This document shows, in pieces, positions 1-64,000 of a stretch of 64,000 nucleotides of DNA. The notes under the pieces are model-generated. The model was not told where the DNA came from. It saw only the letters and a program-made list of their open reading frames with translations, and ran no database searches. The position numbers and the translations under genes were made by a program. Source of the stretch: Polytrichum commune (taxonomy: Eukaryota > Streptophyta > Polytrichopsida > Polytrichales > Polytrichaceae); NCBI GenBank assembly GCA_950295325.1, contig OX485808.1:684501-748500 (forward strand), written 5' to 3'. Each line of letters starts with the position of its first letter. Position 1 is the stretch's first letter.

Positions 1-1166
1 AGTTGGCTAGCACCTAGTCTTCTCTCAACCTCCTCCAAGTGTGGATCCGTTCTAGGGGCCGGTAGTGCCAAAAGAGGTGCCGGTTCCCTAACCGCTAAAG
101 GTCGGGGACCGGTGTCCACAATGGCATATGGAATTTGGTTCTCATACTTAGCGGGTTCTACCGCTACCACCCTAGGGCGTATGGGGATGAATTGTGGGAT
201 CAATTCATCCTCCCTTCTCCATAGCCTTTCGTGATCTTTATCCAAGTTTTCAATATCTCTAGCCGCACGCTTGGCATCCGCCAAGGTCAAGGGATTCCTT
301 TCTAGAACACCCCTAATAGTTCCGGACTTAAAAAACCCTTGAATGAAAAATTGCTTTAGCGTGTCGTCGTTGAGCATGGTACCCACAAATCTAGTGCACA
401 CTAAATCAAACCTCCTAATGTAAGCCGAAATTTCTTCCTCCCTTCCTTGCTTCAATGACGACAATGCCCTTAATGCGGTACTTTGACCCACTTCCGGCCT
501 AAATTCGTTAAGAAACTCCCTTTGTAATTGTTCCCATCCCCTAAAATGTCCCTCGGCATGATCCCGATACCATTCATAGGCTTCCCCCTCTAGAGTGGTA
601 GGAAACCACACTAACCAATAACCCGGGTCGGTTATGAGGAAGCTAGCCAACCGTTCGATATACCGTTCCATGTGCCGAGAGGGGTCCTCATCCTTGGTCC
701 CATAAAATTTAGGGAGATGAGATGGCATATCCATCGCCGCTAAATTTTGTGGAACCACAATTGGTAGGCCTCTTGGCCTAACCAATGGGTCTATTGGAGG
801 TATAGGAGGTATGGGCGGAATTGGGGGTATGGGTGGTGGATCCATCCCCCGTTCCTCGGCCATGGTGACCGGTGAACTATTCAACAATCCCCTATCAACT
901 TCTACCGGGAATTCTTCTCTAAGTGTGTAATTTTCCGAAGAAGTTTCACCACTCAATTTGGAGGGAGTGATCTCCTCTTCAAGTTGAGCTCCAAGTTCTA
1001 AGGTGTCTAGAATTGACCTAGTCCTAGGTTCGACGTTCAAACAACTCTCTATTCTAACATTATCTTGTTCTAATCTATCACTGATTTTAGAGGACCGCCT
1101 CTTTCGAGTAGATTTCTCTAGTCCTACTATCAAACTTGGTTTTTGTGAGCGAGTCCTACCTTGCAT
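1..1166 (-). CDS. Gag N-terminal part of gypsy copy A, truncated by window edge
   Basis: The ATG is at 1166-1164 on the minus strand, equivalent to 53930 in copy B, and the frame is open to the window edge (about 388 codons). It holds the N-terminal region with a PPIPPIPP proline repeat (about residues 110-125) and the retrotransposon Gag core, including the motif W-x-x-L-x-x-x-F (GWEQLQREFLNEF). Gag packages element RNA in virus-like particles. No break is seen in this part, so copy A may also be intact, but its pol cannot be judged here. Confidence 0.9.
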   Translation of the reverse strand, partial: MQGRTRSQKPSLIVGLEKSTRKRRSSKISDRLEQDNVRIESCLNVEPRTRSILDTLELGAQLEEEITPSKLSGETSSENYTLREEFPVEVDRGLLNSSPVTMAEERGMDPPPIPPIPPIPPIPPIDPLVRPRGLPIVVPQNLAAMDMPSHLPKFYGTKDEDPSRHMERYIERLASFLITDPGYWLVWFPTTLEGEAYEWYRDHAEGHFRGWEQLQREFLNEFRPEVGQSTALRALSSLKQGREEEISAYIRRFDLVCTRFVGTMLNDDTLKQFFIQGFFKSGTIRGVLERNPLTLADAKRAARDIENLDKDHERLWRREDELIPQFIPIRPRVVAVEPAKYENQIPYAIVDTGPRPLAVREPAPLLALPAPRTDPHLEEVERRLGASQ

Positions 1167-2075
1167 TCCATAAGAATCGATCGACCCTCACTTGACCACA
1201 CATAATCCTAGCAATTCCCCTCTTAATATTTTCACTTGTCTTGGTGTGGTTATAATTTTTTTAGGAGGTGAGGAAAAGAACCTACAAGCCCACTTAGGTG
1301 AAAGAATCCCAATAGGGGATAGGCATGTTCATGTTAATTTTTTGGTTAAGTCGGAGCATCACCTCCGCACCTTCCCGCAAATTAACACTCACCACAATAC
1401 CGATTGTGAGGGGGTGACCTTCCGAGTAGATTATGTTAAAAGTCGAGGCTTCACCCTTCAACTTCTCACACCATCCACAATTCGGGAATTACCCTCTACA
1501 ACGGATAACAACAATCACGAGTACAAAAGGCATTCCTTAATTAGTTAATGAGTTCACTTTGAAGAAATAAACATACCTTGAGCAATCGCATCCCCCTGTG
1601 AGTTAGCACTCCCCTCAATCGTGACTCAATGTAACAACACCATAAACTTTGTGAAATATTAATTTAATCTAGAGCATGAAATGACAACTCCCAAAACTTT
1701 GAGACTCACCCCGAGGTGAGTGTCAAAGTTCAATGTCCTAAGGTGAATTTACCCTCTAATGTTTTAATGAGCTACTCGGTTATAGGTTCCTTTTAAGTTC
1801 TTAGCAAATCCCCAAAAAGGTTGAGGACGTACCTTCGCCGCGCTCCTTCCTCAAAAATGAATTTGCGTAATTGACAATGCAATTCATTCCAAGGAATAGT
1901 TGAAATACAATGAATTCAAATGTAACCCAAAGAGAGAATACTTACCGAGTTTCGGGTGCTCCTTCCCTTCTCTCAAGTTTGTGTCTCCAATTTTTCCTAG
2001 TTGCCTCCAAGTCTCCTAGTCGCCTCCAAGTCTTGTAACTACCTTCCGCTTCGCTCCCGGCGGACGCACCAATTA

Positions 2076-3574
2076 TGTGAGGCCAAACCCCCCACCCTTA
2101 AGCGTCCGTAGTCCGAGTAGTGGGTTTGGGCTCACATTCCTCCGCGGTATTGGATTTGGACTTGGATGAGTCCATAGTGCAAGGTTCACCCTTCAAGTGG
2201 TCTTGGATTTAACTAGCTCCTTCATAAACCCAGCTCCTTCATAAACCCAGCTTCTTAGCTTCTAACTAAACAAACCCAGCTCCTTCATGAACCCAGCTCC
2301 TTAGCTTCTAACTAAACAAACCCAGCTCCTTCATAAACCCAGCTCCTTCATGAACCCACAACTTTGTAGTTGTAATCCCCAACTACCTCACTAATTATTC
2401 AAGCCCTTAACTAATCTTCCTACCTAATTTCCCTAATTCTACTAACAACCCCTTTCTAATCACACAATTCTTCTCTAATCCTAAAATCCTAAAATCCTAG
2501 AGAGGAGAGGGGGAGAGAGAATTTCCTAACTTCACTAAGACTAACTAATCCACACAAGTATATTTTTGCACTCATCACAACATCAAGTGCTCAACTCTTA
2601 AACATGGAACTTGCAACCACGTGTATTCAAAACATGAACTTAAAGTACCACAAATTGGAATCATGAATTAACTTTAAAATCCTTCACGTCGACACTAATT
2701 CTACCAAGAGGTCAAGCCCTCTTCAAGGCTAACAAGCCTTGGCTCTCAAACTAAAAACTAAGCACACACATGTGCTCCAATATGGCTTCCCACACCCCCA
2801 CTTATAACTCGTGGGGTGCCTTGGAGCACAAAGGAAAGAGAGGATGAGTGAGGGAAGAATGAGGGATTATATAGTAAGCTTGAGGGGGTGAGCACCCTCA
2901 AGGCTCACGATAAGCCCTTGAGATTTCCTCCTACTTAGTAGGCGCCAATCCTATCTTCTAAGCCTTCCTCCCTCAAATGATCAACAAGGATCCTAATTCG
3001 AACATTTAACTAGCCTTGGCTTTCTACCTACCACACTTTACCAAACTTGGGATGCTTCAACCCAAACTTAGCCTCCTTCGCTTTCCGCCGCCATAACTTT
3101 CTCCCCTTACTTTCCCAAATCGTCGCTCACCACGTAATTCAAACCACGATGCTTAACTCGTGATTTGATTGGTGCTTTGAGAATTTGCTTATCCTCCACC
3201 TTGCCTTCTTCCTTGGGCCTTCCCCATTAAGTGGCCATGATGAGGTGGTCCACTTGTGCGCTCCATGTGATCCTCCATTCATCCCAATTCGAATGCACTT
3301 GCCTCTTGAGTCACTTTGGTTGTCTCCATCCATTTGTACTAGCCTACTCACTAACTACTCAATCCAAGTTCTCCTTACCTATCCTCATTCAGTCAAATCC
3401 TTCCGAAGGTAAAAACACAATAACAACTCACATCCTAGCCTCTTACAACATGGTACTTCTAAGACTAACATTTCACTTTTTTTATATTTTTGTGAAGTAA
3501 CATGCTACTTCAAAGTGCATCAACTAACGTTTCAAGGGTCTAAGACTAAATGTGGGCATCCTTTTGGGCTCACA
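2076..3574 (-). repeat. 5' LTR of gypsy copy A, 1499 bp short variant
   Basis: It starts TGTGAGGCC and ends GGGCTCACA, the same termini as the copy B LTRs, but is about 494 bp shorter. After the shared start (to about 2212) a segment equal to about 45774-46335 of copy B is missing. In its place is an expanded short tandem array of the type CTCCTTCATAAACCCAG (about 2216-2355). From ACAACTTTGTAG onward the two match again. The simplest reading is deletion between short direct repeats, but insertion into copy B's lineage is also possible. Confidence 0.93.
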
Positions 3575-4268
3575 AGGGTCCTCACTGGGGAATTGAGCCG
3601 TGCGCGAGCGACACTCCAACTGGTGCCATCCGAAACGTGGGCTGCAACACATGCTTGATAGTGGATGGACAATGAACTTGGTGCTTCGTTAGGGTCAATG
3701 TGTTTGGAGATTCATTAGAGTGAAGTTTATTCATGGTACATGTAACCTCCCTTTGGCAGGGAACCCTATGTAATGCACAAGGTCATCGAGTTCGTGATGT
3801 GCCCATGTACTCATAGATTTTGGGACTGATTTTTGGACTGATTCTGATAATTTGTTTTTGTAGGTGTGTAAAATGAGGTTCCACATTTCACGGAAATGAA
3901 ACTAGCAAGATTTTTCGTAAGTCTTGAACTGTAACAAATTTAACAGCCCGGATCTATAGTGGCAGATAAATTGGCACCATGTCCAGAAATAACCGGTTGA
4001 AGTTCAAGACTTAAGGAAATTTTCTGATGCGCTCGGGGCCATGGACCGCCCCTTTCACACGGGGCACCCGCCCGACTGCTAAAATCCCATGAGTGACGCC
4101 CGCCCGACTGCAAAGTTCCATGAGTGACGCGGGTAGGTAGGTGGGTAGTAAAGCGGGTAAGAGAAAATGATGACATGTTAGGAAACCCGCCATACCCACC
4201 GGGATGGGTGGCGGGATTCAGTCAAGCCCATTATTCCAAAGAGAACACAACTTATCTGCTGAATAATA
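3575..4268. other. Flank of copy A, no gene recognised
   Basis: No supported coding region. Around 4060-4130 there is a short imperfect duplication of a segment containing CCCGCCCGACTGC and CCATGAGTGACGC. No RNA gene or transposon ends were recognised. Confidence 0.4.
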
Positions 4269-4460
4269 TTGTGTTGTCACCCACGAGCTAATGGTCAAAC
4301 TTATCATACCGATGGGATCCTTTGTAAAATACTCACTAAAACAGTACAAGGATCTTTGAGTGATTGGGATACATATTTGATTCATGCTTTATGGGCATAT
4401 AGAATTCCATACAAACTTACGACTAAATTTACACCATTAATGAGCGTTTGGGAGTACTGG
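4269..4460 (+). pseudogene. Gypsy integrase fragment
   Basis: A translated stretch of about 60 codons matches the end of the gypsy integrase core: HPRANGQT, then DWDTYLIHALWAYR, then TTKFTP. Copy B's integrase has the equivalent HPQTNGQT, DWDTKLTAALWAYR and TTRATP. The glutamate-bearing TERVNGIL stretch is replaced by TYHTDGIL, so the catalytic E is lost. No upstream integrase, RT or LTR is attached. It is an old relic from a different gypsy lineage than copies A and B and lies on the opposite strand. Confidence 0.8.
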
Positions 4461-5055
4461 AATCATTGGATGCACATAGATAAAATTCTAGAAAAATTAG
4501 ATCCCGTGTGTACACTGTGGACCATGAATTATTGTTGGGAGCCTTCGGCCCCTCACTAGGTCTAAACTTAATATGGACCCAGACAAACAACCATGCACCA
4601 AAAAGTGAAGGTGCTGATTTTTTTATTACATGCCCAGAGAGGACAATATTGAAGTAAATTGAAGGTTGGCCATTCTCTTGTCTTCTTTTGGGCTTCACTT
4701 GTCTTCACTTCTTGTGAAAGTCAATCGAAGATGTGGCTTGCAAATCTTCTCACAATAATTGTTACAAAAAATGATCAATTTAAATTGTACATGTTCATCG
4801 TAGTTTACTTGTGACATGTACCTTGTGTTGTCACTACACTGGTAAATATGATATTTAGTAGTTGATTTAAATATAATGTTGATACCACCCTGCCTAGCTC
4901 AAAACTAAAGTTTATTTCTTTGATAAGTAGTGATAGAAGATTTTTCCATTGCAACTCTTTTGATTGGAGTTGGTAGAACTAACATTATTAAGTAAAGAAC
5001 GAAACATATAAATTCATGACTAAAAGTTGTGTACCTTTCTTCAGGCTATATTCAC

Positions 5056-5086
<31 letters not shown>

Positions 5087-6457
5087 TATTTTTACAAACC
5101 TTTATTGGTTTTTAAAAAAAAACTTTAATAACAAAATAAAGATCTGTCCATATTCAGTTTCACGGGACGGGGATCTGTGTGTAGGCAGGGTAAAGATAGG
5201 GACTAAGTTATGCCAGGGACCATAGTCTTCAAAAAGAAGCCGAACGACGGTTACTAAGGGGAGTAATCATGAATTGAGTAGGGGCCAAACAACCCTGATG
5301 TGAAAGAGGTCACTTCGCAGTTGGAGTGACGTGTGGGCCGTGAGCCACCAGAGGTCGATTTCGACTGCGGCCATAGCCAAGAATTACAGCCAGAGTCCAC
5401 CAGTGCAGACATTGTAGCTATGCAAAAGAGAGAGAAGAGAGGAGCGGCGAATTTGGACACGGGCGCCGGTCGAAGAGCATATTGTTGTCTGTGAGATCAA
5501 GAACTGGACCATAGCCGTTGTGAGTAGGAAACTGTGTGCGAGGCCAATTGGGAGGAGCTTGCTCGATACCAGAAGCAATGGAAGATATTGGAGGATCGGC
5601 GAAGAAGAAGAATAGCGGGAGAACCAGTGAAGAGTGTAATTGTGTGTAAGACATTCTCCTCTGCCAATTCCTTTGGGTGATCATAGAGTTCCATGGCCTT
5701 AGGGGTGAGAGGGAGAGTTTGAGCTGATCAAAGGAGAAATCTGAGAGATATAGACAGGAGGCACCAGAGAATTGAGTCATCAGGATAGAGACATAGGAAG
5801 AGAATGAACGATCTTTGAAGGAAGAGAGAAAATGAGTACAGAAACAAAGGCAAACTCATTAAGACCTGAAGAATTCCTCAAATTTCTCATCTGAAGAGCC
5901 CCCTTCTGTATTGGCTGTCTCATAGGAATCTTGCTGGTTGGTCTCCTCGATGTTCGGTTCCTCCACTCGATAGTAACCTACGCAAGAGAGAAGGGTGGAA
6001 AAGAGTGAAGGAGCTAAGTATTGATGCGACTCATTGTTGAACAATGTGAAGTAGTCCGATTTATTAGAGGCTCAGTTTGTGGGACCATGACATAGGGGTC
6101 AGTCAATGCAGGCCAAGGAGACCTATTGAGAAAGACCACCTGTCTGCTTGAGTTATAACAAGAGGTTCTGTAATGTCTTTTCTGTGGTAGAGGGTGTTAA
6201 ACTCAACATCCCACCCAAACCCAATACCCCTCAAATCTAGCACAGTAAGTACATGTTGATCTTGAGATGCTCCACCTTAACATCAACCTCCCAAGATGCT
6301 GTGGGGTATCTGCCAATAAAAGTTTCCACATTTGTGACTGTGCCAATTGGAAATCTATTAACGCATACTTTGGTGCATTGGAATCCCCTTTCTATTGCGG
6401 CGAGACCACATTCAGATTATTGCAATCTGATAGTACTATATACACTTAACACTCAAA
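4461..6457. other. Intergenic stretch left of the MULE
   Basis: It contains a TA microsatellite (5055-5091). Minus-strand frames at 5418-5780 and 5859-6044 are open but match no family I recognise; the former has a hydrophobic leader-like run. Neither has convincing neighbours, so both are left uncalled. The last part (6253-6457) is moderately open on the plus strand and is directly interrupted by the MULE insertion. Confidence 0.35.
5055..5091. repeat. (TA)n microsatellite
   Basis: Alternating TA dinucleotides with one G interruption, followed by a T run. Confidence 0.9.
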
Positions 6458-6467
6458 GTATTGAACT
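6458..6467. repeat. 10-bp target site duplication, left of MULE
   Basis: GTATTGAACT, repeated exactly at 18618-18627. A length of 10 is within the 8-11 bp typical of Mutator superfamily insertions. Confidence 0.88.
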
Positions 6468-6512
6468 GGACGAGACTTGTATGTGAGCGTAGAGCGGAGA
6501 GCGGAGAGCGTA
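6468..6512 (+). repeat. MULE left terminal inverted repeat
   Basis: It begins GGACGAGACTTGTATGTGAG and continues with GAGCGGAGAGCGG units. Read in reverse complement, the right end starts GGGGAAAGTTAGTATGCGAG, aligning without gaps over the first 22 bases with 13 identities and strong identity from base 12 onward. Confidence 0.75.
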
Positions 6513-6968
6513 GATGAAATAAAAATAGTAAACTTGCAAGACTAAAATTAGGACATTTCAAAAATATCCAAAAATATAACTAGAATCTTCCAGAATCTTC
6601 CAATAATAGTAAAAAATTGACCTATTTCCGTGGGATGTATAGGTCAAAATTTTAAAAAAATGGCCCTGAATTTGGAATGGTCTCATTAAGTTTGGAAACC
6701 GTGAGGTGGTTGAATTATTAAAACCAAGGATGATCACAAGAAAAAATCAATGAAAATGGATTTTTGGAGATTGGTATAATTGAAGAATGAGTCAATCAAA
6801 ATACAAAGGAATCAAAATAATGAACTTCCTTCATTTTTATTCATCACTTTTCTCTTTGTCTTATATGTGAGTCTAGTCTATAGCTTGGACTTTAGCAATT
6901 ATCGTATGTGGCCGAATAGATTATATATTGGACTCATACCCACATCATTGTATATACACTTGCATACA

Positions 6969-7436
6969 ATGGGTGATGAGAGATATATGTTTGCTGGATT
7001 AGGATGGGAGAAGGAAATTAGGAGTCTAGCAGATCCTCATATTCCGGTTAATTTATCGCCGGAATTTGAGTTTGTTGCTGGAAATCGAAGTAGTGATGAC
7101 TACGACCTGACTCCATTTTTGCAGTCTACACAAGCATGGAGGTGGAGGACGCGGGAGGAGCAAAAACAACGTGAGAAAAAAGAAAAGAGGCAGGAAGATG
7201 TGCCCGAGAAGGACGTTGATTTGGATGAAGACAAATCAAACGAAACGGAGGAGGAGGTGAAGGTTGTAGGGGAATCTTCGAAGTCTCTTTTATTTCGCGA
7301 ACGGATGAGAGCCTTGCCGCCGCATCATCTGCCGTTGAAGGATCGAAAGAGAGATAAGACAGTTTCTTGTATGAATTTGCTCCGACCGGGTCCACCTCCC
7401 TCGGAATCATCCAAGAAGTATGCGAAACGGAAATAG
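6969..7436 (+). CDS. Unknown charged protein, MULE cargo
   Basis: 155 codons from the ATG at 6969; the open frame extends upstream to 6780 without another good start. The N-terminus (MGDERYMFAGLGWEKE) is followed by a strongly charged Lys/Glu middle (about residues 55-90, EEQKQREKKEKRQ) and a basic C-terminus ending KKYAKRK that could be a nuclear localisation signal. No known domain is recognised. It lies between the left TIR and the 3' end of the transposase gene, transcribed towards it. It could be an accessory protein or part of a larger spliced gene. Its function is unknown. Confidence 0.5.
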   Translation: MGDERYMFAGLGWEKEIRSLADPHIPVNLSPEFEFVAGNRSSDDYDLTPFLQSTQAWRWRTREEQKQREKKEKRQEDVPEKDVDLDEDKSNETEEEVKVVGESSKSLLFRERMRALPPHHLPLKDRKRDKTVSCMNLLRPGPPPSESSKKYAKRK

Positions 7437-8078
7437 AGTTGATAGACATAGGAAGCATTGTAATACAAAATTTTGAAGTAAATAAAAATAATCATTGAGA
7501 TTATACCTTTATTAAATCAATCAATTATTGCTTCAAATTAGAATGTTCTATGCTCAAAACAATAATTTAACTCCAAGCATGGAAATTGTTGAATATAAAA
7601 CAACCAACTCTCGACCAAAGGTCCTGTTGCATTAAAAGATAATTATGTATGGCTAGCTTTTAGCATATTGCAATGATAGAACAATATTATTTGATTCCTT
7701 TCCTGATCATCAATATCCATGATTCAGGATAGATTGGTTGTTTGAAGGGTCCAAGTGGTGTAATTCTGCTTTATAAAGGGTAAATAAATTGTTAAGGTTC
7801 CACCTTACTACTATTAAACTTCATATTATGTCTCATCACCTAAAGTGTGATCAGCTGTGTAGAAGCATAACCTCGGTCTTGTAAATAATTATTTTCTGCC
7901 TAAGCTGCTAGTAACATGCGGTAGCCGTGCATAGTCTATATAGTCTGAATGACAAAACACTTTTTATTGAAAAAGACAATATGAATATTGTCTTGCTGAC
8001 TTAGTACATGTAATGACAAGGGAATTTTGAGTGGGCACCGTCCATTGAAAAGAATCTAGGATGTTTGTAGGTTGCCTC
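7437..8078. other. Spacer between convergent MULE genes
   Basis: AT-rich, no coding signal. It presumably holds the 3' ends of the two converging transcripts. Confidence 0.4.
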
Positions 8079-11000
8079 CTAGTTTTTAGCCAAAGGGTGA
8101 GTCAAGAGTCCGCTTTCTAGGACTAGCTTGACCTCGTTGAAGCTAAAGGTAGGCGCGTGAATGAAAAGGTCGGCCTCGGGATCACGGTTGCAAACCTTCA
8201 AAAATATGAAATACACATGCTTGCAATAAGAGAATTGGGTCCTCCCTCGGAACTTGGTCATCGTCTTCTTGAATGCAGGGCAAGTGCAACCCACGAAAGA
8301 GCTGATGGTGACCTGATACTGTGTGATGGCAGGAGAAACACCCGAATCCAACCCGATAATGCAACCATGTCCTGGATGAGGTATCATATTTATGGAACGG
8401 ATGCAAGCTTTCAGAGAGTCGGAGGAGGCCATGGAGAGTCGTTGCGCGGGATTTGGGCGAGTGGCAGTGCGTTTCACAATCTTGCCGTCTCTCTTGCCAG
8501 GATAGCGGTCTGGTTCTGCGGGAACGGGTACCGCGCTTAGATTTGCAGGCGGCGGAGCAGAAGAGAACAAACGTCTTGGAGAGACCGGCTTCTTCAGCGG
8601 GAGCTGGAATCCAGCCGCTTCAAGGGCAAGAATTTTAGTAGGCTTGAGGTTTGTGCCTAGCTTCACCGGCCAAACGTCTGGAATCGGCGGCATTTCATGG
8701 TCTGCTGAGTGCTTAGCAACCCATTTGCGCTTTGTACCCTTCACGCACCGGTCAATGTCATCGGAGCAGAAGAAGAATTCTGTCCTCTCAGATAAATTCA
8801 TGCGTATATTAGTCCAAACTCCGGTGTAGGTAGGCGCGGCGGTCAAATTGGTGCCTCTCACAATTCTCTCAGTACACTTTTTCTTCGTGACAACTCTCTG
8901 GGCCCAGCAGCACTTCGCCGAGGTCTTGGGGAGTCTTGATATGTGCCACTCATTGACGTTAACCTTTGTCTCTTCGACAACACTGACATGACGGATCCCC
9001 CCCTCGTTCGGCGGGGACGCAGGGATGCTCTGAGGCTCAGGCTCATGATGAATATCTTGGACGATCGTATCATCTTCAGTATCTTCAAGAATGATGGGCA
9101 TCTGCACAGGACGAGCCCTCACGGCACGTCTTGAACCTCTTGGATGTGAGAAGTTAACCTTGTCAGGCCGATGAGACTCCTCTTTAGCTCCAAGAGGCAG
9201 ATCTGCCTTCCGCTTCGAGGACCCGAATACCTCTTCTCCAGCCATGCGAGGAACACGGGTACAAAATTCTTCTGCTCTAGGCATGTCCAGCATGGGGTCT
9301 TCAAGAACTAAAGGATTACCTGTTTGCTTCGCCCTGCGCTCTGCCATCCTTAGTTTGAGCTCCTTCTTTGTAGGGCATGTTCCGCCGACGTCACCTTTAA
9401 GGAACTGGTAGTAATTGACAACCTGTAAGAAGCCTCGAACGAAGTCGTCAACTGTAGCAACGTAGAGGTCACCGCCGTTGTTTCCAAACGCTTGAAGCCA
9501 CTTGTTGTGTATTGTTTCAGCTAGGCTACATGAAGGCATTTCTGCTAGTTCTTCTTCTGAAAATTTCTGCGATACATATTGGAAGTAATTAGAGATTACA
9601 GAAGAGTTGCTTGAGATAAGAGCACAGTGAAATTAATGAAAATGAAATGAAATGTATTGGGAAAACATACCCCGGTCATGAAGCCTCCCCATTGGCGATA
9701 ACCGTAGTGCCAAAATGCAAGCCAGAGCTCTAGTTTGTTTAGGGCCTTCTCTGTCACTGCCCCGGCGGATACCCACCATGCACGTAGCCCGTGGTACATA
9801 CTGTCTGCTTCGTCCATGGTCCTCGCCGTCCTATACTGGTGGCACATCTTCTTGTGTTGCTCCCATAATTCTTCGGGAATGTACTTCTCGGTATACTTAA
9901 CCATAGATTGGGTCCAGTGAAATTGACAGGTTCTCTCCCGGTCATCCATGCGGTCCTCCTTCTTCCCGTTGCCATATATGACCCGAACTGCATTCCAATT
10001 GGCCTGGGCGCTGTCGGCCATGAAACCCTTGAAGTTGGTATCGACAACACCATTCCTCTCCATCACAGCATTGAGATTCTTCCAGAAAACGATATGGGCA
10101 TCACAGTCCTCCGATTGCATGTCACAGCTTGCAATGGTCATGACACGACAATACATAGAGTCATACACGTGGCATGCCATTGTGGTCCATTGTCTAACCC
10201 GTTTCACATGGTCGAACATCATCCAAACATTCTCCAGATCTTCGCCGGGCTGCATACGCTTGACCAAGTCTACCCCACTACCAGGCCCGACTTCCGACAT
10301 CTTGAAGACAAAAACCTTATCAAGATCAGCCCCTTGACCAGGGAATTTGTTCTCCTGAACAAAAGCCCATAAACTGATTCCACGGAGTTTGGTGATAGAG
10401 TCCATGACACCATACCTTCTGAGGTATCGGAAGCTCATGACCTTGTTGCGGATGTTTGGGGAAGCCATGTCCTTGCACCGGTCGAATACAGGAACAAGTT
10501 CCTCTAGAGACAGCTTCTTTGGTGGTGCGTCATCGGGTTGAAGAAGATAGTTGCCAATTAGAATTTTGCTAGCCTCCAACACAACTGCACTTTTGGTAGC
10601 CTGAGGAGTCTTCTCGATCTGTTCTTCAATTAGGCCACTGATCTCAGCCTTAGTGTCTCTGTAGTCGCCCACCTTGACAGGGTGATCGTGAGTTCCAATG
10701 TGGATGCACGCTCTTGTGTGGTTGTTTTTGCCAGCAACATAATAAATTTTTGCCCCACATGTAGCAATACATGTTGGGGGTTCTTTACATACCTTGCAAA
10801 CAAGCGTAGAGTCAGGTGGGGGCGCTCGATCCACTACAAAGGCTTGGAGGGTACAACCCTCAAACTCTGTCTCGTTAACTTCGAAAATACGAGGTCGGTG
10901 GATCAAATATTCGCACTCCTTGTTGTTGCAACGCAGGTGTCCAACGCAAGCGGAAGAACGGAAGGACAAACCAAAGTCGTTTGTGATGTTGGTAGTGATG

Positions 11001-11774
11001 GTCTTCGTCCACACATGGCCGTCGTAACGCTTGTCCATTCCCTGCATAGACTTGGCCTGTGACCGTGCGGCCGTGTGACCAACAGGTGGCAACTCGAAGA
11101 TGACAGCACCATCGAACAGAGCAAGAAGGTACTCTACCCTGTCGTGTCTAATGACCGAGTAGTTTATTTTTTTAAGATTTTTTTTTTCCCGGCATTGTTG
11201 CAAGTTGTTTTAATAATGGTACTATGCTAACAGTATCTTGCGACAAAGGATAGACTTTAGGAGCGTCCCCACCAACTTTAACCTGAGGCGGGGGCTTGGT
11301 GGGACTGACCTCGTCATCTGAAGAAAGTGTAATTACAGAATCTACTCTAGAGTTCTCTACAATAGGCGTCTCAAGACCGGGCTCGAGCTTGACCTTCACA
11401 TCACGTGGCATAGGAGTTTGAATGGTGCAGGTAGAGGAAGAGCGAGGAGTGAGGATCTCAGTAGAAGCAACCATATGAGATTCAGTGAGGCCATAGACTC
11501 GGTAACTACCTGGATGAAGAGTCCAAAACATGTTATTGTTCTCATCTCGATGCGAAATGCGACCAAGGGTGTGTGTAAGTTCTGACGTGACAACATCAAA
11601 TATATCCTCGTCAATAACAATAGTGTCCTCACTGAAACCGAACCGACTACTCAAACGTTGGGACGTCACGTAAGCTAGTCCGCTGTCCTCCATCCGAAAG
11701 GTAAGTGAGACTCTCTCTCCATCAGCATAGAGGATTGCCATCCCCACTTCTCCGTTAGCAGGCACATGAGCCAT
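8079..11774 (-). CDS. MULE transposase, two exons with one frame break
   Basis: The chosen start is the ATG at 11774-11772 (MAHVPANGEVGMAILY). The first part runs to a stop at about 11172. The frame then continues offset by one from a run of ten A on the coding strand (plus 11178-11187), through a zinc-binding region (C-x4-C pattern in LRCNNKEC, later C-x2-C and THDHP resembling WRKY-GCM1/FLYWCH fingers) and the MULE core (KGFMADSAQANWNAVR, then RTCQFHW). A 104-bp GT-AG intron (9567-9670) keeps the frame: ...GGFMTG joins KFSEEELAEMPSCS. Exon 2 ends with a SWIM finger (CTCPAF ... YCKHVYF), standard in MULE transposases. It binds TIRs and moves the element. The A10 break is either a real mutation, a homopolymer sequencing error or a slippage site. 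Confidence 0.85.
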
Positions 11775-12370
11775 GATGAGGGGAATGAGGACTTGCGCGA
11801 TGACGGAAATGTGAAAGAGGTTTCTCAACATTGTGGGATACCCATTTATTAGAAATGCATTGCCAAAGACAACGATGATGGACATGATCCAAATGACGGA
11901 TGATCTATGAAGGAAAGCATGAATGATACTTCTAAATGTGTAACACCTTAAACCAAGGAGTCTGAAAGAGAGCGGTAAGTAGGTCACGATACTCCAAATT
12001 ATATCAGCCAAGTCATGGGAGACATTATACTAGAGAAGATATTATTTGTTTACAAATAATAGAATTCAATAACAGGCATACATACTAAACATGATAGTAG
12101 CTCAGGAATAGAAAATGCCAAACATTAGAATGCAACATTGGTATTAACGACGAATACGCTTCTGGGGCCCAATATCTGACATGGAAGGATTCCATTAATT
12201 ATAAAAGGTTTTAGCGCCGCCTTGTGTTGTGTATTAATGCATTGTGGATTAATAGAGGAATATTTCAAGAAACTGAAGATTACTTTTCCGAATCCAAGGT
12301 GAACGTAATTATCCAAAATGTGAACATAATGATGGCGAATAGATGTTAATTATGACATAGTTGACAATCA

Positions 12371-12378
12371 TATATAAG
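12371..12378 (+). promoter_or_regulatory. TATA box of the plus-strand MULE gene
   Basis: TATATAAG lies 26 bases before the ATG at 12397 and 35 before the next in-frame ATG at 12406, within the divergent interval between the two large MULE genes. The short spacing favours the second ATG if a normal start site is used. Confidence 0.45.
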
Positions 12379-12396
12379 AACTGGATTGCTTCATTA

Positions 12397-15300
12397 ATGT
12401 CAAAGATGAACACTAGGTCGAGAGCGAGAGCAGATCGAGAAGGTAGAAGGACCATTCAGAAGCAAAGGCGTATTGAGAGAAGGGAAAGGTTAGAATCAAG
12501 AGAGATCCTAGGAACACCATACAACTTGCGGACCACAATGGGTAGAAGAGGGGTTACTTCTTCTAGGGGGACAGGTTGAGGTTCCAAAGGGGAAAAAACG
12601 TTTGATGTTGCAGATGTAGCTCCAGTAGTATTATTTCATGTATCGGAGGAAGACAACGAAGTTGACAAAGTGGGCAGTGAGGTGATGTTTAACGGCAAAC
12701 AAAATGAAAAGTTTTAATTTGCAATCATAATGTTAAATTCTAATTGGCAATGATATCGGGTGCTTTATGTTGTGTTTTATGTTTGGTGGGCGATTGTGAA
12801 TTGAATTTGGTTTGGGTATCTGGAACAGGGAATGACGCAGACACAGGTTCAACCTGAGGCAACCTCCAGTGCCTCAACATCAGATCATACTGAGGAGCAG
12901 GTTTGTAAAGAGTGTTATCAATTGGTGACTTGAGTGGTCTTGGGTTTAGGGTAAGGGTTCTTCAAATTGATAAAACTTTATAAGGCCAACTTCATAGCTA
13001 ATGACCACATGACATATACAATGACAGAAGATTGGCGATTTCGAACAAGGCGCTGATATTGTTGATCTTCGAGAACTAAGCATGGACAATGAAGAACAGC
13101 AATTCGGGGAAGAGGTAAGTTGTCCAAAACAAAAAACCTTGAATTTTTTTTTGGAATAGTGCTCGGAGATTACAGATCTATTACTTTAAGAAGTTAGAAT
13201 CTAGGTCTCGGCCCCAAGATAGACTTTCAAAGGGTCACTGGGCGACACCTATACATGCCGAGGGAGAAATTTCTGGTGAGGGGGAGGGATGACGGTCGAG
13301 GGAGAGGGGGAGGGTTTGGTGGCGTTCTTGGAGATTCGGCCAATGTATGAGGTGAGGATAGTTAAGTGTGTTATGAGTGTAACCTGATATGAGGTGAGTT
13401 TGCAATGTTGGGTATAGGGCAATCTGGATTTCTGAGATTCGAGGGCCGAGTTGAGTGTCTCGGTCCCGAGCCAGATTTTCTGGTATTCAAATCTCGGGAT
13501 TTTTGGTAGAAGTGCAATATGATCTGAGGTCAATCTGGAATCTTAAGAATAAGGGTAACATGATGTAAGCTGGTATGTTTCTGCAATTTCAGGGCCGAGA
13601 TGAGTGTCTCGGTCCCGAGACAGTTTAGCTGGTATTCAAACTATACTGTCACAATCATAGTTGATTTTGATTTCTAGAGATGTTTTATACAATTGTTATC
13701 TGATATGAGGTTATATATGTGGGTCTCTTGTGTAATCTGATATGAGGATATATATGTGGGTGTGAAGTGTAATCTGATATGAGGTTATATATGTGGGTCA
13801 CAAGTGTAATATGATATAGGTTAAGTTAGCAATGTTGGGTAGTAGTGTAATCTGATCAAAGCTAAGTAAGTGAAATGTGATACAATCAGAGTTAGGGTAA
13901 TGTGCTATAAGGTTAGATATTTCTGAAATTCCAGGGCCGAGATGAGTGTCTCGGTCCCGAGACAGATTCGATGGTATTCAAACTATACTGTCACAATCAT
14001 AGTTGATTTTGATATCTAGATATGCTTTATACAAGTGTTATCTGATATGAGGTCTTTTATGTGGGTCTCAAGTGTAATCTGATATGAGGTTATATATGTG
14101 GGTGTGAAGTGTAATCTGATATGAGGTGTTGTGAAGATAATCTGGTATTGGGTTAGATAGGCTTGGTCTAAGGGTAATCTGATATTAAGTTACAATTAAT
14201 GGTACTTGCATTATTGTGCGAAGAGTTAACTTCCTCTCCTTTTCCTACAAGAGATCTTATATTTGGCTTAGTGTTTTGGTTCTTTATATGGCAGCTATAT
14301 TTAATATTGAGCTGTGTCTTTCCCGCAGGTATTTCAAGTACGAGCTCCTTGCAAAAGGAGCAATAACAAAAGAAGATCTCCCTATATTCCTCTCTGCTTG
14401 GCTTGACCGGTCTAACTCCACGTGCATGTTCTCTGCAAATCAACAGCGTACATGGTCCACATCACATCTCACAGGAGGTGGTTGGTACCTTGACTGTGCT
14501 CCTAGTTTCACTCCTTCCTTTGAAACTGAACTTAGGAAATCAAGGGAGGCAGTTGGAGAATCGGGTGTTGAAATGATTGACTTACAGGGCATTGAAGACG
14601 AGCATGAGAGGGCAAAGGCCCTATCCCGTCGTCTAGAAGAGGATAGGAGGAAGGCGCTTAGAGTAAAGGAAGCAGAGGAGAAAGCGGCACAGAAAGAGAT
14701 GGAAAAACTTCAAAAGTCTCTAGAGAAGACTACCATGAAGGGGAAAAAGAAGATGAACCCCCATTATGAGCCAGAAGGTAAAACTATTGTTTCCCCAACC
14801 CCCACTACTGATTCAGGATCACAAGCTCATACTTTTTCCCGAGGTACAAAACGGGATTCATCATACGACCAGTTGAGTCCAGTTTTTAATTTGGGAGAGG
14901 ATAACGATAGCAACATTGACGAGCTCATTCTCAATGCGTCCATGAACGAAGTCCTTGGCAGTAGCTCTGATGACTACACCTCTTATTACAAGGACTTGAA
15001 AAGCTTCATGATTAAGGTATTCTTCTTTTGCCTCTTACGCCAACATTATCGTTGTAACCTTATAATTGATTAGTCTGACATAAGGTTAATCTGATATAAA
15101 GCTATAAGTGTAATCTGATGTAAGGCTATATTTGAGTGCAATAAGGACAATCTGATATATGGATAGATAGGCTTCATACATGACTAATCTGATGTGATGG
15201 ATATGCTTATGATAAGTTTTAATATGTTCTAAGGCTATATTTTATGAGGTTATATATGTGTGTAATAGGTGTTATCTGATATCGGGTTAGTTTGCAATGT

Positions 15301-17732
15301 TGGGTATTATGGTAATATGATATCAGGTTAGTTTGCAATGTTGGGTATTAGGGTAATCTGATATACGCTTACTTAGTGACATCTGATATAATCTTAGTTA
15401 GTGTAGTCTGATATAAGCTTAATTATTTTAATTTGATATAAGCTTACTTACTTAAATCTGTTATAAGTTTAGTTAGTGTCGAGTTTCGGTGTCTCTTCCC
15501 GAGCCATATTTTATAGTTTTAGATTTGGTGGTATTGGATTATCAGCTATTTAATTTTCTGGTATTCAAACTCTACTGTTTAATATAAGTGTAATATGATA
15601 TGAGGTTACATATGTGGGTCACACGTGTAATCTGATATATGGTTAGTTAGCATTGTTGGGTATAAGGGTAATGAGATGAAAGATTAGAAGTTTCTGAAAT
15701 TCCAGGGCCGAGTTTGAGTTTCTCGGTCCCGAGACAGATTTTCTGGTATTCAACCTCTACTGTCACAATCATAGTTCATATTGATATCTAGATGTACTTG
15801 ATACAAGTGTAATCTGATATGAGGTTATATATGTGGGTCACAAGAGTAATCTGATATGAGGTTATATATGTGGGTCACAAGAGTAATCTGATATGAGGTT
15901 ACATATGTGGGTCACAAGTGTAATCTGATATATGGTTAGTTAGCAATGTTGGGTATAAGGGTAATAAGATGAAAGATTGTTAGAAATTTCTGAAATTATA
16001 AGTGTAATTGGAATTGAGGTTAGACCTGTGTGTTAGTGAATTCTGATATAAGCTTAGGTTAAATTGAGTGTTATCAAGATAATCTGGTACAAGGTTAGAT
16101 AGGCTTCATATAAGGGTAATCTGATATAAGGTTAGATTGGCTACCTATTAGGCTAATCTGAACTTTGATGTAATAGGTTACTCTGATATAAGGTTACATA
16201 TGTTCTTTTATGGGTAATCCCATATAAAGTTGGTTTGAACTGTAAGGTAATAGGTTATTCTGATATAAGGTTACATAGGTTTCTTATATGGTTAGTTTGT
16301 GTGTTTTAAGGCTAATCTGATGTAAGGTTAGTTTGTGTGTTTTATGGTTAGATATGTTTGTCCATTTGAAAGCCCATATTTATGTGGAGATGTACTAATT
16401 TCTGGGTGTGCTTGTTTATTGAACAACATTCCAAAAACAAAGTTCGATTCTACAAGGGGACTACCGGTGTCCAGCCCTGTCTGGACTTCATACTTGCAGA
16501 TATCCTAGAGGGCTTGCCCGTTCCGGGGATATCCAACCCACCAATGTCGATTCCTGCCTGGAATCAAAAGACTCACGAGTGGCTTCAGCCAATCTTTGAT
16601 TTTGCCGATAACCACTTGCATGATGACGGGGCCATCATTTTATTTCACCTTTTTCGAATGACTACAAAAGCCATCATTCTTGGATATTGTGAGTGTTTCG
16701 ATTTTCAAGTTCGGAAGGAGTGGTGGGGTATGAACCGCCTTCATCTGACGTCCCCGATTAATCAGAGTGTCACTGTAAGTTCATTCACTAATTTAATTTA
16801 CTCTTCATTTTTTGTGAAATTTTAAATCTTTGTTTAACACGAATGCTACATATTGATTTCATCATATTTTTTGTTCATTGTTCTCAGTTCACTTATTTTG
16901 GACCATGGCAGACTATGCGTTTCGGGATTACATTGGTCGTGAGGACCATGCCTGGCAAACCTGCTTCCAAATTCTCATTTCAGCCCGTTCCCGCTCTTGA
17001 CCGACACGGGGTAGATGTATCAAGAGATGATATTCTACAGAACCTCGTCTCTTGTGAGGATCAGCTCATGAATGGACCCACCCCGTGGCGTGGTCCAAGA
17101 GAGAAGTCTACTCTTTTAATGCAGATGTTAATTCAGAGTTGTACCTCCCTTGGGGATGTTGTTTTAGACTGCACTGCTGCTACGGGTATGTTGATTCAAT
17201 CTGCCAACTCACACCTAAACTATTCCCTGTTATTTCCAGAGAAATCACACTAATTTTGTTGTCATTCTTTTTATTGTAGGATCTTCCATCCATGTGTGCC
17301 GCAACGTCGAGCGTCACATTGTGGCATTAGAGGCTGATGAGGCCATTTTCCATGCCGTACTACAACCCTTGATTCGTTCGACTGTTACCCCTGAGGTCAT
17401 TTATGTAGCAACGGCAAGTACTGAAGACCCGGAGGGCGATGTACTTGTGGTCCCGAGAATTGTGAAGAAGTCTCGATTCAGTAAGTGAGTTTGTTGAACA
17501 TTTTCTCATACATTTTTTTAACTTTTGAGCGTCGTTGTGATTAATATGGATTCCTAACCATGGTGCTTTTGGAATTTGCAGATTTGGACCAATGAGCTAT
17601 CCTAGTCACCGCCCTTTCTTTTGTGACCCTACGTTTTATCCAAGTCCTCCAAAGACTTGGGAACTCCCTTCCTACACAAATGACACTGCAATTGAACTAG
17701 CTAGTGGAGTTTATCGTACTATTATTCCTTAA
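12397..17732 (+). CDS. Amino-methyltransferase-like MULE cargo gene, multi-exon
   Basis: The last four exons are well supported, with frames and GT-AG borders agreeing: 16373-16774, 16888-17185, 17280-17484 and 17582-17732 (stop TAA). An exon at 14339-15016 (226 codons, Lys/Glu-rich coiled-coil middle) probably precedes them; smaller 5' exons (12397-12574, 12829-12900, 13028-13114) are tentative. The C-terminal part has the circular order of beta-class DNA amino-methyltransferases: LADILEGLP and a motif IV-like NPPM (16535-16546), DDGAIILFHLF, then a motif I region GDVVLDCTAATG split by the 94-bp intron and followed by HIVALEAD, the expected acidic end of strand 2. The usual DPPY and FxGxG are altered to NPPM and TAxTG, so activity is uncertain. 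It could modify DNA, bind SAM or act as a non-enzymatic anti-silencing factor; this is inference. Confidence 0.75.
13360..14160. repeat. Hairpin-bearing tandem repeat array, first block
   Basis: Repeats of a word close to GTAATCTGATATGAGGTTA are interspersed with longer units carrying GTCTCGGTCCCGAGAC, a 7-bp inverted repeat with a TC loop (about 13458, 13608, 13949; the first copy is imperfect), followed by TGGTATTCAAAC. The array lies in a presumed intron of the methyltransferase-like gene. Confidence 0.8.
15070..16360. repeat. Hairpin-bearing tandem repeat array, second block
   Basis: This is the same repeat family as 13360-14160, resuming after the coding exon 14339-15016. Many units read near TAATCTGATATGAGGTTATA; one further hairpin unit is near 15722. 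Near-perfect neighbouring copies at about 15830-15930 suggest recent unequal exchange or slippage. It fills the roughly 1.36-kb intron before exon 16373. Confidence 0.8.
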
Positions 17733-18571
17733 TCTTATCCAGGTAGATGTATTGAGTTCTGTGATATTGAAGCTCTAGAGTCTGATCGTGAAGACTCCTC
17801 GAATGGGAGCTGAGTTTTTCATTCTATTGACTATCATTGTTGGAAACATGGCATTCAAATGTCTTTACTAATATCTCTGCATGAGTATGTTCAACAATGA
17901 TATGAGGTGCACATCTATATTACACAATGGTCTACAAACACAACTTTGAATAGGATCATACTATACAACTGAAATTCTAGAGGTGAAATCGGTAAAGTAC
18001 ACTGCCAATGTTTGCTAATCCGGGTGGTAACTTAGATATCTGCACATTGGTCATACGGTTGAATTTGTGTTTGTTTGGGTATGCTATGTGTTTAATTTGA
18101 TTTCTAGGCTTATGATTTAGTGGCCCTTAGGCAGGTTAGGTTAGGGTGGCAGATTATACATGAAGGGCAACCTGGAATGGGGTGCCGTTGCAGGCACCCC
18201 CCTGCAATGATTTTTTTTCATTGAGTTTATTGGTCAAAAGGCAAAATCCTTGTTTGTTTGGGTAGGCTAAGTGTTTAACTTCACACTTATAGAGGGTGTA
18301 ATGTATGTGGAGAAATTTTATTAAGAGACCTCCTTCGTGTTTACTTCAAATAGTACATGTTTTTAATTTACAGTAATATGTACTATAGTATACGTGTTTG
18401 GATATTGAACTGGTGACATCATACTGATGTAAGCCCTAATGTTGTATTTTATTAAAATGTTGGCCTATTTCCATGGTAATAGACTACCTAACCATTAAAA
18501 TTTTCTAAAAATAGTTAGATGTTTTTCATTCATTCCCGCGGATATAGGTGCATTTTTCCTCTCATTTCATG
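17733..18571. other. MULE right subterminal region
   Basis: No coding signal. It includes the 3' untranslated part of the methyltransferase-like gene. Parts near 18465-18475 (GGCCTATTTCCATGG) echo, in inverted orientation, left subterminal sequence near 6620-6635 (CCTATTTCCGTGGG), so inverted similarity may extend beyond the outer 45 bp. Confidence 0.45.
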
Positions 18572-18617
18572 TCTCAAATCGAGTTCTCCGCTCTCCGCTC
18601 GCATACTAACTTTCCCC
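18572..18617 (-). repeat. MULE right terminal inverted repeat
   Basis: It reads CTCCGCTCTCCGCTCGCATA then CTAACTTTCCCC to the end and is the inverted counterpart of 6468-6512. The exact duplication GTATTGAACT follows immediately. Confidence 0.75.
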
Positions 18618-18627
18618 GTATTGAACT
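18618..18627. repeat. 10-bp target site duplication, right of MULE
   Basis: GTATTGAACT, identical to 6458-6467. Confidence 0.88.
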
Positions 18628-19420
18628 TATCAGAGTCTACCTTAGTTCTCACATGGAAACAGGGGTTGTTTGCAGACGCAGGAAATGCCAGCGAGCAGGA
18701 ATGGGGCAAAGAGACTGAGCATGCAATTCCACTTGGACTTGTATTGACCTGGATTTGATGGACCCTATAAGCTGTGTCCTCACATTGTGATGGCGGGTTG
18801 CATCACTGGGAATAAAGCAAATGGTCTGTTCACAAGGAGCTTGGTAAGTACATCCCTATGTTTCCCTTTCCACCAGAGTGTGCATTTTTTAGGTGCACCT
18901 TACTGAATAAGCCAATGAAAGTAGCACTTAAAAGTTCAGTGTTCTATGAAAAATCTCCCAGTGTGTCATCTGTAATGTAGTGGAATGTGATAGATCACCC
19001 TCAGTTGTATGTATTTTATATGTTTGTTGGCTAGAACACTGATGCCATAAAGCATTCGTTTCCATTGCTAAATTTCGGTCATGTATGTGTGTAGTGATTT
19101 CAGGAGAGGGAGAGATTATTTACAAAACAATGTCAACAAATAATGTCATCATGTATGGGCCAGCGTCTTGACATAGTCATTTGTTTGAAGTAGGTGTAGT
19201 ACTACCAAGAGCCATGTGTGAGAGGATGATCAAAATGTACCGTGAGTGGGTTGGGTTGTGATGTTGTCCATAGTCGAGTGAACTGACCTCAGATGTATAA
19301 CCGTGACGGCAGGGGATAAGTTAGTGTTACAACCTTTAAATCCACGCTCCAGGGAGTGTTACGGAACGTGACGGGCTGAGCAGGTTGAACATAGTCAAAA
19401 CCTGGTAGGAATCACCTTAG
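18628..19420. other. Right flank of the MULE, no gene recognised
   Basis: This is the continuation of the pre-insertion locus. A short open stretch up to an exon-like GT at about 18843 is seen, but no protein family is recognised. The last 100 bases lead into the large frame at 19421. Confidence 0.35.
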
Positions 19421-22045
19421 ATGGCAGCCACCGTCCCAGTTCAGGCGCTTGCACTCGTAAACATTCCCAGAAGACTTCAACAAGTGATGGCAAAAAATCG
19501 AGGCAACTTGGAGAAAGCTGGGATATGGGAATTCGTGTTGTGGGTTTGTGATGTGGAGAAAGTAGTGCACGAAGACAAAGTTGCCAATTTTGTCCATACA
19601 TATCAACTCAAGACTAAAACGGCACTAGTAGGTGCAGCAACAGTGGATTTCTCCACTACCAAGATTTCTGTAGCTTTCAGCTTACCCAACCGAGGTTTTT
19701 CCGTGGACGCTTTACCGGAGATGAAGAAACAAGAGGCAGAAAAAATCTTTGAGTACAAATTCCGGTGGGGGAAAGACATGAGGTGGGGGATTGGATTGGC
19801 GAGACACCACTGGAAAATGTGGTTCGATTTTGTCAATAATTATCTGCTGTTCCGACCAGACGAGGGGAAAATGGACCACAAATATGTGCTCGCAGCCATC
19901 CGAACTTGGGAAGGAGTAGAAGTCAATTGGGCCTTCACAGTACAATAACGAATGAACGAGGAGATACAGGTTCGAAAGGCTCAAAGTCCACCGAAATTGT
20001 ACCTCTATTCAGCATTCTATATTTCATGCTTGTGCGACCCTAAGGTACAGCAAGGGGACCTAACACCACCAAGAGCCTCATCTGCTCCTACCCCCGTGTC
20101 CCCTGCCTCACAAACCTCGGAAGAAAATGAAGCACTTCGAGCAATGACAGTTCGGAAGGTCACCGAGCTACAGAGACAGGTGGGCACTCTACAAGGTAAA
20201 GTGGATTTCACTCGAGAAAAAAATGCAGAGTTGTTGCATCAAGTTAACCAGTTGCTGCAAGAGAAGTTGGTTGACCAACGTCAAATTACCGAGTTACAGG
20301 TGCAGAATGCCGACCTCAAGCTTCAGTTGACCGAGCTGAGGCAAGATCATAGTCGTATGCAGGCGGAGGGAATGGCGAGGAGTCCACCAAAGCCGACCAT
20401 GGTCGAAAAATCATGTAACACCATGGACTCTAACCCCCCAGGTCCCTCAACGGCGACGACCCCCCTTCCCATTGCTGAAACTTTGGTGCCAAACAAGGCT
20501 TTATCAGTTGATGTTTGTACCAGGCTTTGGGATATAGAAAGTCGGATTGCTCTTAATTTTAACCTCCATCAGCTTTATGAGATTCAACGAGACTTGATGT
20601 TGACCATGGTCGGGTTGGAGTTACGAGAGGTCATGGATAGGGAAAAGTTCAAAGGGCTATGGGAATTTTGTTCCAAGTTTAAGGTAGAAAACTTGCTGGT
20701 AGAAATCCTAGCCCGCAAGCACCTGAAGTTGTCAGATCCTTTTCATGCTTTTGTCGTTATGGGCGACATTGGGGGTAGAATTTTCCTATACTATGCGGGT
20801 TGTGAGGAAAAGCTACTTCAACGTCGGGGGTTAAGAAGACAGATTGAGGAGAGAGTTGTGGATTGGACAGACTATAGTACAGTCATATATCAACAATTTT
20901 ACCATCCGGAGCGACAGATCATAGCCCAGTGGAGAGCCAGTTTGGAAGTAGTTTTACCATTAGTCAGGCACGAGGATTACTTCACAATGGTTTTGACTTG
21001 TAGTCTTAAACGAGTCTACAATTCAGACAACTTGGATGACTTCACCGCAACGCATTATGTGTATAATAGGGAGAAGGCCATCGATAGGATAGAAAAATAT
21101 TTGAAGGCTATCGATGGCAAGAAAGCGCCGGTGTTGGCAGTTGAGGCTCAGGTGGAATTTTCCATGGCTCCTCCGGGCTACTGTCCAAGGTATGTACCGT
21201 TCATAGCCATGCCAGTGGGGGGATCGACTGCAAACCAACGTTATCTCGGTAATTACAGAGAATTGTTTGATGCCGAGGGAGAACAACCCGTGCCGACTTG
21301 GCCTGCTTTGGGGTGGATATTGGAAGACTATGGTCTATCAAGGACGGAGACTGTAGCGGCTGACCTGGTATACAAGCGGACTAGCGGAGCATGGTCATTT
21401 GAGCCACCCCCTACTGTCTAGTTGCACCCTCAATTTTGTCCGTGTCCACGTCCCCATAAGTGGGCACCTGATTCGACAATAGCCTCTGTGGAGTACAACT
21501 GGCCGCAAATTCAGGGAGCGCCCGGTTTCAACAGTCCGGGGCAATGCAAGGTTGCTTACATGCGATATTTTGAGGAACATCGAACTCACAAGGATCCCGT
21601 GTGTTTCAGAGCTGCGGTATTTTGTGCCGCTTTGGGTGAGTGGTGCCACCGCTGGAATTTTGCTATTAATATTAATTGCCATCAGAAATCCAGGCAAGAG
21701 TTCTTGATGCTGCTAAAATTGCAGTATAGACCTTCCAGATGGGTTCGACTGGTTGAGGCTATGGCTATGACCCATTTTATTGAAGGGGTCCATCCTAGCC
21801 TCATCAACGAGTTTCCTTGTACAAGAGCGGGGCCATTTGAACGATTTTTGAAGTGGCAGCGTCAAAACAACCCAGAAGGTGTAGCACAGGATGAGGACTT
21901 ACAACGTGCCCTCCTCCGATTGGACGGGAAGGATGCCAAACAACGTCCATGATCAAGGAGTCAGGGCCACACAGAAGGAGAAGAGGATGAAAATACCAAT
22001 GCTTCTGTGAAAAGGAGACGCAACGGCAGGGGCGCCAACCAGTAA
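19421..22045 (+). pseudogene. 874-codon unknown protein with three in-frame stops
   Basis: One reading frame runs from the ATG at 19421 to TAA at 22043-22045, broken only by TAA 19946-19948, TAG 21419-21421 and TGA 21950-21952. There is no frameshift across 2.6 kb. The N-terminal segment (about 175 codons) is rich in aromatic residues. A coiled coil with heptad Leu spacing follows at about residues 220-310 (TELQRQVGTLQGKV and onward), then a Pro/Ser linker and a long mixed domain. The C-terminus is acidic then basic (KRRRNGRG), NLS-like. The family is not recognised; a transposon-borne gene is more likely than a host gene given decay and context. The three stops could each derive from CAA, CAG or CGA by C-to-T change. 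Confidence 0.65.
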
Positions 22046-22199
22046 AGGGGGCTTCGTGCGGTGATACAAATTTTTTGGGGCAGAAAAGGTTGATTTTTGA
22101 ATTTTGATGCACTTTAGGAACAGAATTAGATCTGGTTGTATGTTGGTAAGGGCCCATGAATTCTTTAGATATAGGCAAATTCCAGTTATGCTCTTTGTG
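22046..22199. other. 3' flank of the decayed frame and LTR target site
   Basis: Non-coding. It ends with TTGTG (22195-22199), the left target duplication of the solo LTR. Confidence 0.6.
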
Positions 22200-23179
22200 T
22201 GTCGCGCACCTCTCCATGAGGAGTGCCCGAAACACCATGGGCACAAGGGGGACCCCGGAGTGACACCCGGGACTTGTGGCGCCGTTGGTGAGAGGGCCCA
22301 AGTGATCCTAGTGTGGGTGAGGGCCCCGGGCGTTGGGAACGCCTCCCACCCACGGAGACTAGGAGGCACAAGGGTAAAGCCATGAGCTATGCGTAGCTCA
22401 TGGCGTGGTGATTCTAGAATGCTCAAGAACACCTCAATCGGAGGTGTGAGCTAGGAGTTATGGCCATTTGAGTGGGGCGCTGTCCCGGGACAGCGCCCTG
22501 GTGCAGCAGTGCCTGGGAGTGACTCCCGGGACTGCCAAGGTTCAAAGAGGCATAACGTCCTCATAACTTGCCCAAATAGGGCAAGTGAGGAGTCCATCGG
22601 TATCTACGTGAAACGTAGATGAAGATGGAGTGGTTGGTTGCTAGCCTCGGACATCATACAAGGAAGTTATGATGGTCTGAAGCTGCTAGGGGCTTCTTAG
22701 CCCAGCGGCTAAGGGAGAATGTCCACTTGGCCCCAACTCTTGGTGGAGAGACAAGAGGTTGGTTGACGGTGGGGTAGGGGCCCCGTGTAAAGTCCTAGAG
22801 GCTTATATGGGTGAGGTGGTGTGGCCTCACCCACCCGAGGCCGAACGGCACGGCCTCCATGGGCATTGGCCCAATGTGAGGCCATAGTTATAGTTGCCTA
22901 GTATGGTTCGGGTTGTTGTAGCGTTGCTCCGGCAATGCGATGATCAACATGAGATTGGACTTCCATGGATGGAAGTCCACATCTAAGAATTGGTTACCGA
23001 TGAAGGGGTGAGTCCCAAAATCAAAGTAGGAGGGTTGGTTCCCCTCCTATGAACTATATGGTCCGGGGTAAGAGGAGCTAACCATTAGCATGGCGGAATG
23101 CGAAGGGTTAGCGCTCATAACCTTTGCTAGAATTGAAAATTGGCAAGATTGTCAAGGGGGGCTAGCAAGGGTTGCGACA
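22200..23179 (+). mobile_element. Solo LTR, 980 bp, with TTGTG target duplications
   Basis: It starts TGTCGCGCACC and ends GGTTGCGACA, with TTGTG on both sides (22195-22199 and 23180-23184). It matches the LTR at 60742-61714, where a tRNA-iMet primer site follows, which proves it is an LTR. No internal domain is present, so it is the product of recombination between two LTRs. It contains a perfect 24-bp palindrome (22475-22498). Confidence 0.93.
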
Positions 23180-23184
23180 TTGTG

Positions 23185-25001
23185 GTACCATTTTTTGGTC
23201 TAAATGCTTAAGTTTTAGTTTTGAGATGTAAATGAATGTCAAATTTTACTCAAGACTAGTAAAGTAGTGAAGCATTAGACACTTAGTCACTCCGAAATGG
23301 AAACAGGCTAGGAAAGAAGAGTTTCCTTTGCTGCCCAAAATTTAGAGGATATGAGAGGGCATGGAATTCACATATGACAATTAGCGGTAGCACTTGGAAT
23401 CCTAGCTACAGTCAGTCACCACCTTTCGGGACAGGAAGATAAGAAGGAGGAGGAAGAGGACAGAAGAGAGAGATTTTTTTTTAGTTTTGACCTTCCTCTC
23501 GTGAAGAGAGTGATTTTGTAGTCTCTCCCGATTACTGGGTGTGAAACCCTTAAGTTGCATTGTAAATCATGCTTTTGAAATATATCAAAGTGTAAATTCA
23601 GTTATATCATATGTACCAGTTGTTGATGAAAGTGGAAATTGAACATCTTGTTGTTCGGGTGGAATTTGATTCAGGAGTGTGAAACTCTTGAATAAAGGAA
23701 TGTGGATTTGGCGTATGAGTTGAAGTCATATTAATCCATAATCTCTTGGATAGTATCTTAAGGTTCTGAATTCGAGAGAGGCAGTTTGTCATGTCCAATG
23801 TGAATGTTTTGATGTATGAACAGTCTTCACATCTGCAGTGTGACATTTTTACATAAAGAAATGGGGAATTCTGGGCTGTAATAAAGTCAGTATAAGATAA
23901 GAGCCCCTTTGATAGCATTTTGGAGTGGAGAACTCTGAAGAGTAAATCCCTCGGTGATTAGAACACTCTGAGGTGAAGTCCTTGTTGAATATGTAATCTT
24001 GACAAAGTTAACCCATTGGTTTGAGTAACTTATGAGTAACCCCGGTTGTGTCGTTGTAGTATTTCAACACATGGTATGAATGTTGAAGAGTAACTGTAAT
24101 GTCGGGGATTATTGAGGATGTTTGATCATGCATAACCTATGGCGCATTGAATGTGAAGTTCTCCTGCATGCCAATTTAGAAATTGTTATATGTCTGGAAA
24201 GCATATTCAATTCACACAGCACACAAGTCATGATCTTTATTTCTTGAAACCGATTGTGGGTTTCATTATCACTGTCTTCTACCCTGAAGGATTGAAGTCT
24301 TCGTCGGGAGTTGCTCTTCAGCATTTCCTAGTGTTTGAGCAAAGTATATTCTTGTGGGTCAATTTCAATGAAGAACCTTCTGAGATCTCAATGTAGCGTC
24401 TTTGATATGAAGGCAGTGACTGTTGTGAGGGGTTATCAACCACAAAATATCATATTTTAGCAATCAGGGAAGAGCCGCTTTCATTATTTTGATCTGGTGT
24501 CGTCCCTGGGTGGGAGAGAAGCTTCGGCCTAACAAATCATAGGCTGAATCAGAAGTGAATAGTCAAAGGTGAGAAAGGAACTTGCTGTTTAGAGGAAGGA
24601 ATCGATCGTTGGCCAGTAAAAGAAGAATACTGTGTTGCGAAGGTCTCACAGGTTGATAGAAAATAAAAACGGGAACTGTTTGCAGCACTTGGTTCTGAAG
24701 AATTGAGAAGAAATTGCATGAAGTTTGGATACCTCCCTTCACTACTCGTAGTTGGATCCTGGTGGGAGCAAGTGATTCCATGATCGACGAAGTGAGATGG
24801 CAGTAGGTGAACTGTGTTCAAAATCGGGAAAGTAGCGGCGCAGAAGTGAGCGCAAATTAGCCTGCAGGGAAAGCTGAAAGGAAAGGAAGACGCGCCTGCT
24901 TATCCCATATGGATTGGGGTTCACGCCCAGGGCAGATATAAAACCTATCCCTTCTTGGTGGCTAATGTGTCCAGACGCTTCTCATGACACAAGACTCGCT
25001 A
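23185..25001. other. Unassigned region between solo LTR and hAT element
   Basis: No convincing gene. There is a purine-rich tract near 23425-23475, followed by sequence with TTACTGGGTGTGAAACCC that could be a decayed LTR edge. Minus-strand open stretches at 24549-24924 encode Ser-rich sequence without recognisable domains. Confidence 0.3.
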
Positions 25002-25009
25002 CCGGTTAC
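25002..25009. repeat. 8-bp target site duplication, left of hAT element
   Basis: CCGGTTAC, repeated exactly at 25937-25944. Confidence 0.9.
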
Positions 25010-25936
25010 CAGGGTTGTCTATTGTGTCGTGACGGAGGGTAATCCCGACATAATGTCGTGCCGTCACGACACGTATCCGTCACGACATTATGCCGGATGA
25101 TGTCTTTATCCTGCCGGACTTGAATTTTACCGAATTTTTTGTGTATTTACATTACCCCATTGCGGACACGTAGGAGTTACGATGTCCACGTGTGATGACA
25201 TGTCAGCAAAGTAGAGGTAAAGTGGGGAATAAAATTACAAGCGCCCGTCCGCCCCCGTTCCCCCCCGTTCCCCGTACCCTAACCCCGCTCCCTTAGCCCA
25301 TTAGCATGTTCCCTAACCCGTTCCCTACGTTCCCTCCCGTCCGACCCCCCCCGTCCTCCCTTTTCCCGTCCTCCCTTTTCCCGTCCTCCCTTTTCCCGTC
25401 CTCCCTTTTCCCGTCCTCCCTTTTCCCGTCCGACCCTCCCCCCCGTCCTCCCTCCCCGTCCTCCCCGTCCTCCCCGTCCTCCCCGTCCTCCCCCCCCCCC
25501 CCCCCCCCCTGTCCGACCCTTCCCCCCCCCCCCCCGTCCGCCCGACCCTCACCCCCGTCCGACCCCACGTTCCCCCACGTTCCCACACGTCCGCCCGCGC
25601 TCCCCACCCGTTCCCCCCGTCCGACCCTCCCGTCCGACCCTCTCCCCCATCCGACCTACACCCTCCTTAGTAATATTTTATTACTTTGATTTTAACAAAA
25701 TGGTAAACACAATGGCAAAATGGTTTACATGCCAAGGGAAATATGCACATCCACGTCGGCATTTTTTGCCACATAGGACGCCACCTTGGCAAGAAGGTAA
25801 GTATTTTACCCACCCTACTAGGTTGACCCTAGTTTGACCCTACGAGGAGCCTATTGTGTCGTGACGGAGGGGTCCGACCCGACACGACGCGTCATGACGG
25901 CACGACCCCGTCATGATGTCGCGATAGACAACCCTG
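25010..25936. mobile_element. Non-autonomous hAT-type DNA transposon, 927 bp
   Basis: The ends are CAGGGTTGTCTAT and ATAGACAACCCTG, exact inverted repeats over the first 13 bases with further imperfect pairing (TGTCGTGACGG against CCGTCATGATG). Exact 8-bp duplications CCGGTTAC flank it. CAGGG/CCCTG termini plus 8-bp duplications are diagnostic of the hAT superfamily. It encodes no transposase. The core is a C-rich tandem array. The subterminal regions contain several CGTGACGG/CCGTCACG words in both orientations, possible transposase binding sites. Confidence 0.92.
25245..25655. repeat. C-rich tandem repeat inside the hAT element
   Basis: The plus strand is nearly devoid of A. It has about five copies of CCGTCCTCCCTTTTC, then CCGTCCTCC units, a run of about 19 C, and CCGTCCGACCC units. 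The complementary strand is G-rich with many G-runs. Confidence 0.95.
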
Positions 25937-25944
25937 CCGGTTAC
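25937..25944. repeat. 8-bp target site duplication, right of hAT element
   Basis: CCGGTTAC, identical to 25002-25009. Confidence 0.9.
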
Positions 25945-27206
25945 TGGTGACTAGACTCGTTACTTGGAACTAAGACTGTCTACTTGGAACTTGTGACTAG
26001 GCTGTCTACTCGTGACTCTGGCCTCTAGACTCTTGACTCGAAACTAGACTTGTGACACTACCCTAGGCCGGTTCGCACGCTTAAGACTCGTTCGCTTAGA
26101 CTCGTTACTCGCTACTAGACTTTTATTAAATAAAATGATAATTTATTTTATGGACACTTAGAGGTTTCTTCCAGGCTTTGTGGGATGCAGAACTGTGACT
26201 GAGAAATTCACTCTTTATAAGATAAGTAATAATACTCACAAGTGGTCACTAAGTATAGATGAGAAAGTGAATCCTAAGTTAATTGACTGTCAAAAGCATT
26301 TCGTAACCCTTTCAACCTATCAATTAATCTTATTATGACACACTAAAGTTACACCTGACACTTATTTGGTCTTCCCTGGGGTTTTTGAGAGTATGAACCC
26401 AAGCTTAAAAACCTAACTACACTCTTCAAACAATGGAACGCAGTTTCAGCAATTTCAGGAGCGCATAAGTGACATCTATGAAGGAATGTAACTCTCAATT
26501 CAGAACTAAAAAGCAGATAGAATCTGCAGAGCTTTCCATGTGTTTCTTCTTAGCTAAACAGGCGGCGATCATATAGCACTGTCAACATGCATGGATTTCT
26601 TCATTCCCTCCTCTGCATATGTAATTTATCCTCGTCGAGTTACGAATTGTACTAAGGCAAGTGGGCCTTAATCTCCCTGCACCCGCTTCTTGTAGAATAT
26701 GAAATTCGCAATTATTGCAAGATGATTAGCAAATCAAAATCGTGCCCAAGATTGCCATTTTCCATTGTCAACATTGTCAGTGCATGATGCATATAGTGTC
26801 ACTGGTGTTTTTGATTTTCAACTCGATTACCCTATCAATTTTATGTCATCGTTTTGAACCTTACTATGCTCGATGGAGAGAGGATGTTGTGCTGTGAATA
26901 TTACTTGCATGTTGCCATGCATGGTTAAGGGTGCTGCCATGACAAGCGAGTAAAAGGGTGATAGTTGGAACAAATAAATTAAGGTCGTCAGTTCGAGGAT
27001 CTGCATGAGACCGTGGTTGAGAAAGTCAAGCTTGAGTTACACCAGTGGGGCCGTCGACCAAACGAGTGCAATAACTGAAAGCAGGAATTCAATTCTCCAG
27101 AAGGGAATGAATCATGATTGTCCCTTACCATGTATCGCCACCTGAACTGTAACAGGTGTAGAAGACGCACTAAGACTATTGTCAGATGCGTGCATATGGG
27201 CACACT
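25945..27206. other. Non-coding, degenerate GACTCG repeats at left
   Basis: 25945-26120 is a degenerate short repeat built from words like TAGACTCGTTACT and CTTGGAACT. The rest shows no gene or RNA I can support. Confidence 0.45.
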
Positions 27207-27430
27207 AACGCTTGGAGTGGGGTGCAGAAAACCTCGCTCATTCGTGGAGTAAATGGGCGGCGTTATCCCATATGCTTTGCGGAAGAGCCCAAAAGCCGCA
27301 ATATAACTAGTAAGGGCCGAGTGAGTTACTGGGATCTAGACGCTTACTGGTTACTAAAGACTATAGCCTGCACTAAATTCATGAGACTTGGAACTGGTTA
27401 TTGATTCTTGATTCGAAGACTATGGTCCAT
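27207..27430. repeat. Dispersed direct duplication, copy 1
   Basis: Shared with 28522-28760: GAGTGGGGTGCAGA, then GTGGAGTAAATGGGCGGCG, CATATGCTTTGCGGAAGAG, and the tail with AAAGACTATAGCCT. Direct orientation, roughly 1.3 kb apart. The segment at 27505-27625 is a partial further copy. Confidence 0.85.
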
Positions 27431-27624
27431 ACGTAGTAGACTATGGCCTGCACTACACTATGAGACTCTTAACTTGGAACTGGTTACTAATTATGGACTC
27501 CTAGACTCTGGTTACTAAAGACTATAGCCTGCACTACATTCACGAGACTTGGAACTGGTTATTGATTCTGGACTCCAAGACTATGGTCCATACGTACTAG
27601 ACTATGGCCTGCACTACACTATGT

Positions 27625-28521
27625 TACTGGTCCTTACGGCACTTGCCACTAGACTTTTGCAAATTATAACAACTTGGATTTAAAAGTAAAGAAAGTGAAA
27701 ATATTGGCTTGTTAATTTGGACTGGCTGAAAAGAGGTTGAACAAAAAAGTACCAACTCAGCTTAATTAATTCAAAGGTCTGAGGAGTATGAAAATGGGTG
27801 CTCATTTGTGGTATGGCCTATAGCCACTAAATACTTATGGTAGACCATGAAACCTTTTCCACTGCATTTTCCACTGAAGGCACTTTCTACATATGTAATC
27901 CATTCCAACCCTCCGGGTCCCTTAGGCCCTCAAGCTCCAGTGTAACGTGAAGTGAGACACTCTTGGCATTTTTAGAAAGTTAATTATCACAACACTGAAG
28001 CTCTAGTGTAAAGGGCGCCTAAAGCAGATGCGCACATGTGTACATTGCTCAATCAAGGCCAATTCTGTAGAGCAGGTGGATCGATTTCTTGGATTGTTTC
28101 CTTGTCCACTGATCCTTCCTTGAACTTCTCAAGGAGCTCCTGGTATTTATATGCAAATTATTGCCTTAATTTCAATACAAACCTGTTGAATTTGATCATG
28201 TCCAGACTTACTTGATGAGAAGCGTGCATTTTCATGTGCCGCTTGTCAATTTTTCTGCTGTTGAGGCATTCATCATATCAAGTGCCAAGTTGCGTTCTCT
28301 CCCATTTCATAATTTGAGGTGTTCGAACTAGGCTAAAAATATACGATTGATGGCACCTAGTTTCTCCCCTTCATGACTTGGTGAAATGTCCAAAACTGAT
28401 CAATGAATAATGTTCAATTTGTAAGGGTGGCCTAACTTAAAAGGGACTTTTGCTCACAACATTTAAGGCCGCAAAGTGTAGCGAGTTGTTGTTGAGTAAC
28501 GTTATGGTTATAATAACGTTT
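27625..28521. other. Non-coding spacer between the duplicated segments
   Basis: AT-rich sequence with no supported coding region or RNA gene. Confidence 0.4.
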
Positions 28522-28760
28522 GGAGTGGGGTGCAGAGCACCTTATTCATTCGTGGAGTAAATGGGCGGCGTTATCCCATATGCTTTGCGGAAGAGCCTAA
28601 GAGCCACAATATAACTAGTAAGGGCCGAGTGAGAGTCTGAGATCTAGACGCTTATTGGTTACTAAAGACTATAGCCTACACGACACTAATGAGACTTGGA
28701 ACTGGTTATTGATTCTGCACTCTCCAAGACTATGGTCCATACATACTAGACTATGGCCAG
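28522..28760. repeat. Dispersed direct duplication, copy 2
   Basis: Counterpart of 27207-27430 and leading directly into the GACTATGGCC minisatellite. Confidence 0.85.
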
Positions 28761-29060
28761 CACTACACTATGAGACTCTTCACTTGGCTACTGGTTACTC
28801 ATTCTGGACTCCTAGACTATGGCCGGGACACTCTTCACTTGGTTACTGGACTCCTAGACTATGGCCGAGACTCTTCACTTGGTTACTGGTTACTCATTTT
28901 GGACTCTCAGACTATGGCCGACACTCTTCACTTGGTTACTGGACTCCTAGACTATGGCCGAGACACTTCACTTGGTTACTGGACTCCTAGACTATGGCCG
29001 AGACTCTTCACTTGGTTACTGGTTACTCTTTCTGGACTCCTAGACTATGGCCCATACTTA
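28740..29060. repeat. GACTATGGCC minisatellite
   Basis: About seven units of 40-60 bases share GGACTCCTAGACTATGGCC followed by GAGACTCTTCACTTGGTTACT. Open frames across it are by-products of the repeat. Confidence 0.9.
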
Positions 29061-30384
29061 CCTAGACTCGAGCTTTGACAAAAATTGAAGACATAACCGT
29101 TAATTGAGTAAGTTCCAAAACTCAACTAAGGAGGGGTTTACCCTGGGGTTGTCATACTAATTTCATTCCGTAATCCTTGTGATCTATCAATCAACCTATT
29201 AATGCTAATTACATGTAAAAGTCTGACACTCATTTGGCTTATCCTGCATGGGTTTCTTAGTTGGAACCCAGTTCCAAAAACTGTCTACACATACTTACGC
29301 TCAATTGATAGTATCTGTTTATTTATTTATCCATGTAGTCCATATGGACTAAACTTGTGTTTTGATCATTCAAAATACAAATTTTTCCAAAATTGAGGTG
29401 ACATTCATAATAGAATGTACGCGTCAAGTGACAATCGTATCTGTATCCAAAAACGTCGGCTGTTAACACGTTGGAGTTGAAGTTGAACGTCAACTGATAT
29501 TTGGGTCTAGGGTTTGTGGTTTGGGGCATTTGAGGTTACAATGTTTGTGGCTTACCATTGAAAGGGTTTTTGTCATTCTAAAATGGAACAAAAATTAGTG
29601 GTTTGTTCATAATATGTTGAATATTAAAATCTAGTTAATACCTTCTACTTTCACAAAGTATGCACATGCATTTAAATTAATTAAGTGTGAATGAATGTAA
29701 CTAATGCCCCCTCCCCACCTGACTTTAACAAATATCCGAAGTTTTCCCAAAAACCTGGTCAAAGATCCTTTGGTTATAGGGGTGGCATTCGGGGATGGGA
29801 CAAAAACTAGCCAGCATTCATTGCTTGGTAGAGAAAACAATGACCATCTGTGAAAGCTACTTAACTAATCCTACATGAAAATCTCCGGAGCCCATTGTCG
29901 TAGGGACATTAGGATGCGCATTGGGATAACGGGTTGCCCCCGCTACAACCGAGTGAGCTTTACCCGGTTGGTCGAAAATACTTTTAGTATTAGCCAAACT
30001 CAGGTGGTCAAGGGGCATTAGGGTTGAATGTAACTGACCCCCCCCCCTTTCAAAAAGTCCTAGGTTTTGGCGCCAAGGCTCCGCGTTTGCTTTCTGGGCC
30101 TTCATGGTAAGCTATGCTTTGGCGAGAGGTCTGGGAATCAAGTTCGAAGTCCATGAAAACTGGTCCCTCAACTGCCAATCCTGTTGGGCTCAACCCATGG
30201 TGCGCATCCCTACACGTTACTGAGGAATGAGAGTATCACATGGTGAAGGTTACGCTAATTGAGAAGTGACGTGGTGCAATGGTCAGGGCGGCCCTTCTAC
30301 AACCATGGATGCTGCAGAGAATGAAATGTCCCAGTGCTTGAAATAGGGCAGACGAGTGCGAGAGTTGTGTATGTGGATGGGTAA
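29061..30384. other. Non-coding, with a fragment of the 59490 element family
   Basis: About 29700-29880 resembles the inverted-repeat element at 59490-59998: ATGCCCCCTCCCCACCTGAC matches its terminus, and CTGTGAAAGCTACTTAACTAA matches its interior in inverted orientation. No gene is recognised. Confidence 0.5.
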
Positions 30385-31383
30385 GGACTTCTGAAGTATG
30401 TGGAGCGACAACTCGGCAGAGGTGACCATTTTAACGATGTGGCAAGGACGTTGGGATTGGGAAGAAATGTTCTTAGGAGGAGGTTGCAGGAACTGGGATG
30501 GAGGGGGGTTTATGATACACCCAGTGTGGCCACAGGAGACGTCATAGCAGCCATTCACAGCGAAGTTCCAGTTATGCGAGCTGGAGTGAACTGGGGCATC
30601 TGTAGGGTTCAGTGCAGACTTCGATTGTCAGGACTGAGGGTCGGCAGACAGGTGGTCCCGGGATGCTTTGAATATAATGCACCCTGAACATATGGAGCGG
30701 CGTCAACTCGGCCGGCTGAGAAGGGGGCAGTACACCATCACGAAGCCCATGATCCTATGGCACATGGACTGTAAGACAATCTTGATTTCTATTTTTGTCC
30801 TTTATTGTTAACCTTGCACTTGAGGTTGTTGCGAGCGTTCATTCACTGTTCCTGTGTGCAGCATATGACAAGTTGGCCAAGTGGGGAATCAAAATTCACG
30901 CGGGCATAGATGGAGGGACACATTTTGTGTTGTGGGCTCGCGCTGCAATGGATAAACGACAAACTACCATATACGACGCGTATGCTGATGCCGTTCGCCG
31001 ATTTGGCCGTCCCCTCCGAGTAAGGTCTGACTTTGCGGCAGAGCATAACATGGTGGAGGCGGATATGAGGAGGGGTCGGCCCAACATATTCCGGCCATTT
31101 CTACGTGGCTCCTCTGTGCACAACCAGCGGATCGAACATTTCTGGAGGCAAGTTTGGACGCATTTGATTTTTTACTATAAACATTTGTTGACACTAATGG
31201 GCCGCCATGGTTTCATAAACCTGGTTAACCCCGTTCAGAGGGCGTCCATGGAGGCTGTATTCCTCCCGGCCATCCAGCAAGACTTGGCAAACTTTGTGGC
31301 GACATGGAACGTCCACAGGGTGCGGAAAATCAACCAAAATGGGCGGGACTTGGCGGGGCATGTACCTGATTGCATGTTCTAGT
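30385..31383 (+). pseudogene. IS481-like integrase/transposase gene, one intron, one frameshift
   Basis: The first part encodes a helix-turn-helix (about 30400-30510, VARTLGLGRNVLRRRLQELGW) and a linker typical of IS481/rve-type integrases. Near 30655 the frame shifts by one, then continues to WHMD. A 91-bp GT-AG intron (30771-30861) restores the frame and leads into the catalytic core: the first Asp in WHMD (30767-30769), GIDGGTHF, the second Asp in RSDF (31029-31031), and Glu in HNQRIEHFW (31134-31136). It thus keeps a full D-D-E triad. The frame ends at TAG 31381-31383; no in-frame ATG is visible at the 5' end. Related integrase-core proteins are known from animals and fungi. No terminal repeats were found. 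Confidence 0.75.
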
Positions 31384-34300
31384 CATGGGAGCGTGAAGTA
31401 GGGTGAGTTGGTGCATTACTTGGACCTGTTTCTTGCTATTTTCATTACTATTTTGGAGGTATTCGTTGTTAATGGGGGGTTTGACCATATGAGTGTTGAA
31501 TTGGGTGTCACACCATCGGAAGGTGGGAGGCCATTAAATAATTGCAGCCATTTCTTCGCTCCAAACTCAACATTACAACCAACATGTTGGTCTACGACAT
31601 TGCTGACATGCATGCGTGTACATGAATTCACAGGCTTGTGTCACCACCATCCGTGGATGATGATCCTTGGAACATGGAAGATTGGGGCCACGATGACTTG
31701 AACTTGAATAGGAGACCTTACGCACCCGACCCGCCGCAACCCACTCCCTTGTTAGCCCAGGTCCAATTCTCCACTCATGGCGTATAGGATGTCGCCCTGG
31801 GGGATAAGTGTATTGAATCATATGTGATACATGGGTGACTTCCAGTATTTCAAGAGAACGTTGTGAGGAGTTTTGACAGTGCTGGCATAGTTACGTCAAT
31901 GGGACATTTGAGCCAATTCTGATATACACGAGTGGCAATGGAGATTTTACGATACATGTGGACTACGCCTCGGGCGATGTTGTGTCATCGTGTTGAATGT
32001 CGTGCTTGCGCCGTCCATGTGCCTACAGGATGTTGGGGACGTTCGTGACGCTGCATACATGCTTGGCGCTGCAGGCATGCGTGGGAACTTGCAGAGAATG
32101 TACAATCTGCACGTAGCCCTGACATATGAGTGTTTGCATTATGCTGATGAGGGTGCACCCGATCTGTTTTCCCACTGTGACATGGTAATGAATCGAGAAG
32201 CATTACCAGCAGACAGACTAACAACATGCAGACTTCTACAAGCTGCTCTCCAAGGGAGGGATTCTTCCCTCAGTGGATAATTCTACAACATACTATGCCC
32301 GATCCGGTATCCCATGTGTATCAGTTGATTAGGCATCATGTGAGCTCACACGATTAAGTGTGTAATTGTTGGTACTAGATTATTGTCATGTTGGCCAAAT
32401 GCAACACAACCCGTGGTTCAGACAAAGAAGTTGTAAGGCATCTGGACTGGAGTTGGACTGTCAAATCGATTGCGAGGCTCAAAATTGCTTTTGGGACTGA
32501 TTGTAATACCCCTCTTTTGTGCAGATCATTGCAATGAACGTGACGGAACATACAACAACGTAGCTCTTCTCCGAGACTGGCAACCCACACTGGAAGGCAC
32601 ATACTACCACTCTAATAGAAATCAACTGGAAGGCAAGGAATTAAAGAAGAGAGGGAAGCAGAGAAGGAAGAGACGTGCAAGAACATGAGGAATACAATGA
32701 TCAATGGAATTCAGGATAGCGACTCTTGATTGGCGAGGTGGCCCAATTGATACAGGAGGGGGCCATTCCATCATGGCATTTTGTTGTTATGGTTGTTCCT
32801 CGTAGAACAATGTCACTTTATAGATAGTTGAAATGGCCATAGACAGTAAGGCTGAATATACATATTTCATGAACGGGCTATAAGCAAGTATAGCATGTAG
32901 CAACTGAATCTTTCGAGAGAGAAGACCATTGACGCTCAATCATAGTTGGACTCAAGGCCCGAAAACGTGAGCACGTACCCTCTCGACAAGAGAGTGGTCG
33001 GATACTTGGGCTAAAGGATGTAGGACCTTACGATGTTTATTCTTCTGAGAGTCAAATCTGGCCATTTTTGATAACTTCATCGCGTAATTGACTTGAGTGT
33101 GTGTGTGTGTATTTGCCAATTGTTGCTCTGTGAAATTAAAGTATATCGTTTTGGGAAGCTATTCTAAGTGTTGTTTTACTCTGAATGTATGTTTTGGATC
33201 TTAAATACCAGTGCGTTGGTAAGGGATGATTTCTGGTGGCTGTGAATTGTTCAAAGATATGCAGAAGAGATGGAAGAAGGGTGGGTGCGTAATGTGTGCA
33301 TGTTGTTGAACTTAAGTTGTCATTCCTGAATCCTGAGAAAGGGTGAGAGATTTTTTGGCGATTATGCGTAAAGCTCCATCGGGAATCGTTGACACTCTGA
33401 TGGAGTTGTGTGTTGTGATAATAAAATTGTCTACGATGAATTGGTGGCCATCGCCTGCGAATGGGCACAGTGAGCCGCGTCCTTAATCCCATATCTTTCA
33501 GATGAGGGCAGAGGGGCAAGTTTATAACGTAGGACTCGCAGCCCTTTTTGTGTGTGAAGTTGGACTATGGCTGGACAATGAGACTATGGCCCTGCCAATG
33601 AGACCCAAGACAATAGATCATGTGACTGATTTTCAAACTATGGCCGATCCATGTTGGACTATGGTCTCTCCGTTCTAGACTATGGCCGGGGGAAATTGTC
33701 ACTGTTACCAGACTATGGTCGAATACATACTGGACTATGGCCGGGTGAAAATGTCATTGATACTCCTCAGACTATGGCCCTTCTCACTGATCCTCCCCAG
33801 ACTTATGGCCCTTCTCACTGATCCTCCTCGGACTATGGCCCTTGCTCCTCCCCAGACTATGGCCTTTCTCACTGATCCTCCTCAGACTATGGCCGATACA
33901 CACTGGACTATAGTCTCCGCGATTTAGTAGACTATGGCCAACTTGGGTCCGAATAGTGGTTCGCGTTGCTTGTCAGTAGACTTTTGTTGACTTTCGAACA
34001 CATCATCACACGCAATATGGGTATAGAAATTCGAAACATATAAAAGAAGAATTGTTCACAAGGAAGTCCATCTGGTGAACCCTAGCTGTCAGGCAATTAG
34101 CGCATTCGGAGAGTTCTTGAGATATATTGTTGGTAAAGAAACTTGGTAGAACATGGCCTTCCAATGAACTGTAAAGATTTTAATGATGTATATGACCACA
34201 AAAGCCAACACAAGACTGCCAACTGTAAAACCAACACCCAAGAATTGAACCCCGTGAAGGAGTAGAGATGTTGGTTTATGTATGTGTTATGGAGGACATT

Positions 34301-34703
34301 GCACTCTTTCTGCAATGTACAGACCAACACTGTGTCAAGCTATGAGTGAATAGAGCAAAGCTCATATTTCTTCTCTAGTAATGTGAAGCCCATGGCAGAC
34401 GCTGCACAATACTTGATATATTTTCAAGAGGTTTTCTGCTATCGCAATTGACATGATATTCATCCAGGGGCATGGAATCAATCCCCAGACACCATCTCAG
34501 TCACATTTAATGCTCGAGCAGGGTTCATCTTCACTGGGCACTAGTAACCAAACAACCACTAAACCATCAAATACAGAACAGAATCCACTCAAGTTTGAGT
34601 CAAGCAAGTCTGTGTACAAAATAAAATCAAGAGGCAACACATCGGCCCCTTCAAAATAGTTCATGAACTGCGGCTAGACACATATTCGGGTTTCGATATC
34701 CAA
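31384..34703. other. Mostly non-coding, possible 3' exons of the integrase locus
   Basis: Two exon-like stretches follow canonical AG borders: 31634-31760 (acidic and Pro-rich, NMEDWGHDDLNLNRRPY) and 32032-32280 (DVGDVRDAAYMLGAAGMRG to a TAA). They could be 3' exons or a second gene of the same transposon; neither matches a family I know. A (GT)n tract is at 33099-33110. The GACTATGGCC repeats occupy 33545-33945. Nothing else is supported. Confidence 0.3.
33545..33945. repeat. Second GACTATGGCC repeat block
   Basis: About fourteen GACTATGG words at irregular 15-50 base spacing, several followed by CCCTTCTCACTGATCCTCC. It shares only the core word with the block at 28740-29060. Confidence 0.85.
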
Positions 34704-34708
34704 GACTT

Positions 34709-35680
34709 TGTCGCAACCCTTGCTAGCCCCCTTAGCAATCTTGCCAATTTTCAATTCTAGCAAAGGTTACGAGCGCTAACCATTCGCATTCCGCCATGCT
34801 AATGGTTAGCTCCTCCTACCCCGGACCTTATAGTTCATAGGAGGGAACCAACCCTCCTACTTTGCTTTCGGGACTCACCCCTTAATCGGTAACCCATTTC
34901 CCCAATGTGGACTTCCATCCATGGAAGTCCAATCCTATGTTGATCATCGCATTGCCGGAGCAACACTACAACAACCCGAAGCATACTAGGCAACTATGGC
35001 CTCACAATAGGCCAAAGCCCATGGAGGCCTTGCCGTTCGGCCTCGGGTGGGTGAGGCCACACCACCTCACCCATATAAGCCTCTAGGACTTCACGCGGGG
35101 CCCCTACCCCACCGTCAACCAACCTCTTGTCTCTCTACCAAGAGTTGGGGCCAAGTGGACATTTTCCTTTAGCCGCTGGGCCTAGAAGCCCCCACAGCTT
35201 CAGACCATCATAACTTCCTTGTATGATGTCTGATCATAACAACCAACCACTCCATCCTCATCTACGCTTCACGTAGATGCCGATGGACTCCTCACTTGCC
35301 CCATTCGGGCAAGTGGTGAGGAAGTTATGCCTGTTTGAACCTTGGCAGTCCCGGGAATCATTCCCAGGCACTGCTGTACCAGGGCGCTGTCCCGGGACAG
35401 CGCCCCACTCAAATGGCCATAACTCCTAGCTCACACCTCCGATTGAGGTGTTCTTGACCATTCTAGAATCACCACGCCATGAGCTACGCATAGCTCATGG
35501 CCCTACCCTCGTGCCTCCTAGTCTCCGTGGGTGGGAGGCGTTCCCAACGCCCGGGGCCCTCACCCACACTAGGATCACTTGGGCCCTCTCACCAACGGCG
35601 CCACAAGTCCCGGGTGTCACTCCGGGGTCCCCCTTGTGCCCATGGTGTTTCGGGCACTCCTCATGGAGAGGTGCGCGACA
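34709..35680 (-). mobile_element. Solo LTR, 972 bp, inverted, with GACTT target duplications
   Basis: Same family as 22200-23179 but in the opposite orientation. On the plus strand it starts TGTCGCAACCC and ends GGTGCGCGACA. GACTT flanks both sides (34704-34708 and 35681-35685). It contains the same perfect 24-bp palindrome (35382-35405). No internal region remains. Confidence 0.93.
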
Positions 35681-35685
35681 GACTT

Positions 35686-36160
35686 GCTGAGGGCAATTAT
35701 TTTCACAAGTGGATGGTGCGTTGCAGATGATATGTTGAAACACCCAATGAAGTTTATGTAGCACATGAAATGTTGTTAGAGTTCTAGAGATTTGGCAGTG
35801 TTCATTCGAAAGTCTTTGGTTCCGTGGAAGTTCATTCCATGCAAGTTATCAAATGTTGTTCAGATTGGAAAAACATCAGCCTTCCATTAAATGCAACCAT
35901 CGGCGGGAACAATCAAGATTAGCATGGAAGTGCGGGTTCTCGCGGCTGCGTTGGGCGCGATGGCAGGGACCAGAGAAATATTCTTCGGGCAGGCTTAGCT
36001 GCCCAAGTACTACCAAGCGCTACCGGTGCATCCAGTAGCCACCCGTCAACAAGTACGGTTTGACTTGCCAACCGCCCGCGCCATGTAGCAACCGCGAGCG
36101 CCATCCTGCGACCGCGACCGCGAGGCTGCGTCAGCGATGGCGATCGAGCCAGGGCGCTAA
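35686..36160. other. Spacer and GC-rich presumed LINE 5' UTR
   Basis: From about 35930 the sequence becomes GC-rich with repeated CGACCGCGA-type words, in sharp contrast to the G-poor LINE body. It plausibly includes the LINE promoter and 5' UTR. The exact LINE 5' boundary is not visible. Confidence 0.4.
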
Positions 36161-36998
36161 TGGGCTCACTGCGCGGCTGCGAAGGCGGGGCTACTGTGCA
36201 TATTGTATTCCATAGGCAACCCCTCGGAGCTAAGGATTAGTACTACTCTTGTAGCGAACAATCTCCCGCAACGAGAGTCCCAATCAACCATCACCAAACA
36301 TCTCAAGAAGCTCATTGGAGAAGACAATGTCACCGGAGTCACTTTCGGGTACCAAAACAAACAAGACGACGATAGGCAAGCTGGATGGTGCCACATTCAA
36401 TGCTTAAACGCCGCCGTCTACACCGAATGGTTGCACAAGTCTTCGTATATCTTCGGAAGGAGAGTGGACTTTGTCCCACACAAAGGTAGCATAGATGGCT
36501 CCGACCCTAACCCCACCGCCATTCGCCTCGCACACGCACCGGTACGAGAAGTCATCGCTCAAAAGGCTCAAGCCATGAGCAACCATGCCGCCGCCTCCCC
36601 CTTAGCTCTTCAACAAAGCCATGAAGGACCTCACCGAAACAATGGACGTTAAACTCAACACAATCGCCAACAACATCAACCACAACACGGACACACGAAT
36701 CGAGGCATCCACGAAAACACTCAAAACACATGCGGCCAACATCCACAACATCATGAGTGCAATGGCCATAGAGTTTCAACAATCGAACCATCGCATCCAC
36801 AACATCATGCAAACACTCGCCGCCACCCTCCCGGACCCCCCTCCCCCTCAAGTCAACACCGCAAGACTTCCTCACATACCACATCATCCCATGGACGACA
36901 CCAACGCGGCACAACTAGCACCCCCGGGATTCCATAGTACCCACTACCGGAACTCCCCATCAAGTTACCACAAAGGCCCAAACTCCCAAAATGAATAG
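36161..36998 (+). pseudogene. LINE ORF1, RRM-like nucleic-acid binding protein, broken
   Basis: The first part (36161-36652) has an RRM-like fold signature: strand LRISTTLVANNL, helix region TITKHLKKLIG, GVTFGY, GWCHIQCL and FGRRVDFVPHKGS. No ATG precedes the domain in this frame, so the start is lost or non-AUG. Between 36606 and 36652 the frame shifts by one into a second part (36621-36998) with a long polar helix and a Pro/His-rich tail, ending TAG at 36996-36998. ORF1 proteins coat LINE RNA. The stop overlaps the ORF2 start in ATGAATAG. Confidence 0.7.
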
Positions 36999-37614
36999 CA
37001 ACCCATTAGCATACACATGGACGCTAGCTACATACTATATATGTTTTCTATTACTTATCAATAAAAAGTGCACACGCACTAAGCAATTCAATATCACTCT
37101 TATCCATGTTATTATAGCCCCACTACTATGTGCTCATTTCACCACCTTAACCCCCCACGCTACTCCCACATCATCCCACAATACAATAAACAACCCATAC
37201 CAAGTACACTCTATTACCACCCTACACCATAACCATACTCACTCATACAACTACTCACACAACATAACACTCACAATAATTAAAACACCCACACACACAC
37301 TTTTATATAATACCATCCCAAACTCACACAAAACAACACCTCAAAAAGAAGAGCTATTTTACACACTAAAAGAAACACTAAAAACCCACATATCAGGCAC
37401 ATCCACCCCATCCATACTAAACTCACATACACCTCCACTACCTCACACCACCCCACCATTAAAACATCATCACATTGGATATAGCCACATAAACCGCCAC
37501 AACATTACTTTAGTCAACTTCTACACAATAAGACATACACACTTAAAACGCCCAACATTACACAAAACCTTTGCACAAATTGTTGACCTCCAAACACTCA
37601 TCCTAAGAAGTGGA

Positions 37615-37638
37615 GACATACAACTCAACCCGGGCCCA
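37615..37638 (+). other. 2A-like ribosome-skipping motif 1 in LINE ORF2
   Basis: Encodes DIQLNPGP after a hydrophobic approach (LQTLILRSG). It fits the D-[VI]-x-x-N-P-G-P core; predicted skip between Gly215 and Pro216. Confidence 0.8.
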
Positions 37639-38010
37639 CTTTCATACATCTATAAAAATCCCCTTATAAAAAACACACAAGAAACAAAACAATACTCTAT
37701 TAAAAACCCACCCGTATTCCAATATGCCCAACTAGTAAGCCTCTCGCCCATACACTTACCACAACACCCCCTTAATCCCATCAAATTAGGCCAAAGCCAT
37801 TCACACCACAAACCAACCGCCCCAAAACCCTTACACCCAAACTCACAATATAACACCATAATTATACATAGACATATAACTATCATATGGGCACTACCCT
37901 ACTTACTCCAAATTCAACCACCACCCGTCATACAATCACATAACAAGAAACCTCAATTAAGCATAAGCACACAACACCGCAATCAAAACCATCTCCTCCT
38001 ACAATGTGGA

Positions 38011-38034
38011 GATATACACCCTAACCCAGGACCT
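38011..38034 (+). other. 2A-like ribosome-skipping motif 2 in LINE ORF2
   Basis: Encodes DIHPNPGP after NHLLLQCG, close to the LLxxGDVHPNPGP form seen in many animal LINEs. Predicted skip between Gly347 and Pro348, 132 residues after the first. Confidence 0.85.
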
Positions 38035-41000
38035 ATGCCTAATCTATTACAAAAACACCCCCCGGCTCACAAAAGACGTCAACATACATATTTCCTACCT
38101 AGTACGATCAAATTCCACCGAGAATACCAACACTTGGCCGAAACATTTAAACCCCTTTTCCAAAACACACATCCGCTACATACACAAATAATACACTCCC
38201 TCCCATACTTGTATAATCACATACAACAATATAATCACCATCCTCCCCCAAGGGTCATCTATGCAATAGTCGTAACCATTAGTCCCTCCACTCTAACATG
38301 TAACACACTCCTACAACACCAACCAATACAAGAATGGACATCTCAACTACTAAAAAGAATGTCAAGATTGCAAAACCCACCAGAAAGACACATAGATACC
38401 CCACACCCATATACACAATTCTGTCATATATATAAAGATACTATCACCCCTCCCAATACAATACACAAACAATTCTATGATTATATACATCTAGACCATA
38501 ACTCCGTTAATATAGAAAAATTCCCATATCTACCAAGACAACTACTAATGGAGGCACTAAGATATAACGAACCTATAAATGAATACACACGTCCCAACCC
38601 CCCCATTACTTATCATTCATCACCCTCGCCCAACCCGGTCCCGCTAACTAGTCAAGAATCATACGCCATAACCTGGAATGCCTCCTCATTAAACACTGTC
38701 ATGCCATGTCTACAAGAACTAATCACGGACCCCCAACAACCCCCATCAATCATCACCATTCAAGAAACCAAGCTTTCCGCCACTAAATCCACAAAATATA
38801 CACAACATATATTCCCTCAATACAAACTTTTCTTTAACAACACACACAACATCACAAGAATCACACGCCAACAAATGACATACAGAGGATATAAAGGAGG
38901 ACTACTACTACTAATACACAACAAACATGCATTTCCATGCAATCTTTCCAAAATTCCCACCCCCGCAAACATATCCCCATTCCTCCAAGTAACGCGCATA
39001 GCAAACCAACCTTTACAACCATGGCTCTTAATTAATTTATATATGCCCTCGCATGAGGAGGACCTACCTCTCATCCCCATTATACAAACTAACATCACTC
39101 ATCAAATAAATACACACCCTAATCACGTATACATCCTATGTGGAGATTTTAATAGAGATGTTGTTTTGATTGGAAGACAAAACGACCAACAAACCACACC
39201 GCCACAACCGGAAGATTACCTTTGGCGATCCTTTACAACCAACCTAGAACTAACCTACATCCCGACAAACACAACATTTTCAAGGCAAGGAGGACATAAT
39301 TACACACAAAATAGCCTAATAGATGGATTTTACATCAAAACCCCACATAACCACCAATTCACCTCAACTACAAATCAAACAACACACCTAAACTCCGATC
39401 ATCTACCTATACAACTCCGAATACCTCCAAACACACTTATAGCAAGAGAACCAATCACAACCCCCGACCCACCACCTAGGATATTCAACCCTATACCCAA
39501 GGAAAACCTAGAAACCTTCCACACCAAATTCTTCGAGGACAACTCAAACCAAATCGACGAGCTCATACAATTGTTAGAAAATAACCACTTGACAAATGAA
39601 CAATGGCAACTAGCATGTCAATCACTAAGTTCCCTCACCGACATCATTACAACCACCGTCCTAGAAACATGTAGTGCCCACCCATTCCCACGCTATCAAA
39701 CAAAATTGCTAAGCAAGGAGGCTACCTCCCAAAGAAACTTCAAAAAGAATGGAAAATACATCTATCTACCTACCATCTTATTAGAAAAACAATATATATC
39801 ATAAAAAACAACCCAAATTGGCGAACTCACCCCATTATCACACAAGAAATTAACAACCATACCTCTGTCACTATACCCCCACCTCCACATCCTTCCCACC
39901 CATACGAAACATGGTTAGCCAACTTAGCCAACATCGCCAAAGAAGCTAAAAACAAAGCCCGCAAAATAACAACAAACTACACAACCCAACAAATCAAAAA
40001 ATCCATATGCAAATACCAACAACTATATGACAAAAGTCCCAAAAAAATTAATAGAAAAAATCTTCAAGAATATTGACACCCCCCTCTAGACTGCCTAATA
40101 AATCGATTCAATAATATCCTTACAAGCCCCACAGACATCGCACAAGAAATACATGTACAACAATCCATAAGCAATCGACCAACCGTCCTAACATGCCGTT
40201 ATCAACCCGATCACCTACAACAATGCCTATGTGGAGTTAGACAATATCCGTGGCACGACCTCAACGGATTTACTATAGAAAAGAGAGGCGAAGCCTTAAC
40301 TCCCTTACACACATACCTAGACCAAGAAACATACGATATATGTCTTAAAAACCTTACCAACGGGAAAATGCCGGGACCCGATCAAATTCCTAACACCATA
40401 CTAAAAAATATGCCGCCAAGATTCCACAAGCTTCTACTATTATTTTTTACCCACTGTTATAAACAAAAACAAATACCTGAAGCTTGGAAAACGAGCCTTA
40501 CGATACTCTTATACAAAAAATGCAACCCCCATCACCTCACCAACCATCGGCCCATTGCACTTGCCAACACTATTTACAAACTATTTACTAGCACGCTCAC
40601 TAGTATACTCTCTTCATACGGGGAAAAACATCAAATTCTACATGATAGCCAAGAGGGCTTTAGAGCTGAAAGATGCACCGCCCGACAACTTCAAACCCTC
40701 ATCGCCGCATTAGAAGATGCACGACTCACTAACCAAGACATCTACATTCTATACATAGACTTCAAAAATGCCTTTGGCTCTATCGACCATGCTAGACTCC
40801 TCGCCATTATGAAAGACCTCGGTTATCCGCAAGATGCCGTAGCACTAGTAGGAAATATCTATTCACAATCAACTACCACATTTATCGGGGAATACTTCGA
40901 TAAAACACTACCCATACCCATACAAAGGGGAACCATACAAGGAGATACGCTAAGCCCTTACCTCTTCATCATCTTTCTCGAACCATTACTTAGATGGCTA

Positions 41001-44000
41001 CAACGCGGACCCCACGGATACACCTTTAAAACCTCTAATACAAAATTAAGCTCCGCGGCCTATGCGGACGACCTAGCGGTAATATCCAACAATACGACAT
41101 CCATCCAACAACAATTGAACAAGCTAGATAGATATTGCGAATGGGGCGAAATGGACCTCGGCATCCCGAAATGCGCAATCACAGGATGCCCAAATAAATC
41201 CAAACTAAATGCACAAGCCTTTAAAACACATTTAACGGCCATCAATATTAACTTCCGAAACCAACCAATACCGATACTAAGCCAACACGAACCATATGTT
41301 TACCTCGGAATCAATTTAGTTCCATCACTACAATGGAAAACACAAACGCACATCACAACAACCAAACTAATCAAACAATGTAAACTCCTAACCACATGCC
41401 CAGCCACCATGAAGCAAAAAATACAAATGGTAGACACAGTCATAAGAGTCGGCATAGCCTATAGCTTTTATGCCGTCCCATACTCACTTCCCGCTATTAA
41501 AAAACTAGATAAAAGAATAATTGCCCTACACAAAAATATATGTGGCCTCCCGAAATGCCTATCAAACGCCGTTACACAACTTCCACAACATATGTTCGGA
41601 ACCGAAGCTTTCTCACTAAAAAACGCCTATATAACATGTATCGGAGAACAACTCATAAATGCCCTCAACGACCAAGGAAAACTTGGAAGAATATATAATG
41701 GATTAACCAAACATATCCTTGCCAAACATGGCGGATCACTCCACTTACCACGAATATCCCCACATGATTGCATGAGATCACCAATTACTAGAACATTATA
41801 CCTACTCAAAAAAACTAGTGACACTCACCTTGGAAGCACACTTGCAAAATTCCCCCTTCACCCTACGCCATTAGAGATACAATGGATGAGTCAAGCACAC
41901 CATATACCCACACTAACTCCCACCACTTCCCTCAAATACTTACATAAATTAATTTTACACAACATAACCAAACTAAAACACATAACGCACCCCAATGGCA
42001 CACACCTCATGACAAATGATGAATTCAAGCACTATTATGCCCCACCCACTAAACTAGTTAAAACCGCCCTAGAACACACGCGTAAGATATTTTGTAAACC
42101 CCCTTGTCACAACCAATGCCCAAATACTTGCCTAACACATACGACACCCAATACTCTCAAGGACGCCTACAAAATACAAAATCATCATATAAACACAAGC
42201 CTAAGTAGACATAACATACACCCCATGCCACCCCCACTACCGGAATATCCAAAACCCCCCTTACACATCCAACAAAACCACATACAATTCCCAATACAAT
42301 CTATCATAAACGACCACCCTCACACATACAAAGACAAACACAAAATCACAAAACAATACACATCCTACCTTTGCCAATGGATACTTCCTAACGAAACCAA
42401 ATACCATAAATGGCTCCCACAAAGAGACTTGTTCCCTTGGAACAACCAAAACACTATAAATCATAACATACTACTCTTAACACAATACTACACCCAAAAA
42501 CTACACCAACACTTCACCAACATTCTCCAAATAAACTTTAGTGAAGCACAAATGAGAGACACAAGATATGTCCGCCCACCACAAGACATACCCCTGTGCC
42601 ACATTCATATCAATGAATGCAACCCAGATAATGACATTGAATGCACACAACACATCATTCAAAGCCAATATGGCGCATCACACATCTATGATAATGACGG
42701 ACGCCACCTAATTACCATTCCCGAATTAAGACTACAATGGCTATGGGAACAATACCAAAATGCATTAAACAAACCACACAACTTAGAACCCCCCATACAA
42801 TCCTTTGAAAAAGAAGTGGCATGGTTGTATCAAAGATACAAATATAGAATGCCCAAAAACGACCCCCTCAAACTCTCACAATACACCCTCCCCAATGCCA
42901 TCATAGAAAACATCATTGACTCCTTCCACATCACCCATTCCTACTTCTCATCACCAATCACATGTCCTACTACATTGAAACAATTCTCCTCCCCATTTTC
43001 TAGGGACAAGGTATTCGGGTCAATAGGCACAGCATTCCAACATAAATGGGCAGGGGTGGGATATGCCCACCCGCACACAGAAAAAGACACTCAACAAGCC
43101 CTACATTGGGCTAGACTTGCCGCCAAACATAACCCAGACACAATCACAATACTCATAACAACTGACCCAAACTAGTACCACAACCTCAACCCCCATGAAG
43201 GCCCTTTCCCAGATTCTCACGTTATCTCACATTTCAAAGTAGACACCATTGCATATGATGAACCCACAATACCCCCGGAATTACGAACTAACCCACGAAC
43301 AGAAAATCATGACATCCGCATATTATGTATACACCACAAACACACGTCCCCCGGATCATGTGAATATGCGAATCGTATGGATATAATTAGCACTACCCTC
43401 CAAATACCCACATCATTTCACACACCGGCACCGCCTACACCTATAAACACCTTAGTAAATAGAAGCAAGAAATGGTCCCAACTTATATACCCGCCCCCCC
43501 ATCCACTTACAAACCAAACTTCTAACACTCCCATATACACGAATCAAGACATATGCCTACCCCTCAAATACCACCCACAATTTTGCTATTACACGGATGG
43601 ATCATTCATGCCACCCAATGATATAACCCGAGGGCATTGGAGAAGAGAAAAAGCAGGGTATGGTATATATAACCCTTTCAAAAACCTCAAAATCACAGAA
43701 AGACTACCCGGACTCCAAAATATACTTAGGGCAGAACTTATGGCTATACACCACACCCTCCACCTCCTCACTACCACATACCGGAATGAACCGGCACATA
43801 TCTTACAGATTGTCTCAATGTCTTATACCTCCTGAACACGCAAACTAAACACCCAACACTACACAATAGCCACCCGGATAAAAAGATACTAGAATCCATA
43901 GTTAAGTTGTTGCAATCCCGCACACAAACCACCACACTACACAAAGTCAAAGCCCACACAAACATTCAAGGTAACGAACAAGCCGATAAATTAGCAAAAT

Positions 44001-45049
44001 TGGGTTGTGAATTAGAACATAGAGACGCTATAGCCACACATGAGCATGCGCACCCCACGCCATACTACCTCCAAAAAGATTGGTGGCATTCAATGCAAGA
44101 AACACCAGACAAAGGCCCCATCCGACACCTTGGCAAATACATCATCAAACACGATAGAAAACACAACCTATCCATTCTAGCAACCCAAACACATCAATTA
44201 CATAAATGGCTTGATAACAAAGATATCGATAAAACATTATCAAATGACTTTTGGACCAACCCGGCTATCTCAGACAAGCAAAAAACGTGCTTAGTAAAAT
44301 TCCGAACCGGACAATACATGGGACAAGCTAGAAAACAACTCTTTTTTGGTAGAATTGCATACCCATCCCATACATGTAACATTTGCAACTCATTAGAAGC
44401 GGATACATGGCTACATATACTCCTTAAGTGCAAACAACAACACATCCACGCACTAATTACAAAAAGACATAACAAAGCAGTATGGGAAATACGCAAACTT
44501 CTTGTCTCAAATAGAATAACAAGACACTACATACTCATGAACGCAGGTACATATACTGAACTACCCCAAGACAACACAGTACCAACATGGTTACTACCCT
44601 GCACATGTGGTACCCAAAGATGTCATTGTAACGCTAGACTCAAACCCGACATTCTATGCATTATAGGGCACCCTTACAATTCCCCACCACCAGAAGCACC
44701 CACACCAGAAATTACAATTCAATTTATAGAATTCACATACTGTAATGACAGATTCTCCACTGAAACCATAAATCAAAAAATCACAAAATATCAACCACTC
44801 ATAAATAATATCATCGCAAAGGGTTGGAACGTAGCCCCACTTATTGTATTAGCATCTGGTGCTCGAGCCACAACTCACATCCCCTCAATGAACGAACTTG
44901 AAACAAAGCTTAAACTCCCCACATCACAAATTAGGAACACATTCAAACAACTTAACATAATTGCCATACAATATGCACACTCAATATTAATCCACAAAAG
45001 ACGAATAGAAAATAGACAACCCATCACAGACCTACAAAATCATAACTAA

Positions 45050-45600
45050 AATTAGAGAGGGGTAGTGGTCAGACCACTAGTTATTAAGTTACCACCTATA
45101 GCTCAGAAAGGCGGGGAGTAGCCGGCTGGTTGGCATAACTTTCCTGCCTATGATTAACTCACTTGCAGCACCAAGTCAAAGTGTATTGCACTAACACGCT
45201 CAGACGGATTCAACGCGAATCGAACCCGGACCGTATTAATACAACACGCACGTCCTTATCCAACCAACCTTGGAACCATGACTTGGCAACCAACAACACA
45301 ATCAACCATCATTTATTCTCAAACAAATACGCACGCTTCTTGTCTCAAACAAAGTAGCAAAACCCACACAATTCTAAATTAAAACCCATGCACCTACACA
45401 CCACCCTCCCCCCCCCCCCGGTTCAACCGGTTAAAACATCAGTTACTAACATAGTGTCTACTCCCTGCAAAGGGTGAAGTAGTATTACACCCAACGCCGC
45501 TACCCTGGGGTACGGCCACGGTTGTCCTACGAACATACACTTTATTCACTCCGGTCCCTAGTAGGGACCGGAGTTCTTTTTTTTCTTTTTCTTTGAAGAG
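45050..45600 (+). other. LINE 3' UTR with hairpin and tRNA-like box
   Basis: Non-coding. The minus strand contains GGGTTCGATTCG (about 45213-45224), a close match to a tRNA B box, with D-arm-like GGTTGGATAAGG upstream (about 45254-45265). A perfect 12-bp hairpin (45548-45574, loop AGT) sits before a T-rich run, probably near the 3' end of the element. No poly(A) tail is seen. Confidence 0.5.
45548..45574 (+). other. 12-bp perfect stem-loop followed by T-rich run
   Basis: ACTCCGGTCCCT and AGGGACCGGAGT pair around a 3-base loop, followed by TCTTTTTTTTCTTTTTC. It is a candidate 3' recognition structure for the LINE reverse transcriptase or a processing signal. Confidence 0.6.
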
Positions 45601-45631
45601 GTTACTACCATCTCAAGAACCAATGTTTTAT

Positions 45632-45636
45632 CATGA
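45632..45636. repeat. 5-bp target site duplication, left of gypsy copy B
   Basis: CATGA, repeated at 56833-56837. Confidence 0.95.
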
Positions 45637-47629
45637 TGTGAGGCCAAACCCCCCACCCTTAAGCGTCCGTAGTCCGAGTAGTAGGTTTGGGCTCACATTC
45701 CTCCGCGGTATTGGATTTGGACTTGGATGAGTCCATAGTGCAAGGTTCACCCTTCAAGTGGTCTTGGATTTAAATGGAATTTCACTTTTAACAACTCAAT
45801 GTACAATTTCAATACGTATGTGGAGAATGCACAAGTTAACTATGTTATTTTAACTTCCTTATGCTCGGGTGCTATTTTGTCTTTGTTTGCTTCTAACGTC
45901 CATCCGGCCGCTTTAGCTACACAAGCCCTTAAGGATATCCCTCTCCTAAATGGAGTCCGTGCCGTTGACTCTATACTACCACTTGAACTATCACTTGTGT
46001 ATTCCGTATCGCTACTATAAGAGGTCTCACTTGGTGTCTCCATACCGTACATAAGCCTTTAAGTATTAAGAAATACTTATGTGACTTATGTCAATCTCTC
46101 CCTCGCACCTTTGGTCTTTGCTTCCTTTGTCTTGCCATCGCGAGAGTGCTCCACATTCTCCATTAATTTGTGCACGTGGTTTATTTTTAAAGAGATGATG
46201 CAAGTGTTAAAAAAAACACTATTCTCTATAGTCAATCTCAAATACATTTACTTGTGAAAGCCACACATAACACTAACTAGCATAATGTAACTAACTACTT
46301 GTTTATGAGCTAATTAGGTAGGCTATCTACTAAGCTCCTTCATGAACCCATCTCTTTACTTTCTAATTACATAAACCTAGCTCCTTCATAAACCCAGCTC
46401 CTTCATGAACCCACAACTTTGTAGTTGTAATCCCCAACTACCTCACTAATTATTCAAGCCCTTAACTAATCTTCCTACCTAATTTCCCTAATTCTACTAA
46501 CAACCCCTTTCTAATCACACAATTCTTCTCTAATCCTAAAATCCTAAAATCCTAGAGAGGAGAGGGGGAGAGAGAATTTCCTAACTTCACTGAGACTAAC
46601 TAATCCACACAAGTATATTTTTGCACTCATCACAACATCAAGTGCTCAACTCTTAAACATGGAACTTGCAACCACGTGTATTCAAAACATGAACTTTAAG
46701 TACCACAAATTGGAATCATGAATTAACTTTAAAATCCTTCACGTCAACACTAATTCTACCAAGAGGTCAAGCCCTCTTCAAGGCTAACAAGCCTTGGCTC
46801 TCAAACTAAAAACTAAGCACACACATGTGCTCCAATATGGCTTCCCACACCCACACTTATAACTCGTGGGGTGCCTTGGAGCACAAAGGAAAGAGAGGAT
46901 GAGTGAGGGAAGAATGAGGGATTATATAGTAAGCTTGAGGGGGTGAGCACCCTCAAGGCTCACGATAAGCCCTTGAGATTTCCTCCTACTTAGTAGGCGC
47001 CAATCCTATCTTCTAAGCCTTCCTCCCTCAAATGATCAACAAGGATCCTAATTCGAACATTTAACTAGCCTTGGCTTTCTACCTACCACACTTTACCAAA
47101 CTTGGGATGCTTCAACCCAAACTTAGCCTCCTTCGCTTTCCGCCGCCATAACTTTCTCCCCTTACTTTCCCAAATCGTCGCTCACCACGTAATTCAAACC
47201 ACGATGCTTAACTCGTGATTTGATTGGTGCTTTGAGAATTTGCTTATCCTCCACCTTGCCTTCTTCCTTGGGCCTTCCCCATTAAGTGGCCATGATGAGG
47301 TGGTCCACTTGTGCGCTCCATGTGATCCTCCATTCATCCCAATTCGAATGCACTTGCCTCTTGAGTCACTTTGGTTGTCTCCATCCATTTGTACTAGCCT
47401 ACTCACTAACTACTCAATCCAAGTTCTCCTTACCTATCCTCATTCAGTCAAATCCTTCCGAAGGTAAAAACACAATAACAACTCACATCCTAGCCTCTTA
47501 CAACATGGTACTTCTAAGACTAACATTTCACTTTTTTTATATTTTTGTGAAGTAACATGCTACTTCAAAGTGCATCAACTAACGTTTCAAGGGTCTAAGA
47601 CTAAATGTGGGCACCCTTTTGGGCTCACA
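45637..47629 (-). repeat. 3' LTR of gypsy copy B
   Basis: 1993 bp, nearly identical to 54840-56832. It contains a tandem of CTCCTTCATAAACCCAG-like words that is expanded in copy A. Small open frames inside (such as 45799-46020) occur in both LTRs and are not supported as genes. Confidence 0.97.
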
Positions 47630-47633
47630 TAAT

Positions 47634-47649
47634 TGGCGACCATCGGGGG
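47634..47649 (+). other. Primer-site-like motif abutting the 3' LTR where a PPT is expected
   Basis: After the LTR end comes TAAT then TGGCGACCATCGGGGG. Read on the plus strand this looks like a plant retrotransposon primer site complementary to a tRNA-Arg-type 3' end. On the coding (minus) strand it is pyrimidine-rich, not a polypurine tract. Confidence 0.6.
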
Positions 47650-47690
47650 ATGAATCCAAACATCTCTTGCTCCAAGGGTAAGTTGCCTAG

Positions 47691-50600
47691 TCAAGCTCGG
47701 TACTCCTTACATCTACTTCCCGATGTACGGGTAGGAAATAGCTCACCATTCAACGTTTCCAATTGAATTGAATTATTAGGAAAGACCTCATAGACAAGGT
47801 AAGGTCCTAACCATACCGCATTGAATTTCGCCGGAAATTCAAGCTTTCGTGCGTCTTGAATCATGACCATCATTCCCGGTGTTAGGGCCCTTCTCTTATG
47901 TCGTTTGTCGAAAGTAATCTTTCTCCTTCTTTGGATTGCCTCAATATGTTGAGCCGCCATTCTCCTCCCTTCGTCAAGTGCTTCCAAATCGGTTAGTCGA
48001 TTTCGTAAGGATTGACTTTCGGTAAGTCTCGTACTCACGGCCACCCTAAGTGACTCGACTTCATATTCGATTGGTAGTGTCGCTTCAAGACCATAGACTA
48101 AGGAAAATGGTGTAGCACGCGTAGTTACCTTATAGGTTGTACGGTATGCCCAAAGTGCCGCCGTTAGTTTCGTATCCCAATCCCGCTTCGAGTCTATAAC
48201 CGTCTTGCGTAGTACACTCACCAAAATTCCGTTAACCCTTTCCGTTTGTCCATTGGTTTGTGGGTGGTAGGGAGTAGTCTTCCGGTGATCAATTTTAAAT
48301 TTCTCTGTCATCTCTCGAATCAAGTCATTCAAAAAGTGAGTACCCCTATCGCTTACTAGGATCTTCGGCACCCCGAACCGCGAAATTATGTTTTCGTACA
48401 TAAATGTTGCCGCGTGTTCCGCCGTGTCGGTCTTCACCGTTTTGGCTTCCGCCCACTTGGTGAGGTACTCGGTTGCCACCACAATATATTTCATTCCTTT
48501 TGAAGATTGGGGATGGACCTCACCCACATAGTCGATGCCCCATTTTTCGAAAGGAATTAAGGGTAATGATACATGTAAAGGCATCTCCATTCTAAGGTCG
48601 TCTCGGGCATACCGTTGGCAAGCGTCGCATTTCCTTACATAGTCATGGGCGTCCTTAAATAGTGTAGGCCAAAAGTAGCCCGCTCTAAGTATTTTTTGCC
48701 CGGTGAGTTGACCCGAGAAGTGACCGCCGCAAGCGCTATCGTGGCAAGCGATTAAAATCGCTTCAACCTCCGTTTTTGACACGCATCGTCGTAAAATACC
48801 ATCGGACCCCCTTCTAAACAACCTATGGCCCACTACAACAAATTGCCTACTATTTACCCTCACCTTCCTTCTCTCTTCTTTTGTCCACTCTTTGGGCAAC
48901 TTGTGGGTTGTTAGAAATTCCACTATGCCCGCATACCACGCCGGTGTAGAAGTGACCACAAAGAGGCTATCATCTACTAACATATCATTTACCGGATTTT
49001 TTCCTATCTCCTCCGACAACCTAGACAAGTGGTCCGCTTGTAAATGCATACGACCCGGTTTATATTCCACCGCGTAGTCGAATTCTTCTAATAACAAAAC
49101 CCACCTAGCTAACCTACCACTTAACTCAGCCTTGTTAATTAGATACTTGATAGCCATGTGGTCAACAAAAAATACAACCGGGTTGCACATGAGGTAATGC
49201 CTAAACTTTTTAACGGAAAACACCATGGCTAGGCACTCCCTCTCCGTTGTAGAGTAGTTTCTTTCGGCGGGGGTCAATTGCTTACTCGCATAAGCTATAG
49301 GTTGATCCTTCTCTTTTTCTCCCGTTGCTTGACAAAGCGCACTCCCTATTGCCACATTACTAGCATCACAATAGACGTGAAAAGGTTTACCCCAATTGGG
49401 TGGTATCAACACCGGATAGGTGCTCAACCTATCCCGCAATTCCTCAAAGGCTTTTTGACAAGCATCCGTCCACTCGAATTTGACATCCTTTTTGAGCAAA
49501 TGGGTAATGGGCACCGCTATCTTTGAAAAATTAGGAATAAGTTCCCGGTACCATCCCACATGTCCTAACAACTTAGAGATCACCTTGGAATTGGTTGGAG
49601 TTGCCAAGTCGCTTATGGCCGCAATCTTATCCGGATCGGGTTCTCTACCTTTCTCACTAACAACATAACCCAACAACACTCCCTTATTCACTCCCAAAAA
49701 TGTCTTATCCGGGTTCAATGCTAACCTCATCTTCCTACACCTAACCAATGCCTCCCTAACACAATGTAGGTGATCATCCACATTACTTTGTGTGCTAAAA
49801 TCGTCCACAAAGACGGTCATGAATTTGAACAACAAGTCGGTGAAGATATACATTACTAATCGTTGGAAAGTAGCCGGGGCATTACATAACCCAAATGGCA
49901 TCACTACCCACACAAAAGTACCCCAAGGTGTAGTAAAAGCCGTTTTATGGATATCTTGGAGGGCTATGGAAATTTGATTATAACCCGCATACCCATCCAT
50001 AAAGGTATATCGCGAATGACCTCCAACCTCCTCAAGCAACAAGGTGATAAAAGGTAAGGGGAAGTGATCCTTTTGTGTGCACGAATTCAATTTCCTATAG
50101 TCGACACAAACCCTTAATTTCCCATTTTTTTTCTTTACTAAGACCATAGGAGAAACCCAATCCGTGATTTCCACCGGCTTGATAAACCCGGCCTTCAATA
50201 ACCTTTCCAATTCTGCTTTCACCAACAATTGCAATTGAGGATTCATCCTCCTCTCCTTTTGTCTAATTGGCCTCGCCCCCGGAATTAAAGGAATCCGGTG
50301 CTCTACCATTTCCCTAGGAATTCCCTTAAGCTCATCGTAGGACCATGCAAAAGTATCACTAAACTCATCCACCAAATTGCTATACTCCCTAACCTCTTTC
50401 TCCCCCAATTTGGAGCCCATCTTCATTTGTCGGGTTTTTCCATTCTTTAATTTCACATCCACGTACCGCCAATCCGCTTCCGACACATGTGCTTGTTCCT
50501 CTTTGTTCCGATACCAATCGGAAGGCACATTGGGGTAATCTTTCACATCTTGACCTACAACTATCCCCGTAGACGTGGTCTTGAAATGTAAAGGCTCCTC

Positions 50601-53600
50601 CAATTTCGATGACTTAATAATCACATCCTCCTCTTGAGTCCCATCTACATGAATTAAACTAACCTCACCCTCTTCCACGTCATCTACCCAAGGTGTTAAC
50701 CCACCGCTAATCCACTCTTCCTCGGTGAGCACCTCACATGGCTCCAACAATGAGCCCTCTCCTAAACTAACACTAGGAAATTCACTCCCTAAGCCTACTT
50801 GGTGAAATGTAACCATTACATCAACCTCGGACTCGGGGTACTCCCTTAGCCATTGGGCATAATCCCCATTATCCCCATAATTGTAAAAATTAGGACCTAG
50901 ACTTCCCGAGCCCGAATCTATAACAACCCTTTGACCTTCGGGATGGACGACTCCCACCAATGCCTTGCCAATCTCATTCTCGTTTAAGTCATCAATTTCC
51001 TTCTCCAATGGCAAATACATCTCCTTCTTCATCCATCCTTCTAATGAACCAATGGACACTATGACCCTATTACCCTCCGGACCATAAGTGATGGATGGTT
51101 TAGGTCCACCCCAATTGACCATAGCATTCGCCATCCGCAACCAAGGCCTACCTAGCAAAATGGGGAAGGTGTCCTTGTTGGAGTGCATTTTAATGACATG
51201 GAAGGTGACCAAGTACTCCTCACCTCCCGTAGTCATTCTACAATCCTTGATCATCCCCAAAGGCGTAGTCGAACTTTGATTTGCCATATTTATGACCAAA
51301 GGTGAAGGCCCCGTGAATCCAAGTCCCAATTTTTTCATAGTATCCTCCGGTAGTATATTTAGACTACTCCCTCCGTCGACTAGCACATTAGGAACCACCT
51401 TATCTACTATAACAACTTCTATTTCTATAGCTTTCACGTCTCTTCCACCTTGTGATTGGATCCTAGCGGCTATTTTAGCTTTCACCTTCCTCATCCTCTT
51501 GTGTACCGGCATTCCCTCCTTTAATGTTTTCCTTGCCGTGGGTGAAATTTCCAATAGTTGGCCGAAAGTAATATCCGCCTTGAGTGTACTAAGGTCCGCC
51601 CACAAGTCGTACCCGGTAGATCTTTCCACCTTAGAATTACCCACTACGTCGAATTCGTCTACGGGAACCCCCGGTCCTTCCCATTCACCCACATCGCTAT
51701 TATCCAAGTCATGTACCGCATTAGTCCTCTCCCTATCTTGTAAAATTATATTTTCCCTCTCCACATCCTTAGTAGCTCTTCTAGCTACCCTATCCAACTC
51801 GGAGAGATTAATCTCTTCATCCGAAGAGTAATTTCCTTGCTCTCCTATTCCTACCTCCAACGGGGCATCCCCTCTCCTAGCCCTAGTAGTTACCGCTAGT
51901 GCAGGTGCTTCTTCAACCACACCCTTACCCTTCACTAACTCATATGTAATAGCATTGGTGTGAGGAGGCCATTGACTTTGCTCCTCTCCAATTCTCGTTG
52001 GGAGAGGAAGCATGTCATCACATGTGGCCTCCAACACTCCATCCATGAACCTAACATCTTGGGAGTTAGATGGTCCCGGATCCGTTGGAGGCGCTTGTCT
52101 CCCGTTACTACCATTAGGTGGAACTCCTTGTCTATTTTGTATTGGAATGTAACCGGTTGTAGTTTGCAAGCCCGCCGGTGGATGAAAAGTTTGCCTAGCA
52201 TTACTATGGTCATAGTATAAGTTAGGTGGCCTAAGTTCATTGGCCGGTACTCCTTGTGGCCTAGCACCTCGCATATTATCCCTTGCTTGTTGTTGTGGAT
52301 TAGCCACCGGGTAAGGGACATTAATTATTTTGTCCGGTTGGCGACACGTATCCGAGGGATGACTTCCTCCACAATTGCTACAATTAAACTCTTGACCTTC
52401 GGACCAACATTGTCCTTGAGCGTGCCACCTTCCACAAAAGGGATGAAATTCCTTCTTCTCTAAATTTTGGCCACCTTGCCCTCTAGGTTGTGGTCCTCTA
52501 TTGCTTCCATTTCCATAGTGAGGTGGCGCTTGACCTCGTTGATTTTGTTGAGGTGGGTTACCGTTTCCTCTTTGGTCACGGTTTTGTCCACTTCTACAAA
52601 ATTGACGCGTGTGGCCCGGTTGGCCACATTGGACACACCATAATCCGGAAGAATGCCTACCCGACTCAACCGGGGGTGGAGGCCCCGGTTGTTGACTCCG
52701 GATCATTAATGACATTTGATCCGTGAGGCTTTGCATTTGTTTTATCATAGCCTCTTGGAATCCTAGTTGGCTAGCACCTAGTCTTCTCTCAACCTCCTCC
52801 AAGTGTGGATCCGTTCTAGGGGCCGGTAGTGCCAAAAGAGGTGCCGGTTCCCTAACCGCTAAAGGTCGGGGACCGGTGTCCACAATGGCATATGGAATTT
52901 GGTTCTCATACTTAGCGGGTTCTACCGCTACCACCCTAGGGCGTATGGGGATGAATTGTGGGATCAATTCATCCTCCCTTCTCCATAGCCTTTCGTGATC
53001 TTTATCCAAGTTTTCAATATCTCTAGCCGCACGCTTGGCATCCGCCAAGGTCAAGGGATTCCTTTCTAGAACACCCCTAATAGTTCCGGACTTAAAAAAC
53101 CCTTGAATGAAAAATTGCTTTAGCGTGTCGTCGTTGAGCATGGTACCCACAAATCTAGTGCACACTAAATCAAACCTCCTAATGTAAGCCGAAATTTCTT
53201 CCTCCCTTCCTTGCTTCAATGACGACAATGCCCTTAATGCGGTACTTTGACCCACTTCCGGCCTAAATTCGTTAAGAAACTCCCTTTGTAATTGTTCCCA
53301 TCCCCTAAAATGTCCCTCGGCATGATCCCGATACCATTCATAGGCTTCCCCCTCTAGAGTGGTAGGAAACCACACTAACCAATAACCCGGGTCGGTTATG
53401 AGGAAGCTAGCCAACCGTTCGATATACCGTTCCATGTGCCGAGAGGGGTCCTCATCCTTGGTCCCATAAAATTTAGGGAGATGAGATGGCATATCCATCG
53501 CCGCTAAATTTTGTGGAACCACAATTGGTAGGCCTCTTGGCCTAACCAATGGGTCTATTGGAGGTATAGGAGGTATGGGCGGAATTGGGGGTATGGGTGG

Positions 53601-53930
53601 TGGATCCATCCCCCGTTCCTCGGCCATGGTGACCGGTGAACTATTCAACAATCCCCTATCAACTTCTACCGGGAATTCTTCTCTAAGTGTGTAATTTTCC
53701 GAAGAAGTTTCACCACTCAATTTGGAGGGAGTGATCTCCTCTTCAAGTTGAGCTCCAAGTTCTAAGGTGTCTAGAATTGACCTAGTCCTAGGTTCGACGT
53801 TCAAACAACTCTCTATTCTAACATTATCTTGTTCTAATCTATCACTGATTTTAGAGGACCGCCTCTTTCGAGTAGATTTCTCTAGTCCTACTATCAAACT
53901 TGGTTTTTGTGAGCGAGTCCTACCTTGCAT
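47691..53930 (-). CDS. Gag-Pol polyprotein of gypsy copy B, intact
   Basis: 2079 codons from the ATG at 53930-53928 with no break. Gag core at about residues 145-330, CCHC knuckle (CVQCGQPGHTRQFC, about 430) and a second cysteine cluster (CSNCGGSHPSDTC). Protease near residue 847 has VDGGSS in place of D-T/S-G, with partner ILLGRPWL. The reverse transcriptase carries VCVDYRKLN, FMDGYAGYNQI, MPFGLCNAPATFQR and FVDD (near 1372; usually YxDD). RNase H has YCDAS and ERECLA (from about 1515). Integrase has an HHCC finger (about 1720-1760) and a DDE core (GIDYVG, SDRGTHF, NGQTERVNG). The C-terminus is short and has no chromodomain, so it is a non-chromovirus plant gypsy, nearest in style to Tat/Athila. 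It makes particle proteins and enzymes for copy-and-paste transposition. Confidence 0.96.
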   Translation of the reverse strand: MQGRTRSQKPSLIVGLEKSTRKRRSSKISDRLEQDNVRIESCLNVEPRTRSILDTLELGAQLEEEITPSKLSGETSSENYTLREEFPVEVDRGLLNSSPVTMAEERGMDPPPIPPIPPIPPIPPIDPLVRPRGLPIVVPQNLAAMDMPSHLPKFYGTKDEDPSRHMERYIERLASFLITDPGYWLVWFPTTLEGEAYEWYRDHAEGHFRGWEQLQREFLNEFRPEVGQSTALRALSSLKQGREEEISAYIRRFDLVCTRFVGTMLNDDTLKQFFIQGFFKSGTIRGVLERNPLTLADAKRAARDIENLDKDHERLWRREDELIPQFIPIRPRVVAVEPAKYENQIPYAIVDTGPRPLAVREPAPLLALPAPRTDPHLEEVERRLGASQLGFQEAMIKQMQSLTDQMSLMIRSQQPGPPPPVESGRHSSGLWCVQCGQPGHTRQFCRSGQNRDQRGNGNPPQQNQRGQAPPHYGNGSNRGPQPRGQGGQNLEKKEFHPFCGRWHAQGQCWSEGQEFNCSNCGGSHPSDTCRQPDKIINVPYPVANPQQQARDNMRGARPQGVPANELRPPNLYYDHSNARQTFHPPAGLQTTTGYIPIQNRQGVPPNGSNGRQAPPTDPGPSNSQDVRFMDGVLEATCDDMLPLPTRIGEEQSQWPPHTNAITYELVKGKGVVEEAPALAVTTRARRGDAPLEVGIGEQGNYSSDEEINLSELDRVARRATKDVERENIILQDRERTNAVHDLDNSDVGEWEGPGVPVDEFDVVGNSKVERSTGYDLWADLSTLKADITFGQLLEISPTARKTLKEGMPVHKRMRKVKAKIAARIQSQGGRDVKAIEIEVVIVDKVVPNVLVDGGSSLNILPEDTMKKLGLGFTGPSPLVINMANQSSTTPLGMIKDCRMTTGGEEYLVTFHVIKMHSNKDTFPILLGRPWLRMANAMVNWGGPKPSITYGPEGNRVIVSIGSLEGWMKKEMYLPLEKEIDDLNENEIGKALVGVVHPEGQRVVIDSGSGSLGPNFYNYGDNGDYAQWLREYPESEVDVMVTFHQVGLGSEFPSVSLGEGSLLEPCEVLTEEEWISGGLTPWVDDVEEGEVSLIHVDGTQEEDVIIKSSKLEEPLHFKTTSTGIVVGQDVKDYPNVPSDWYRNKEEQAHVSEADWRYVDVKLKNGKTRQMKMGSKLGEKEVREYSNLVDEFSDTFAWSYDELKGIPREMVEHRIPLIPGARPIRQKERRMNPQLQLLVKAELERLLKAGFIKPVEITDWVSPMVLVKKKNGKLRVCVDYRKLNSCTQKDHFPLPFITLLLEEVGGHSRYTFMDGYAGYNQISIALQDIHKTAFTTPWGTFVWVVMPFGLCNAPATFQRLVMYIFTDLLFKFMTVFVDDFSTQSNVDDHLHCVREALVRCRKMRLALNPDKTFLGVNKGVLLGYVVSEKGREPDPDKIAAISDLATPTNSKVISKLLGHVGWYRELIPNFSKIAVPITHLLKKDVKFEWTDACQKAFEELRDRLSTYPVLIPPNWGKPFHVYCDASNVAIGSALCQATGEKEKDQPIAYASKQLTPAERNYSTTERECLAMVFSVKKFRHYLMCNPVVFFVDHMAIKYLINKAELSGRLARWVLLLEEFDYAVEYKPGRMHLQADHLSRLSEEIGKNPVNDMLVDDSLFVVTSTPAWYAGIVEFLTTHKLPKEWTKEERRKVRVNSRQFVVVGHRLFRRGSDGILRRCVSKTEVEAILIACHDSACGGHFSGQLTGQKILRAGYFWPTLFKDAHDYVRKCDACQRYARDDLRMEMPLHVSLPLIPFEKWGIDYVGEVHPQSSKGMKYIVVATEYLTKWAEAKTVKTDTAEHAATFMYENIISRFGVPKILVSDRGTHFLNDLIREMTEKFKIDHRKTTPYHPQTNGQTERVNGILVSVLRKTVIDSKRDWDTKLTAALWAYRTTYKVTTRATPFSLVYGLEATLPIEYEVESLRVAVSTRLTESQSLRNRLTDLEALDEGRRMAAQHIEAIQRRRKITFDKRHKRRALTPGMMVMIQDARKLEFPAKFNAVWLGPYLVYEVFPNNSIQLETLNGELFPTRTSGSRCKEYRA

Positions 53931-54839
53931 TCCATAAGAATCGATCGACCCTCACTTGACCACACATAATCCTAGCAATTCCCCTCTTAATATTTTCACT
54001 TGTCTTGGTGTGGTTATAATTTTTTTAGGAGGTGAGGAAAAGAACCTACAAGCCCACTTAGGTGAAAGAATCCCAATAGGGGATAGGCATGTTCATGTTA
54101 ATTTTTTGGTTAAGTCGGAGCATCACCTCCGCACCTTCCCGCAAATTAACACTCACCACAATACCGATTGTGAGGGGGTGACCTTCCGAGTAGATTATGT
54201 TAAAAGTCGAGGCTTCACCCTTCAACTTCTCACACCATCCACAATTCGGGAATTACCCTCTACAACGGATAACAACAATCACGAGTACAAAAGGCATTCC
54301 TTAATTAGTTAATGAGTTCACTTTGAAGAAATAAACATACCTTGAGCAATCGCATCCCCCTGTGAGTTAGCACTCCCCTCAATCGTGACTCAATGTAACA
54401 ACACCATAAACTTTGTGAAATATTAATTTAATCTAGAGCATGAAATGACAACTCCCAAAACTTTGAGACTCACCCCGAGGTGAGTGTCAAAGTTCAATGT
54501 CCTAAGGTGAATTTACCCTCTAATGTTTTAATGAGCTACTCGGTTATAGGTTCCTTTTAAGTTCTTAGCAAATCCCCAAAAAGGTTGAGGACGTACCTTC
54601 GCCGCGCTCCTTCCTCAAAAATGAATTTGCGTAATTGACAATGCAATTCATTCCAAGGAATAGTTGAAATACAATGAATTCAAATGTAACCCAAAGAGAG
54701 AATACTTACCGAGTTTCGGGTGCTCCTTCCCTTCTCTCAAGTTTGTGTCTCCAATTTTTCCTAGTTGCCTCCAAGTCTCCTAGTCGCCTCCAAGTCTTGT
54801 AACTACCTTCCGCTTCGCTCCCGGCGGACGCACCAATTA
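53931..54839 (-). other. Leader (5' UTR) of gypsy copy B
   Basis: 909 bp between LTR and gag, equivalent to 1167-2075 in copy A. No conserved coding frame in the sense direction; plausibly holds the RNA packaging signal. Confidence 0.7.
54818..54835 (-). other. Primer binding site of gypsy copy B
   Basis: On the minus strand, four bases (TAAT) after the 5' LTR, comes TGGTGCGTCCGCCGGGAG. It is complementary to a tRNA 3' end of the type CTCCCGGCGGACGCACCA. From memory this best fits plant tRNA-Gly(UCC), with about one mismatch. Confidence 0.75.
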
Positions 54840-56832
54840 TGTGAGGCCAAACCCCCCACCCTTAAGCGTCCGTAGTCCGAGTAGTGGGTTTGGGCTCACA
54901 TTCCTCCGCGGTATTGGATTTGGACTTGGATGAGTCCATAGTGCAAGGTTCACCCTTCAAGTGGTCTTGGATTTAAATGGAATTTCACTTTTAACAACTC
55001 AATGTACAATTTCAATACGTATGTGGAGAATGCACAAGTTAACTATGTTATTTTAACTTCCTTATGCTCGGGTGCTATTTTGTCTTTGTTTGCTTCTAAC
55101 GTCCATCCGGCCGCTTTAGCTACACAAGCCCTTAAGGATATCCCTCTCCTAAATGGAGTCCGTGCCGTTGACTCTATACTACCACTTGAACTATCACTTG
55201 TGTATTCCGTATCGCTACTATAAGAGGTCTCACTTGGTGTCTCCATACCGTACATAAGCCTTTAAGTATTAAGAAATACTTATGTGACTTATGTCAATCT
55301 CTCCCTCGCACCTTTGGTCTTTGCTTCCTTTGTCTTGCCATCGCGAGAGTGCTCCACATTCTCCATTAATTTGTGCACGTGGTTTATTTTTAAAGAGATG
55401 ATGCAAGTGTTAAAAAAAACACTATTCTCTATAGTCAATCTCAAATACATTTACTTGTGAAAGCCACACATAACACTAACTAGCATAATGTAACTAACTA
55501 CTTGTTTATGAGCTAATTAGGTAGGCTATCTACTAAGCTCCTTCATGAACCCATCTCTTTACTTTCTAATTACATAAACCTAGCTCCTTCATAAACCCAG
55601 CTCCTTCATGAACCCACAACTTTGTAGTTGTAATCCCCAACTACCTCACTAATTATTCAAGCCCTTAACTAATCTTCCTACCTAATTTCCCTAATTCTAC
55701 TAACAACCCCTTTCTAATCACACAATTCTTCTCTAATCCTAAAATCCTAAAATCCTAGAGAGGAGAGGGGGAGAGAGAATTTCCTAACTTCACTGAGACT
55801 AACTAATCCACACAAGTATATTTTTGCACTCATCACAACATCAAGTGCTCAACTCTTAAACATGGAACTTGCAACCACGTGTATTCAAAACATGAACTTT
55901 AAGTACCACAAATTGGAATCATGAATTAACTTTAAAATCCTTCACGTCAACACTAATTCTACCAAGAGGTCAAGCCCTCTTCAAGGCTAACAAGCCTTGG
56001 CTCTCAAACTAAAAACTAAGCACACACATGTGCTCCAATATGGCTTCCCACACCCACACTTATAACTCGTGGGGTGCCTTGGAGCACAAAGGAAAGAGAG
56101 GATGAGTGAGGGAAGAATGAGGGATTATATAGTAAGCTTGAGGGGGTGAGCACCCTCAAGGCTCACGATAAGCCCTTGAGATTTCCTCCTACTTAGTAGG
56201 CGCCAATCCTATCTTCTAAGCCTTCCTCCCTCAAATGATCAACAAGGATCCTAATTCGAACATTTAACTAGCCTTGGCTTTCTACCTACCACACTTTACC
56301 AAACTTGGGATGCTTCAACCCAAACTTAGCCTCCTTCGCTTTCCGCCGCCATAACTTTCTCCCCTTACTTTCCCAAATCGTCGCTCACCACGTAATTCAA
56401 ACCACGATGCTTAACTCGTGATTTGATTGGTGCTTTGAGAATTTGCTTATCCTCCACCTTGCCTTCTTCCTTGGGCCTTCCCCATTAAGTGGCCATGATG
56501 AGGTGGTCCACTTGTGCGCTCCATGTGATCCTCCATTCATCCCAATTCGAATGCACTTGCCTCTTGAGTCACTTTGGTTGTCTCCATCCATTTGTACTAG
56601 CCTACTCACTAACTACTCAATCCAAGTTCTCCTTACCTATCCTCATTCAGTCAAATCCTTCCGAAGGTAAAAACACAATAACAACTCACATCCTAGCCTC
56701 TTACAACATGGTACTTCTAAGACTAACATTTCACTCTTTTTATATTTTTGTGAAGTAACATGCTACTTCAAAGTGCATCAACTAACGTTTCAAGGGTCTA
56801 AGACTAAATGTGAGCACCCTTTTGGGCTCACA
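54840..56832 (-). repeat. 5' LTR of gypsy copy B
   Basis: 1993 bp, drives minus-strand transcription. The TATA-like element is at 56124-56131. Confidence 0.97.
56124..56131 (-). promoter_or_regulatory. TATA box in the gypsy 5' LTR
   Basis: TATATAAT on the minus strand, about 700 bp into the LTR, followed by a pyrimidine-rich stretch (CCCTCATTCTTCCCTCACTC) like a plant Y patch. It supports transcription in the gag-pol direction. Confidence 0.55.
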
Positions 56833-56837
56833 CATGA
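56833..56837. repeat. 5-bp target site duplication, right of gypsy copy B
   Basis: CATGA, identical to 45632-45636. Confidence 0.95.
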
Positions 56838-57975
56838 CGTCAATGATGATTTTGAAGAGGAAGCTCTAAATTTCATACAAAGTGTACCATCAACTGATAT
56901 GTGGAGCCCTCCACCAAACAATCCTCTAAGTATTTTTTTCAACTCTAGATGTTTAAAAATCTATATAATATGCTTTAGTATGTTGATTATTTAATGCTCT
57001 CGTATTTTATGGAAACAAAATTTATGTTCATCTACTCACTTTTTGATTGCTTTTTAGAAAATGAAGAACTGCCAGTTGAGAATTAAGACGAGGACATTGC
57101 TTCAACACTTGAAAAAATGAGTATATCTACATCCAATGCCACATTAGTAGATTCCGTCCAGAGAAAAATGCAAGGAATTCTCTCGGAATTCTTTATTATT
57201 GAAAAATTATCCATGCTATCATCAGAAGAAGTTATTGCTTTGGACAAAAAAATCAACATGTTTTTACGGTCCGTAATATTTATATTCAATCCACAAGTGG
57301 CGCCAAGAACCATTACTCTACCTCGAAGTGGAACAAACATAGAAGCAATCCAAGCACATGTTATCATGACAAGACTTGGTCATGGAAAGTCAAGAAAGGA
57401 TAAATAAACAATTGCTTCACAAAAAATCCATCAGGTACCTAAAAACATTGTTTATAAGTTTTAAATTTTTTTCTTCATAAACTATATCAATATTTTAGCA
57501 ATGCAAAATTTGCATAAATTGTACTCACTTATTCTAAATGTTTGTAGGTACATCATCCACACCAAATGAAAGTAGAGTGAGGCCAAAGACCACTGTAGAA
57601 GTACAATAACGGAAACTCATTCTCGAAAACAAAAGCGATTACAACTTGCAAAGGTTTTCAAACAAAAATGTCGTGTTTGTGACGACAATAACATGTTTTT
57701 GCATGGTGAAAATTCCACAAAATGCAAAAATTGTGGAACAACAATTATAAGGGGTGAATTACAATGTGGGACAATTGGCACAAATAGTTCCTTTTATTGG
57801 AAAGATGGTAGAGGTTTTTGATGAAAACACAAACAAATGGTATTTAGGAAGGATTTCAAGCTTTAATGACTCGGTATAATGTATTAATGCTAAATCGTAC
57901 AACATAGAGGTATCAAGTAATGGTAAAGTTATGAAAGGTATAACACTCCCAGATGAAAATATATGGTTTGCTTGA
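56838..57975 (+). pseudogene. Degraded gene with zinc-ribbon and Tudor-like pieces
   Basis: Several plus-strand fragments in different frames look like parts of one decayed gene: an acidic piece (about 56838-56925), a helical piece (57118-57405), a segment with paired CxxC motifs (CRVC ... CKNC, about 57669-57745), and a Tudor-like piece (MVEVFDENTNKWYLGRISSF ... ITLPDENIWFA, about 57800-57975). Stops and frameshifts separate them. I do not recognise the parent gene; a chromatin-binding or transposon-encoded protein is possible. Confidence 0.4.
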
Positions 57976-59486
57976 CAATATGTTTTTATAGAAGGAGTTA
58001 TTTTATGTACTTTGATGGTATTTTAAATCAATCGTATCAAATCCTATAGAGCTCCTCGATGCTTTGTACTACACTTGATGAACTTTAAATTTGTTGATTG
58101 TTTTGTAGGCATGTTTTTTAATTGACTTCCTTGAGATTTAGACATGAACCTCTTTGGTGATAAGTGCCCTTCATGAACCTTTTCATCAACTTTTTGTTCT
58201 TAAATGTGAACCTCTCCTATGATAACTACCTTTTAAAAACTTCATCGATTCATGAATCTTTTGTTCTAATGCCCTTTATCTTTCAATATATGAAGAGGTA
58301 TTGAGATGCTTATGAGTCCAAAGAATGGTATTTTGATCTCCTAAATGATGTTTTTAACAAAAATAATAATATATAAAATGATTCTGCTTCAAAATTTCTC
58401 AATTCATTTATTAAAGTTGTTTGTTTTTTAAAATAGTCAATATTAAGTGTGATATACACATCAAACAATTTGGATATTGCAAATTGAACTAAAATTTAAC
58501 CATGCCTAATTCCATGCGAATTTATCCGATATTGTTATTTTTTTAATGTGTGTCAATTGAATATTAATTTGTTGGTCTATGTAATTTCTAATTTCAAGTT
58601 TGTTTCATCATTCAAATTGAGATCAAATCAAAAAATGATCTCTGGAGCATTTTTTAACCCCTAAATGTTCAACCGTCCAGAATGTGGACGACGGACAAAA
58701 TCAAACACATATTTCTCATCTGTCATTGGTTTTTTGCAGTGAGGATTTTTTACTATATATTTTATAGATAGTTAGCTTCATTCATCTTTGATCCAATTAG
58801 AAAGGGGATGATTTGTGAAATTTCTATGCCTCATTTTATGTTGTAGTGATGCACAAAAAAAATTGAAGATTTTAGTGTAAAAGTGTTCTTCAAAAATTCA
58901 ACTTTGTATAATATCAAGCAACCCTAAATCACCAAAAATCACTACATTTAGACTATCACATTTCAACTAATTAGAAAAAATTTCATGTACAAATTCCTAA
59001 TACCTTATTTGAAATCAAATTACAAAAGAATATTCAATTTCAAATTTCAAATTTTATACAAAAATATTGGTGATAAAAATCGCAAATTTAACTATATGAA
59101 TAAAATCTAAAATTGATAATGCACAACTTTTATTCATACATCAAGCTCAAAATATCCCTTTGCGTTGCATTTTATGATGTATCTAAGCAAAACTGTCAAA
59201 TTTGCAGAGGGGTGCCGACGTTTAGGGGTTAATAAGCTACTTTGTAGCAATGAAATAAAAATGTCAATTTGATTTATTAAAGAAATTAATTACACGTCTT
59301 TCTTCATTTTGGTGCATAGTATACTGTACAATAAGAATATTCTTTAAAAAATGAAAAGAAAGTATTGAAATCAACTCTCAAAAATGCGAAAAACTACATG
59401 CAATGTCCCCATTACTTTAAATTAGCTCTTCAAATACTCTTCAAATACTAAGCCCTGCAAATACTAAGCCCTTCAAATACTTTGCT
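57976..59486. other. AT-rich non-coding stretch
   Basis: No gene, RNA or transposon ends recognised. Strong A/T runs throughout. A stretch near 59421-59483 repeats CTTCAAATACTAAGCCCT-like words three to four times. Confidence 0.5.
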
Positions 59487-59489
59487 TAT

Positions 59490-59998
59490 GCCCCTCCCCA
59501 CTTGACATTAGCAAATAACCAAAGACTGCCCTAAAACCCGGGTAAAGCTCCCTCAGTTATAGCGGACACGTCCGGCTATCCCAATGCACCTACAAGAACT
59601 TGCTCCAAAGATTTCCAAGTAGGTTTTAGTTAAGTAGCTTTCACACATGTTCATTGTTTTATCTACCAACCATTGAATGTGGGTTAGTTTTTGTCCCATC
59701 CCCAAATGCCTTAATACTTACCATCGGATTTTGTTAATGGAGCTCCTCGTGCCCTCATAGCTAAGACTAAAAGCAACCAATCACAAGAGCGGGAGGCAAC
59801 ACTTTTAGAGGTCCTACATTCTTGCCTCTTGTCTAGGTACCGATGGGAGGGTCGGTAGTTTTAGCTTAAAACCTCCACTTTTAAGCCATGCCACATCATT
59901 TGCCAACTAGGCTCGGCACTAGATAATGTCGATGGTGTGAACTCTCATTTTTAAGAACCCACTTTTAGGCTTAGCTAATGTCAAATGGGGAGAGGGCA
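59490..59998. mobile_element. Short inverted-repeat element (MITE-like), about 509 bp
   Basis: Ends TGCCCCTCCCCACTTGACAT and, inverted, TGCCCTCTCCCCATTTGACA, flanked by TTA on both sides (59487-59489 and 59999-60001). Three-base TTA duplications suggest the PIF/Harbinger superfamily, but a 3-bp match is weak. No coding capacity. A related fragment is at about 29700-29880. Confidence 0.55.
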
Positions 59999-60001
59999 TT
60001 A

Positions 60002-60324
60002 TAATTAGTTGCTTGGGCGTTTATAGATTGTGGACAACCTAGGTGCCCGTGCCCTTACCAAGCGGCGTTCCCATGATGAGCCCCTCATTTAATTCTGACA
60101 TCAATTAATTTGGACCGCTGTTAATGGGGAGTTGCGTTCCGGGACCCGTGCCGGACCTTGCTTGCCTGCCCGCCCGCCCGCGTTTGGGAACCGTGCCCGA
60201 CCATGGGCGCCCGCCACCTAGGATTTTTCCAACCGTTGGATGAAGCTCACCCAGTGAGCGGCTCAAATCTAGTGAGCTGCCCACAGGCCCGGCTCCCTAA
60301 TCCGCGCCTCAGTGACGCGGCACC
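60002..60324. other. Non-coding spacer
   Basis: Includes a GC-rich part with CCCGCC repeats at about 60167-60181. No gene is supported. Confidence 0.45.
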
Positions 60325-60496
60325 CCCGTGCCTCCTAGTCTCCGCGGGTGGGAGGCGTTCCTAATGCCCGGGGCCCTCACCCACACTAGGATCACTTGGG
60401 CCCTCTCACCAATGGCGCCACAAGTCCCGGTGTCACTCCGGGGTCCCCCTTGTGCCCATGGTGTTTTGGGCACTCCTTATGGAGAGGTGCGCGACA
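60325..60496 (-). repeat. Truncated LTR fragment of the solo-LTR family
   Basis: About 172 bp matching the outer (5') end of the LTR family, in minus orientation, ending GGTGCGCGACA. It faces the LTR at 60742 in inverted orientation about 245 bp away. No target duplication is visible. Confidence 0.85.
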
Positions 60497-60741
60497 AATT
60501 GGGTGCTTGGGTAGGTGTTGCTTGAGTTAAGAATTATGAGTGGGAGGTTATGTGTGTTGGTATGTGTTATGATGATGATTGTGATTAAGAGTTTTTTTGG
60601 TGTTATAGTATGTGGGAAGTGTAGGGTGTTGTGGATATTGTACTTGGAGCGGTGGTATTGTGATGATGGGGATTACATTAGGTTGTTGAATGGGTTGAAG
60701 GTATAATGAGACGAGTCATCGTGGTTTGTGATTAAGATCAT

Positions 60742-62070
60742 TGTCACGCACCTTTCCATGAGGAGTGCCCGAAACACCATGGGCACAAGGGGGACCCAGA
60801 GTGACACTCGAGACTTGTGGCGCCGTTGGTGAGAAGGCCCAAGTGATCCTAGTGTGGGTGAGGGCCCCATGCGTTGGGAACGCCTCCCACCCACGGAGAC
60901 TAAGAGGCAGGAGGGCAGGGCCATGAGCTTTGCGTAGCTTATGGCGTGGTGATTCCATAAAGCTTAAGAACACCTCAATCGGAGGTGTGAGCTAGGAGTT
61001 ATGGCAATTTGAGTGGGGGCGCTGTCCCGGGACAGCGCCCTGGTACAGCAGTGGCATGGGAGTGATTCCTGGGACTGCCAAGGTTTAAACAGGCATAACT
61101 TCGTCAACACTTGCCTGAATGGGGCAAGTAAGGCGTCCATCGGCATCTACGTGAAGCGTAGATGAAGATGGAGTGGTTGCTTGTTATCATCAGACATCAT
61201 ACAAGGAAGTTATGATGGTCTGAAGCTGCTAAGGGCTTCTAGGCCCAGCGGCTAAGGGAAAATGTCTACTTGGCCCCAACTCTTGGTAGAGAGACAAGAA
61301 GTTTCTTGACGGTGGGGTAGGGGCCCCGCGTAGAGTCCTAGAGGCTTATATGGGTGAGGTGGTGTGGCCTCACCCACCCGAGGCCGAACGGCATGGCCTC
61401 CATGGGCATTGGCCCAAGGTGAGGCCATAGTTGCCTAGTACGCTTCGGGTTGTTATAGTGTTGCTTTGGCAACGGAATGATCAACATAGGATTGGACTTT
61501 CATGGATGGAAGTCCACATTTAAGGATTGGTTACCGATTAAGAGGTGAGTCCCGAAAGTAAAGTAGGAGGGTTGGTTCCCTCCTATGAACTAAAAGGTCC
61601 GGGGTAGGAAGAGCTAACCATTAGCATGGCGGAATGCAAAGGGTTAGCGCTCGTAATCTTTGCTAGAAATCAAAATTGGCAAGATTGTTAAGGAGGCTAG
61701 CAAGGGTTGCGATACGTGGTATCAGAGCAGGGTTCCAATTTTTGAGCTAGCACTTTGAGGGAAACATGGCTATCAAATGTGCGGGTTATGATGGTGAGCC
61801 TGGGGTTTCCAAAAGGTTGTGAGGCTCAAATTGGAACAAGGATCGTGTGCAAGTGGATTTTGACCATACCATTGGTTCTAATGACAATGGTGGGCATGAG
61901 GGTGGATTTGGTAAGGAAATTGGAGGAATCCTTCGAAAGGGCTCCCGCAAACCTCGAAATGTATTCCGGGGCTAAAATACCAAATGCACCCGAAAGCTTG
62001 GAAGGTGGTCATGTTGGATTGAAATTCCAATCCAAAATGCTTAGAATGGGATGATGTTGGAACGAACTTG
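60742..62070 (+). mobile_element. LTR retrotransposon 5' remnant (LTR, PBS, leader)
   Basis: The LTR spans 60742-61714 (TGTCACGCACC to GGTTGCGATA, the last CA mutated to TA) and contains the 24-bp palindrome (61017-61040). Two bases later comes TGGTATCAGAGC (61717-61728), the classic plant primer site for initiator tRNA-Met. About 340 bp of internal sequence follows, with only decayed short frames. The rest of the element is missing. It identifies the two solo LTRs as members of an iMet-primed family. Confidence 0.9.
61717..61728 (+). other. tRNA-iMet primer binding site
   Basis: TGGTATCAGAGC followed by AGGGTT, directly after the LTR. Confidence 0.9.
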
Positions 62071-63579
62071 GTGCGAATGTTTAAATGGAATTAACTCCAG
62101 TAAATATAATTTATGATTAATTAAGCTTAATTAATTTTCTAAGCATATTTTCTGATTTAATTGGGCTTAATTAGGATTAATCAAAATATATTAGACTTAG
62201 TTGCATTCAATCTTACTTAACTAGTTTAAATGCATATGAAAACTTTGTGATAGTAGAAGGTATTAACTATATTATATATTATATTAAACTATTCAAAAAT
62301 AAAAAATAAAAAATAAATCATTAATTTTAGTTTCATTTTAGAATGACAAAGTCCCTTTGAATTGTAAGTGACAAAAATTATAACCTCGGTGCTAATGAGG
62401 ATTTTGTAATATTTTTGACTTCCAAGTTAATTACATGCTTTATTGGCAGTTTCACTTTGAAAATGAAATCTAGTCAATTGCTTATTTACTCAATGAAGTG
62501 AACATAGATATTGGATTTGAGACCTTGAAAATGAAGTGCACTCAATATGGGATTTGTGGACAAGTAGCCTTCAAAAAGGCAAGTACAATAGTTTTTTTGA
62601 AATCGGGCGGGCGGGCAGCAGTTTTCGGTCGGGTGCAGAAAAAATGTCGGGCGGCTGCCCCTTATATAATATCCCCCGAAAAGTTTGTGGGGGTACTTAA
62701 CATCCTCCCATGGATAAGTGCAAACCTCAACATAGATCATGTTGTGCAATCGGAATATGCATCTACATTCATGAGCTTCACAAATAAAAATGCAGTATCT
62801 AGACAAGGATTTATAAAAGTCCAAAAAGTAGAAAATGACAAATTAACAAGTAGGAAAAACATTCAATGTTGGGTGATTCTGAAGTTTCTTCGTGTCGAAG
62901 AATGTTGGAAGAGATTTTGCAAAACCCATGAAATGTCTGATCCATCTTGCGTCAAAGTTTTACGGGTTTTGCTCAGCACCTGTCATAGTGAACGTTTGCA
63001 CCGAAAAGCAGCTGGCCTTGCCCCAAAAAACATTGTACGTCACCACTTTCAGTGAAAGCCTTCCAGTTGAGCTCTTCTGTTGTCGTTGTTGCTTTTTGTA
63101 TCGATGGCTGAAACGTGGACACAGTGTTATGTTTTGTGAATCTGGAGCACCTTTTTCCTCGAGTGGGCTACAAAATAAGTTAGCAAAGTTACCTTTGTTT
63201 TTTATTCCGGTGGTACAGCATATTTGCAATCACAATGACGGGAGTAGTCTTCCATCCAGAATCAGAGTCCTGCAAGTATGGTTTCACCTTCTTGTGAGGA
63301 GAGAGTTGGAGAAAACATTATTTGCATGTAGATAGTTCCATTGATGAAGTGGAGAGTTGAGAGAAGGCGCGAGGTACTGTATATTGCTCTGTTTTGTTGA
63401 TGTTTCCGTTCTTGCAGTTTTGCAGTGCACACTTAGAGGTTCAAGCTGACTTTCTCCCCACATTGCACAAAGAGGAGATGGCAAATGCGCAGCAGAATTG
63501 CAGAGGGAGATTTGGGATTATCTTCAGATTGTAGAATGAGGGATTGGGAAAAAGGGTGGAATCAAAGAGAACAGGAAGG
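62071..63579. other. Upstream region of the beta-glucosidase gene
   Basis: AT-rich, containing poly-A/T tracts near 62290-62315. An open plus-strand stretch at 62498-63055 has no recognisable domain and is not called. The proximal part should hold the promoter, but no convincing TATA box was identified. Confidence 0.35.
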
Positions 63580-63771
63580 ATGGGTGGGAGGACGGTGACA
63601 TGCTTGCTGATGGTAAGCTTCATAATGGCGAGCTTGGCAGTTGAGAATGTGAAGGCGAGGATGTTTCAACCGATTTCGGAGCTCAGAGCCGATGACTCGG
63701 AGCCGGGATTTCTTCACCGAAGTGATTTCCCGGAAGGGTTTGTGTTCGGGAGCTCGAGCTCCGCATATCAG
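63580..63771 (+). CDS. Glycoside hydrolase family 1 beta-glucosidase, exon 1
   Basis: 64 codons from ATG 63580. Residues 1-26 form a signal peptide (MGGRTVTCLLMVSFIMASLA...). The family signature near the mature N-terminus follows: RSDFPEGFVFGSSSSAYQ. The exon ends after AYQ at CAG|GTGCCG (donor 63772), phase 0, which is where plant GH1 genes usually carry intron 1. The enzyme hydrolyses beta-glucosides in the apoplast or vacuole. Later exons with the TFNEP and ENG glutamates lie beyond the window, so function and intactness cannot be judged. Confidence 0.82.
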
Positions 63772-64000
63772 GTGCCGAATTTAATTTATCGAAGTGATAC
63801 TTCCCATCGGAATAGGTAGGAGTTCAACATGTGAGTCTTGGGACTACCTAATGTGATCATATCTCTGGAAGAATAATGATACGACTGTCACAAATGACCT
63901 GTCACTGATTTTTTGAATCACTCTGCTCAAAAGGATTGTCAAAAAGATGTTCGGAGGAGGATTTTAGTCGCAAACAGATGAGGGGGACGCTCATTGGACA
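63772..64000 (+). other. Presumed intron 1 of the beta-glucosidase gene
   Basis: Starts with the GT donor. No VEGA-type second exon is seen before the window ends. Confidence 0.5.

Follow-up and report, generated by a model that had tools for sequence, protein, structure and literature searches.

Dualen/RandI elements are defined as the group of LINEs that has both an APE-type endonuclease and a restriction-like endonuclease (RLE) (PMC4640811; PMC3636483). RNase H is also listed for them (PMC4640811), they have been reported in Chlamydomonas relatives (PMC8226300), and Kojima and Fujiwara (2005) are cited for the group (PMC4640811, PMC3636483, PMC8226300). LINEs that bear a 2A motif are known in sea urchin and trypanosomes (PMC4981915). 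A 2026 survey gives the 2A core as (D/G/C/N)(V/I)ExNPGP and describes StopGo as functional in plant cells; it reports no evidence for natural StopGo use by plant viruses (PMC12846837). Among the titles and abstract openings listed from the open-licence literature we found no report of Dualen/RandI in plants, of 2A in algal or plant retrotransposons or of PCIF1 in retroelements.

Here we describe a LINE copy on the forward strand of the window, the whole stretch of 64,000 nucleotides of Polytrichum commune DNA that was analysed. The copy very probably represents a recently active, high-copy, dual-nuclease streptophyte LINE of the Dualen/RandI type, with leaders that would be released by 2A motifs and appear exchangeable at them. 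The first-pass annotation had proposed a Dualen-like element at 36991-45049. The APE upstream of the reverse transcriptase (RT), the RLE downstream of it and the RNase H on which that reading rested were all recovered and support it; the 2A-like motifs and the PCIF1-like domain had been missed, and the bounds were corrected to about 36215 to about 45584 (Table 1).

Table 1. Features of the LINE copy (positions in the window)
Feature	Position	Strand	Basis or remark
LINE copy, 5'-truncated and broken	36215..45584	+	Start: homology to the copies L018/L023 of the same genome; 3' homology of most copies ends at 45581-45603
ORF1, 3' part	36215..36998	+	Spread over two frames: 36161-36649, followed by 36606-36998
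Exchangeable N-terminal leader of ORF2	36991..38007	+	Leader class A, common to L018 and L023
2A/StopGo-like motif 1, GDIQLNPGP	37612..37638	+	0 matches in 20,000 shuffles of the ORF
2A/StopGo-like motif 2, GDIHPNPGP	38008..38034	+	APE-proximal, p14 = H
APE-type endonuclease	38660..39410	+	PF14529; N, E, D/N, D and H motifs all present (ITWNA 38668, QETK 38758, GDFNRD 39139, SDH 39391)
Linker past a frame change	39675..40076	+	Terminates at in-frame stop 40074
Reverse transcriptase	40536..41315	+	PF00078, 94.9 bits; YADD 41058
PCIF1/CAPAM-like methyltransferase-fold domain, first part	42768..43172	+	PF12237; continues beyond in-frame stop 43173
RNase H	43581..44008	+	PF00075; split by frame change at 43790-43835
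CCHC zinc knuckle and RHN motif of the kind found in R2-type LINEs	44375..44482	+	CCHC 44375-44431, RHN 44462
Restriction-like endonuclease (PD-(D/E)XK)	44630..45049	+	KPDIL (KPD 44639), FIEFTYCNDRF (E of IEFTY 44723), KITKYQPL (K of KITKY 44777)
3' untranslated region	45050..45547	+	Within block common to other copies
Terminal hairpin (45548-45574) and degenerate (TTC)n-type tail	45548..45584	+	(TTC)3-9 in 15 of 16 fetched copies

The window copy is without its 5' part, as L018 and L023 both extend further upstream than the start of homology. It is read in several frames: two for the end of ORF1, one of 961 aa with the leader and the APE, a short linker, one of 1032 aa with the RT, one of 219 aa with the start of the RNase H, and one of 419 aa with the end of the RNase H, the CCHC motif and the RLE. 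The first two frame changes fall at about 36606-36649 and 39675-39804. The frame corresponding to ORF1 is open for 1558 aa in L018. No Pfam match was obtained for ORF1, and scanning the window for Rfam families and tRNAs gave no match.

Pfam matched the window copy above the cut-off with Exo_endo_phos_2 (PF14529, 31.4 bits), and also with RVT_1 and RNase H, the latter reaching 55.6 bits in the open frame of copy L009. PF12237 (PCIF1_WW) scored 36.9 bits against a cut-off of 31.1, and reached 38.1 bits in the uninterrupted L009 frame. The C-terminus, in which the CCHC, KPDIL, FIEFTYCNDRF and KITKYQPL motifs named by the first-pass annotation were located, matches R2-type LINEs in its CCHC-RHN-RLE arrangement and in its fold. 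Profile-profile and fold comparison recovered the RLE fold that had been proposed for this domain, with a structure model of mean pLDDT 63 overall and a poor fold in its first half. The RLE was detectable only in this way, and sequence searches of the PDB missed it: phmmer with the 419-aa C-terminus returned neither R2 nor any further RLE at E values of 10 or less, and profile A2 returned none among the 60 of 118 matches listed. Relatives of the C-terminus were found with E down to 5.8e-245. Mean pN/pS among the copies is 0.27 for the APE, 0.24 for the RT, 0.33 for the PCIF1-like domain, 0.16 for the RNase H, 0.09 for CCHC-RHN, 0.18 for the RLE and 0.28 for the stretch from the 2A to the APE frame. 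These values, calculated with stop and gap codons skipped, partial copies included and no significance test, lie between 0.09 and 0.33 in all tested regions and fit selection acting on each of the domains in the lineages that gave rise to the copies. Because of the close relatives, the matches in the genome and the low pN/pS, chance can be ruled out for the domain set.

Against the PDB, the RT scores highest with R2 proteins (91.6, 86.3, 85.9, 75.3 and 71.2 bits), followed at 53.2 bits by human L1 ORF2p (8c8j). An RT tree was prepared from 85 proteins (84 of the 120 relatives listed, and P0258), 67 of which had enough RT coverage to be kept. In this tree, which holds no known L1, RTE, I, CR1, plant L1 or Dualen-labelled rows and whose bootstrap is unsettled, the seven rows of the family form one clade (100/99) and group with 44 rows, among which are the seven that bear the names Parachlorella, Haematococcus or Pleodorina. 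Of the 16 rows on the other side (100/99), 11 carry an RLE-type label, given to ten for their CCHC-RHN pattern and to one (P0239) for the name R2DM. In all seven named algal rows an APE is indicated by a pattern or by a Pfam label; no CCHC-RHN or KPD pattern was found in them, and P0184 is the only algal-side row of the tree showing the KPD...E...KY pattern. A search of viral contigs with six peptide patterns gave no relative of P0258.

The genome comprises 408 Mb on 64 contigs, seven of which hold about 406 Mb, and its four LEAFY matches (best E 7e-33) mark the host as a streptophyte. A search with the 419-aa C-terminus gave 6143 first-look candidates, of which 100 were scored. Besides the window copy, 16 of these are 97-98% identical, and the remainder range down to 74%. 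The 16 copies were fetched with their flanks, together with 3 kb of L011, a copy of 95% identity. The first-pass annotation had suggested looking for intact copies in the same genome, and the APE-to-RLE frame proved open in L009, as a single uninterrupted frame of 2169 aa with APE, RT, PCIF1_WW, RNase H and RLE motifs. A stop separates this frame from the leader frame, and none of the 16 fetched copies can be read without a break all the way from leader to RLE. In L018 a single frame holds the 2A, APE and RT motifs, and in L017, L019, L023 and the window copy a single frame holds the 2A and APE motifs; longer frames occur elsewhere, for example one of 2919 aa with both an APE and a PCIF1 match. 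An upstream ORF of 1463 aa in L009 was considered as ORF1 and rejected, being a Ty1/copia polyprotein.

All fetched copies except L025 have a terminal hairpin and, after it, (TTC)3-9. Eleven of the 16 lie between exact direct repeats of 11-14 bp (in a search without a shuffled control); up to 3 matched bases belong to the tail in four of these repeats, so that the duplications measure about 10-14 bp. No flanking direct repeat was found in L009, L019, L023 and L024, and L025 is without a definable end. The 3' flanks of L021 and of the window copy are alike, both starting near TTGAAGAGGTT. In L012, L016 and L017 the homology to copies of the same leader class breaks off no more than about 15-40 nt from the 5' end defined by the repeat. 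The 11 duplications differ in sequence and lie at different target sites. Nine of the copies with duplications are 12.4-13.7 kb long (L016 including a 1-kb insertion), the remaining two 9.9 kb (L014) and 10.9 kb (L022). The window copy is a decayed member of a large, high-copy, recently active family.

Two GDI..NPGP motifs stand in frame ahead of the APE in the window copy, and 20,000 shuffles of the frame yielded none. Two or three such 2A-like motifs are present in 15 of the 17 copies (the 16 fetched and the window copy); none were found in L024 and L025, where only the 3' part matches the window, or on the opposite strand of the 17 copies. The proteins matched by the N-terminal ORF carry a 2A-like motif in 16 of 17 cases. 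A block like YYTWNNS.LILL.GDI..NPGP is repeated in several copies, which suggests duplication of a module.

Leaders were compared by pairwise BLAST between the 12 copies with a placeable APE-proximal motif, leaving out L010, L015 and L022, which the pattern missed, and L024 and L025, which are without the region. Five leader classes were obtained: A (L018, L023 and the window copy), B (L012, L013), C (L009, L016, L021), D (L014, L020) and E (L017, L019). In 53 of the 57 between-class pairs the near-identical body (95.2-97.6%) starts 8-86 nt upstream of the GDIHPNPGP codons, and in the four B-D pairs it starts 349-374 nt upstream. Farther upstream there are patches of 65-86% or nothing, and the change takes place within a few nucleotides, with the exception of classes C and D, which have a common 95-97% stretch in shifted register. 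This exception agrees with the general pattern: class D consists of the class C leader up to about -280 and then of the last module of class B, and the class C part just takes in an internal NPGP motif (GDIYTNPGP, codons from -291 in L020), which was not recognised in L014. Since synonymous divergence in the body is only 0.035-0.085, the time was too short for the leaders to have diverged in place, and recombination or template switching near the 2A motifs is the simplest account of the switch.

Very fast evolution of the leaders instead of their exchange would agree with the weak conservation of the leader among distant relatives, but it is highly improbable, as same-class blocks including the leader are 96.3-99.6% identical and identity drops abruptly between classes despite the low divergence downstream. 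It was rejected on this synonymous divergence and on class D, a mosaic of C and B leaders joined at the internal motif, and exchange at the 2A motifs remains the preferred reading. The motifs themselves might be relics, NPGP being kept in a polyprotein that has lost skipping, with ORF2 made as one fused protein. The residue at p14, canonically E, is H in 16, Q in 8, E in 7, K in 2 and Y in 1 of the 34 motifs of the 17 copies; the 27 non-canonical residues (Q in motif 1 of the window copy, H in the APE-proximal one) speak for relics, and E14Q mutants are reported with 56% or 26% of activity left (PMC12846837). However, the tested p14 = H variant is reported as more than 95% active in the same survey (PMC12846837), most copies keep two or three motifs, and GDI..NPGP is invariant across 11 aligned proteins whose leaders are otherwise weakly conserved, so that we regard relics as unlikely. 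Because of the activity reported for the H variant, StopGo at the APE-proximal site, that is ribosome skipping at GDIHPNPGP, is plausible.

The PCIF1 methyltransferase fold was found by sequence comparison and in the fold of relative P0079, and the domain might still work as a cap-adjacent adenosine methyltransferase, with the element's own RNA as its substrate. The NPPF motif has a catalytic role in PCIF1. At its position the window copy reads AHPHT (within 43059-43079), and AHPH, AHPP or AHPN is found in eight of nine aligned family rows (the ninth is out of frame) and in all eight loci of a second family set; in the alignment with PCIF1 the HPH of the family falls on NPP. From this replacement we judge an active cap methyltransferase decidedly unlikely. 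Least credible is an ordinary plant L1-type LINE (APE-RT-RNase H) with a C-terminus that resembles an RLE by chance. An APE before and an RNase H after the RT are what plant L1s can have (PMC4640811), but the C-terminal RLE fold contradicts this explanation, which was rejected on fold and profile.

For the Dualen/RandI-type element, the following course can be proposed. The mRNA would carry ORF1 and an ORF2 polyprotein, and the StopGo motifs at the front of ORF2 would most likely release leader peptides while the ribosome carries on, giving a separate APE-RT-(PCIF1-like)-RNase H-CCHC-RLE protein. This protein would nick DNA, the first nick probably being made by one nuclease and the second by the other, and would prime reverse transcription at the RNA end that bears the (TTC)n tail, so that insertion would leave the short target duplications. 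With a 2A at the end of every leader, leaders could be swapped without a change of the enzyme, which would explain the sharp switch of leader class at this point. A wider and more tentative proposal is that the tandem StopGo sites act as module boundaries, where recombination or template switching may put new leaders on a constant enzyme, and that a captured cap-methyltransferase fold, no longer a standard methyltransferase, may bind the cap or 5' RNA and hold the capped 5' end during insertion.

Dual-nuclease LINEs bear on how the APE replaced the RLE in LINE evolution (PMC4640811), and a high-copy streptophyte family offers fresh, datable copies for asking which nuclease makes which cut. That a mobile element of a plant naturally carries repeated StopGo-like motifs is of note beside plant viruses, for which the survey found no evidence of natural use (PMC12846837). 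Leader exchange at the 2A, if true, would be an unusual route of LINE evolution, and the presence of a PCIF1-type domain suggests that the RNA cap has a part in LINE insertion.

Compared with R2-type RLE LINEs, the family has the same CCHC-RHN-RLE C-terminus and fold, but it also has an RNase H and an APE under low pN/pS, so that the RLE is not its sole endonuclease, and its differing duplicated sites show no single repeated target. With the 2A LINEs of sea urchin and trypanosomes it shares a 2A-like motif inside a non-LTR retrotransposon, to which it adds the RLE, a series of two or three such motifs and the exchange of leaders there. With the cap-specific adenosine methyltransferase PCIF1/CAPAM it shares the methyltransferase fold, whereas its domain has HPH, HPP or HPN for NPPF and sits within a LINE polyprotein. 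Like Dualen/RandI, it combines APE, RT, RNase H and RLE within one element, and its RT falls on the tree side of the named green algal LINEs (in a tree with no Dualen-labelled row); it differs in its streptophyte host, tandem 2A-like motifs, exchangeable leaders and PCIF1-like domain. Neither the 2A motif nor the PCIF1-like domain is unique to this host, because the Haematococcus relative P0205 also has a 2A-like motif (GDVEANPGP) and PF12237 labels are also found on P0166, P0169, P0184, P0187 and P0234, which are algal-side or other distant relatives. A 2A array with leader exchange and a PCIF1-like fold, both of putative function, would take this family beyond the earlier description as Dualen-like.

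At the 5' end, the first base directly after the target duplication is a G in nine of the 11 copies of the LINE with such duplications from the same genome (L010, L013, L014, L015, L016, L017, L018, L020 and L022), with boundaries uncertain by a few bases. This 5' G might reflect a cap-templated or added G. The first ORF of L018, a copy of the window's leader class, is open for 1558 aa and had no Pfam match.

The 3' UTR of the LINE (45286-45400) contains short, diverged matches to its own C-terminal coding region (44430-44560), which extend over 39 nt (82%) and 30 nt (73%) and keep their order. This UTR stretch falls inside the block that was aligned in all 17 compared loci. Immediately next to the 3' end lies what is probably a young LTR element, in which two direct repeats enclose a Ty3/gypsy-type ORF. 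A further repeat unit, present three times in the window, also interrupts the LINE copy L016 (class C).

Repeats and other long ORFs in the window
Feature	Position	Strand	Remarks
Long ORFs	8079-12029; 30786-31382	-; +	resemble transposase and integrase-like genes, by eye only
Direct repeat pair, 868 bp each	45633-46500; 54836-55703		99.8% identical to each other
Ty3/gypsy-type ORF, 2086 aa	47691-53951	-	type judged by eye
Repeat, ~975 bp, three copies	34709-35680; 22197-23179; 60742-61712		92-94% identity

Among distant protein relatives, additional precomputed Pfam labels were found: P0184 and P0166 carry PF00628, the PHD finger, and P0202 (source name 'ubiquitinyl hydrolase 1') carries PF02099, the Josephin domain.
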